Shown here: positions 1 through 33,751 of the stretch, piece by piece
Numbering within the stretch: the stretch's first letter is position 1
How the letters are laid out: each line of letters opens with the position of its first letter
Virus record (IMG/VR): IMGVR_UViG_3300010151_000064
Coordinates: 1-33,751 of that record
Reading direction: 5' to 3' (one strand)
DNA: 33,751 nt
Source: a virus
The notes under the pieces: model-generated
The model's input: only the letters and a program-made list of their open reading frames with translations
The model's database searches: none
Told to the model about the DNA's origin: nothing
Program-made: the position numbers and the translations under genes

Positions 1-25
1 AGATAAAGAATTTGAAAAATTATAA
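1..25 (+). CDS. 3' end of an upstream gene (partial)
   Basis: The second reading frame is open from the window edge to a TAA at 23-25 and ends in residues DKEFEKL. The next gene starts three bases later, which is the spacing seen through the rest of the window. Too little is present to name it. Confidence 0.4.
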
Positions 26-27
26 AA

Positions 28-612
28 ATGAAAAGACTTAGATTTAAAACTCCATTTAACGGAATGGATAACGCATTAAAATTAATACCAGAATCATATA
101 AGGTTGATGGTAAAGAATTTGAACTAACTGATGGTATTGAATCATATAGAGTTAGATGGGAAAAGACCCCAACAATACTAACAGCATCAAACAAAAATCT
201 TATCAATGAAGATATGCATAAGATGAAACATCTTATGCAATATAATTCAAAAGATACTCTTGGTAACCTTAGAGGAAAAGAAAGGATTAATGAAAACAAA
301 GTATTCAATGATGTTTGGAATAAAACAAAATCAATTAAGGAATCATCAGCATTTGGTTTTGGATTTACCAATGAAGGTAATTTAGAAGAGAATGAAGAAG
401 ATAAACCAAAGAAAGAAACGAAGGTAATAGACATACAGACCTTAACAAAAAAACAGCAAAAGGCGATTGAAGATACAATAGCATTAATGAAAAAATATAA
501 TAAGAGTGATGATAGTGATGACAAAATAGAGGAAGACTCTACAAATGCTACAGATGGTGGACCAGGGCCAGACAAGAACGGTGATGATGCTAAAGGGCGA
601 ACAGGAGATTAA
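28..612 (+). CDS. Conserved phage protein of unknown function
   Basis: 194 residues, starting MKRLRFKTPFNGMDNALKLI. The first ~110 residues look folded; the tail (from about residue 120) is strongly charged, with lysine and glutamate runs, and ends in an acidic Gly/Asp-rich stretch. From memory it resembles small proteins common in large T4-like phages of Bacteroidetes, where a virion role is possible but not shown. It is the last gene before an intrinsic terminator at 681-707. Its last codons overlap a short ORF in another frame (584-652). Confidence 0.75.
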   Translation: MKRLRFKTPFNGMDNALKLIPESYKVDGKEFELTDGIESYRVRWEKTPTILTASNKNLINEDMHKMKHLMQYNSKDTLGNLRGKERINENKVFNDVWNKTKSIKESSAFGFGFTNEGNLEENEEDKPKKETKVIDIQTLTKKQQKAIEDTIALMKKYNKSDDSDDKIEEDSTNATDGGPGPDKNGDDAKGRTGD

Positions 613-652
613 AAAAAAGGGTGATGGGACGATTGAATTATGGGACCTTTAA
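584..652 (+). CDS. Possible 22-residue overlapping ORF
   Basis: Starts with tandem ATG codons inside the end of the preceding gene, in another frame, and ends LWDL before a TAA at 650-652. The peptide has a normal-looking composition (KGDGTIELWDL at the end) and fills the space up to the terminator at 681. It could be a tiny gene, or the product of a frameshift from the upstream gene. Supported only by position and composition. Confidence 0.25.
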   Translation: MMLKGEQEIKKKGDGTIELWDL

Positions 653-680
653 ATTAAGAATATAATAATTTATATATAAA

Positions 681-707
681 ACCTCACTTAATAGTGGGGT
701 TTTTTTA
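681..707 (+). terminator. Intrinsic terminator
   Basis: CCTCAC (682-687) pairs with GTGGGG (694-699) around a six-base loop and is followed by a run of seven T. It closes the transcript of the gene ending at 612 and sits before the amidase start at 751. Confidence 0.85.
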
Positions 708-750
708 TTTATATCAACATATTTATAAATGTAAAAAAAATATAAATATT

Positions 751-1632
751 ATGATATTAAGATTAGGTTCAAAAGGAAGAGAAGTAAAAGAAGTTCAAGA
801 ATTTTTAGGTTTAAAAGCTGATGGTGACTTCGGTCCAAAAACTGAATCAGCGGTTATTAGATGGCAAATAAATAATAACCTTATGAGTGATGGTATCATA
901 GGGCCAAAAACATGGGATGCTATGGGGTTGGCAACAACAGATAATACCGAAAAAACATATATGACCGAAAATGGGTTATTAATAAATAGATATTACTTAC
1001 CAACAGGTGAATACAAAGAAGGCCCCACCAATAAAGAATACTTATTTTTACATCATACCGCTGGATGGCAAAACCCATATAGAATTGTTGACTCATGGGG
1101 TAGAGATACAAGAGGTGCCGTTGCCACAGAATTTGTGATGGGTGGTCAATCAATAAAAGGTAATAATGATAAACACGATGGGGAGATGGTACAATGCTTT
1201 CCAGAAGGTTGTTATGGTTGGCATCTGGGTAAGAATGGTTCAAGACATATGCATACACATTCCGTTGGAATAGAGGTGTGTAATTTTGGTTATATAAAGC
1301 ATGGTAAAACATATGCTGGTACAGTAGCCTCAGCATCTCAAACAGTTGAATTAGCTGAACCATTTAAAGGATATAAGGTTTGGCATAAATATTCAGATAA
1401 ACAAATAAGTAACTTAAAAAAGTTTATACTATATATAGCAGATAGAGATAATATTGATGTTAGAAAGGGTTTAGTGGAAGAAGTAAGGAAAAAGGGTGCA
1501 AAGGGTTTTGAATTCAACTCTGATGCTTATTATGGTAAAATAAAGGGTATGTGGACACATACATCAACACGCAAAGATAAATTTGACATGTATCCAGACC
1601 CACGCTTATTAGATATGTTATTAAGTTTATAA
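751..1632 (+). CDS. Endolysin: peptidoglycan-binding domain plus N-acetylmuramoyl-L-alanine amidase
   Basis: 293 residues. Residues 1-60 form a PG_binding_1 domain (GSKGREVKEVQEFL, DGDFGPKTESAVI and a second half-repeat DGIIGPKTWDAM). From about residue 95 there is an Amidase_2-type catalytic domain: FLHHTAGW near residue 101 supplies a zinc histidine, followed by WHLG, HSVGIEV and a late THTSTRKDKFDMYPDP block that matches the second histidine and the K-x-DP end of the family. The enzyme would cut the bond between muramic acid and the stem peptide during lysis. There is no signal peptide, so export would need a holin. The reading frame extends upstream to 694, but that ATG lies inside the terminator; ATG 751 starts the PG-binding domain directly. 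Confidence 0.93.
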   Translation: MILRLGSKGREVKEVQEFLGLKADGDFGPKTESAVIRWQINNNLMSDGIIGPKTWDAMGLATTDNTEKTYMTENGLLINRYYLPTGEYKEGPTNKEYLFLHHTAGWQNPYRIVDSWGRDTRGAVATEFVMGGQSIKGNNDKHDGEMVQCFPEGCYGWHLGKNGSRHMHTHSVGIEVCNFGYIKHGKTYAGTVASASQTVELAEPFKGYKVWHKYSDKQISNLKKFILYIADRDNIDVRKGLVEEVRKKGAKGFEFNSDAYYGKIKGMWTHTSTRKDKFDMYPDPRLLDMLLSL

Positions 1633-1634
1633 TT

Positions 1635-2105
1635 TTGAAATATAATGATGATAAAATAAATAAATTCTTGAGTTACATTAACACACCACTTAGTGAGATT
1701 ACAGTAAATAAAATGTATGTGACAAATAAAATATCATATGAAAAATGTCAATTATTTAATGATTACATTCAATCTAATATGTGTTTAATATTTGATACAT
1801 ATATGGGTGACGATGTTATGAATGATGCAGATAAGATAACACATTTTGACTGGTGTTGGGAAAAGAATAGGGATAATTTCAATAAAGAAGGTATAATATT
1901 TAAACATACCGAAGATTCGTATAATTATTTTTTGGTATTTATATTTGAAACTTTTTATTCTGTCAACGACAAAACCAACATCCGTGAAAAAATAAAAAAT
2001 ATTTGGGAAGATACTTTTACTTATTCATATAATAAAACACATTTAGAATTAGATAATTTAATTGTTATACACAATATTCTCAATGAATCACTTAAAGATG
2101 GGTGA
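1635..2105 (+). CDS. Hypothetical protein, TTG start
   Basis: 156 residues, beginning two bases after the amidase stop, so translationally linked to it. No ATG is available upstream; TTG at 1635 is the only start that uses the full frame. The protein is soluble, acidic and rich in Asn, Tyr and Trp (THFDWCWEKNRDNF). No domain recognised. The tight spacing suggests one transcript with the endolysin. Confidence 0.7.
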   Translation: MKYNDDKINKFLSYINTPLSEITVNKMYVTNKISYEKCQLFNDYIQSNMCLIFDTYMGDDVMNDADKITHFDWCWEKNRDNFNKEGIIFKHTEDSYNYFLVFIFETFYSVNDKTNIREKIKNIWEDTFTYSYNKTHLELDNLIVIHNILNESLKDG

Positions 2106-2157
2106 AAAAAATCAATAACACTTTACAAATAAAAATTATTTTCATATATTAGTGTTT

Positions 2158-2358
2158 ATGAGAATAATAACTATAATACTAACCGAACTAGCTTCAGATA
2201 AAATAAAATCAGAAGAAAAACTACAAAGACTTATTAATAGTAATGGTGATTTAGACCAAAACATAATTGATATTAAAAATCAGTTACGTGAAGTAGTTCT
2301 AATTGACCAGATGATTAATAAGTGGAATGATTACACTTCAGAAGTAAAAAAACCATAA
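2158..2358 (+). CDS. Small hypothetical protein
   Basis: 66 residues (MRIITIILTELASDKIKSEE). Helical and charged, no membrane segment after the first hydrophobic residues. A GTG two codons upstream (2152) is in frame, but ATG 2158 is the more likely start. Followed two bases later by the next gene, so probably one operon with 2361 and 2581. Confidence 0.65.
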   Translation: MRIITIILTELASDKIKSEEKLQRLINSNGDLDQNIIDIKNQLREVVLIDQMINKWNDYTSEVKKP

Positions 2359-2360
2359 CC

Positions 2361-2573
2361 ATGTTTATTGAGATTTTTAATAGAGTACTATTGATACTAT
2401 TCATTATGTCATGTCTAAATATAATTAGACATGTATATTATTTAATACAAGCCTGGGTAGCATCTACCGAAGAAAACCCAATAAAATATAGAGTAGATGA
2501 AAAATCATTATGGATTTTAAGTATTTCCATAGGGTATGTTTTATCTGAAATAATAAATGGAATATATATATAA
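2361..2573 (+). CDS. Small membrane protein, two helices
   Basis: 70 residues with hydrophobic segments at about 6-30 and 50-68, separated by a polar loop (STEENPIKYRVDEKS). No enzyme motif. It ends within a few bases of the start of the next gene. Seems to belong to a family of small phage membrane proteins; role unknown. Confidence 0.7.
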   Translation: MFIEIFNRVLLILFIMSCLNIIRHVYYLIQAWVASTEENPIKYRVDEKSLWILSISIGYVLSEIINGIYI

Positions 2574-2580
2574 ATTAATT

Positions 2581-3228
2581 ATGAATATACAAGAAAAATT
2601 AGATTCGTTACAACCACATGTAATTGGTATAAGATACTTAAAAGGGCTTCAAATTGTTGATGCTGTATTTAAAACAGGTTGGGTTGTTCCAGAATCAAAC
2701 ACAATAAAAAAAGAACTGGTTGATACTAAACAAAATTATTATATGTTTTATACTGAAAAAAAAGGTATAACCATAGATAATTTATTGGATTATGTTGAGG
2801 AAATAATACATATGAATGTTGAAAGGGAAAATAAACAAACTTTATTGAAGGAAAAGTTTAAGGAACTTCAAAAATTATTTAAAGATAATTCATTATCAAA
2901 ATTAAGTAAACTTAGATTTACATTTAATGAATATGAACAATCAATAATGGATTTTGATTTAACAGAAAAAGATGACCCACCAGTATTAAACAATCATTCT
3001 GTTAATGAGGTTGAAACAAGTGATAAACCACTAAAAAAAACTAAACCAAAAAAAATTAAGACAATCGGTAAAGTGGAAAATTTAAATAATCAAAAAATTG
3101 AATTCCCACCAAAGAAAAACAAAAAAATAGTATTGGAAGATTTTAAACCACCCAAAAACATTAAGTGCAAGTGTGACCCAGATGATGTATGCCCAATATG
3201 CGAAGAAGAAAAGATTGGAAGTTATTAG
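2581..3228 (+). CDS. Conserved phage protein with a C-terminal Cys cluster
   Basis: 215 residues from ATG 2581; the frame is open back to 2557 but that start would overlap the previous gene. Residues ~5-125 are a folded, mostly helical domain (HVIGIRYLKGLQIVDAVF). A lysine- and proline-rich linker follows, then a tail with CKCDPDDVCPICEEEK, a four-cysteine pattern that could bind one zinc ion. From memory, relatives occur in other large Bacteroidetes phages, without assigned function. Likely the last gene of its transcript (terminator at 3236). Confidence 0.75.
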   Translation: MNIQEKLDSLQPHVIGIRYLKGLQIVDAVFKTGWVVPESNTIKKELVDTKQNYYMFYTEKKGITIDNLLDYVEEIIHMNVERENKQTLLKEKFKELQKLFKDNSLSKLSKLRFTFNEYEQSIMDFDLTEKDDPPVLNNHSVNEVETSDKPLKKTKPKKIKTIGKVENLNNQKIEFPPKKNKKIVLEDFKPPKNIKCKCDPDDVCPICEEEKIGSY

Positions 3229-3235
3229 TGAACTA

Positions 3236-3255
3236 CCTCAGAATGGGGCTTTTTT
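3236..3255 (+). terminator. Short intrinsic terminator
   Basis: CCTCA (3236-3240) pairs with TGGGG (3244-3248) across a GAA loop, followed by C and six T. The stem is short, with one G-T pair, so termination may be partial. Confidence 0.5.
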
Positions 3256-3279
3256 CATTTTAATTAATATTTATTATGT

Positions 3280-3330
3280 GGGTTGGTTCAGCAACCCTAA
3301 GTTGAGGGATTTATCCACTCAACAACCAAC
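3280..3330 (+). ncRNA. Pseudoknot RNA element, copy A (lacks 3' partner)
   Basis: P1 is GGGTTG (3280-3285) with CAACCC (3292-3297) around loop GTTCAG (3286-3291). P2 is GTTGAG (3301-3306) with CTCAAC (3318-3323) around GGATTTATCC. Both hairpins match the intact copies, but no CTGAAC follows within the next 100 bases, so the pseudoknot cannot form. The 3' side runs into a gene on the opposite strand. Probably a truncated copy. Confidence 0.6.
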
Positions 3331-3424
3331 AACAGAAATTAGTGTCATCAATGAAAAGTGTATTTTCTAGTGAAGAAAAAAGTGTTAATTTTAGTAAATG
3401 TATTGCCAACTCAATGGGTGGGCA

Positions 3425-3748
3425 TTAAATTTCTAATTTTTCTTGAAGTGTATGGATTAACCAAACACAACCAGAGGTAAGACACCCATCAAAAAAAATA
3501 ATTAATGGGATAAAGTTTAAACCATAGCTTGACATTGGTGTATATAAATTAAAATAAATAAAAACGGACGATAGGAAAAACCCAACCCAGGTACTCAAAC
3601 ATAATGGACAGGTAAATAACATCCCAAAGAAATTCGGATTATTTTTTTCGAAAAAATTTCGAAATTCTTTGAATATTGAACCAAATATAATTATATTTGT
3701 AATACCATAAGCTAATAAAATAAAAATAATAAATTGCATAACACTCAT
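3425..3748 (-). CDS. Membrane protein with CPLC motif (DUF1360-like)
   Basis: 107 residues, one of only three minus-strand genes in the window. Three hydrophobic segments (about 3-24, 48-68, 75-98). The sequence between the first two contains FGMLFTCPLCLSTWVGF, the Cys-Pro-x-Cys motif and following helix typical of the DUF1360 family of small membrane proteins. Function of the family is unknown. No obvious promoter was found upstream on its strand. Confidence 0.65.
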   Translation of the reverse strand: MSVMQFIIFILLAYGITNIIIFGSIFKEFRNFFEKNNPNFFGMLFTCPLCLSTWVGFFLSSVFIYFNLYTPMSSYGLNFIPLIIFFDGCLTSGCVWLIHTLQEKLEI

Positions 3749-3883
3749 TTTTTTGTTCTTTGTATATATGTAGATGCTTTACACACCCAAAAAATTATCA
3801 ATACTGAAATATAGTAACATAAGGGCAATAAGTAAATATTTATATTTAGTCAGACGTAGATGGTTAATTTAAAAAGTGTACAT

Positions 3884-3962
3884 GGGGTGTTTAAATACCC
3901 CTAGGCTGGGGATTTATCCATTCAACAACCAACTATATACTAATATATAAGAAGGACTGAAC
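3884..3962 (+). ncRNA. Pseudoknot RNA element, copy B (divergent)
   Basis: P1 is GGGGTG (3884-3889) with TACCCC (3896-3901). The loop reads TTTAAA instead of GTTCAG, so pairing with CTGAAC (3957-3962) keeps only about five of six pairs, one a wobble. P2 is degenerate but the inner GGATTTATCC is intact, and the 3' part (TATATAAGAAGGACTGAAC) is identical to the best copies. It lies 41 bases upstream of the NUDIX gene. This is the most decayed copy that still has every segment. Confidence 0.6.
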
Positions 3963-4003
3963 AACAAAGAGTTTATAAAAAAAAATTAAAAGAACATAAA
4001 AAA

Positions 4004-4399
4004 TTGACAAATAGAAACGTAGCCGCTGGTGTATTGATAAAATGCATAAACACTGATAAGGTTTTATTATTGTTAAGAAGTGATATTGGGGATAAACCCA
4101 ATACATGGTCACTAGTTAGTGGTACCATTGAATCTAATGAACGAATATTAGATGGCCTCCAAAGAGAAGTTAAAGAAGAAATAAACATAGACCCTAATTA
4201 TATTACATATAAATTTAAACATAAGGAAACTTCTGATAATGAAAATTTAGATTTTTATTATTATGAAGGTTATATTGGGAAAGAATTTAAACCAATATTA
4301 AATAATGAGCATATTGATTATATATGGTGTGATTTAAATACGTTACCCAAAGCATTGTTCCCTGGAACACTTGATAAAATTAAAAATATATTTCAATGA
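4004..4399 (+). CDS. NUDIX hydrolase
   Basis: 131 residues. The Nudix box is visible as G-x5-E-x7-RE-V-x-EE-x-N-I (GTIESNE at about 47, then REVKEEI): it follows the family pattern except that the late Gly is Asn. Such enzymes cleave nucleoside diphosphates linked to another group, such as oxidised dNTPs, ADP-ribose or capped RNA ends; the substrate cannot be read from the sequence. TTG 4004 is the only start in the frame. The leader is RNA element copy B. The stop codon overlaps the next start (ATGA at 4396). Confidence 0.85.
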   Translation: MTNRNVAAGVLIKCINTDKVLLLLRSDIGDKPNTWSLVSGTIESNERILDGLQREVKEEINIDPNYITYKFKHKETSDNENLDFYYYEGYIGKEFKPILNNEHIDYIWCDLNTLPKALFPGTLDKIKNIFQ

Positions 4400-4704
4400 A
4401 TCAAAAAGACAGAATAATACCCTTAGAAGAAGTTCTACTTAAATTTCAAGAACAAAACAAAGAATTTATTAAAAACATAAATAAAGAAGAAAAATTTGAA
4501 AGAGTAGAAAACCTAGATGTTGTTATTAATGACATAAAGGGCATGGAACATACAACAAACATAAAGAAGCAAAATTTCATTAATGAACTAAAAGGTGGTC
4601 TAGGTGAAAAGGTAAAAGAAAACCCCACAAAAATAAAAAAGATTGAAAAAACATTCAGTCAGAAAACAAAATTATTCATTAAAAACATCTTCACAAGATT
4701 TTAA
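4396..4704 (+). CDS. Small lysine-rich hypothetical protein
   Basis: 102 residues, overlapping the NUDIX stop by four bases, so co-translated. Highly charged with ~20% lysine, probably helical; ends in an amphipathic stretch (TKLFIKNIFTRF). No domain recognised. Confidence 0.65.
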   Translation: MNQKDRIIPLEEVLLKFQEQNKEFIKNINKEEKFERVENLDVVINDIKGMEHTTNIKKQNFINELKGGLGEKVKENPTKIKKIEKTFSQKTKLFIKNIFTRF

Positions 4705-4724
4705 TTAAAAATAACCCTTAAAAG

Positions 4725-4755
4725 TTTGGGTTTTAAAAAAACTTTTTTATCTTTG
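4725..4755 (+). promoter_or_regulatory. Bacteroidetes-type promoter
   Basis: TTTG (4725-4728), 19 bases with an A-tract, then TATCTTTG (4748-4755), matching TTTG-N19/20-TAnnTTTG. The expected start site is at about 4760, just upstream of a remnant of the RNA element, and it would drive the gene at 4801. Confidence 0.7.
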
Positions 4756-4762
4756 TGTTATT

Positions 4763-4806
4763 GGGTTGTACTAACAATCTATTATATAATATAAAAATAA
4801 TTGGAC
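4763..4806 (+). repeat. Degenerate remnant of the RNA element
   Basis: Begins GGGTTG like intact copies, then a shortened hairpin (GGTTG, loop TACTAA, CAATC), then ATTATATAATATAAAAATAA and GGAC, which aligns with the 3' linker of copy C. P2 and CTGAAC are missing. The start codon of the next gene lies in its 3' end. It fits an internal deletion of an ancestral copy. Confidence 0.4.
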
Positions 4807-5052
4807 AAAAAAGATACTAATTTGAATTATAAAGATTTAATACAGACGGTTTCGGAAATTGTTTCCAATGAAAAAATATATAAGGATGGTTTAGTCTTAG
4901 TATATGAGTTGGAAGAGAAGAGGCATAAACAAATGGATGAACATTTATTTTATAAATCTAATCCATCCGAAACTAAATTCACACATAGAGAGTTAATAGA
5001 GGTGGAAATTGGGGGTACGTTAGTTAGGTTTGTAAAAAAAAATAAAAAATAA
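4801..5052 (+). CDS. Small hypothetical protein, TTG start
   Basis: 83 residues. The start is TTG 4801; no ATG or GTG lies upstream in frame after the promoter. Acidic N-terminal half, lysine-rich end (VRFVKKNKK). No domain recognised. It has its own promoter (4725-4755), and the next promoter follows immediately, so it is likely a one-gene unit. Confidence 0.6.
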   Translation: MDKKDTNLNYKDLIQTVSEIVSNEKIYKDGLVLVYELEEKRHKQMDEHLFYKSNPSETKFTHRELIEVEIGGTLVRFVKKNKK

Positions 5053-5062
5053 CCATAAAAAG

Positions 5063-5093
5063 TTTGGTTTTTAAAAAAACTTATATATCTTTG
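5063..5093 (+). promoter_or_regulatory. Bacteroidetes-type promoter upstream of RNA element C
   Basis: TTTG (5063-5066), 19 bases, TATCTTTG (5086-5093). The surrounding ~45 bases closely repeat those at 4718-4762, so the promoter block is duplicated. The predicted start site (about 5098-5101) falls on the first base of the RNA element, so the transcript would begin with that structure. Confidence 0.75.
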
Positions 5094-5100
5094 TGTTGTT

Positions 5101-5175
5101 GGGTTGGTTCAGCAACCCTAAGTTGAGGAAGTTTTTCATTCAATAACCAATTATATATTATAATAAGGACTGAAC
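5101..5175 (+). ncRNA. Pseudoknot RNA element, copy C
   Basis: P1 GGGTTG (5101-5106)/CAACCC (5113-5118); loop GTTCAG (5107-5112) complementary to CTGAAC (5170-5175). P2 is GTTGAG (5122-5127) with TTCAAT. Its inner stem is GAA/TTC where other copies have GGAT/ATCC, a compensated change. P1 start to CTGAAC is 69 bases, as in copies D and F. It sits at the 5' end of the transcript for the gene at 5221. No second CTGAAC repeat follows. Confidence 0.75.
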
Positions 5176-5220
5176 AGCAATTAATTTATTAACTATTATT
5201 ACCATTAAAAATTAAAAATT

Positions 5221-6654
5221 ATGAACTTTATAGATGCACTTAGAAATAAAGATACCTTTACAGAAAATGGTATGCCAACGCATTCAACTACTCTTAATAG
5301 TTGTGTGGATTTATTTTTTCAAATTGGTGCCTTAAGGGGTTCAGAAAAGCGTAGAAAATTATCTTTATTTTCAAAGGCTTTTGATTCAAACCCATTGATT
5401 GCAATGAAAATCCTTTTTTGGGTTAGAGATGTGAGAGGTGGTGCTGGTGAAAGACGGACATATAGAGATATTGTTGAATATCTTGCATTATATAATTCTT
5501 CTGGGTTACAGAAGAATATACATTTAATGCCAGAGTATGGTAGATGGGATGATGTATTAACATTGATTGGTACAAGCCTTGAAAAGGATGCCTTAGAGTT
5601 GATAGCCAATGCGTTGGAAAATGGTACATCGTTATGTGCCAAGTGGCTTCCAAGAGGTAATGGTAAAAACCAAGTTAAAAAGAAGCAAGCGAAAGCTATT
5701 AGAGAATATCTTAAAAAAACACCAAAAGAGTACAGAAAACTCCTTTCAAGTCTTTCTACTACGGTAGAGAATCTTATGTGCAATAAGGAGTTTTCTAAGA
5801 TAGAATACGGTAAGGTTCCATCAAAAGCCATGTCTGGTTATATGAGGGCATTCACAAAGAATGATGGTGATAGGTTTAGTGAATATCTTGAATCTGTTTC
5901 TAATGGTACAGAGAAGATAAATACTGGTGCTATTTACCCATATGATGTGACAACAAACTTAAAGTTTGGTAATTCAATTGGTGCTATGCAACAATGGGAT
6001 AATCTTCCAGACTTCATGGATGGTAACAAAGAAATGGTTTTACCTCTTGTTGATGTTTCTGGTTCAATGGATTGCCCAGTTGGTAGAAGTGGCAATGTAA
6101 CTTGTATGGATGTGGCAATCTCATTAGGGTTGTATATTTCTGAAAGAAATGTTGGTCCATTCAAGGATAGCTTTATAACTTTTTCCGCAGAACCAGAATT
6201 GCAACACTTAAAGGGTAATTTGGTTGATAGATTTAATCAGTTATCAGATTCAGACTGGGGGTATAATACTAACATAGAATCTGTATTTAAACTTATATTG
6301 GATAAGTCTGTTAAGAATAATGTTGCTAAAGAAGATATGCCAACTATTATCCTAATATTGTCTGATATGGAATTTGATGTTGCCACCAATTATAATGGGT
6401 GGGATATGACTGCTCAAGAAATGATTACTTCATTATATAGTGAACATGGTTATGAGACACCCAAAATAGTTTATTGGAACTTAAATTCAAGACAAGATAA
6501 TTGTCCCGTTAAGTTTGATGAAGTTGGCACTTCACTTGTTAGTGGTTTTTCACCATCAATACTTAAGAGTATATTGGGAGGAAAAGAAATGACACCAATG
6601 TCAATTATGTTAGAAACTATAAATCAAGATAGATATTCAGCTATTAAAGTATAA
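5221..6654 (+). CDS. DUF2828 / TROVE-like (Ro60-like) protein with vWA domain
   Basis: 477 residues. The N-terminal ~270 residues are an all-helical repeat region with FWVRDVRGGAGER, EYGRWDDVLTLIG, KWLPRGNGKN and VPSKAMSGYMRAF, which match the DUF2828 family. The C-terminal part is a von Willebrand A domain with an intact metal site, DVSGSM at about residue 278, and the later ILSDMEFD. This architecture parallels Ro60/TROVE proteins, ring-shaped RNA chaperones that bind Y RNAs; in this family RNA binding is an inference. The gene is preceded by RNA element C and followed by another structured stretch (6663-6723) and a terminator, so it seems to form a single-gene transcript. Confidence 0.85.
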   Translation: MNFIDALRNKDTFTENGMPTHSTTLNSCVDLFFQIGALRGSEKRRKLSLFSKAFDSNPLIAMKILFWVRDVRGGAGERRTYRDIVEYLALYNSSGLQKNIHLMPEYGRWDDVLTLIGTSLEKDALELIANALENGTSLCAKWLPRGNGKNQVKKKQAKAIREYLKKTPKEYRKLLSSLSTTVENLMCNKEFSKIEYGKVPSKAMSGYMRAFTKNDGDRFSEYLESVSNGTEKINTGAIYPYDVTTNLKFGNSIGAMQQWDNLPDFMDGNKEMVLPLVDVSGSMDCPVGRSGNVTCMDVAISLGLYISERNVGPFKDSFITFSAEPELQHLKGNLVDRFNQLSDSDWGYNTNIESVFKLILDKSVKNNVAKEDMPTIILILSDMEFDVATNYNGWDMTAQEMITSLYSEHGYETPKIVYWNLNSRQDNCPVKFDEVGTSLVSGFSPSILKSILGGKEMTPMSIMLETINQDRYSAIKV

Positions 6655-6662
6655 ACACACAA

Positions 6663-6723
6663 AGAATGTTTTCAGCAACTTAAATCAAATTCAATTAATT
6701 TAATTTCCACAACATTCTGAAAA
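6663..6723 (+). ncRNA. Structured 3' UTR, related to the 10357 RNA
   Basis: AGAATGTT (6663-6670) pairs with AACATTCT (6711-6718). TTTTCAG (6669-6675) can pair with CTGAAAA (6717-6723), giving a crossed, pseudoknot-like arrangement. The left side continues CAGCAACTTA and the right side ends TCTGAAAATTACC, similar to the two hairpins at 10357-10480 (CCGCAACTAC, TCTGATTACC). It lies between the Ro60-like gene and its terminator. Confidence 0.45.
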
Positions 6724-6725
6724 TT

Positions 6726-6756
6726 ACCTCACATATTTTTATATGTGGGGTTTTTT
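6726..6756 (+). terminator. Intrinsic terminator
   Basis: ACCTCACATAT and ATATGTGGGG form a strong stem with a TTTT loop (6727-6750), followed by six T. It ends the transcript of the Ro60-like gene. The next frame opens inside it, which argues for the later start at 6796. Confidence 0.88.
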
Positions 6757-6795
6757 AATATTTACATTTTAATATATTATTATTATATTGTTTTT

Positions 6796-7026
6796 ATGGA
6801 AAATGCGAAAATAGTTTCAAAAGAGATTAAGCCAGATGGTTCAGAATTTATAGTATATTTAATCGATACCAGTCATGGCAGACCAATAGAAGGTTTTATT
6901 GTTAAAGAGGCTAATAAGGGCAAAATAATCAATTATTTGCTATGTGAATATTTTGTTCCAGATGATTGGGTGAACAAAATAGAAGATTTAAGAAATAACA
7001 TTGAAGAAATTAAATATAAAAAATAG
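6796..7026 (+). CDS. Small hypothetical protein
   Basis: 76 residues from ATG 6796 (MENAKIVSKEIKPDGSEFIV). The frame is open to 6745, but those codons lie in the terminator and give an artificial hydrophobic leader. Soluble, mixed alpha/beta composition; no motif. Four bases separate it from the next gene. Confidence 0.65.
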   Translation: MENAKIVSKEIKPDGSEFIVYLIDTSHGRPIEGFIVKEANKGKIINYLLCEYFVPDDWVNKIEDLRNNIEEIKYKK

Positions 7027-7030
7027 TATT

Positions 7031-7342
7031 ATGGAGAAAGACCAACCATTAGTTCTAGTTTTTTACTTGGACAGAGAGTTAATGACAAATAAAGAAATAA
7101 TAATACCATTTACAAAATCGGTTGAAAATTTAATAAAGAAAAAAGATTTAAATGTTCTTGCATTCTTTATGCCAACAGATGATGATGAGCGCATTGAGTG
7201 TCTAAACCCTAAGTTAATATCCGAATCACAAATGAAAAATGTTGATAAAATAATTCAAGACTTATCAAAAAACTTTGATGTTGGTTTGGGTGCAGATGAA
7301 GGTAAAAATAACCCCAACAATGAAATAATTATTGATGGATAA
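7031..7342 (+). CDS. Conserved phage hypothetical protein
   Basis: 103 residues from ATG 7031. It reads QPLVLVFYLDRELMTNKEII followed by LNVLAFFMPTDDDERIECLNP, alternating strands and helices with an acidic tail. From memory this type of protein is common in large phages of Bacteroidetes; its role is unknown. Its stop overlaps the start of the 47-residue gene at 7335. Confidence 0.7.
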   Translation: MEKDQPLVLVFYLDRELMTNKEIIIPFTKSVENLIKKKDLNVLAFFMPTDDDERIECLNPKLISESQMKNVDKIIQDLSKNFDVGLGADEGKNNPNNEIIIDG

Positions 7343-7478
7343 GGCTAATCAACTATTGGCATTGTTATACAGGATTGAGGACTTATTATTTGAGTTAAAG
7401 CTTGATGGTTTTGAGTTTGAAGAAAATGAGAAGTTAGTGGAGATAGTTACAACTCTACAACAAAAGTTGATTAAATAA
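7335..7478 (+). CDS. Small hypothetical protein (47 residues)
   Basis: Starts at ATG 7335, overlapping the previous stop by eight bases, and ends at TAA 7476-7478. The product (MDKANQLLALLYRIEDLLFE) is a leucine-rich amphipathic helix, likely a coiled coil. It ends one base from the stop codon of the convergent minus-strand gene. Confidence 0.6.
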   Translation: MDKANQLLALLYRIEDLLFELKLDGFEFEENEKLVEIVTTLQQKLIK

Positions 7479-7479
7479 T

Positions 7480-8139
7480 TCACGGTCTGGTTGTTCTCCT
7501 ATATATCTTACTCATTGGCCAACCAGTTTTTTCTTTAATTAGGTCATACATTCTAGATACAACAACTTCACAAGCTGTACCCATAAACAAAATACTATGT
7601 ATTTTATTTTTCTTACATGCCTTAGCTAAGGCATGGTGTAGTCTTTGTGCATCTTTCTTACACTTACATAAGACCATACCAAACTCATCTTCATTATAAA
7701 ATATTAGTTTATTGTGTACAATAATAACTTGTTTAACCATTGTTTTCTTATAGGCATGTAACATTAGTGGTTTAACAATTTCATGAATTGTAAGTCTATT
7801 TTTTTTAGAATCCCTGCCATACACCCAAAACTTTTCTTCGACCTTATATGGGTGGTCATCTAACACTGTCCACTTACCAAGTATTGGTTTTTCAATTTCA
7901 GTTTTCCCATACTCATCTCTTATAACCCTAAACTTGTCACCATCTTCAGTATTCTTAACAATATGCATTTTAAATTTTATTGGTATTATGGCATTGGTAT
8001 TAATATGTTCTTTTGGAAACAATACTGATTTATTCTCTTTTTTTATTTCTCTAAATCTAATAAATGATTTTTCTATATCTTTAGATTTATAAAGTGTTTT
8101 TTTAACTACCCCGTTTTGTGTTACTATTATACGATACAT
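7480..8139 (-). CDS. Conserved phage hypothetical protein
   Basis: 219 residues on the minus strand. Three parts can be seen: an N-terminal beta-rich segment (MYRIIVTQNGVVKKTLY), a middle segment with FWVYGRDSKKNRLTIHEIVKPL, and a basic C-terminal part with several cysteines (MVLCKCKKDAQRLHHALAKACKK) ending GWPMSKIYRRTTRP. The charge and Cys/His content would suit nucleic-acid contact, but no known fold is recognised. It converges on the gene ending at 7478 with only one base between the stops. Confidence 0.7.
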   Translation of the reverse strand: MYRIIVTQNGVVKKTLYKSKDIEKSFIRFREIKKENKSVLFPKEHINTNAIIPIKFKMHIVKNTEDGDKFRVIRDEYGKTEIEKPILGKWTVLDDHPYKVEEKFWVYGRDSKKNRLTIHEIVKPLMLHAYKKTMVKQVIIVHNKLIFYNEDEFGMVLCKCKKDAQRLHHALAKACKKNKIHSILFMGTACEVVVSRMYDLIKEKTGWPMSKIYRRTTRP

Positions 8140-8181
8140 AACAATAAATATAGTTAATAACTTAACAAAAATAAATAAAAG

Positions 8182-8212
8182 TTGGTTGTTAAAAAAAAAA
8201 ATATTATCTTTG
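8182..8212 (+). promoter_or_regulatory. Bacteroidetes-type promoter
   Basis: TTG (8182-8184), 20 bases made mostly of A, then TATCTTTG (8205-8212). It drives the gene pair at 8254 and 8682. Confidence 0.7.
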
Positions 8213-8253
8213 TTCTGTAAATAACATTATATAAAACATAAATAATTTTTATT

Positions 8254-8685
8254 ATGAGTAAGTATGAAGAATCTTCAGATGACATTCATTTAATTTTTAA
8301 TGAATGCTTAATTAAAGCTGGATTAAATGATGTCGTAAACGTAAAATGTGTTTGTGATAACAGACAAAAAAAAATTACTAACTTAGTAAAGTGTACACCA
8401 CTGGTTAAGTTTATAAGTAGTAACACTGATATTGTTATTTCCGTTAACGAAAAGGTGTTTGACCAATTAGAGGATTGGCAAAAACATATGGTTGCCGAAG
8501 AAGCCATTGCTGGTATTTCATTTGATTTTGAAAAAGATAAACTGGTGACTAATAAAAAAGATGTTCAAACCCATTCTGGATTCGTAAGAAATTATGGGTG
8601 GCCTAAGTATGAAGTCCTATGTGAAAGTATTAAAACAATTTATAACAAAGAGCAAGAAGAAGAAGCTGAAACTGAAACAGTATGA
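8254..8685 (+). CDS. Conserved phage hypothetical protein
   Basis: 143 residues. A cysteine-containing N-terminal half (VNVKCVCDNRQKKITNLVKC), then a helical segment WQKHMVAEEAIAGISFDFEKDKL, and a very acidic end. The central segment recalls families of small phage proteins of unknown role that pair a helix with an EE motif. I see no complete metal-binding motif. Overlaps the next gene by four bases (ATGA). Confidence 0.65.
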   Translation: MSKYEESSDDIHLIFNECLIKAGLNDVVNVKCVCDNRQKKITNLVKCTPLVKFISSNTDIVISVNEKVFDQLEDWQKHMVAEEAIAGISFDFEKDKLVTNKKDVQTHSGFVRNYGWPKYEVLCESIKTIYNKEQEEEAETETV

Positions 8686-8987
8686 AAAGAGAAGAAGTAG
8701 CAGAATACAACGAAGAAGCATTATTGTGTGATGGTTTTGATGATGCAATAATTGGGGTTGCCCAAAGAATAAATCTTTGTGTTGCGGCCTATGATGTTGA
8801 AAAGATAATTGAAATTTTAAAACCCGACATGCCTTTGGATGATGAGGAATTAAAATTATCGGTTAAAGAACAAGATTGTAGGAGATATGAAATGGCACTT
8901 GAGTATTTTAATTATAATATCATAGGTTCTTGGGTTGGTGAGAATACTCCAGTATTCATTTATAAATCATACTATGATGGGATTTAA
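8682..8987 (+). CDS. Hypothetical protein
   Basis: 101 acidic residues (MKREEVAEYNEEALLCDGFD), likely helical, translationally coupled to the previous gene. No domain recognised. Confidence 0.65.
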   Translation: MKREEVAEYNEEALLCDGFDDAIIGVAQRINLCVAAYDVEKIIEILKPDMPLDDEELKLSVKEQDCRRYEMALEYFNYNIIGSWVGENTPVFIYKSYYDGI

Positions 8988-9029
8988 AATAAATGGATTA
9001 TATAATAAGGTTTTAATAAAATTAAAAAA

Positions 9030-9566
9030 ATGAAAACTATTGAATTTTTAAAAGACATGGTTAAAAAACATCCCAACGACTATGATTTGGGTGAAGCCAT
9101 TAGAAGTTATGTTGTTAACTATAAAGATGAAGATGTTACAACAGAAAATAATATTATTAAAGAAGATAGTACCGTTTCAGTGCATTACACGGGTAAATTA
9201 ACAAATGATGATGTTTTTGACACATCTACTAATGGAGAACCATTAACTATTAAGTTGGGTGAGGGTTCATTAATACCTGGGTTTGAGAAAGCGTTACAAG
9301 GCATGAAGCAAGGTGAAAAAAAGACTATAAACATACCTAGTGATGAAGCTTATGGTGATATAATAAAAGATAATTACCAAGAAGTTGATAAACAATATGT
9401 ACCAGAATCAATAGAGGTTGGACAAATGCTTGAAACTAAAAATGAAATGGGTGTCATGACTGTCAGAGTTAAAGAGGTTAGGGAGAACACTGTTGTTCTT
9501 GATGCTAATCACCCATTAGCTGGCAAAGATTTAATCTTCGACTTAGAGGTTGTTTCTGTGACTTAA
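9030..9566 (+). CDS. FKBP-type peptidyl-prolyl isomerase (SlyD-like)
   Basis: 178 residues. After a 45-residue N-terminal extension comes the FKBP core: VSVHYTGKLTNDDVFDTS, then LIPGFEKALQGMKQGEKK, AYGD and a C-terminal LDANHPLAGKDLIFDLEVV, with an inserted flap domain between, as in SlyD. The enzyme speeds cis-trans isomerisation of proline bonds and can chaperone folding. It lacks the His-rich metal-binding tail of E. coli SlyD. In a phage it may assist folding of its own abundant proteins. Confidence 0.9.
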   Translation: MKTIEFLKDMVKKHPNDYDLGEAIRSYVVNYKDEDVTTENNIIKEDSTVSVHYTGKLTNDDVFDTSTNGEPLTIKLGEGSLIPGFEKALQGMKQGEKKTINIPSDEAYGDIIKDNYQEVDKQYVPESIEVGQMLETKNEMGVMTVRVKEVRENTVVLDANHPLAGKDLIFDLEVVSVT

Positions 9567-9618
9567 TATAAATGAATTTTTTTTGGTTTACTGGATATTT
9601 ATTATAAAACAATTTATT

Positions 9619-9864
9619 ATGAAAACTTTTATAAAAGATATCTTTACAGAAGATAAAAATGAGGCTAAATTCTCATCAAAGAAAACAATGGGTATAATCG
9701 GTTCAATACTTGCATTTATTGCATTTATTGTTGATGGTTTCCATTTTTATGACATTAACAATGAAATGTTTAATTCAATGTTATTGTTTTCTGGTACCAT
9801 GTTAGGTGTTTCAGTAATTAAATCATTTAGTAAACAGAACAAACCAGCAAACCCAGAAGGATAA
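9619..9864 (+). CDS. Two-helix membrane protein, holin candidate
   Basis: 81 residues from ATG 9619; the frame is open from 9583 but the ATG at 9619 gives the better start. A charged N-terminus (TFIKDIFTEDKNEAKFSSKK) precedes two hydrophobic segments at about 24-41 and 53-70, and the end is short and basic. Size and topology fit class II phage holins, which would release the endolysin at 751, but no family signature is visible and the gene lies 8 kb away from it. Confidence 0.55.
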   Translation: MKTFIKDIFTEDKNEAKFSSKKTMGIIGSILAFIAFIVDGFHFYDINNEMFNSMLLFSGTMLGVSVIKSFSKQNKPANPEG

Positions 9865-9871
9865 TCTAAAC

Positions 9872-9919
9872 CCAGTAACTTGGATATATCCATAGGTTAC
9901 TGTATAGATTTATTTTTTC
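9872..9919 (+). terminator. Terminator-like hairpin
   Basis: CAGTAAC (9873-9879) pairs with GTTACTG (9896-9902), with an inner palindrome GGATATATCC (9882-9891). A T-rich stretch follows at 9909-9918. It sits between the holin candidate and the convergent small gene. Confidence 0.6.
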
Positions 9920-9993
9920 ACATTATTTGGGGTTTGTGTTGTTTTAGGTTTTGGTTTAGGTTTTGGTTTATTCTTTTTTTTACATCCACACAT
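9910..9993 (-). CDS. 27-residue Cys/Lys/Pro peptide
   Basis: Minus-strand ORF, ATG at 9993, stop at 9910-9912. The product begins MCGCKKKNKPKPKPKPK and ends TPNNVKK. The CGC start and Lys-Pro repeats are too ordered to look random, and I recall similar tiny MCGC-initiated peptides from phages of Bacteroidetes. It has no space for domains; function unknown. Confidence 0.5.
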   Translation of the reverse strand: MCGCKKKNKPKPKPKPKTTQTPNNVKK

Positions 9994-10055
9994 AATTTAA
10001 TGTTTTTAGTATTTTTGTTATTATTATAATAATAAATATATTATTTTAAAAATAA

Positions 10056-10289
10056 ATGGTAATTATGTTTAAGAAAAAAATTAAAGTATCATTTTTAAAT
10101 GAAAAATGGGAATTAATTGTTTCTAATGTAAAATTAAAATATATACCTAGAATATATGAACTAATATATTTTAATAATGTTTATTATAGGGTGGCAAACA
10201 TTGTACACAACATTAGAGAAATACAGGATATTTATATAATTATTGAAGAATACACAGACGATTATAATTTATTTGAAAAAAAAGATTAA
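10056..10289 (+). CDS. Small hypothetical protein
   Basis: 77 residues, or 74 if ATG 10065 is used. Beta-rich pattern (KVSFLNEKWELIV, VYYRVANIVHNI, IYIIIEEYTDDY). Resembles small conserved phage proteins of unknown role. It is the last gene before the RNA transcription unit at 10329. Confidence 0.6.
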   Translation: MVIMFKKKIKVSFLNEKWELIVSNVKLKYIPRIYELIYFNNVYYRVANIVHNIREIQDIYIIIEEYTDDYNLFEKKD

Positions 10290-10304
10290 AAATATTTGTT
10301 TTTT

Positions 10305-10336
10305 ATTGGTTTTTAAAAAAAACTTACTTATATTTG
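10305..10336 (+). promoter_or_regulatory. Bacteroidetes-type promoter of the tandem RNA
   Basis: ATTG (10305-10308), 20 bases with an A-tract, TATATTTG (10329-10336). Transcription should start near 10342, at the beginning of the structured region. Confidence 0.75.
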
Positions 10337-10341
10337 TATAA

Positions 10342-10544
10342 CAAAGGAACAATTAAAGATTAATTACCGCAAATTACTGCTAGGCTGCTTAATATTAATC
10401 TGAATAAGGTAAATAAATAAAGAAAGATTACCGCAACTACTCTATCTATCAAACAGGACTAATATCTTTCTGATTACCTTAATTAATTTCTTTGAAATTT
10501 TTTTCATTTCAAAAACCCATACAAGTATTTGTATGGGTTTTTTT
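10342..10544 (+). ncRNA. Tandem structured RNA with own promoter and terminator
   Basis: About 200 bases without a coding frame. Hairpin 1: AGATTAAT (10357-10364) with ATTAATCT (10394-10401). Hairpin 2: AGAAAGAT (10421-10428) with ATCTTTCT (10464-10471). The stems differ completely in their inner bases yet stay fully paired, while the left loop edge keeps TACCGCAA then (A)(C/T)TACT in both, and the right arm is followed by GA in both. AAGGTAA (10406-10412) pairs with TTACCTT (10474-10480), enclosing hairpin 2. A strong terminator follows. It could be a free small RNA, or a leader that controls the kinase operon by termination. Confidence 0.65.
10513..10544 (+). terminator. Strong intrinsic terminator
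   Basis: A perfect 12-bp stem, AAACCCATACAA (10513-10524) with TTGTATGGGTTT (10529-10540), loop GTAT, then T to 10544. It ends the structured RNA 24 bases before the histidine kinase start. Confidence 0.92.
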
Positions 10545-10567
10545 ATTTATATGATGTATTTATATAT

Positions 10568-11812
10568 ATGAGGAACAATATAAGGGTTTTATGTGTTTTA
10601 CTTTTAATTTTATTTTTTGGGTTAAAAACACTTGAGTTAGCCAATATTATATTTGAAACGACATTAATAATGTATTTTGAATACGGGGTGATTGGGGGTT
10701 ATTTAATAACATGTTTTTTAATTATATGTAATTTAATGAGAAATGATGAATTTTTAAAAACTAAGAAAACACTTAATGACAAAAATGAAGAGATAAAAAA
10801 TGTGTTATGCGCTATTAATAAATCTAATGGTGTCATAGAATTTTACCCTAATGGTAGTATAATAACAGCCAATCAAAATTTTTTAGATATAATGGGTTAT
10901 AGTATTTCTGATGTGGTTGGTAAGAAACATAGTATGTTTGTTAGTAAACGAGTAGTTAACTCTAAAAAATACATTAAATTTTGGGATGATTTAAGGTTAG
11001 GTAAATTTAAATCTGGTGACTTCATCAGATATACTAAATTAGGTGAGGTGGTACATATACATGGGACTTACAACCCAATTTTTAATAAAAAGGGTGCTGT
11101 TGTTAAGATAATGAAAATTGTTACCGATATTACTGAATCGGTGAACCAAAAGTATGAACTAGAAAAGAAAAATACTTATTTGGAATATGCGGCCAAGATA
11201 CTTAGGCATGATATGCATAGTGGGATAAATATATACATACCAAGAGGATTACGTTCATTAAAAAGAAGATTAAATGACGATTTAATAAAATCATTAAATA
11301 TTGAGATACCATTGAGGTTACTTGAGGAAGGGTTAACACACACACAAAAAGTATATGAAGGTGTTAAAGAATTCACTAATCTTGTTAAGAAGGAAACCAA
11401 GTTAGAAATTAGTACCCATAATCTTGGTGTGATATTAAAAAAACACTTAAAATCTACATCATATTCAGACCAAGTTAAAGTTGATGACTTAATAGAAAAG
11501 GAAGTTAATCAATCATTATTTTGTACGGCAATTGATAATTTAATAAGGAATGGTCTTAAATATAATGATAGTAAGTGTAAGTTTATTGTGGTTTACATGG
11601 AAGGCGACTATTTAATTGTTAGAGATAATGGTAGAGGTATGAACAAACAAGAGTTTGAAGAATATTCAAAACCATATATAAGGAAGAATGGTAATAAAGA
11701 ATCTGGCAGTGGCTTAGGGTTAAATATATGCATAGCGATAATGAATGAGCATGGATTTTTGGTTTCATGTGAAAAATTAAAAAATGGTACAAAAATAAAA
11801 ATATTATTATGA
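10568..11812 (+). CDS. Membrane PAS-domain sensor histidine kinase
   Basis: 414 residues. Two membrane helices at about 4-26 and 32-55, then a coiled linker, a PAS domain at about 80-190 (ITANQNFLDIMGYSISDVVG and VKIMKIVTDITE), a dimerisation helix with the phospho-acceptor in LRHDMHS (His about 214), and an HATPase domain with N box DNLIRNGLKYN, G1 DNGRGM and G2 GSGLGLNI. All catalytic motifs are intact. The frame opens at 10529 within the terminator, so ATG 10568 is the start. Stop and next start overlap (ATGA), placing kinase and receiver in one operon. Phage-encoded histidine kinases are rare. The PAS ligand is unknown. Confidence 0.92.
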   Translation: MRNNIRVLCVLLLILFFGLKTLELANIIFETTLIMYFEYGVIGGYLITCFLIICNLMRNDEFLKTKKTLNDKNEEIKNVLCAINKSNGVIEFYPNGSIITANQNFLDIMGYSISDVVGKKHSMFVSKRVVNSKKYIKFWDDLRLGKFKSGDFIRYTKLGEVVHIHGTYNPIFNKKGAVVKIMKIVTDITESVNQKYELEKKNTYLEYAAKILRHDMHSGINIYIPRGLRSLKRRLNDDLIKSLNIEIPLRLLEEGLTHTQKVYEGVKEFTNLVKKETKLEISTHNLGVILKKHLKSTSYSDQVKVDDLIEKEVNQSLFCTAIDNLIRNGLKYNDSKCKFIVVYMEGDYLIVRDNGRGMNKQEFEEYSKPYIRKNGNKESGSGLGLNICIAIMNEHGFLVSCEKLKNGTKIKILL

Positions 11813-12240
11813 TTGAGTCAATACTTTTGGTTGATGATGAAAACTTATTTCATTTAGTTTTTGAAGATGCGTGTAGTATCTTAGATATAACACTTAATTT
11901 AACTTCAGTATCTTCTTGTGAGGAAGCGGAAGAAATGTTTAAAAAATGGTTTCATACTGGTGGTAAAAAACCAACCTGTGCATTTATTGATTTAAACATA
12001 ATTGGTTCCAGTTTTGATGGTATAGAATTGGTTAGGAAAATAAACTTTGAATATGGTAACGCATTAGTGATTGGTATCATTTCATCATCAGATGAAGCAG
12101 AAGAACAAGCTAAAGCAGTTAAGGCTGGTGCGCAATTTTGGATTATTAAATCAGATGAGATTGAGCCGAGACTTGAAGAATTTAGGAAAGACTTTGAAGG
12201 ATATAAGAATAGAACAGCCCCCTTTAAAATTTACAAATGA
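11809..12240 (+). CDS. Single-domain response regulator
   Basis: 143 residues, a receiver domain only: acidic pair in LLVDDENL (Asp9, Asp10), phospho-acceptor in AFIDLNI (Asp61), IISSSDEAEE and the conserved lysine in WIIKSDE. There is no DNA-binding output domain. It starts within the stop of the histidine kinase, the obvious partner. The output may be protein-protein contact, possibly with the membrane protein encoded next. Confidence 0.92.
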   Translation: MIESILLVDDENLFHLVFEDACSILDITLNLTSVSSCEEAEEMFKKWFHTGGKKPTCAFIDLNIIGSSFDGIELVRKINFEYGNALVIGIISSSDEAEEQAKAVKAGAQFWIIKSDEIEPRLEEFRKDFEGYKNRTAPFKIYK

Positions 12241-12788
12241 TTAGTAATGATACTAAGAAAAAATTACTTGAGTTATATGAACAACATAATATTCAATTAG
12301 AAGGGAATATACTCAAGCTAATTCCATTAGATGATGAGGAAGATGATAATTTTAAACAATACGTTACGGATTGTATATCTAGTGATAAGGGTAAGAGACT
12401 TAAGAGACTTGAAATTACCAAGAAGATTCAAAAACAAAATAAAGAATTACAGTTCGCTAAGATTGAAAACGAAAGGATTAATGAAGAACTGTCTCAATCC
12501 TTAATAGATGTTGGTAAAGCCAAAGAAAGTGTTGAAAATGATTTAACAACACTTCAAAAAAAAACACAATTTGAATTAATAGGTGTGATTGTTAAAGTTG
12601 CACTTATTGTCATTGTTTCTGTCGCAATTATAACAACAATAATGTATGTTGTTGCGATAATGTTTAATAGGGAAACACAAATAATTGGGTCTACCTGGAG
12701 TAATCTTTTTGGTATCTTATTAACAAACTCATTTAGTATCATAGGTACCATTATGGGTGTTAAATATAGTAATAATAAAGAAAAATAA
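12237..12788 (+). CDS. Coiled-coil membrane protein of the two-component operon
   Basis: 183 residues, ATGA overlap with the response regulator. Residues ~1-55 form a soluble part with an acidic patch (IPLDDEEDDNFKQY), ~55-108 a long coiled coil (KKIQKQNKELQFAKIENERI), then two membrane helices at about 113-140 and 155-173. The tail is short and basic. Its genetic coupling suggests that it is the effector or a further signalling partner of the kinase/receiver pair. No known family recognised. Confidence 0.75.
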   Translation: MISNDTKKKLLELYEQHNIQLEGNILKLIPLDDEEDDNFKQYVTDCISSDKGKRLKRLEITKKIQKQNKELQFAKIENERINEELSQSLIDVGKAKESVENDLTTLQKKTQFELIGVIVKVALIVIVSVAIITTIMYVVAIMFNRETQIIGSTWSNLFGILLTNSFSIIGTIMGVKYSNNKEK

Positions 12789-12822
12789 TTATGGAAAATA
12801 CATCTATAAAGTTTTAAACATT

Positions 12823-13281
12823 ATGGGAAACTTAGAATATTCATTTGATAACATATTAAAATCTTATATTGATACTGGTAAACAATTACCAGACCATCAA
12901 CTTAATCTTATTTCATCAAATAAGAATATGCTTAAAACATATCTTAGAAAAAGAGCTATCGCTGTTAAAATCAAAGGTATATTATCAGATAAGGAAATGG
13001 AATTATTGAAAAAATATGATAAGAAATCATATGATGATTATATGAATTATATATCAAATAAGAAGAGGTTGGTTTTATCTTTTAACAAACTAACCAGCTT
13101 AAAAGGTATAGAGAAGTTAACAAATTTGAAGTGGTTGAATTTAAATAATAACGAACTAACCAGCTTAAAAGGTATAGAGAAGTTAACCAATTTGAAGAGG
13201 TTGGATTTAATGAATAACAAACTAAGTGGTTCAGAAAAGGAAAGGCTTAAAAAAATATTTGGAAATAAAGTTATATTATGA
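12823..13281 (+). CDS. Short leucine-rich-repeat protein
   Basis: 152 residues from ATG 12823; an upstream start would overlap the previous gene. A helical N-terminal half is followed by about two and a half LRR units of the 22-residue type (LTSLKGIEKLTNLKWLNLNN, then LTSLKGIEKLTNLKRLDLMN). The units are near-identical at DNA level (66-base repeat), a sign of recent duplication. LRRs bind proteins. The stop overlaps the next start (ATGA), linking it to the nucleotidyltransferase. Confidence 0.8.
   Translation: MGNLEYSFDNILKSYIDTGKQLPDHQLNLISSNKNMLKTYLRKRAIAVKIKGILSDKEMELLKKYDKKSYDDYMNYISNKKRLVLSFNKLTSLKGIEKLTNLKWLNLNNNELTSLKGIEKLTNLKRLDLMNNKLSGSEKERLKKIFGNKVIL
13084..13215 (+). repeat. 66-base tandem duplication inside the LRR gene
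   Basis: Units 13084-13149 and 13150-13215 share long identical blocks, including ACTAACCAGCTTAAAAGGTA and the bases around it, and encode adjacent 22-residue LRR units. Copy number could change by slippage or recombination. Confidence 0.8.
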
Positions 13282-14684
13282 AAAAAGAAATAACAGAAAT
13301 ATTAACTGAGATAAAAGATGAGTTAGATTTCTCATTATTTAGGGTTAGAGATAATTTAAATGGTGATATATGGAATTCTGATGATGAGATAAATGAAGAA
13401 GTTAAGGATAATTTAATTAGTATTGCTGAATACTATTGGGACTCTCTTGACTTAGGTATACCAATTATTGATATCACCATAACAGGTAGTTTGGCGAATT
13501 ATAATTGGTCAAGATTTTCAGACATTGATTTGCATATAATATTTAACCTTGATAACTTTGGTGAACATAATGATTTGATTAAGGAATTATTAGATAGTAA
13601 GACTAGAACCTGGAACACACAACACGATATAAAGATAAAAGATTTTGAGGTTGAAATATATCTTCAACCAGAAGGGCAACCACATCACTCAACGGGCGTG
13701 TATTCGTTATTAAATGATGAATGGATTAAGAAACCAGAGAAGATGGTTGTTAATATTGATAAGGCAAATGTGAGGAAGAAGTATAATAAGTTGATTAGCC
13801 ATATAGATGATATAGAAACAGACCTTGGTGTTAAAAAAGACTATGAAGATATTATTAATAGAGTCAAGAGTATCAAAGAAAAGATAAAAAACATGAGGAA
13901 ATCTGGTCTTGAAAGTGGTGGGCAATTTTCAATTGAGAATATTGTGTTTAAGTTATTAAGAAGAAATGAAATAATGTCAAAATTAAATGACTTGGCAGTC
14001 AATGTTTATGATGATATGATGACGATAGATGAGGGTGAATTAACAGAAAATTATATAAGGGGTTTATTAAGGGAGGCACTAGAAACATCACATTCATTAG
14101 ATAGATTTAATGATAGATTTATGAAATTGAATGATGGTGACATAACTGATGGAGAAAAAAATAGAATCACTAAAAACTTAGAACACATTAAGAGGTATGA
14201 TTTTCCAGAAAACCAATCATTTGGTATTTTATTAGGTGAGTTTAATATCAAAGAATTTAACCCAAAGAGACATTGGAAGGTTGGGGTTGTCAAAAAAAGA
14301 GATGTGATGTATTATTCTATTAAAGATAAGGATGGTTTAAAAAGTGTTGGTAATCAAATATGGGCAATAGTTAGAGATAATGAGATAGTTACAATCATGT
14401 TTAGGCGAAGTTCGCAAGATGGCACATCTAAACGTTTAATGGATTTTTTAGAGGTTGATAAAATTATAAGAATTAAAAATTTTTCAAAATATAAAGGGGA
14501 TATTGAATTTAAACCAGTAAAAAAACGTAAATTTAAAAAGGTTAATATAGAAGGGTATGGCGAAGTGAAATATTATGAAGATAGAAATGAATTCATAACA
14601 AAAGATGGTAAAATATTAGATATATATGATATATTTGATAACTTACCAGATAACATAAAAAATAAAGTTTTAGATAAAACATAA
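13278..14684 (+). CDS. Nucleotidyltransferase-fold protein with extra C-terminal domain
   Basis: 468 residues. Residues ~60-130 have the polymerase-beta-like nucleotidyltransferase signature: TGSLANYNWSRFSDIDLHII (Gly-Ser ... Asp-x-Asp) and a third acid in FEVEIYLQPEGQ. A helical middle contains IRGLLREALETSHS, and residues ~275-400 form a separate domain (SLDRFNDRF, then YSIKDKDGLKSVGNQIWAIV and ITIMFRRSS-like strands) that resembles small toxin/RNase-like folds only loosely. It may transfer a nucleotide to RNA, a protein or a small molecule; the substrate is not predictable. Operon with the LRR protein. Confidence 0.75.
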   Translation: MKKEITEILTEIKDELDFSLFRVRDNLNGDIWNSDDEINEEVKDNLISIAEYYWDSLDLGIPIIDITITGSLANYNWSRFSDIDLHIIFNLDNFGEHNDLIKELLDSKTRTWNTQHDIKIKDFEVEIYLQPEGQPHHSTGVYSLLNDEWIKKPEKMVVNIDKANVRKKYNKLISHIDDIETDLGVKKDYEDIINRVKSIKEKIKNMRKSGLESGGQFSIENIVFKLLRRNEIMSKLNDLAVNVYDDMMTIDEGELTENYIRGLLREALETSHSLDRFNDRFMKLNDGDITDGEKNRITKNLEHIKRYDFPENQSFGILLGEFNIKEFNPKRHWKVGVVKKRDVMYYSIKDKDGLKSVGNQIWAIVRDNEIVTIMFRRSSQDGTSKRLMDFLEVDKIIRIKNFSKYKGDIEFKPVKKRKFKKVNIEGYGEVKYYEDRNEFITKDGKILDIYDIFDNLPDNIKNKVLDKT

Positions 14685-14688
14685 TGGA

Positions 14689-14856
14689 ATGGCTTGTAAA
14701 TATAAAAAATTGGGCACGGAAAAAATAAAAAAACTTAATGAGAATTTTGATAAGCTATATGACAAATACAAGTCTAAGGCGATAGATATGGGATATGATG
14801 GTAAAATAAAATTTCAAAAAGAACGAGGAAATATTGTTTTTTTTGTAGAAATATAA
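14689..14856 (+). CDS. Small basic hypothetical protein (55 residues)
   Basis: ATG 14689 to TAA 14854-14856, two bases after the nucleotidyltransferase stop codon region. Sequence begins MACKYKKLGTEKIKKLNENF and ends NIVFFVEI. Lysine-rich helix followed by a strand. No family recognised; the length of open frame in AT-rich DNA and the spacing support it. Confidence 0.5.
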   Translation: MACKYKKLGTEKIKKLNENFDKLYDKYKSKAIDMGYDGKIKFQKERGNIVFFVEI

Positions 14857-14897
14857 AATATTTTTTATATTTTATTTATTTTTTAAGTAAGTTTAAT

Positions 14898-14905
14898 TAT
14901 ATTTG
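14898..14905 (+). promoter_or_regulatory. Promoter -7 element
   Basis: TATATTTG matches TAnnTTTG and lies 83 bases before the gene at 14988. There is no clear TTTG at -33, only a T-rich stretch. Confidence 0.5.
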
Positions 14906-14987
14906 TAATATAGATGTTAGGTTTTATGGAAAAAATAGACTATTTATAAAAAATAAATTATTTAATATAATAAAATTTGGGTAGGGT

Positions 14988-15212
14988 ATGGTTAAGATAA
15001 AAAATATTGTTTTTAGGTTAAAACACGATAACACATTGAATGTTCCAAATTCACAACCACTTGAATTTAAAGGTGGGCAAGAATTCCATATTGTTTGGGA
15101 TGTTCTTTATATAGGTGGATACCCAGCAACACCTATGGGACTTCAAAAATTTTTAATAAAATGGATAACCTCCAACCCTAATTTATTTATACAAGACACT
15201 AGAATTTTTTAA
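14988..15212 (+). CDS. Conserved phage hypothetical protein
   Basis: 74 residues. Contains LNVPNSQPLEFKGGQEFHIV, a strand-loop-strand pattern, and ends NLFIQDTRIF. Similar proteins occur, to my recollection, in many large Bacteroidetes phages. One-gene unit between promoter 14898 and terminator 15211, so it can be expressed separately. Confidence 0.75.
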   Translation: MVKIKNIVFRLKHDNTLNVPNSQPLEFKGGQEFHIVWDVLYIGGYPATPMGLQKFLIKWITSNPNLFIQDTRIF

Positions 15213-15239
15213 AAGAACCATTTATTGGTTCTTTTTTTT
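15211..15239 (+). terminator. Intrinsic terminator
   Basis: AAAAGAACCA (15211-15220) and TGGTTC followed by a run of eight T (15226-15239), loop of five bases. Ends the unit of the 14988 gene. Confidence 0.88.
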
Positions 15240-15283
15240 AGTATATAATAATAATAATAATAATTAAACGTTAAAATTTTAAA

Positions 15284-16108
15284 ATGAAACAAACAAAAAC
15301 TTATCACGAAATTGTTCAGAAATTAAGAGACTTCTTTTTAAGTAAAAACTTTGTGGAGGTACCAACACAAAGTAGAAAATCAATTCTCGCTGCCTGTGAG
15401 AACCCATATTCGGTAGCCACATTTACCTATGATGGTGAAGTTTGGCCACTTCCACAAACTGGTCAGATGTGGCTTGAATATGAAATGTTAAAGAATCCAG
15501 AATGGGAGGGGTGTTTCTGTATAAGCACTTCTTATAGAGATGAGAAAGACCCAATACCTGGTAGGCATGAGAAGATATTCCCAATGTTTGAATTTGAGTC
15601 AAAAGGTGGTATGGAAGATTTAATAAACCTAAACAAAGAATTGATTGAATACTTAGGTTTTGATACCCCTGTTAGTATTGATTATGATGAGACCTGTGAA
15701 AAATATGGTGGTGTTAAAATTCTTGAAGATGAACACGAATCAAAAATGTGGAAAGAACTTGGTCATTCAGTTTCTTTAGAAACTTTCCCATATAGAACTT
15801 CACCATTCTGGAATATGAAATATCTTGGAGATGATAAATTCAACAAGTGTGATGTTATTCTTTTTGGTCAAGAAACAATAGGCTCTGCCGAAAGAAGCTG
15901 CTGTTCAGATGAAATGAGAAAATTCTTTTATACCATAATGGATGGTGGTTACGCAAAAAAACTTTTTGAGCTTTTTGGGCAACAAAGAGTTGAAAATGAA
16001 CTTGAAGAATTTTTATCTTATGATTTTTTCCCACGATTTGGTGGTGGTATTGGGTTAACTAGATTAGGTAGAGCTTGGGAATTACACAAAGAGACCGAAA
16101 TGGCATAA
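15284..16108 (+). CDS. Class II aminoacyl-tRNA synthetase-like enzyme (AsnRS/AspRS core)
   Basis: 274 residues, only the catalytic core. Motif 2 is visible in TSYRDEKDPIPGRHEKIFPM followed by FEFES, and motif 3 in GGGIGLTRLGRA at the C-terminus; motif 1 lies in the first 35 residues. Order and spacing fit the Asp/Asn/Lys subclass, but the N-terminal OB-fold anticodon-binding domain is missing. Stand-alone cores of this kind include the archaeal AsnRS-related asparagine synthetase, or enzymes acting on non-tRNA acceptors. AsnA is encoded 10 kb downstream (26588), which makes an asparagine-related role worth considering. Confidence 0.82.
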   Translation: MKQTKTYHEIVQKLRDFFLSKNFVEVPTQSRKSILAACENPYSVATFTYDGEVWPLPQTGQMWLEYEMLKNPEWEGCFCISTSYRDEKDPIPGRHEKIFPMFEFESKGGMEDLINLNKELIEYLGFDTPVSIDYDETCEKYGGVKILEDEHESKMWKELGHSVSLETFPYRTSPFWNMKYLGDDKFNKCDVILFGQETIGSAERSCCSDEMRKFFYTIMDGGYAKKLFELFGQQRVENELEEFLSYDFFPRFGGGIGLTRLGRAWELHKETEMA

Positions 16109-16116
16109 CTATTTTA

Positions 16117-16160
16117 TAATATTAGGACAAAATGTCTTAATATTAGTTTGGACTTTTTTT
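16117..16160 (+). terminator. Terminator-like hairpin
   Basis: A 13-bp stem (16117-16129 with 16133-16145, one G-T pair, AAA loop) follows the synthetase-like gene by nine bases; a run of eight T comes at 16153-16160, a little far from the stem. Confidence 0.7.
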
Positions 16161-16186
16161 TGTACTTAACGATTTGAGTAAATTGA

Positions 16187-16194
16187 TAGCTTTG
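16187..16194 (+). promoter_or_regulatory. Promoter -7 element upstream of RNA element D
   Basis: TAGCTTTG fits TAnnTTTG. The nearest TTTG upstream (16159) is 24 bases away, longer than usual. Transcription from here would begin about ten bases before RNA element D. A second possible -7, TAATTTTG, overlaps the element start. Confidence 0.45.
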
Positions 16195-16209
16195 GGTATA
16201 AATAATTTT

Positions 16210-16284
16210 GGGTCGGTTCAGTGACTCTAGAGGGATTAATCCACTCAACAACCTATTATATACTAATATATAAGAGGACTGAAC
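16210..16284 (+). ncRNA. Pseudoknot RNA element, copy D
   Basis: P1 GGGTCG (16210-16215) with TGACTC (16222-16227), containing C-G where copy C has T-A. Loop GTTCAG (16216-16221) is complementary to CTGAAC (16279-16284), 69 bases from P1 start. P2 is shortened to GAG/CTC around GGATTAATCC. The gene at 16303 starts 18 bases after CTGAAC, so a 23-base guide would overlap its start codon. Confidence 0.7.
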
Positions 16285-16302
16285 AATAACGATATGTAAA
16301 AA

Positions 16303-16707
16303 ATGTTAAATATGTTTGATGATTTTGAATCCTTATATGAAAAATACTTCGGTAATTTTAAACCAAGTGAAATAAATTCTGACAATCTTGATAGTTTTGC
16401 AGATATGATAGAGAAATTAAATGAAATAACAAATTCATTCAACTTAACCGATGAAAACTTTGAACCAGATGAAGATGAGTTAGGTGAACCTAATAAAATT
16501 GTTTTTTTTGAAGAAAATGGGTTTTCATTTCAAAAAACAACTTGGGATGTTGAAGGTGGTCAGATAGTTAAAGTTGAAATTGTGTCATCACCATTAGATG
16601 TGGTTGAGTCTAAAAGTAATGAAGAAAAATTAAAAATTGCCATTGAATGCGAAAATTACGAAGAAGCGGCAAGGTTAAGAGACAAAATTAACGATGGAAA
16701 AAAGTAA
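16303..16707 (+). CDS. Acidic protein with C-terminal UVR motif
   Basis: 134 residues. The first 100 are acidic with no known fold. The last 30, EEKLKIAIECENYEEAARLR plus DKI, match the UVR motif found in UvrB, UvrC, ClpC and McsA, where the helical hairpin binds a partner protein. It could dock on a host UvrA/UvrC or Clp component; that is inference. ATG 16312 is an alternative start. Stop overlaps the next gene's start (16694). Confidence 0.75.
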   Translation: MLNMFDDFESLYEKYFGNFKPSEINSDNLDSFADMIEKLNEITNSFNLTDENFEPDEDELGEPNKIVFFEENGFSFQKTTWDVEGGQIVKVEIVSSPLDVVESKSNEEKLKIAIECENYEEAARLRDKINDGKK

Positions 16708-16972
16708 TACAAAACACATAAAAAATTCTTTATTTATTGATTTAGATTCATCAAGGGATGATGCAATCAGAATAACAAAACCAAAAAATAAAGAAAAAGA
16801 GGTGGACAACAAAGAATCTGCAAAAAAAATGGTTTTTGAGGACATAATAACACTTTGCAGTGTTCTTGGTATGTATATTCAATTAGCAAATGATAGTGGT
16901 TATTTTGATTCTAAAGCATCTACTAATATGTGTATTAACTACTTAACTGAGAATTTTTTAGAGAAAAAGTAA
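16694..16972 (+). CDS. Small hypothetical protein
   Basis: 92 residues, starting inside the end of the UVR-motif gene. A basic first half with DLDSSRDDAIRITKPK and a helical second half (FEDIITLCSVLGMYIQLAND). No domain recognised. Confidence 0.65.
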   Translation: MEKSNTKHIKNSLFIDLDSSRDDAIRITKPKNKEKEVDNKESAKKMVFEDIITLCSVLGMYIQLANDSGYFDSKASTNMCINYLTENFLEKK

Positions 16973-17014
16973 AAAAATATTAGTTAAAAGACAATTCTAA
17001 TCGTATTTATTATT

Positions 17015-17800
17015 ATGGAAATTATCATAATACTAATATTATCTTTGGTCCCAGCACTAATTTACGCATTTATAATTTTTAGTGTTGTACCATATAACAC
17101 AATAAAACTAAAAATTGGTTTACATTATTTAGTTGGTGGGTTTTTATCTGTAGTTATATTATTTTCTTTTTTTGGTATAACACCGTTTTGGGGGGATATT
17201 AGTGAGAATGTGTTTGCCCCTTGGGTTAGACCATTGGAATATTTACATTTTAAAAATTTTATTGAAATAGCCTTTATCGAAGAATTGGTTAAATTTATTG
17301 TCTTTCTACTCGTAGAAAGACATAGGCGAAACAAAGGCAAGATAAATGACCATCCGTTGGCTACGATGTTTTATGTTGGTATGGTGTCATTGGGGTTTGC
17401 AATTGTGGAAAATGTGTTCTATGGGTTAAACGTGGTAAACCCAACATCTACCATCATATGGCGGTCAGTAACAGCGGTCATAGGTCATACTGTTTTTGGT
17501 TTATTTATGGGTTACTGGATTGTTATTGGTCGGATTGGGGGTCAATTTAAAAATAAATCACCATTAGATTTAATAGTATTAAATAAGAAAAAAGTTAGAA
17601 TTGGTGTGTTTAATTTTATTGGTGTTTTTGTTGCTATGATACTTCACGGTATTTATGATTTACATCTTGACATAAATGGTTATGACGGCTTAACAACACT
17701 TTATATGTTTCTTATTTTTTGTTTAGTGGGGGTGTTTTGGTGTTTTACAAATATTAATAAGTTACACATTAAAAAACTTAAAATAGATAGTGATGGGTAA
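17015..17800 (+). CDS. PrsW-family intramembrane protease
   Basis: 261 residues with about seven to eight hydrophobic segments. The family motifs are present: FIEELVKF (EExxK-type), LGFAIVENVFYG, SVTAVIGHTVFGLFMGY and AMILHGIYDL. PrsW enzymes are glutamic-type proteases that cut within membranes; in Bacillus PrsW starts degradation of the anti-sigma factor RsiW. In this phage it could act on a host regulator, a competitor's protein or the two-helix protein of the kinase operon; the target is unknown. Overlaps the next gene by eight bases. Confidence 0.88.
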   Translation: MEIIIILILSLVPALIYAFIIFSVVPYNTIKLKIGLHYLVGGFLSVVILFSFFGITPFWGDISENVFAPWVRPLEYLHFKNFIEIAFIEELVKFIVFLLVERHRRNKGKINDHPLATMFYVGMVSLGFAIVENVFYGLNVVNPTSTIIWRSVTAVIGHTVFGLFMGYWIVIGRIGGQFKNKSPLDLIVLNKKKVRIGVFNFIGVFVAMILHGIYDLHLDINGYDGLTTLYMFLIFCLVGVFWCFTNINKLHIKKLKIDSDG

Positions 17801-18086
17801 AAAAAGACCAACAAAAAAAAATACTAAACCTACGTCAAAAAGACCAACAAAAAAAAATACTAAACCCACGTCAAAGAACCCAACAAAAAAGAAAAAAAAA
17901 GTAACATTTTCCACAAACAGAAAGATTAACCCAAATGACTACATTAGGGTTAGTGAGAGGTCTAAAATAAATAAATTCATAGAAACGGGGAAACAAGTTA
18001 AAGATGGTAAGTTAAGGTGGGTGTATTATTCAATTGATGGGAACATTGGGTATCATTATTATAAAAAACTTAAAAAAAGGGGATAA
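17793..18086 (+). CDS. Very basic protein with PTKKNTK repeats
   Basis: 97 residues from ATG 17793. The first 35 residues consist of repeated RPTKKNTKPTSK units; the rest is a small folded part (NDYIRVSERSKINKFIETGK). The charge suggests nucleic-acid binding. The start overlaps the PrsW stop, so it is co-translated with it. Confidence 0.65.
   Translation: MGKKRPTKKNTKPTSKRPTKKNTKPTSKNPTKKKKKVTFSTNRKINPNDYIRVSERSKINKFIETGKQVKDGKLRWVYYSIDGNIGYHYYKKLKKRG
17805..17891 (+). repeat. 36-base tandem repeat coding for PTKKNTK units
   Basis: AGACCAACAAAAAAAAATAC begins at 17805 and again at 17841; the 36-base units differ only at silent third positions, and a partial third copy follows. Confidence 0.8.
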
Positions 18087-18112
18087 ATATTTTTTTTATT
18101 CATTTTTTTTTG

Positions 18113-18120
18113 TATATTTG
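18113..18120 (+). promoter_or_regulatory. Promoter -7 element
   Basis: TATATTTG 31 bases before the gene at 18152. The upstream region is T-rich without an obvious TTTG at -33. Confidence 0.5.
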
Positions 18121-18151
18121 TTTCATTAGTTAATGAAAAAAATTATAAAAT

Positions 18152-18688
18152 ATGAAATGGTTAAAAAGTTTTCCAGATGGTAGAGGTGGTTTTGATAGCA
18201 TGGAATGGGACATGGGTGATGTCTGGATGGAGTATGTCTTTAATATATTAAAGTATGTTGTTTTTGGGTTTTTATTATGTGTGTTTATTTGCCCCATTTT
18301 ATTATACACACACAGTGGTGAGTGTAAAGAAGCTAGAATGAGACAATATTGGGTGAGTATAGCATTGGGGTTGCTATTTTTATTTGATGCGGCTTATGGG
18401 GGTTTTTTTTGGACCTGTTTTGTGGCAGATGGTGAACCAGGTTCCGTTTATATATGGGTGGTAACATTAATTTACGTATGTCTATGTGTCCATTCAATTA
18501 TGTATATGCTTGATTCTCAATTAGAGTGGATATATGATAATTTTAGTTACCAAATCCTATTTAATATTATACTTTGGTTTATTATTATATTTGTTTTAAC
18601 CCCAGGCTCTTCAGAGGTAATTGCTATGGAAATATCTCATGAACCAATGAGTATTTTTTCTGAATCCTACTATAAAGTTAGGGAATAA
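18152..18688 (+). CDS. Membrane protein, four helices
   Basis: 178 residues. A soluble start (KWLKSFPDGRGGFDSMEWDM), then hydrophobic segments at about 32-53, 66-86, 97-117 and 130-150, and a polar tail. No motif recognised. It follows PrsW and its partner, so a membrane-related module is possible. Confidence 0.65.
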   Translation: MKWLKSFPDGRGGFDSMEWDMGDVWMEYVFNILKYVVFGFLLCVFICPILLYTHSGECKEARMRQYWVSIALGLLFLFDAAYGGFFWTCFVADGEPGSVYIWVVTLIYVCLCVHSIMYMLDSQLEWIYDNFSYQILFNIILWFIIIFVLTPGSSEVIAMEISHEPMSIFSESYYKVRE

Positions 18689-18733
18689 AAGACAAAATAA
18701 TTAATAAATATAATAATAAATAAATTTTCAATT

Positions 18734-18913
18734 ATGGATAAGCAAGTAAAGCAAGTTTTATTTAAGAGTAGATATCTAATTATGTGTTTTTTAGTGGCCA
18801 CATTAGGTCTATATATTACCCATAACCCTATACTAATGTTAATTTTTTTAATTTTCATTTTTTATTCTGGGTATACGGTTGCAAACAGATTATATAATAT
18901 AAAACAAAAATAA
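18734..18913 (+). CDS. Small membrane protein (59 residues)
   Basis: ATG 18734 to TAA 18911-18913. Basic N-terminus, then two hydrophobic segments (IMCFLVATLGLYI and LMLIFLIFIFYSGYTV). The last base is shared with the next ATG (18913), supporting translation as a gene. Confidence 0.6.
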   Translation: MDKQVKQVLFKSRYLIMCFLVATLGLYITHNPILMLIFLIFIFYSGYTVANRLYNIKQK

Positions 18914-19113
18914 TGACAATAGGTGAAATAATAAAAAAATTAGTACTTTCAGAAAATTATCTTATTGCTCGGAGCAATGTGTCTGATGAAATAATTTCCT
19001 TTATAGAAACCACACTACCTCATGACTATGGGTTGCTAAGGGAAAAGGAAGATGAGTACCAAAGAATAATTAGTGTTTTAAAAAAAGGTTTAGATGTCAA
19101 TAATAAAATTTGA
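18913..19113 (+). CDS. Small hypothetical protein
   Basis: 66 residues, helical, charged (MTIGEIIKKLVLSENYLIAR). Overlaps genes on both sides (18913 and 19094). No domain recognised. Confidence 0.6.
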   Translation: MTIGEIIKKLVLSENYLIARSNVSDEIISFIETTLPHDYGLLREKEDEYQRIISVLKKGLDVNNKI

Positions 19114-19444
19114 ATTAACTGATGACCACATAAAACTGGTTAAACATTTAGGTTGGGCGGAATTAACAGATACTAATCTTATAAGAACAACAGACCAAGG
19201 TTCACCATTTGGTGGTTTTGATTATTACGAGGATATGGGGATTATATTATATGGTAAACCCAATGATTTTGACCCATTCGATGGCAATCCATTTCAATGG
19301 TCAAAGGAACAAAAAGTTGAAATGGATAAACTTCTTAAAGAGTTACCAACAGCACTTGAAGTTATCCTAAATAAACAAACATTTGAACCAGGATTATATA
19401 AAACTCGTTACCATAATCGTAACTGGAAAAAAGTTAAGTCATGA
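19094..19444 (+). CDS. Conserved phage hypothetical protein
   Basis: 116 residues (FELTDDHIKLVKHLGWAEL near the start, then GGFDYYEDMGIILYGKPNDF). Looks folded; no catalytic signature. I recall similar proteins from large phages. Overlaps the previous gene by 20 bases. Confidence 0.7.
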   Translation: MSIIKFELTDDHIKLVKHLGWAELTDTNLIRTTDQGSPFGGFDYYEDMGIILYGKPNDFDPFDGNPFQWSKEQKVEMDKLLKELPTALEVILNKQTFEPGLYKTRYHNRNWKKVKS

Positions 19445-19466
19445 AAATAAATATTTATTGTATAAC

Positions 19467-19607
19467 ATGAAACAATATGTTATACTGGTTGATAGTTTTT
19501 CGGAAATAATAGAATTTGATAACAAGGCTGAGGCTCAAAATTTAGCTGGTATTTTCCAATCAAATTCAGATAGTGGTTACAAGTACCACATTAGAAAGAT
19601 AGTGTAG
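19467..19607 (+). CDS. Small hypothetical protein (46 residues)
   Basis: The frame is open from 19383 but overlaps the previous gene; ATG 19467 starts a compact strand-helix-strand peptide (MKQYVILVDSFSEIIEFDNK, ending YHIRKIV). No function inferred. Confidence 0.55.
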   Translation: MKQYVILVDSFSEIIEFDNKAEAQNLAGIFQSNSDSGYKYHIRKIV

Positions 19608-19644
19608 TATTTCCACCAAATAACGATTTTCATAAATATTATAT

Positions 19645-21213
19645 ATGAAGTTTAAGGAGTTAACTAACAATGATAAGCTTTATTTTAACGAAACATACAA
19701 AAATAAAGACCTTAGTTGGGATAAGAGAATGTTTCTTTTGATGAAGTTAACAAATAAATCTGAAAGAACCGTTAGAAAATGGGCAGTTAAACTTGGTTTA
19801 ACACAAAAAAAATTAATAGATTCACCAAATTTAAAATTAGCAAAAACAAAAACATACGATAAGAGTAAAAAAAGGTTTATAATAACTTGGGCACAAAACG
19901 CTACACCAGTACACAAAAAACTGCTTAAAAATATTGAAATATATTCAAAATTTATTAATGCTGAAATAATAGTTATTGCTGGTAGGTACAATAATCCAAC
20001 GAGCTTAACTATTAATAAAACAAATGAGTATTGGGATAAAAATATAATAAAATATTTAAGTGCCAAGAGACACAACATACATAAACATATGACAATAATG
20101 TCCGATGTCAGAACACAACCAACAGCGGTAAACCCAATGTCTGGTATGGAAGGTATGAGTAGAGACAACTCTTGCATATTTGGTCACCCAAAGGTTCATA
20201 TGAAAATGATACCAGTTCTTAACACTTACAAACCAAAAATGATGATGACAACTGGTGCGATAACAAAAATGAATTATACAGATTCGAAAGCTGGGAAGAA
20301 ATCCGAATTTCATCATCAATATGGTTTTGTGGTGGTTGAAATTGAAGATGAGGATATATTTCATTCAAGACAAGTTACTACAGATAAAAATGGTTCATTT
20401 TATGATTTATTTTTTTATGTAAAAGATGGGTTAATAAATAAGAATGATGATATATCTGGAATTGTTATTGGTGATTTACATTATGGTGAACATGATGAAA
20501 AAGTATTATCAAGAACGTTTGAATTGTTATCAAAATTAAAACCTAAAAACGTTATACTACATGATGTTTTTGATGGGAAATCAATATCACACCATACAAA
20601 GGACAACCCGTTTATACAATATGGTATGGAAATGAGTAACAATAATTCATTAAAAGATGAGATAAATACCATGTTAGATGGGTTAAATAAGTTTAAAGAT
20701 TTTGAAAATGTTATAATAGTTAGGTCTAACCATGACACGCATTTAGATAAATATTTATTAAGCGACTGGAGAAAATTAGCAACACCTAAAAATTCTATAG
20801 AGTATATGGAATACTCTAAGATATTATTAGAACAACATGCAAATGGAAATGCGAAGGGTGTTATACCAGAATTAATAAATAGAAAGTTTCCTAAGTTTAA
20901 AACATTGGGATATAATGATTCGTATAAGGTTAATGGTTATGAAATAGCAATGCATGGTGACTTAGGTAGTAATGGGTCAAGGGGGTCTGCAATACAGTTT
21001 AGGAAATTAAATACAAAGATGGTTACAGCACATACACACTCACCCTCAAGATTTGATAATGCTATATGTGTGGGAACAACAACAAAACTTAGATTAAGTT
21101 ACAACAAGGGGGCATCTGGTTGGCTACAATCACATGTGATAATTTTCCCAAATGGTAAATGCCAACACATTAATTTTATTGGGGAAAATAAAAACTATAC
21201 AACTATTTATTGA
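19645..21213 (+). CDS. Calcineurin-like phosphoesterase with N-terminal HTH
   Basis: 522 residues. Residues ~25-60 resemble a helix-turn-helix (NKSERTVRKWAVKLGLTQKK). The C-terminal half carries the metallophosphoesterase series: GDLHYGEHDE, LHDVFDG, RSNHDTHLDKY (asparagine-His-Asp block), MHGDLGSNGSRGS and TAHTHSP. These residues build a two-metal site that cuts phosphoester bonds. Domain order recalls the T5 A1 protein (host DNA destruction), but that link is from memory. It begins an operon with 21216-22650. A plausible role is DNA or RNA breakdown early in infection. Confidence 0.82.
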   Translation: MKFKELTNNDKLYFNETYKNKDLSWDKRMFLLMKLTNKSERTVRKWAVKLGLTQKKLIDSPNLKLAKTKTYDKSKKRFIITWAQNATPVHKKLLKNIEIYSKFINAEIIVIAGRYNNPTSLTINKTNEYWDKNIIKYLSAKRHNIHKHMTIMSDVRTQPTAVNPMSGMEGMSRDNSCIFGHPKVHMKMIPVLNTYKPKMMMTTGAITKMNYTDSKAGKKSEFHHQYGFVVVEIEDEDIFHSRQVTTDKNGSFYDLFFYVKDGLINKNDDISGIVIGDLHYGEHDEKVLSRTFELLSKLKPKNVILHDVFDGKSISHHTKDNPFIQYGMEMSNNNSLKDEINTMLDGLNKFKDFENVIIVRSNHDTHLDKYLLSDWRKLATPKNSIEYMEYSKILLEQHANGNAKGVIPELINRKFPKFKTLGYNDSYKVNGYEIAMHGDLGSNGSRGSAIQFRKLNTKMVTAHTHSPSRFDNAICVGTTTKLRLSYNKGASGWLQSHVIIFPNGKCQHINFIGENKNYTTIY

Positions 21214-21215
21214 TT

Positions 21216-21590
21216 ATGGAAAAGTTTGAAAAAAATTTAACAAAATATGATAAAAATAAATATTATATTGTTAAACGGTTTAACTGGAACACTGTTGATT
21301 GTGGTGAAATAATTAAGATGAATATTAAAGACTATCAAATTGGTTCAGATTTTTTATATTTTCATGTTGTTGATAAAACAAATGATGATATTATTTGTGT
21401 ACCAAAAAATAGACCAACACTTTTTTATTCATTTCATCGTACTTTCTTTAATAATGATGATGACATCCTTAGACGAATAACAGAAAGTGGGGTTGTCGAA
21501 TTTAAATTACAAATTATGGTTAAGGTCTCTTTGGTTAAATGGTTATTTTTCAAATTAAATAACTTATTAAGTAAATTTAAACGAAAATGA
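21216..21590 (+). CDS. Hypothetical protein
   Basis: 124 residues from ATG 21216 (a TTG at 21210 is also in frame). Beta-rich, with a basic, hydrophobic C-terminus (SLVKWLFFKLNNLLSKFKRK) that may contact membrane or nucleic acid. Overlaps the following HAD gene by four bases. Confidence 0.65.
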   Translation: MEKFEKNLTKYDKNKYYIVKRFNWNTVDCGEIIKMNIKDYQIGSDFLYFHVVDKTNDDIICVPKNRPTLFYSFHRTFFNNDDDILRRITESGVVEFKLQIMVKVSLVKWLFFKLNNLLSKFKRK

Positions 21591-22114
21591 CTAAAGAAGT
21601 TTTATATGTTTTTGATTTTGATGGTACATTAATTAATACTGGTAACGGTGATGAAAACCAAAAAGCAATTTATAAAAAAAAGACAGGTAAAGATTGGGCT
21701 TGGAGTAGTTGGTGGGATATAAAAGAATCATTAAACACTAGCATATTTACACACACACCAATATTAGATGTTATTGATGTTTATAATAGTGTCGTTAACA
21801 CACCCAATGCGTTTGTTGTTATGTTAACTGGTAGGAAAAACCATTTAAAAGATTGTGTTGAAGCTGTATTAAACGAAAATGGTATAACATATTTTGACAG
21901 ATATATGTATAATTATGGTGGAAACACATTAGTAAACAAAAAAGAACAAATATTTAAGTTAATTAATGAATATCCATCAATACAAAATATCATAATGTAT
22001 GACGACAGGGTTGGGCACGTATCAAAATTTAAGTCATTTGGGGATGATTTAATTAAGTTGGGGTTTATAACTAAATTTAATATTTACCAAGTTAAAAATG
22101 GTAAAATTATATGA
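21587..22114 (+). CDS. HAD-family phosphatase, SAK RNA-repair type
   Basis: 175 residues. HAD motifs: VFDFDGTLI (nucleophile and acid aspartates), VVMLTGRK (motif II with Thr), a lysine near NKKEQIFKL and MYDDRVGHVSKF (motif IV). The sequence order and the YDDR-x-xH-x-x-F ending match the HAD_SAK group linked to Swiss-army-knife RNA repair proteins. The probable reaction is removal of a terminal phosphate from nucleic acid or nucleotide. Couples by ATGA to both neighbours. Confidence 0.82.
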   Translation: MTKEVLYVFDFDGTLINTGNGDENQKAIYKKKTGKDWAWSSWWDIKESLNTSIFTHTPILDVIDVYNSVVNTPNAFVVMLTGRKNHLKDCVEAVLNENGITYFDRYMYNYGGNTLVNKKEQIFKLINEYPSIQNIIMYDDRVGHVSKFKSFGDDLIKLGFITKFNIYQVKNGKII

Positions 22115-22650
22115 CTTTTTATAGTTTTATAGGCAAACTTAATGATTTGAGTTTTTTGAAATTTGAAAAACTCGTTGAAATTATCAATGATTCTAATATA
22201 AAAATAATAAACGCTTGTTTAAGTGATGATATTGTGGGGTTAGCAACCCTAGATTGTATATACATTGACATGTGTGACATATTAACCAGAGTAGATGCTG
22301 GTGTAATAAATTTACACAAAGTTTTTTTTATTTTATTACACGAAATTGCACACAAAAAAAGGATTGATAAGTCTGGTGTCGATTATCATCTAAATATGTT
22401 AACTACACCAAACTTTAAAAGATTTTATGAGTTTATTATTTCTGAAGAAGTGTTTGCTGATAGATGGGCATCACTAGTTTTTTATTTCATTAATAAAAAA
22501 AAAATCCATACATCACAAACACAACAACTATTTATCCCCACAAATAAACAATCATACATAAACAACCTTAAAGAAACTCATAAATTATTTAAAACCACCA
22601 ATTTTAATTATGATGAGGTTATAAAAAAATTTTTAATTTATATTCGATAA
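22111..22650 (+). CDS. Small zinc metallopeptidase-like protein
   Basis: 179 residues. LLHEIAHKKRID near residue 75 is an HExxH zinc motif, and EEVFADRWASLVF about 35 residues later supplies a likely third ligand (Glu) in a gluzincin-like pattern. No signal peptide, so it would act in the cytoplasm. It might cleave a host or phage protein, or be inactive. Last gene of the phosphoesterase operon. Confidence 0.65.
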   Translation: MTFYSFIGKLNDLSFLKFEKLVEIINDSNIKIINACLSDDIVGLATLDCIYIDMCDILTRVDAGVINLHKVFFILLHEIAHKKRIDKSGVDYHLNMLTTPNFKRFYEFIISEEVFADRWASLVFYFINKKKIHTSQTQQLFIPTNKQSYINNLKETHKLFKTTNFNYDEVIKKFLIYIR

Positions 22651-22653
22651 TCT

Positions 22654-22684
22654 TTTGGTGTTAAAAATTATTTACCTATGTTTG
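22654..22684 (+). promoter_or_regulatory. Bacteroidetes-type promoter
   Basis: TTTG (22654-22657), 19 bases, TATGTTTG (22677-22684). It drives the glucosaminidase at 22709 and probably the sigma factor gene at 23552. Confidence 0.7.
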
Positions 22685-22708
22685 CACCATAACGATAAAA
22701 AAAAAACT

Positions 22709-23524
22709 ATGAAAAACCTTATTTTATTAATATTGTGTTCTATAATAACCCTCACTTATTTAATACAACACAAACGAATAATAAAGTCGAAAATTAAACC
22801 ACATGAGTTAAATTTGGTAACGGAGGATTCGTTATTGACTTTTTTTTGGAAACCTAAACTGAGAGATTTAATCACCCAACAATCAAATACATCACAACAT
22901 ATAAAAAAACACGAATTAACTCCAATAAAACCAATATACCCTGGAAGATATAAAGAAAAAAACAAGAACAATAAGAGTAAGGTTGGGTATTATACAGAAT
23001 CAGAATGGAAAGGTTTAGATAGAAATAAAAAAAAGATAATAATAGATAATTTTTTAACTTATATTATCCAAGGTGCTAAAGAAGAGTCAAAAGTATATCC
23101 ACAAATACCATATCAACTTTACGTTGCACAGGCAATTCTTGAATCAAATTACGGGTGTTCTTACATTGCTAACAGTGCTAACAACATTTATGGACATAAA
23201 TATTGGGGTAAAGACACTACTAAACATGTAACTGCTAAGGATGACGGGCCTCTAGATAAATTTAAAAAATATCCATCAATTTGGTTTTCAATTCGTGCGC
23301 ATAGTAAATTATTGATGGGGATATATTGGGAGCGATTAGAAGGTGAACCAACACTAGAAACTTGGTTGGAAACTTTGTGTGGTGGGAAAACACTTGAGGA
23401 AAGTATTGAATTTGTTAAAAACAAGAAAGGTGGTGTTTATGCAACAGCATGTTATGACCGAGAAGATGGTGAGGTTTACTATAGTGATAAAATCAGAAGA
23501 ATAATAAAGTGTTATGATTTATAA
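22709..23524 (+). CDS. Membrane-anchored glucosaminidase (FlgJ/GH73-like)
   Basis: 271 residues from ATG 22709, downstream of the promoter; the open frame upstream covers the promoter itself. An N-terminal hydrophobic segment (LILLILCSIITLTYLI) would anchor or export it. A low-complexity linker follows, then a glucosaminidase domain: YVAQAILESNYGCS with the catalytic Glu, ANNIYGHKYWG, a FKKYPSIWFSIRAHSKLL block and a C-terminal ATACYDREDG. It would cut the glycan backbone of peptidoglycan. Part of the linker (22852-22890) is encoded by DNA similar to the phage RNA element. Confidence 0.85.
   Translation: MKNLILLILCSIITLTYLIQHKRIIKSKIKPHELNLVTEDSLLTFFWKPKLRDLITQQSNTSQHIKKHELTPIKPIYPGRYKEKNKNNKSKVGYYTESEWKGLDRNKKKIIIDNFLTYIIQGAKEESKVYPQIPYQLYVAQAILESNYGCSYIANSANNIYGHKYWGKDTTKHVTAKDDGPLDKFKKYPSIWFSIRAHSKLLMGIYWERLEGEPTLETWLETLCGGKTLEESIEFVKNKKGGVYATACYDREDGEVYYSDKIRRIIKCYDL
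22852..22890 (+). repeat. RNA-element-like segment inside the glucosaminidase gene
   Basis: Reads ACCTAAACTGAGAGATTTAA followed by TCACCCAACAATC, about three quarters identical to the P1-end and P2 part of copy A. It translates to KPKLRDLITQQ; translation of copy A in the same frame gives NPKLRDLSTQQ. It lies in the unstructured linker, so an old insertion kept in frame is possible. Convergence is not excluded. Confidence 0.35.
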
Positions 23525-23551
23525 ATTTTTTATGTAATTAAATGAAATGAA

Positions 23552-24430
23552 ATGAAAAGAGGATTTAAAATTTTTGAAAAAAGTATTACTAATAGAAATA
23601 AAAGTGAAGCGTTTAGCAAATATCTTACTGATATATCTAAAATACAGTTGTTTGATTCAAATGAAGACGAACTAAAGTGCGCATTTAAAGCTAAGAATGG
23701 TAACGTCAATGCGTTAAATGAACTTGTACGTAGAAATCTTAGGTTTGTTGTTAGTGTTGCTAAACAATATGAAGCTTATGATGCACCAATTGAGGATTTA
23801 GTTAATCAAGGTAATATGGGGTTATGTGAAGCTGCCACAAAATTTAACCCAGAAACTGGTTTTAAGTTTATTTCTTATGCTGTTTGGTATGTAAGAAAGG
23901 AAATGCTTTTATATTTAAAAGAGTTTTCAAGACAAATAAGATTACCACAAAACAGATTTTCTGAATTAAGTAAATTTAATCGTGAAATTGATAATTTAAC
24001 ACAAAATCTGGAGCGCAAACCAGATATTTTAGACATGTATGGTGTGTTACCAAACTGCAAAGATTCTCAAGTTGAAATTATCTCAAATCTGTCAAACATG
24101 AGGGTGTCTTCATTAGACAAACCATTAGTCAACGAGCGAGGTAGTTCCACAGTTGGTGATATGTTATCATCAGAATCAGAATCAACAGATTCTATGTTTG
24201 TTAATGAAAAAAATAAACAACTAATTAAAGGTATATTATCAAAACTAAAACCAAGAGAATCATTTATTATAATAAATTTATTTGGTTTGAATTGCCCCCA
24301 AAAAACATTGTCTGATGTGGCCAAAGAACTTAATTTAAGTAGTGAAGCAATTAGACTCATTAAACGAAAGACTCTTATTAAATTAAAAAAAGTGTGTAGT
24401 GATTCGGGGGTGAAATATTTTATGTTTTAA
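23552..24430 (+). CDS. Sigma-70 family RNA polymerase sigma factor
   Basis: 292 residues. Region 2 is well preserved: LVRRNLRFVVSVAKQYEAYD, IEDLVNQGNMGLCEAATKF and FISYAVWYVRKEML (promoter melting and -10 recognition). Region 3 is followed by region 4 with an HTH (LSDVAKELNLSSEAIRLIKR). Region 1.1 is missing. The FISYAVWYVRKEM block shows RpoD-like character, so it could redirect host polymerase to phage promoters of the TAnnTTTG type or to a variant of it. It probably shares a transcript with the glucosaminidase and ends at the 16-bp hairpin 24431-24466. Confidence 0.93.
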   Translation: MKRGFKIFEKSITNRNKSEAFSKYLTDISKIQLFDSNEDELKCAFKAKNGNVNALNELVRRNLRFVVSVAKQYEAYDAPIEDLVNQGNMGLCEAATKFNPETGFKFISYAVWYVRKEMLLYLKEFSRQIRLPQNRFSELSKFNREIDNLTQNLERKPDILDMYGVLPNCKDSQVEIISNLSNMRVSSLDKPLVNERGSSTVGDMLSSESESTDSMFVNEKNKQLIKGILSKLKPRESFIIINLFGLNCPQKTLSDVAKELNLSSEAIRLIKRKTLIKLKKVCSDSGVKYFMF

Positions 24431-24466
24431 TATATAAACTAATAAAGTGTTTTATTAGTTTATATA
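24431..24466 (+). terminator. Perfect 16-bp hairpin after the sigma gene
   Basis: The arms 24431-24446 and 24451-24466 are perfectly complementary with a GTGT loop. There is no T-run on either side, so it could be a bidirectional terminator, an RNA-stabilising end or a dyad DNA-binding site. Its first base directly follows the sigma stop codon. Confidence 0.55.
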
Positions 24467-24476
24467 CATATTTATT

Positions 24477-24516
24477 ATATGGGGTTGGTGGGTTAATTTA
24501 CTCAATAACCCCATAT
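24477..24516 (+). repeat. RNA-element P2 remnant in a 10-bp hairpin
   Basis: ATATGGGGTT pairs with AACCCCATAT. The inside, GTTGGTGGGTTAATTTACTC then AATAACC, matches the P2 segment of copy E at 22 of 27 positions. No GTTCAG loop or CTGAAC is present. It lies 34 bases before the gene at 24550. Confidence 0.5.
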
Positions 24517-24549
24517 AACATACCTTTAGGGTAATTAAATTAAAATATT

Positions 24550-24912
24550 GTGAAAAAAAACTTAATAAAAAAACTACTTAGAGAGGTGTTTATACCAGAA
24601 GCGGCCACTGCAAAACAAAAACCAAGAAAGAAAAGTGATACCAACACAGGTGGTACCCCCCGTAAAAAAAAGAAAAAGAAAATAGACACATATCCAGATG
24701 TTAGACGGGCAATGAATAAAAAACTAAACCCAACAGCACCCACCCAAGTTGGTCTTATGAAATCAATTGGTATTACAGATGATAAAAAGGGTGTAAATAG
24801 AGCATTATTCAATAAAAAACTACGTAGAACGAAAAACCCAGATAGCGGTAGTATATATAAGTTTGATGAGGATGAATTAACTGGTGTTAGAAAAGCACTG
24901 GATATGATGTAA
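24550..24912 (+). CDS. Basic hypothetical protein, GTG start
   Basis: 120 residues from GTG 24550. The start KKNLIKKLLREVF matches the LxxLLRE-type beginnings seen in other small proteins here (24915; inside 13278). A disordered lysine-rich stretch (KKKKKKID) follows, then a folded C-terminal half (KLRRTKNPDSGSIYKF). A nucleic-acid-binding or virion-internal role is possible; none is shown. Confidence 0.65.
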   Translation: MKKNLIKKLLREVFIPEAATAKQKPRKKSDTNTGGTPRKKKKKKIDTYPDVRRAMNKKLNPTAPTQVGLMKSIGITDDKKGVNRALFNKKLRRTKNPDSGSIYKFDEDELTGVRKALDMM

Positions 24913-24914
24913 CT

Positions 24915-25037
24915 ATGAAACACTATATAAAACAAAAACCTAGAGAATCTCTTTTAAATGAAGATGGTGATATTAAACAATCAATTATATCTTTATTAAA
25001 ATCTGGAGATGAAGATAATATTGAATTATTTGTTTAA
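24915..25037 (+). CDS. Small hypothetical protein (40 residues)
   Basis: ATG 24915, two bases after the previous stop, to TAA 25035-25037. MKHYIKQKPRESLLNEDGDI at the start resembles the neighbouring gene's KLLRE start. Acidic helical tail. Position and composition support it. Confidence 0.5.
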   Translation: MKHYIKQKPRESLLNEDGDIKQSIISLLKSGDEDNIELFV

Positions 25038-25040
25038 TAA

Positions 25041-25072
25041 TTTGTTTTTTTAAAACATTTTTTATATATTTG
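25041..25072 (+). promoter_or_regulatory. Bacteroidetes-type promoter
   Basis: TTTG (25041-25044), 20 bases, TATATTTG (25065-25072), upstream of the gene at 25114. Confidence 0.7.
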
Positions 25073-25113
25073 ATTTATGATAAAAAATTAATTAACAAAA
25101 AAAATAATAACTT

Positions 25114-25326
25114 ATGTTGAAATACAAATTAAAAAACCGAGCATTAGAAAAAGACCTAAAAGATATCCTATCCAACAACCTAGATATCACAAAGGGTGGT
25201 GTTAGTGGCAACTCAATTGAACTTATTGATGGCAACTCCTATGTTTCATATCCATATTATGATAGAGAACAAGATAGGGATTTTGATTTTAACGAGGTAA
25301 ACAATTTCATAAACAAAAATAAATAA
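25114..25326 (+). CDS. Small hypothetical protein
   Basis: 70 residues. Basic first helix (KYKLKNRALEKDLKDILSNN), then a Tyr-rich acidic second half (YVSYPYYDREQDRDFDF). No domain recognised; five bases before the next gene. Confidence 0.6.
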   Translation: MLKYKLKNRALEKDLKDILSNNLDITKGGVSGNSIELIDGNSYVSYPYYDREQDRDFDFNEVNNFINKNK

Positions 25327-25331
25327 ATAAA

Positions 25332-25772
25332 ATGTCAACAAAAACAATTTTTGAATACCGAAATAATATCCAAAAATTCGCAAATAAACATAAGATACTA
25401 TTTGAGGATGAAGGTGAATGTGGTTTTGGTAGAGAATGTGTTGGGCTACATAGGGGTGGTAATTATATTGCATTCAACCCTAATTCACAAGCTGAAAATA
25501 CACGTGGTGAACCAATTGATGAGTTTTATGATAATAGATTTTATGACATTCAACCATCACTTGCTTATCATAAGCATGATTGTTTAGCTGTCTTAGGTAG
25601 AGGTGATGAATCTATCATTCAATTATCAAACTGGGTTGATGAATTAAAGAAATTAAATGTTAGTATTGAAGAATATGAAACTGGTGCAACTGGTTTTCAA
25701 GCTATCATTAGTGGGTATAGTTCTTATGCAGTAAAAACACCAAAAAAAGAAATAAATAATTATGAAGGTTAA
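25332..25772 (+). CDS. Conserved hypothetical protein
   Basis: 146 residues. Notable strings: ECGFGRECVGLHRGGNYIAF, AYHKHDCLAVLG and IEEYETGATGFQAIISG. The Cys/His content might bind a metal but no standard pattern appears. Similar proteins seem to occur in bacteria and phages; function unknown. Overlaps the next start by 11 bases. Confidence 0.65.
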   Translation: MSTKTIFEYRNNIQKFANKHKILFEDEGECGFGRECVGLHRGGNYIAFNPNSQAENTRGEPIDEFYDNRFYDIQPSLAYHKHDCLAVLGRGDESIIQLSNWVDELKKLNVSIEEYETGATGFQAIISGYSSYAVKTPKKEINNYEG

Positions 25773-26367
25773 TATTTTTATTATTATATTGGTTTCTTGG
25801 GTATTACTTGGTCAAACAAATACCCCCCAAAAAATGAATTCTTCTGATAATGGAAAGGTTATTGAGATAACCATTGAAGATGATATTAATTGGGAAACTT
25901 ATTGCAAACGAGCCGATACTTATTTAAGTAGAAATTGTTTTAAACAATCTCCAATAACTGGATTTATGCTTTCAGATTGTGCTAGAGAAACATATGACTC
26001 ATATGGGGTTTTTATTCCAGTTGAATTTGTATTAGCACAAGCACAATTTGAAAGTGGTATGGGGTTAAAAGGTAGGAGTCCAAAAAACAACCCATGCAAC
26101 TTGGGTGAGTATTCTAATAAAACAGTATTAAGATACAAATCCACAAAGGATGGGATGTTAGCATATTATAAACTTATTGCGATAAAATATTTAGATTGTG
26201 GTAGAAAAACCATATCTGATTTATTTTCAAATAAATTTAAAAATGTTAGTGGTTATAAATATGCCGCAAGTAATACCTATGGCAACAGAATGAAAAAACA
26301 ATATGAGTTTATTGTCAAATGGATTGATACTAAATACTATAATAATTATAATACTAAATTAAAATGA
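25762..26367 (+). CDS. Secreted glucosaminidase-like cell wall hydrolase
   Basis: 201 residues. N-terminal signal peptide (MKVNIFIIILVSWVLLGQ). The catalytic region has FVLAQAQFESGMG, with Glu in the position of the GH73 acid, then NPCNLGEYSN, KDGMLAYYKLI and a C-terminal GYKYAASNTYGNRM. It is shorter than the 22709 enzyme and diverged. It is expected in the periplasm, cutting peptidoglycan glycan strands. The stop overlaps the next gene (26364). Confidence 0.75.
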   Translation: MKVNIFIIILVSWVLLGQTNTPQKMNSSDNGKVIEITIEDDINWETYCKRADTYLSRNCFKQSPITGFMLSDCARETYDSYGVFIPVEFVLAQAQFESGMGLKGRSPKNNPCNLGEYSNKTVLRYKSTKDGMLAYYKLIAIKYLDCGRKTISDLFSNKFKNVSGYKYAASNTYGNRMKKQYEFIVKWIDTKYYNNYNTKLK

Positions 26368-26582
26368 AAATGAAAAAATTATTTATTACACTTACCATTA
26401 TCATGTTGGGGTTTATGGTACTTCAATCTTGTGATAATATTGACCCACAATTTAATCACATCTCCCCAGACATTGACCATATCCACAGGTCTGGGATTGA
26501 TACTTCAACAACAAATATTGACACATTAACAACAAATATTGACACATTAACAACAAATATTGACACATTAACAACAAAATAA
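26364..26582 (+). CDS. Small lipoprotein with TNIDTLT repeats
   Basis: 72 residues. Basic start, hydrophobic stretch and lipobox (LGFMVLQSC, Cys at about 23) predict lipid attachment. The C-terminal part is three TNIDTLT units encoded by perfect 21-base repeats. Together with the secreted hydrolase it overlaps, it could act in lysis as an outer-membrane (spanin-like) component or in surface exclusion; this is inference. Confidence 0.65.
   Translation: MKMKKLFITLTIIMLGFMVLQSCDNIDPQFNHISPDIDHIHRSGIDTSTTNIDTLTTNIDTLTTNIDTLTTK
26508..26570 (+). repeat. Three perfect 21-base repeats
   Basis: The 21-base unit starting ACAACAAATATTGACACATT occurs at 26508, 26529 and 26550, with a partial fourth copy. 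In frame, each unit adds seven residues to the lipoprotein. Confidence 0.88.
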
Positions 26583-26587
26583 AAAAC

Positions 26588-27589
26588 ATGAACAAATTAA
26601 TCGCAGAAGAAGCCATAAGAATGGTTAAAAACACATTTCTTTATAAACTATGTGACGAATTAAATTTAAGTGTTGTATCTGCACCAGTAGTGGTACTTAA
26701 AGGTACTGGCATCAATGATGACCTAAATGGTCTAGAAAGGGCTGTAGGTTTCCCAATTAAGGATATGGGTGAACAAAGGGCTGAAGTAGTACATTCTTTG
26801 GCAAAATGGAAACGTCTAAGACTTAAAGAATATGATATCGAAGAAGGTGATGGTATCGTTACTGATATGAGAGCACTTCGACCAGATGAAGAAATGTCAA
26901 AAATCCATTCAATTTCTGTTGACCAATTTGATTGGGAAAAACATATATCTGAAAAAGATAGGAATCTTAACACCCTAAAAGGCACTGTTAATAAAATTTA
27001 TAATGCTATTAAGTATACATATCAAACATCATTAATTAATGGTTGGACAGAGGATTCGCTATTACTTCCAGATAATATTACATTTGTACATACTGAAGAG
27101 TTAATAAAAGAATTCCCTAACTTAACACCCAAAGAAAGAGAGAACGCAATAGTTCAAAGGTATGGTTCAGTATTTCTTATTGGTATTGGTGGTGAATTAT
27201 CTAATGGTGTTAAACATGATGGTAGAGCCCCAGACTATGACGATTGGTCAACTCCAACAGGTGATGGTCTAAAAGGGTTAAATGGTGATATACTTATTTG
27301 GAACCCAGCTTTGGGTACTTCATTTGAAATATCTTCTATGGGTATAAGAGTTGATAAAACTGCATTACTTAGACAATTAGAAATAGAAGGTTGTCTAGAT
27401 AGAAAAAACTTATATTTCCATAATGAATTGTTAGAGGGTAGATTACCACAAAGTATTGGTGGTGGTATTGGTCAATCAAGATTAGCTATGCTTATTTTAC
27501 AAAAGAAACACATTGGTGAAGTACAAGTAAGTATATGGTCAGACGATGTGATTGAATCTGCAAAAGAAATGGGTATAGAATTACTCTAA
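26588..27589 (+). CDS. asnA: Aspartate-ammonia ligase (asparagine synthetase A)
   Basis: 333 residues, near the normal length of AsnA (about 330), and alignable by eye from end to end: VVLKGTGINDDLNGLERAVG, VHSLAKWKR, GIVTDMRALRPDEEM, DQFDWEKHI, and the C-terminal synthetase-like NGDILIWNPALGTSFEISSM and LPQSIGGGIGQSRLAMLIL. It makes asparagine from aspartate, ammonia and ATP. As a phage enzyme it would raise asparagine supply for the Asn-rich phage proteins. It is followed by RNA element E and the tRNA. Confidence 0.95.
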   Translation: MNKLIAEEAIRMVKNTFLYKLCDELNLSVVSAPVVVLKGTGINDDLNGLERAVGFPIKDMGEQRAEVVHSLAKWKRLRLKEYDIEEGDGIVTDMRALRPDEEMSKIHSISVDQFDWEKHISEKDRNLNTLKGTVNKIYNAIKYTYQTSLINGWTEDSLLLPDNITFVHTEELIKEFPNLTPKERENAIVQRYGSVFLIGIGGELSNGVKHDGRAPDYDDWSTPTGDGLKGLNGDILIWNPALGTSFEISSMGIRVDKTALLRQLEIEGCLDRKNLYFHNELLEGRLPQSIGGGIGQSRLAMLILQKKHIGEVQVSIWSDDVIESAKEMGIELL

Positions 27590-27605
27590 AATTAATTAAT
27601 ATTTT

Positions 27606-27675
27606 GGGTAGGTTCAGCTGCCCTAGGTTGAGGGATTAATCCACTCAATAACCAATTATATACTAAGGACTGAAC
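27606..27675 (+). ncRNA. Pseudoknot RNA element, copy E
   Basis: P1 GGGTAG (27606-27611) with CTGCCC (27618-27623), where A-T replaces the T-A of copy C. Loop GTTCAG (27612-27617) is complementary to CTGAAC (27670-27675). P2 GTTGAG (27627-27632) with CTCAAT (27644-27649), inner GGATTAATCC. The linker is shorter, so CTGAAC is 64 bases from P1 start. It begins 16 bases after the asnA stop; no promoter is evident, so it may be cut from the asnA transcript. Confidence 0.75.
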
Positions 27676-27741
27676 TTATCAATGGTGGTTTTGTTGTGGC
27701 ATATAAGAAGGACTGAACTATGGGGTTCTACACCCTTGAAA
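27670..27741 (+). CRISPR. CRISPR-like unit E: CTGAAC repeat, spacer, 20-base repeat, second spacer
   Basis: After the CTGAAC of copy E come 23 bases starting TTATCAATGGTGG (27676-27698), then GCATATAAGAAGGACTGAAC (27699-27718), identical in copy F. Further unique sequence follows (27719 onward). A third repeat is absent; only ATATAAGAA reappears at 27751. Repeat and spacer sizes equal those at 33564-33606. No cas gene lies beside this copy. Conventional CRISPR arrays have longer repeats and more units, so this is called only as CRISPR-like. Confidence 0.4.
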
Positions 27742-27838
27742 AAGAATACTATATAAGAAAAGAAAAGGTTGTCGTGGGAAGGGTGCATGGTATGGTAGTA
27801 GAAATCTAAGCCTACACACAACAACATACAGTAAAAAT
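27719..27838 (+). other. Unassigned stretch between array E and tRNA
   Basis: 120 bases with no credible gene. CACCCTT (27731-27737) is complementary to AAGGGTG (27779-27785). TGCATGGTA at 27784 repeats the first bases of the tRNA (27839), which hints at tRNA debris or mispaired duplication. TAGAAATCTA forms a small hairpin. Possibly the 3' part of an RNA made from element E. Confidence 0.35.
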
Positions 27839-27911
27839 TGCATGGTAGAGCAGTGGTCAGCTCATGAGTCTCATAATCTCAAGGTCGAAGGTTCGAATCC
27901 TTCCCATGCTT
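27839..27911 (+). tRNA. tRNA with CAT anticodon (Met, or Ile with modified C)
   Basis: Cloverleaf: acceptor GCATGG (27840-27845)/CCATGC (27904-27909), D stem GAGC/GCTC, anticodon loop CTCATAA with CAT at 27872-27874, five-base variable loop, T stem GAAGG/CCTTC with loop TTCGAAT. CCA is not encoded. The first acceptor pair is T-T, and the anticodon stem has a T-T at its inner pair. The anticodon stem lacks the three G-C pairs of initiator tRNA, so elongator Met or Ile(CAU) is more likely. Confidence 0.88.
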
Positions 27912-27932
27912 CTAATCAAATTAATTTAAACT

Positions 27933-28169
27933 ATGTCAAAAATTAAACATCCAGATTATTATAATAATGGTATTGAAATGTGGGATTATGCTCATTCACA
28001 TAACCTAAGTTTCTATGAAGGTAATATTATAAAATATGTTACAAGATGGAAATATAAGAATGGGGTTGAAGACCTTAAAAAAGCCAAAGAATATTTGGAT
28101 AAATTAATAGAATTAGAGACAAAAAACCCCAAAAAACAAATAAAATCTATTAGATGTTTAATAACATAA
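27933..28169 (+). CDS. DUF3310 family phage protein
   Basis: 78 residues: HPDYYNNGIEMWDYAHSHNL, then YEGNIIKYVTRWKYKNGVED and LKKAKEYLDKLIEL. This is the complete signature of DUF3310, a small helical family widespread in phages and often named nucleotide-kinase-like; its activity is unknown. Overlaps the next gene by 16 bases. Confidence 0.88.
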   Translation: MSKIKHPDYYNNGIEMWDYAHSHNLSFYEGNIIKYVTRWKYKNGVEDLKKAKEYLDKLIELETKNPKKQIKSIRCLIT

Positions 28170-28426
28170 ATAAAAAGGGTGTTTATATTAGTGATGTTGC
28201 CCACCCCAAAAACGATAAAAATCAAAAACATGGGTATGTTAAACATATTTGGTGTGGTCATTTACTTTTGGAGGGTAATTATACTAACGGGAAAAGAGAT
28301 GGTGTGTTCATTGATTATTATTGGAATGGTAACCCTTATAGGGTTGTTCGATACACACTTGGCAAAAAACACCCCTATTATATAGAATACGATAAACATA
28401 AGATAAAAAAATGTTTTCACATATGA
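28154..28426 (+). CDS. MORN-like repeat protein
   Basis: 90 residues. KHGYVKHIWCGHLLLEGNYT and NGKRDGVFIDYYWNGNPYRV resemble MORN variants (G-x-W/Y-x-x-Y-x-x-G). Such beta-hairpin repeats mediate protein or lipid contact. Starts inside the DUF3310 gene and overlaps the next gene by ATGA, so three genes are co-translated. Confidence 0.65.
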   Translation: MFNNINKKGVYISDVAHPKNDKNQKHGYVKHIWCGHLLLEGNYTNGKRDGVFIDYYWNGNPYRVVRYTLGKKHPYYIEYDKHKIKKCFHI

Positions 28427-28602
28427 AAAAGAATCAATTAGACAAACAAGGGAATCAAGATGGATATTGGTCATCGACTTTTTTTCTTACCCAATCAACC
28501 TTCAAGGGTCATTATAAAAGTGGTGTAGCAGTAAATTATTGGGAATGGGTGTGTTATAATGAAACAAACACGGATATTCTAAAACAATTTTACATTATAT
28601 AA
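28423..28602 (+). CDS. Second MORN-like small protein
   Basis: 59 residues from ATG 28423 (an ATG at 28411 is in frame). KQGNQDGYWSSTFFLTQSTF and KGHYKSGVAVNYWEWV repeat the pattern of the preceding protein, suggesting duplication and divergence. A similar short gene lies at 33332. Confidence 0.6.
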   Translation: MKKNQLDKQGNQDGYWSSTFFLTQSTFKGHYKSGVAVNYWEWVCYNETNTDILKQFYII

Positions 28603-28614
28603 AACAATATAAAG

Positions 28615-28815
28615 ATGGGTAAAGAAATAGAACAACTAAAAGATAAGTTCGGTAATGTGATAAAGGAAGGTCACTGGGTAAATGTGCAAGGTATTATTGA
28701 AAAAATCGCCAAAAATGAGGCTGGTGCGCTATATTTTTACCCATATAATAAAAAAGAACTTGTTTCTGCATATTTACCTAATGATATAAAGATATTAGAA
28801 CATCAAAAAAAATAA
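28615..28815 (+). CDS. Conserved phage hypothetical protein
   Basis: 66 residues. LKDKFGNVIKEGHWVNVQGI suggests an SH3-like beta barrel start (K-x-GDxV-type), followed by LYFYPYNKKELVSAYLPNDI. I recall close relatives from Bacteroidetes phages. Role unknown. Confidence 0.65.
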   Translation: MGKEIEQLKDKFGNVIKEGHWVNVQGIIEKIAKNEAGALYFYPYNKKELVSAYLPNDIKILEHQKK

Positions 28816-28818
28816 ATC

Positions 28819-28848
28819 AGTGTTTTGGTCTTAATAATTCAAAACACT
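28819..28848 (+). terminator. Hairpin before the GH18 gene
   Basis: AGTGTTTTG (28819-28827) is a perfect complement of CAAAACACT (28840-28848), with a 12-base loop. No T-run follows. It may be an attenuator or an mRNA end between two genes. Confidence 0.45.
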
Positions 28849-28872
28849 ATATAAGAAGAGTATATATGAATT

Positions 28873-30648
28873 ATGACCGAACATCAGATTAAATCTACAA
28901 TAGTATTTTTAATATTTTTTTTATTAAAAACCCTAACATTTTCTCAAATTTCCATACATGAGGAACAACTAAATTACTATAATAACTTAGGTGAATTAAC
29001 AGACCATCAATATGACAAGTTAAATGGGTATTCAAATACGCAAACTAACACAAATAGGTCAACTTGTAATTTAAATAAAATTGTTTTTGGTTGGCACCCC
29101 TATTGGGTTGGTAGTGCTTATTTAAATTATGATTGGAATTTATTGTCAGATTTTAGTTATTTTTCTTATGAAGTAAACCCATCTACTGGTAATGCTAACA
29201 CAACACATAATTGGTCTACAGCTAACGCAGTCGATAGTGCATTAGCAAATGGTGTTAGAGTTAATCTCTGTGTTACCCTATTTTCAAATCATACTACGTT
29301 TTTTAGTAGCCCCCTAACACAACAAACATTAATCACCAATTTAATTAGTTTAGTCCAAAGTAGAGGTGCACATGGTGTAAATATAGATTTTGAATCCATG
29401 TCAAGCTCACATAAAACGGATTTCACTAATTTTATGATTAATTTATCTAATCAAATGCATGCCGCAATACCTGGTTCTCAAGTAAGCGTTGCGATATATG
29501 CTGTTGATTGGAATAATTTATATGATGTTGCTACGTTAGCACCCTATGTCGATTTATTTGTTATGATGGGTTATGGATATTATTGGACAAATAGTTCAAC
29601 GGCAGGGCCAACCGACCCATTATACCATTATATATCAAATAGTTACAAATATAGCCTCTCTCGCTCAATAACTTATTATTTGGACAAAGGATTGCCTGCC
29701 GACCAATTTGTTATCGGATTACCCTATTATAGTAGAGATTGGCCAGTATCTAGTGGAACAATACCTTCCCCGACCACTGGTGCTGGGAGTGCTAAAACTT
29801 ATGCACAAATAAGAAACAATAGTAATGGGTATTATAATAATAAAATATGGCATAACCCAAGCAAAACACCATATTATACATATGTGGACGGCACTAACAT
29901 CAGACAATGTTTTGCGATAGATGATGAGAGTTTTTCTGAGAGATTAAAAGTGATACGAAGACGAGGTTTAGCTGGAATGGGTATTTGGGCATTAGGATAT
30001 GACAATGGTTATTCTAATTTATGGGATGGTATTGAAAATGAGTTTACAGATTGTTTAAGTGAACCTTGTAGTGATACCCTTTATGATATGGGGGGTGAAG
30101 AACGTAATTACTATGATAGAGAAAATTATATTTATACTATTAGTGGTACAATAGGTGGTACAATTGATTTGGATTTTAAATCGTTTGATGTGGAACTAAA
30201 TTATGATTATCTAAGATTATATGATGGTATAGATACATCGTCACCGTTAATTGGGGTGTATACTGGTATTAATAGTCCTGGTATTGTTAACGCTGGTAGT
30301 GATGTCACCTTTTGGTTTTATTCTGATGGTGCAACAACAAATCCTGGTTGGGAAGTTGTATATAACTGTAACATTCCAACACAAACCCCAGTTTTTAATA
30401 TAAACACATTTAAGTCTTACCCAAATCCTGTATATAATATGTTAAACTTTATGTGGGAAACACCAATTAATGAAATTGGTTCACTATATATTATAGATAA
30501 ATTAGGTTGTGTTTTATTAGAAAAAAAGGTTAATCTATATGAAGATTTAGTATTACAATTAGATTTGGGGTTTTTAGTCAGCGGAATTTATACATATCAA
30601 CTAAAAACAAAAAATGCTAAATGTGTGGGTGTTTTTAGGAAATATTAA
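28873..30648 (+). CDS. Secreted GH18 glycosidase with CUB-like and T9SS sorting domains
   Basis: 591 residues. Signal peptide at about 8-25 (FLIFFLLKTLTFSQ). GH18 domain at about 68-390: catalytic HGVNIDFES with Glu about 174, preceded by VRVNLCVTLF and followed by VDLFVMMGYGYYW and GMGIWALGYDN. At about 400-505 a CUB-like domain (YTISGTIGGTIDLDFKSFDV, YDYLRLYDGID). From about 512, FKSYPNPVYNMLNFMW ... GIYTYQLKTKN is a type A T9SS C-terminal sorting domain, which sends proteins across the outer membrane only in Bacteroidetes. Substrates may be chitin or peptidoglycan-like glycans. Possibly acquired from a host. Confidence 0.9.
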   Translation: MTEHQIKSTIVFLIFFLLKTLTFSQISIHEEQLNYYNNLGELTDHQYDKLNGYSNTQTNTNRSTCNLNKIVFGWHPYWVGSAYLNYDWNLLSDFSYFSYEVNPSTGNANTTHNWSTANAVDSALANGVRVNLCVTLFSNHTTFFSSPLTQQTLITNLISLVQSRGAHGVNIDFESMSSSHKTDFTNFMINLSNQMHAAIPGSQVSVAIYAVDWNNLYDVATLAPYVDLFVMMGYGYYWTNSSTAGPTDPLYHYISNSYKYSLSRSITYYLDKGLPADQFVIGLPYYSRDWPVSSGTIPSPTTGAGSAKTYAQIRNNSNGYYNNKIWHNPSKTPYYTYVDGTNIRQCFAIDDESFSERLKVIRRRGLAGMGIWALGYDNGYSNLWDGIENEFTDCLSEPCSDTLYDMGGEERNYYDRENYIYTISGTIGGTIDLDFKSFDVELNYDYLRLYDGIDTSSPLIGVYTGINSPGIVNAGSDVTFWFYSDGATTNPGWEVVYNCNIPTQTPVFNINTFKSYPNPVYNMLNFMWETPINEIGSLYIIDKLGCVLLEKKVNLYEDLVLQLDLGFLVSGIYTYQLKTKNAKCVGVFRKY

Positions 30649-30697
30649 ATGAAACAATACAAATTTTCTTAATTATTTTAAGATTATCTGTAAAAAT

Positions 30698-30728
30698 TTT
30701 GGTTTTTTAATTAAAAATTGTACCTTAG
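30698..30728 (+). promoter_or_regulatory. Probable promoter, variant -7
   Basis: TTTG (30698-30701), 19 bases, TACCTTAG (30721-30728), one base off TAnnTTTG. It precedes the gene at 30769. Confidence 0.45.
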
Positions 30729-30768
30729 AGGTATAAACTAATTCATAATATTAATTTAAAACAATCCA

Positions 30769-30948
30769 ATGAAAAATGATAATTTATTGAAGCGTGTTAT
30801 GAGAAATGAGCAGTTAATGGCTGAACAATTTGCATTAGATAAACTTAAAATCGAAAAATTTGAAAATCAGATAAACGAATTAAAATTTTGTGTTTATAGT
30901 TTAATGTTTTTGAACTCTACATTGTTAATTGCCATGGCATTTTTTTAA
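30769..30948 (+). CDS. Small coiled-coil protein with C-terminal membrane helix (59 residues)
   Basis: ATG 30769 to TAA 30946-30948. MKNDNLLKRVMRNEQLMAEQ begins an amphipathic helix; CVYSLMFLNSTLLIAMAFF is a single membrane segment at the end. Tail-anchored topology. Confidence 0.55.
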   Translation: MKNDNLLKRVMRNEQLMAEQFALDKLKIEKFENQINELKFCVYSLMFLNSTLLIAMAFF

Positions 30949-31005
30949 ATAAATTGAGTGTAAATAATCAATAATATTAAATTATCCTAATCAAAATTAA
31001 AAACC

Positions 31006-31377
31006 ATGTCAAAAATACTATCATTATTATTAATTATGTTTGTTTCTATTGGTTGTGCCCCAATAAACACACAAACCAATAAATTACCAAAATATAAAAA
31101 GAAGTTTTTTGATAAACATTTAGACATAGCTTGGTATGTATATGTTAAATATGATGTGCCACCCACAATTACATTATCTGCTATGGCAATAGAAACCAAT
31201 TACGGTAGAAAAAAACGAATGATGAAACGTGGTGACTTATTCGGAACTGGAAAAACGTATAAACACACCCAAGCTTGGGATGAATTCGGTAAAGGTATGA
31301 AACAAAATTACTTTAAAATGGGTTCAATTAAGATGAAAAAGGTGATGTCAATTAAAAATGAAATAAGACAACAATAG
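31006..31377 (+). CDS. Lipoprotein with truncated glucosaminidase-like domain
   Basis: 123 residues. Signal peptide and lipobox in LLIMFVSIGC (Cys about 17). The mature part has ITLSAMAIETNYGRKK, similar to the AILESNYG core of the 22709 enzyme with Glu retained, then GDLFGTGKTYKHTQAWDEF. The domain is about half normal length, so it may bind rather than cut peptidoglycan. Third such protein in the window. Confidence 0.65.
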   Translation: MSKILSLLLIMFVSIGCAPINTQTNKLPKYKKKFFDKHLDIAWYVYVKYDVPPTITLSAMAIETNYGRKKRMMKRGDLFGTGKTYKHTQAWDEFGKGMKQNYFKMGSIKMKKVMSIKNEIRQQ

Positions 31378-31379
31378 AA

Positions 31380-31460
31380 ATGAAGAAAAAAATAATAATA
31401 AGAAAATATTATATAATGGAAACCATGGAAAGATTTAATAAGAATCAAGATGAAACTTAA
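31380..31460 (+). CDS. Possible 26-residue leader ORF
   Basis: ATG 31380, two bases after the lipoprotein stop, to TAA 31458-31460, overlapping the next start by 11 bases. MKKKIIIRKYYIMETMERFN: basic, no family. Spacing supports it, nothing else. Confidence 0.3.
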   Translation: MKKKIIIRKYYIMETMERFNKNQDET

Positions 31461-32046
31461 ACCAGAAATATTAACACATCCAAATATACCTAAGCCACTT
31501 CATGGTATGAACCCAAGAACAATCTTAGGTAAAGAATGGTGGGATAAGACAAGACAGGAAGCCTATGCTTCTACTGATTATCATTGCTCTTCTTGTGGAG
31601 TACATAAATCTGAAGCTAAAAAACATAAATGGTTAGAAGCCCATGAATACTGGGATATCAATTGCATGACTGGAATATGTGAAGTAAAAGATATAGTACC
31701 TTTATGTCACTACTGCCACAATTTTATTCACAGTGGAAGATTGTCTATGATATTAGGTAAGTCCAAATCTAAGGAAGAAGTAATAGAAATATTGGAGCAT
31801 GGATTTAAAATACTAAAAGAAAATAATTTAAAATGCTTTGCTTATTCAAAATACTTAGCAAGAAAACTTGGTGCAAAAACTTATGATGTAGACTATTATA
31901 TGCCAGAAGAGAATGAAGATTTAGAATGGTCTGATTATGCCCTTATATTAGAAGGGAAGACATATAAATCTAAGTTTGATAATATAGAAGAATGGAAAGA
32001 ATTTTATAAAAATAAAGAAAATGAAGTGGAAAACAAAAGAAGGTAA
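31450..32046 (+). CDS. HNH-type zinc-finger protein (putative nuclease)
   Basis: 198 residues. YHCSSCGVHKSEAKKHKWLE, then AHEYW and later DIVPLCHYCHNFIHSGRL form the HNH pattern with two CxxC pairs for structural zinc, His-Glu at the first catalytic strand, and a final His. The C-terminal half is helical and acidic. The catalytic histidine arrangement (AHE rather than DH) is unusual, so it may be a divergent nuclease or a binder of DNA. In phages, such genes are often homing or packaging nucleases. Confidence 0.72.
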   Translation: MKLKPEILTHPNIPKPLHGMNPRTILGKEWWDKTRQEAYASTDYHCSSCGVHKSEAKKHKWLEAHEYWDINCMTGICEVKDIVPLCHYCHNFIHSGRLSMILGKSKSKEEVIEILEHGFKILKENNLKCFAYSKYLARKLGAKTYDVDYYMPEENEDLEWSDYALILEGKTYKSKFDNIEEWKEFYKNKENEVENKRR

Positions 32047-32107
32047 AGAAGGTAAAGAATATACAACATATAAAAGAACTAACAATGGGAGGTCTTGGTT
32101 GGTGTAA
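32021..32107 (+). CDS. Possible 28-residue basic peptide
   Basis: ATG 32021 overlaps the end of the HNH gene in another frame and runs to TAA 32105-32107. MKWKTKEGKEGKEYTTYKRT, very basic. Possible small gene; low support. Confidence 0.3.
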   Translation: MKWKTKEGKEGKEYTTYKRTNNGRSWLV

Positions 32108-32199
32108 AATTCAATAAATTAGGTAGGCGCAGTGAAAGGGCGTTAGAAATCCTGTTTCAGAATAATTTAAAAAACGAAAAAAATGAAAATGATAGATAA
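32095..32199 (+). CDS. Possible 34-residue peptide, TTG start
   Basis: TTG 32095 to TAA 32197-32199. NKLGRRSERALEILFQNNLK has a coding-like composition and would fill the gap before 32183, overlapping that gene's start. No ATG in frame. Confidence 0.3.
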   Translation: MVGVKFNKLGRRSERALEILFQNNLKNEKNENDR

Positions 32200-32389
32200 A
32201 GACCACTCCGAACTTGAACGTGAATTTACACTTATTGTAATTGGAACAGCCAAGAGTCAAGACGACATAAATTTATTAACCACCATGTTCAAAGAATACG
32301 GAAACTTAAAATACAATAAAGGTGTGAAGGACACGACTGTTGAGTTTGAACGAAAAATGAAAGAACGGTTTGGTAACCTATTAATGTAA
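32183..32389 (+). CDS. Small hypothetical protein
   Basis: 68 charged residues (DKDHSELEREFTLIVIGTAK, then DDINLLTTMFKEYGNLKYNK), helix-strand-helix. No domain recognised. Confidence 0.6.
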   Translation: MKMIDKDHSELEREFTLIVIGTAKSQDDINLLTTMFKEYGNLKYNKGVKDTTVEFERKMKERFGNLLM

Positions 32390-32394
32390 GACAT

Positions 32395-32520
32395 ATGAAA
32401 CCATTTTTTATTGTATTATTGGGTGTGATTGGGTTGTTTATATTATGTTGTTTAAGTCTGTATCTTAGTGGTCTCATCCATACATTATATAAAGAGTTTA
32501 AAAATAACAGAAAAAAATAA
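32395..32520 (+). CDS. Single-helix membrane peptide (41 residues)
   Basis: ATG 32395 to TAA 32518-32520. MKPFFIVLLGVIGLFILCCL is a membrane helix followed by a basic tail (YKEFKNNRKK). Positioned between two real genes with short gaps; possible small lysis or membrane-associated factor. Confidence 0.55.
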   Translation: MKPFFIVLLGVIGLFILCCLSLYLSGLIHTLYKEFKNNRKK

Positions 32521-32536
32521 AATATTAAAATAATAT

Positions 32537-33088
32537 ATGGATAGTATTGGAAAATTAAATCTAATAATTGGTCCTATGTTTTCTGGTAAGAGTACCATGT
32601 TATTAACTAGATATAGAAGATATAAAATAGCTGGTAAAAAATGTTTATTAATTAAATATGAAAAAGACATACGTTATAGTGTCACAGAACTTGTAACACA
32701 TGATAATCTAAGATATGAAGCAACGTCTTGCGGGAAACTACAGGATGTTGATGACATTATTAATAATTATGATGTTATTTGTATTGATGAAATACAATTT
32801 TATTCTGATGGTGCACATTATGCTGATTTATGGGCCAATAATGGTAAAATTGTTGAAACGTGTGGGTTAAATGGTGATTACTTACGGAACCCATTTCATC
32901 AAATAACCTTAATTATACCAAAAGTAGATAACATAACATTCGTAACTGCCATATGTAAAGATACTGGTAATGACGCTATTTTTACTAAAAGACTTTCAGA
33001 TGACAAGAAACAAGAGGTTATTGGTACTGACGATATCTATCAAGCTGTCTCTCGTAAAATTTATTTTAATGAAAATACCCCCTACTGA
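32537..33088 (+). CDS. tdk: Thymidine kinase (type II, TK1-like)
   Basis: 183 residues. P-loop GPMFSGKST near residue 12, catalytic acidic CIDEIQFY, a TCGLNGDYLRNPF block and TKRLSD, all typical of TK1. It makes dTMP from thymidine and ATP, feeding DNA synthesis. The zinc-binding loop, normally four Cys or Cys/His, has largely lost its ligands (AICKDTGNDAIF and AVSRKIYF keep one Cys). Three bases separate it from the next gene. Confidence 0.94.
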   Translation: MDSIGKLNLIIGPMFSGKSTMLLTRYRRYKIAGKKCLLIKYEKDIRYSVTELVTHDNLRYEATSCGKLQDVDDIINNYDVICIDEIQFYSDGAHYADLWANNGKIVETCGLNGDYLRNPFHQITLIIPKVDNITFVTAICKDTGNDAIFTKRLSDDKKQEVIGTDDIYQAVSRKIYFNENTPY

Positions 33089-33091
33089 ATC

Positions 33092-33325
33092 ATGAAAATA
33101 CAAATAATAGATTGGTGTAAATATTATTGTGTTGCGATAATATATAGAAGAGAAACTAAATTATTTTTTAGTATATCCCCATGGCTAACCAATAAGTTAG
33201 ATAAACATACAAAGGAGGATTGTCCAATAACCATTACATTAACCCCAGATGAAACCACACATATTGAATCATTGTACAGAGCTACTGATTTTGATTGTGA
33301 AGCTGGACCTAGATGGTCTAATTAA
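33092..33325 (+). CDS. Small hypothetical protein
   Basis: 77 residues. Begins MKIQIIDWCKYYCVAIIYRR and ends DFDCEAGPRWSN; five Cys, mixed strands. No family recognised. Confidence 0.6.
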   Translation: MKIQIIDWCKYYCVAIIYRRETKLFFSISPWLTNKLDKHTKEDCPITITLTPDETTHIESLYRATDFDCEAGPRWSN

Positions 33326-33331
33326 TTATAT

Positions 33332-33427
33332 ATGAAGAACCAAAGAAATAAGGATGGTAAACCACATGGCTTCTGGGAATATTATTATACCAATGGAAGT
33401 ATCGTAATAAAAAGTATTTTCATATAA
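33332..33427 (+). CDS. Very short MORN-like protein (31 residues)
   Basis: ATG 33332 to TAA 33425-33427. MKNQRNKDGKPHGFWEYYYT holds one MORN-like unit, like the pair at 28154 and 28423. It may be a truncated relative. Confidence 0.5.
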   Translation: MKNQRNKDGKPHGFWEYYYTNGSIVIKSIFI

Positions 33428-33440
33428 CTATTTGGTAAAA

Positions 33441-33472
33441 TTTGGTTAATAGTGAAAAAATTAATACATTTG
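33441..33472 (+). promoter_or_regulatory. Bacteroidetes-type promoter upstream of RNA element F
   Basis: TTTG (33441-33444), 20 bases, TACATTTG (33465-33472). Predicted start near 33479, about ten bases before P1 of element F. Confidence 0.72.
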
Positions 33473-33488
33473 TAAAACAATCATTTTT

Positions 33489-33563
33489 GGGTCGGTTCAG
33501 CGGCCCTAGGTTGAGGGATTAATCCACTCAACAACCAATTATATATTATAAGAAGGACTGAAC
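33489..33563 (+). ncRNA. Pseudoknot RNA element, copy F
   Basis: P1 GGGTCG (33489-33494) with CGGCCC (33501-33506): C-G where copy E has A-T. Loop GTTCAG (33495-33500) complementary to CTGAAC (33558-33563), 69 bases from P1 start. P2 GTTGAG (33510-33515) with CTCAAC (33527-33532), inner GGATTAATCC. It has its own promoter and is the most complete copy, lying 98 bases before the gene at 33661. Confidence 0.8.
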
Positions 33564-33629
33564 TAGTCTACTATATATCCTCTTCAGCATATAAGAAGGA
33601 CTGAACAAACCACCATCAAGAGTAGTTTA
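33558..33629 (+). CRISPR. CRISPR-like unit F next to a candidate effector
   Basis: After the first CTGAAC come 23 bases starting TAGTCTACTATATATCC (33564-33586), then GCATATAAGAAGGACTGAAC (33587-33606), then a second unique stretch starting AAACCACCATCAAGAG (33607 onward). Repeat sequence and spacer length are the same as in unit E while the spacers differ. The gene at 33661 follows directly. Only two repeats exist, which limits certainty. Confidence 0.45.
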
Positions 33630-33660
33630 AATTATTTTTTAATCACATAAAAAAGTAAAA

Positions 33661-33751
33661 ATGATTATAATAACAAGAAAAGTTGAAATATTTGTCAACG
33701 AAAAAGATAATGACCAAAGAAAAAATTTCTATAAGCAATTAAGAGATTATG
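33661..33751 (+). CDS. N-terminus of a possible Cas12f/TnpB-like effector (partial)
   Basis: The gene runs off the window after 30 codons. The visible start, MIITRKVEIFVN, followed by a charged stretch with YKQLRD, resembles the N-terminal strand and following helix of compact type V effectors of the Cas12f/TnpB group (I recall MIIIRKLKL ... YKFIRD). It sits 55 bases after the second CTGAAC repeat of unit F. Neither the RuvC domain nor the zinc ribbon can be seen, so a quite different protein is possible. Confidence 0.4.
   Translation, partial: MIIITRKVEIFVNEKDNDQRKNFYKQLRDY

What the first reader, a model, noticed from the sequence alone, without database searches (positions are those of the whole stretch)
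27670..27741. Second CRISPR-like unit with identical repeat and spacer length
Unit E repeats GCATATAAGAAGGACTGAAC after the same 23-base distance as unit F, 6 kb away, while spacers share no overall identity. Equal period and conserved repeat against variable spacer are hard to explain by chance. Location next to a tRNA and away from any effector fits a trans-acting guide cassette.
Basis: partly seen in the sequence, partly recalled or inferred. Interest (0 to 1): 0.8.

Follow-up and report, generated by a model that had tools for sequence, protein, structure and literature searches.

The report
Phage Cas12f guide-RNA mini-array
A virus of Bacteroidota bacteria carries small scattered guide-RNA cassettes for its own miniature Cas12f DNA-cutting enzyme, and one guide in this cassette is an exact match to the neighbouring gene of a sister virus, which points to RNA-guided warfare between related phages.

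Summary
The repeat is real and far above chance. Each unit begins with an ~60-nt structured RNA scaffold: two hairpins that covary, and an anti-repeat. One to three copies of an 18-20-nt repeat ending GGACUGAAC follow, each with a variable spacer. The hexaloop GUUCAG of hairpin 1 is complementary to the CUGAAC that directly precedes every spacer. Unit F lies 54 nt upstream of a Cas12f gene, which starts at 33661 and is cut by the window end. In sister phage G001 that gene is intact with RuvC D/E/D residues, and a third array lies 13 nt after its stop. The nearest cellular relatives are Bacteroidota dCas12f genes. Their 3' guide RNAs share the architecture, with compensatory changes between loop and handle. 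Spacer E2 matches one place in all IMG/VR contigs: the adjacent gene of G001, 5' CTTA. Best reading: a phage-borne Cas12f (V-F-like) system with dispersed mini-arrays, probably for competition between sister phages. No expression or cleavage is shown.

The parts
27602..27661 (+). Unit E scaffold (tracr-like): hairpin 1 27606-27623 with loop GTTCAG 27612-27617, hairpin 2 27627-27649, anti-repeat CCAATTATAT 27652-27661
   Evidence: covarying hairpins, MFE fold, homologous architecture in dCas12f guide RNAs
27665..27675 (+). Unit E repeat 1 (shortened handle AAGGACTGAAC; CTGAAC pairs with the loop)
27676..27698 (+). Unit E spacer/guide 1 (E1), target unknown
   Evidence: differs from the G001 orthologue at chance level; 18-mer hits in IMG/VR are a common INGGF-coding motif and do not extend
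27699..27718 (+). Unit E repeat 2, full GCATATAAGAAGGACTGAAC
27719..27753 (+). Unit E spacer/guide 2 (E2): first ~25 nt identical to G001 + strand 8971 on, antisense to the adjacent lipoprotein-like ORF, 5' CTTA
   Evidence: the match is part of a 35-nt inverted segment
27839..27912 (+). tRNA-Met(CAT) downstream of unit E
33485..33543 (+). Unit F scaffold, with Bacteroidota-type promoter TTTG-N20-TACATTTG starting 44 nt upstream
33544..33563 (+). Unit F repeat 1
33564..33586 (+). Unit F spacer 1
   Evidence: 57% to G001 spacer
33587..33606 (+). Unit F repeat 2
33607..33625 (+). Unit F spacer 2
   Evidence: chance-level identity to G001 spacer, flanks 90%
33661..33751 (+). Start of cas12f (first 30 aa; gene cut by window end; intact 435 aa in G001)
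5097..5175 (+). Single-repeat unit in the leader of the DUF2828 gene, with perfect promoter TTTG-N19-TATCTTTG
16206..16284 (+). Single-repeat unit, absent at the same site in G001
3880..3962 (+). Single-repeat unit with mutated loop (GTTTAA), inserted relative to G001
3276..3327 (+). Scaffold remnant without repeat
4751..4806 (+). Decayed unit remnant (weak)

Best explanation
Unit E is a trans-acting guide-RNA cassette of a phage-encoded Cas12f nuclease. The transcript holds one tracr-like scaffold followed by tandem crRNA-like modules (repeat plus spacer). The scaffold loop GUUCAG pairs with CUGAAC at the 3' end of a repeat to form the Cas12/TnpB pseudoknot. The scaffold CCAAUUAUAU pairs with AUAUAA-GAA-GG of the same repeat. 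This places the following ~16-25 nt as guide. Because only the repeat is duplicated, one scaffold can serve either guide, in cis by choosing a repeat or in trans after cleavage. The loaded Cas12f would cut DNA that matches the guide next to a T/C-rich 5' PAM. Guides change quickly between sister phages, and one matches the sister phage's adjacent gene, so the likely use is exclusion of, or conversion against, co-infecting relatives. Shown: sequence anatomy, hairpin covariation, Cas12f homology and intact catalytic residues, shared guide-RNA architecture, spacer turnover, one exact protospacer. Inferred: transcription, pairing, processing, cleavage, biological role.
For: Covarying hairpins with 98% of cells paired. 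Cas12f effector: PADLOC Cas12u3 1e-111, Cas12f 5e-111; PDB Cas12f 8e-71. RuvC D/E/D kept, unlike dCas12f relatives. Array 54 nt upstream of cas12f in the window, and upstream plus 13 nt downstream of it in G001. 3' guide RNAs of Bacteroidota dCas12f genes have the same two-hairpin and loop-handle plan; three loop-handle pairs change on both sides; covariation score 0.40 against 0.18 shuffled and at most 0.10 slid. The TnpB structure paper reports a pseudoknot between nt -6..-2 and the stem-1 loop region, conserved in all Cas12 guide RNAs (PMC10097598). Spacers at or near chance while scaffold is 83-94% and flanks 90-100% conserved. E2 18-mer occurs once in IMG/VR, in G001 at the same locus; V-U3 Cas12f PAMs are C- and T-rich (PMC7229846). 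Relative G005 lacks both scaffold and Cas12f.
Against: No RNA or cleavage data. Only one spacer has a target, and it lies within a 35-nt inversion that could be an accident of replication. Single-repeat units in front of tail-sheath, DUF2828 and other genes have A/T-rich 'guides' that look like ordinary leaders; at the sheath locus they are identical in G002, G003 and L069. Spacers of 12-17 nt in G001 are short for Cas12f. The loop-handle covariation is essentially one change between two families. Unit E has no recognisable promoter of its own. Most contigs are fragments. No matching scaffold was found in 395 Bacteroidota genomes (insensitive search).
Confidence: 0.75

Rival explanations
1. 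The units are cis-acting 5'-leader elements (translation, stability or antitermination signals) of phage transcripts; the repeat is a ribosome- or protein-binding motif and the spacers are unconstrained leader DNA.
For: Most single-repeat units lie 15-52 nt before a start codon and 5097, 16206, 33485 and G002:9014 have a promoter or -7 element just upstream.
Against: Does not explain the Cas12f neighbour on both sides, the architecture shared with dCas12f guide RNAs, units before tRNAs, tandem repeats, or spacer turnover between conserved flanks.
Confidence: 0.12
2. TnpB-like homing units: each unit is a small mobile insertion whose guide is the downstream flank and which drives itself into unit-free alleles.
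For: Units at 3880 and 16206 are clean insertions relative to G001 and the flank resumes 3-9 nt after the handle.
Against: The first 3-9 guide nt do not match the empty site of G001, so the seed fails; in arrays the spacers are neither flank nor shared; no TnpA or element ends were seen.
Confidence: 0.1
3. RNA anti-CRISPR or decoy: the units mimic a host Cas12f guide RNA and block the host system.
For: Single repeat units of this use are known in phages (PMC11656645).
Against: The phage has its own Cas12f, and a full scaffold with turning-over spacers is not needed for a decoy; no host carrying this scaffold was found.
Confidence: 0.05
4. E2 is only a local 35-bp inversion that happens to follow a repeat; the system is real but this spacer is not an acquired guide. 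(Compatible with the main explanation; bears on origin of this spacer only.)
For: The inverted segment is longer than a guide and has TATA at both ends, and the repeat and the gene share CATATAAGAA.
Against: Inversion starts exactly after the handle, and the sister phage keeps the intact target with 5' CTTA.
Confidence: 0.4

Closest known systems
CRISPR-Cas12f, subtype V-F (V-U3/Cas14) with tracrRNA and array
   Same: Effector family; pseudoknot and second repeat/anti-repeat; repeats ending ..AAC before spacer (own knowledge); spacers vary
   Different: Repeat only 18-20 nt; 1-3 repeats; scaffold and array in one short unit; many dispersed units; no Cas1 in the contigs
dCas12f-sigmaE RNA-guided transcription of Bacteroidota (PDB 9n9c)
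   Same: Closest cellular protein relatives; scaffold architecture and position 3' of the gene
   Different: Phage protein keeps RuvC residues and Zn ribbon; no sigmaE partner gene adjacent; tandem repeats
Virus-borne mini-CRISPR arrays (SPV1/SPV2; PMC6858448)
   Same: 1-2 spacers, same position but different spacers in sister viruses, spacer against adjacent gene of a sister virus
   Different: There no cas genes and host-type repeats; here own Cas12f and own scaffold
TnpB-omegaRNA / TldR guide RNAs (PMC10097598, PMC13418256)
   Same: Guide RNA 3' of nuclease gene, same pseudoknot
   Different: One guide per scaffold there; a TldR dual-guide RNA is cut by RNase III but has no tandem repeats that I found described

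Membership tests
CRISPR-Cas type V-F (Cas12f) | Cas12f effector with RuvC and Zn ribbon | tested here: met
   gene cut at window end, intact in G001
CRISPR-Cas type V-F (Cas12f) | tracr-type scaffold pairing with the repeat | tested here: met
   complementarity and covariation, in silico only
CRISPR-Cas type V-F (Cas12f) | array of identical repeats with unique spacers | tested here: inconclusive
   1-3 repeats of 18-20 nt per unit, spacers unique
CRISPR-Cas type V-F (Cas12f) | spacers match foreign DNA next to a PAM | tested here: inconclusive
   one match, E2 in G001 with 5' CTTA
CRISPR-Cas type V-F (Cas12f) | Cas1/Cas2 adaptation genes (not present in all V-F loci) | tested here: inconclusive
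   no Cas1 in five contigs, but all are fragments; Cas2 not searched
TnpB-omegaRNA (IS200/IS605) | guide RNA at the 3' end of the nuclease gene | tested here: met
   G001 unit 13 nt after stop
TnpB-omegaRNA (IS200/IS605) | guide equals element flank and targets the empty site | tested here: inconclusive
   flank resumes after 3-9 nt, not from the first guide base
dCas12f-sigmaE | inactivated RuvC and adjacent sigmaE gene | tested here: not met
Virus-borne mini-CRISPR arrays | 1-2 spacers against closely related viruses | tested here: met
   for E2 only
Virus-borne mini-CRISPR arrays | repeats identical to those of the host system | not tested
   host unknown

The most novel reading that the evidence does not exclude
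A natural intermediate between single-guide omegaRNA and tracrRNA-plus-CRISPR array: only the crRNA-like handle is duplicated behind one scaffold, giving multiplexed guides without Cas1/2. New guides arise by local template switching or recombination with sister phages and are used against those sisters.
Probability: 0.3. Interest if true: 0.87.

Novelty: new variant of a known kind. Interest (0 to 1): 0.74.

Why it matters
How single-guide TnpB systems became CRISPR arrays is an open question. Here a compact phage Cas12f has one scaffold followed by one, two or three repeat-spacer modules at different loci of the same genomes, so the step from one guide to an array can be tested directly. It would also show phages using their own nuclease and mini-arrays against sister phages, and how spacers can turn over where no Cas1 was found.

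Tried and rejected
Rfam search: only the tRNA. Riboswitch, Y RNA/Ro and antiterminator ideas, raised because a unit precedes the DUF2828 'RNA-binding' gene, dropped after the Cas12f gene and dCas12f guide RNAs were found. Genome-contig hits to the 17-mer: scattered in unrelated taxa, judged chance. E1 18-mer hits in 24 viral contigs: mostly sense INGGF-coding segments in unrelated genes, none extends far beyond the 18 nt, so not taken as targets. Ten spacers joined by N against phage records: none. Scaffold blastn against phages: none. R1 model in 395 Bacteroidota genomes: none. Equal 23-nt spacing as evidence: rejected.

Full report
Observation. The 20-mer GCATATAAGAAGGACTGAAC is present exactly at 27699-27718 and 33587-33606, with near copies at 3943 and 33544, against none expected. 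The core AAGGACTGAAC occurs six times, all on the + strand. In unit E the first copy is shortened to the 11-nt core. The core-to-core period is 43 in both E and F, but 35, 30 and 34 in sister contig G001 (IMGVR_UViG_3300027996_002167), so the equal spacing is not meaningful. The conserved element is larger than the finding.

Anatomy. Upstream of the first repeat lies a ~60-nt scaffold (27602-27661 in E, 33485-33543 in F), with further copies at 5097, 16206 and 3880 and decayed ones at 3276 and 4751. Twelve copies from the window and related viral contigs show two hairpins with covariation: 98% of cells paired, score 0.22 against 0.13 in shuffles and 0.07 or less when slid. The six-base loop of hairpin 1, GUUCAG, is exactly complementary to CUGAAC at the end of the repeat. 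The segment CCAAUUAUAU can pair with AUAUAAGAAGG of the repeat (modest, 1-20% of shuffles do as well). Thus the whole repeat is accounted for as two strands that pair with the scaffold, immediately followed by the spacer.

Effector. 54 nt after unit F an ORF starts at 33661 and leaves the window. In G001 it is intact, 435 aa, and its first 30 residues are identical. It is a Cas12f: PADLOC Cas12u3 1e-111 and Cas12f 5e-111, Pfam TNB domain, PDB Cas12f 8e-71. GIDLG, IEDL and DNADHNAA are kept, so the RuvC triad looks active. In G001 a unit with two repeats lies upstream and one with three repeats lies 13 nt downstream of the stop, the place where omegaRNAs sit. A more distant relative, G005, has neither scaffold nor Cas12f.

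Independent anchor. In 395 Bacteroidota genomes the closest relatives at E 1e-30 or better are seven genes. The five inspected in full lie next to sigma-like genes, and three aligned to the phage protein have lost the RuvC residues and the C-terminal Zn ribbon. One matches solved dCas12f 9n9c at 1e-194. Directly 3' of each of the seven is GAGGGTG[CTTGTA]CACCCGYARGGTGAGG...CACTCACTRAAT...GTATATACAAC or a variant of it. It aligns with the phage scaffold, and the loop-handle pairing is kept by changed bases on both sides (CG to GC, AU to UA, GC to AU). L080 does the same in shifted register (UUUGCA/UGCAAA, by eye). The change is mostly a single split between two families, so it is good but not overwhelming evidence. 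The published TnpB structure describes the same pseudoknot, between bases just 5' of the guide and the stem-1 region, as common to all Cas12 guide RNAs (PMC10097598).

Spacer turnover. At three loci shared by the window and G001, scaffold plus first repeat is 94%, 83% (including a 10-nt gap) and 94% identical. Downstream flanks are 90-100% conserved at the DUF2828 and cas12f loci, and near-identical by eye at the asnA-tRNA locus (the scripted 72% there came from an offset comparison). Spacers are at chance except F1, 57%.

Target. E2 matches the + strand of G001 from 8971 exactly over 25 nt, antisense to a small lipoprotein-like ORF that follows the unit at this same locus in G001. The 18-mer occurs nowhere else in IMG/VR. 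The 5' flank is TTTTCTTA; V-U3 Cas12f PAMs are C- and T-rich (PMC7229846). In the window the 5' part of that gene is gone and the match is part of a 35-nt inverted segment, so origin by local inversion is possible. Virus mini-arrays with spacers against adjacent genes of sister viruses, with different spacers at the same position, are known (PMC6858448). No other spacer found a convincing target.

Caveats. Single-repeat units in gene leaders (tail sheath in G002/G003/L069, DUF2828, 16206, 3880) have A/T-rich followers that may be plain leaders. Two of them are insertions absent from G001. A promoter of the Bacteroidota type precedes 5097 and 33485, but none was seen for E, which is probably read through from asnA. 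No Cas1 was found in five contigs, all fragments. Nothing here is experimental. The paper library holds no report of tandem repeat-spacer modules behind one Cas12f scaffold that I could find, but many subscription papers are missing from it.

Verdict. Observation confirmed, interpretation essentially right. It is a new variant of a known kind: phage-borne Cas12f with dispersed scaffold-plus-mini-array guide cassettes.

Noticed in passing
window 27719-27753: 35-nt segment inverted relative to G001, with the 5' part of the neighbouring lipoprotein-like ORF deleted; its 3' remnant follows.
   Followed up: yes
window 3849-3965 and 16160-16290: Scaffold units are clean insertions relative to G001 and G004, so single units are mobile or often lost.
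   Followed up: partly
window 5221-6654: DUF2828/DUF7788 protein (phrog_850 'RNA-binding protein'); in G001 and G004 two successive units precede it, one with hairpin 2 deleted.
   Followed up: partly
window 26588-27589 and 15284-16108: Phage-encoded aspartate-ammonia ligase (AsnA) and a class II Asp/Asn-tRNA-synthetase-like protein.
   Followed up: no
window 28154-28602; L071 569-8284: Many small proteins with KDGKxxGYWExYHxNG repeats, apparently expanded by tandem duplication.
   Followed up: no
window 28873-30648: Glycosyl hydrolase 18 with CUB and Por secretion-tail domain, pointing to a Bacteroidota host.
   Followed up: no
window 13052-13225 and 26496-26579: In-gene tandem repeats of 66 nt and 21 nt.
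   Followed up: no
L029/L038 after asnA: In this relative a DNA methyltransferase-like gene occupies the place of the guide cassette and tRNA between asnA and the next gene.
   Followed up: no
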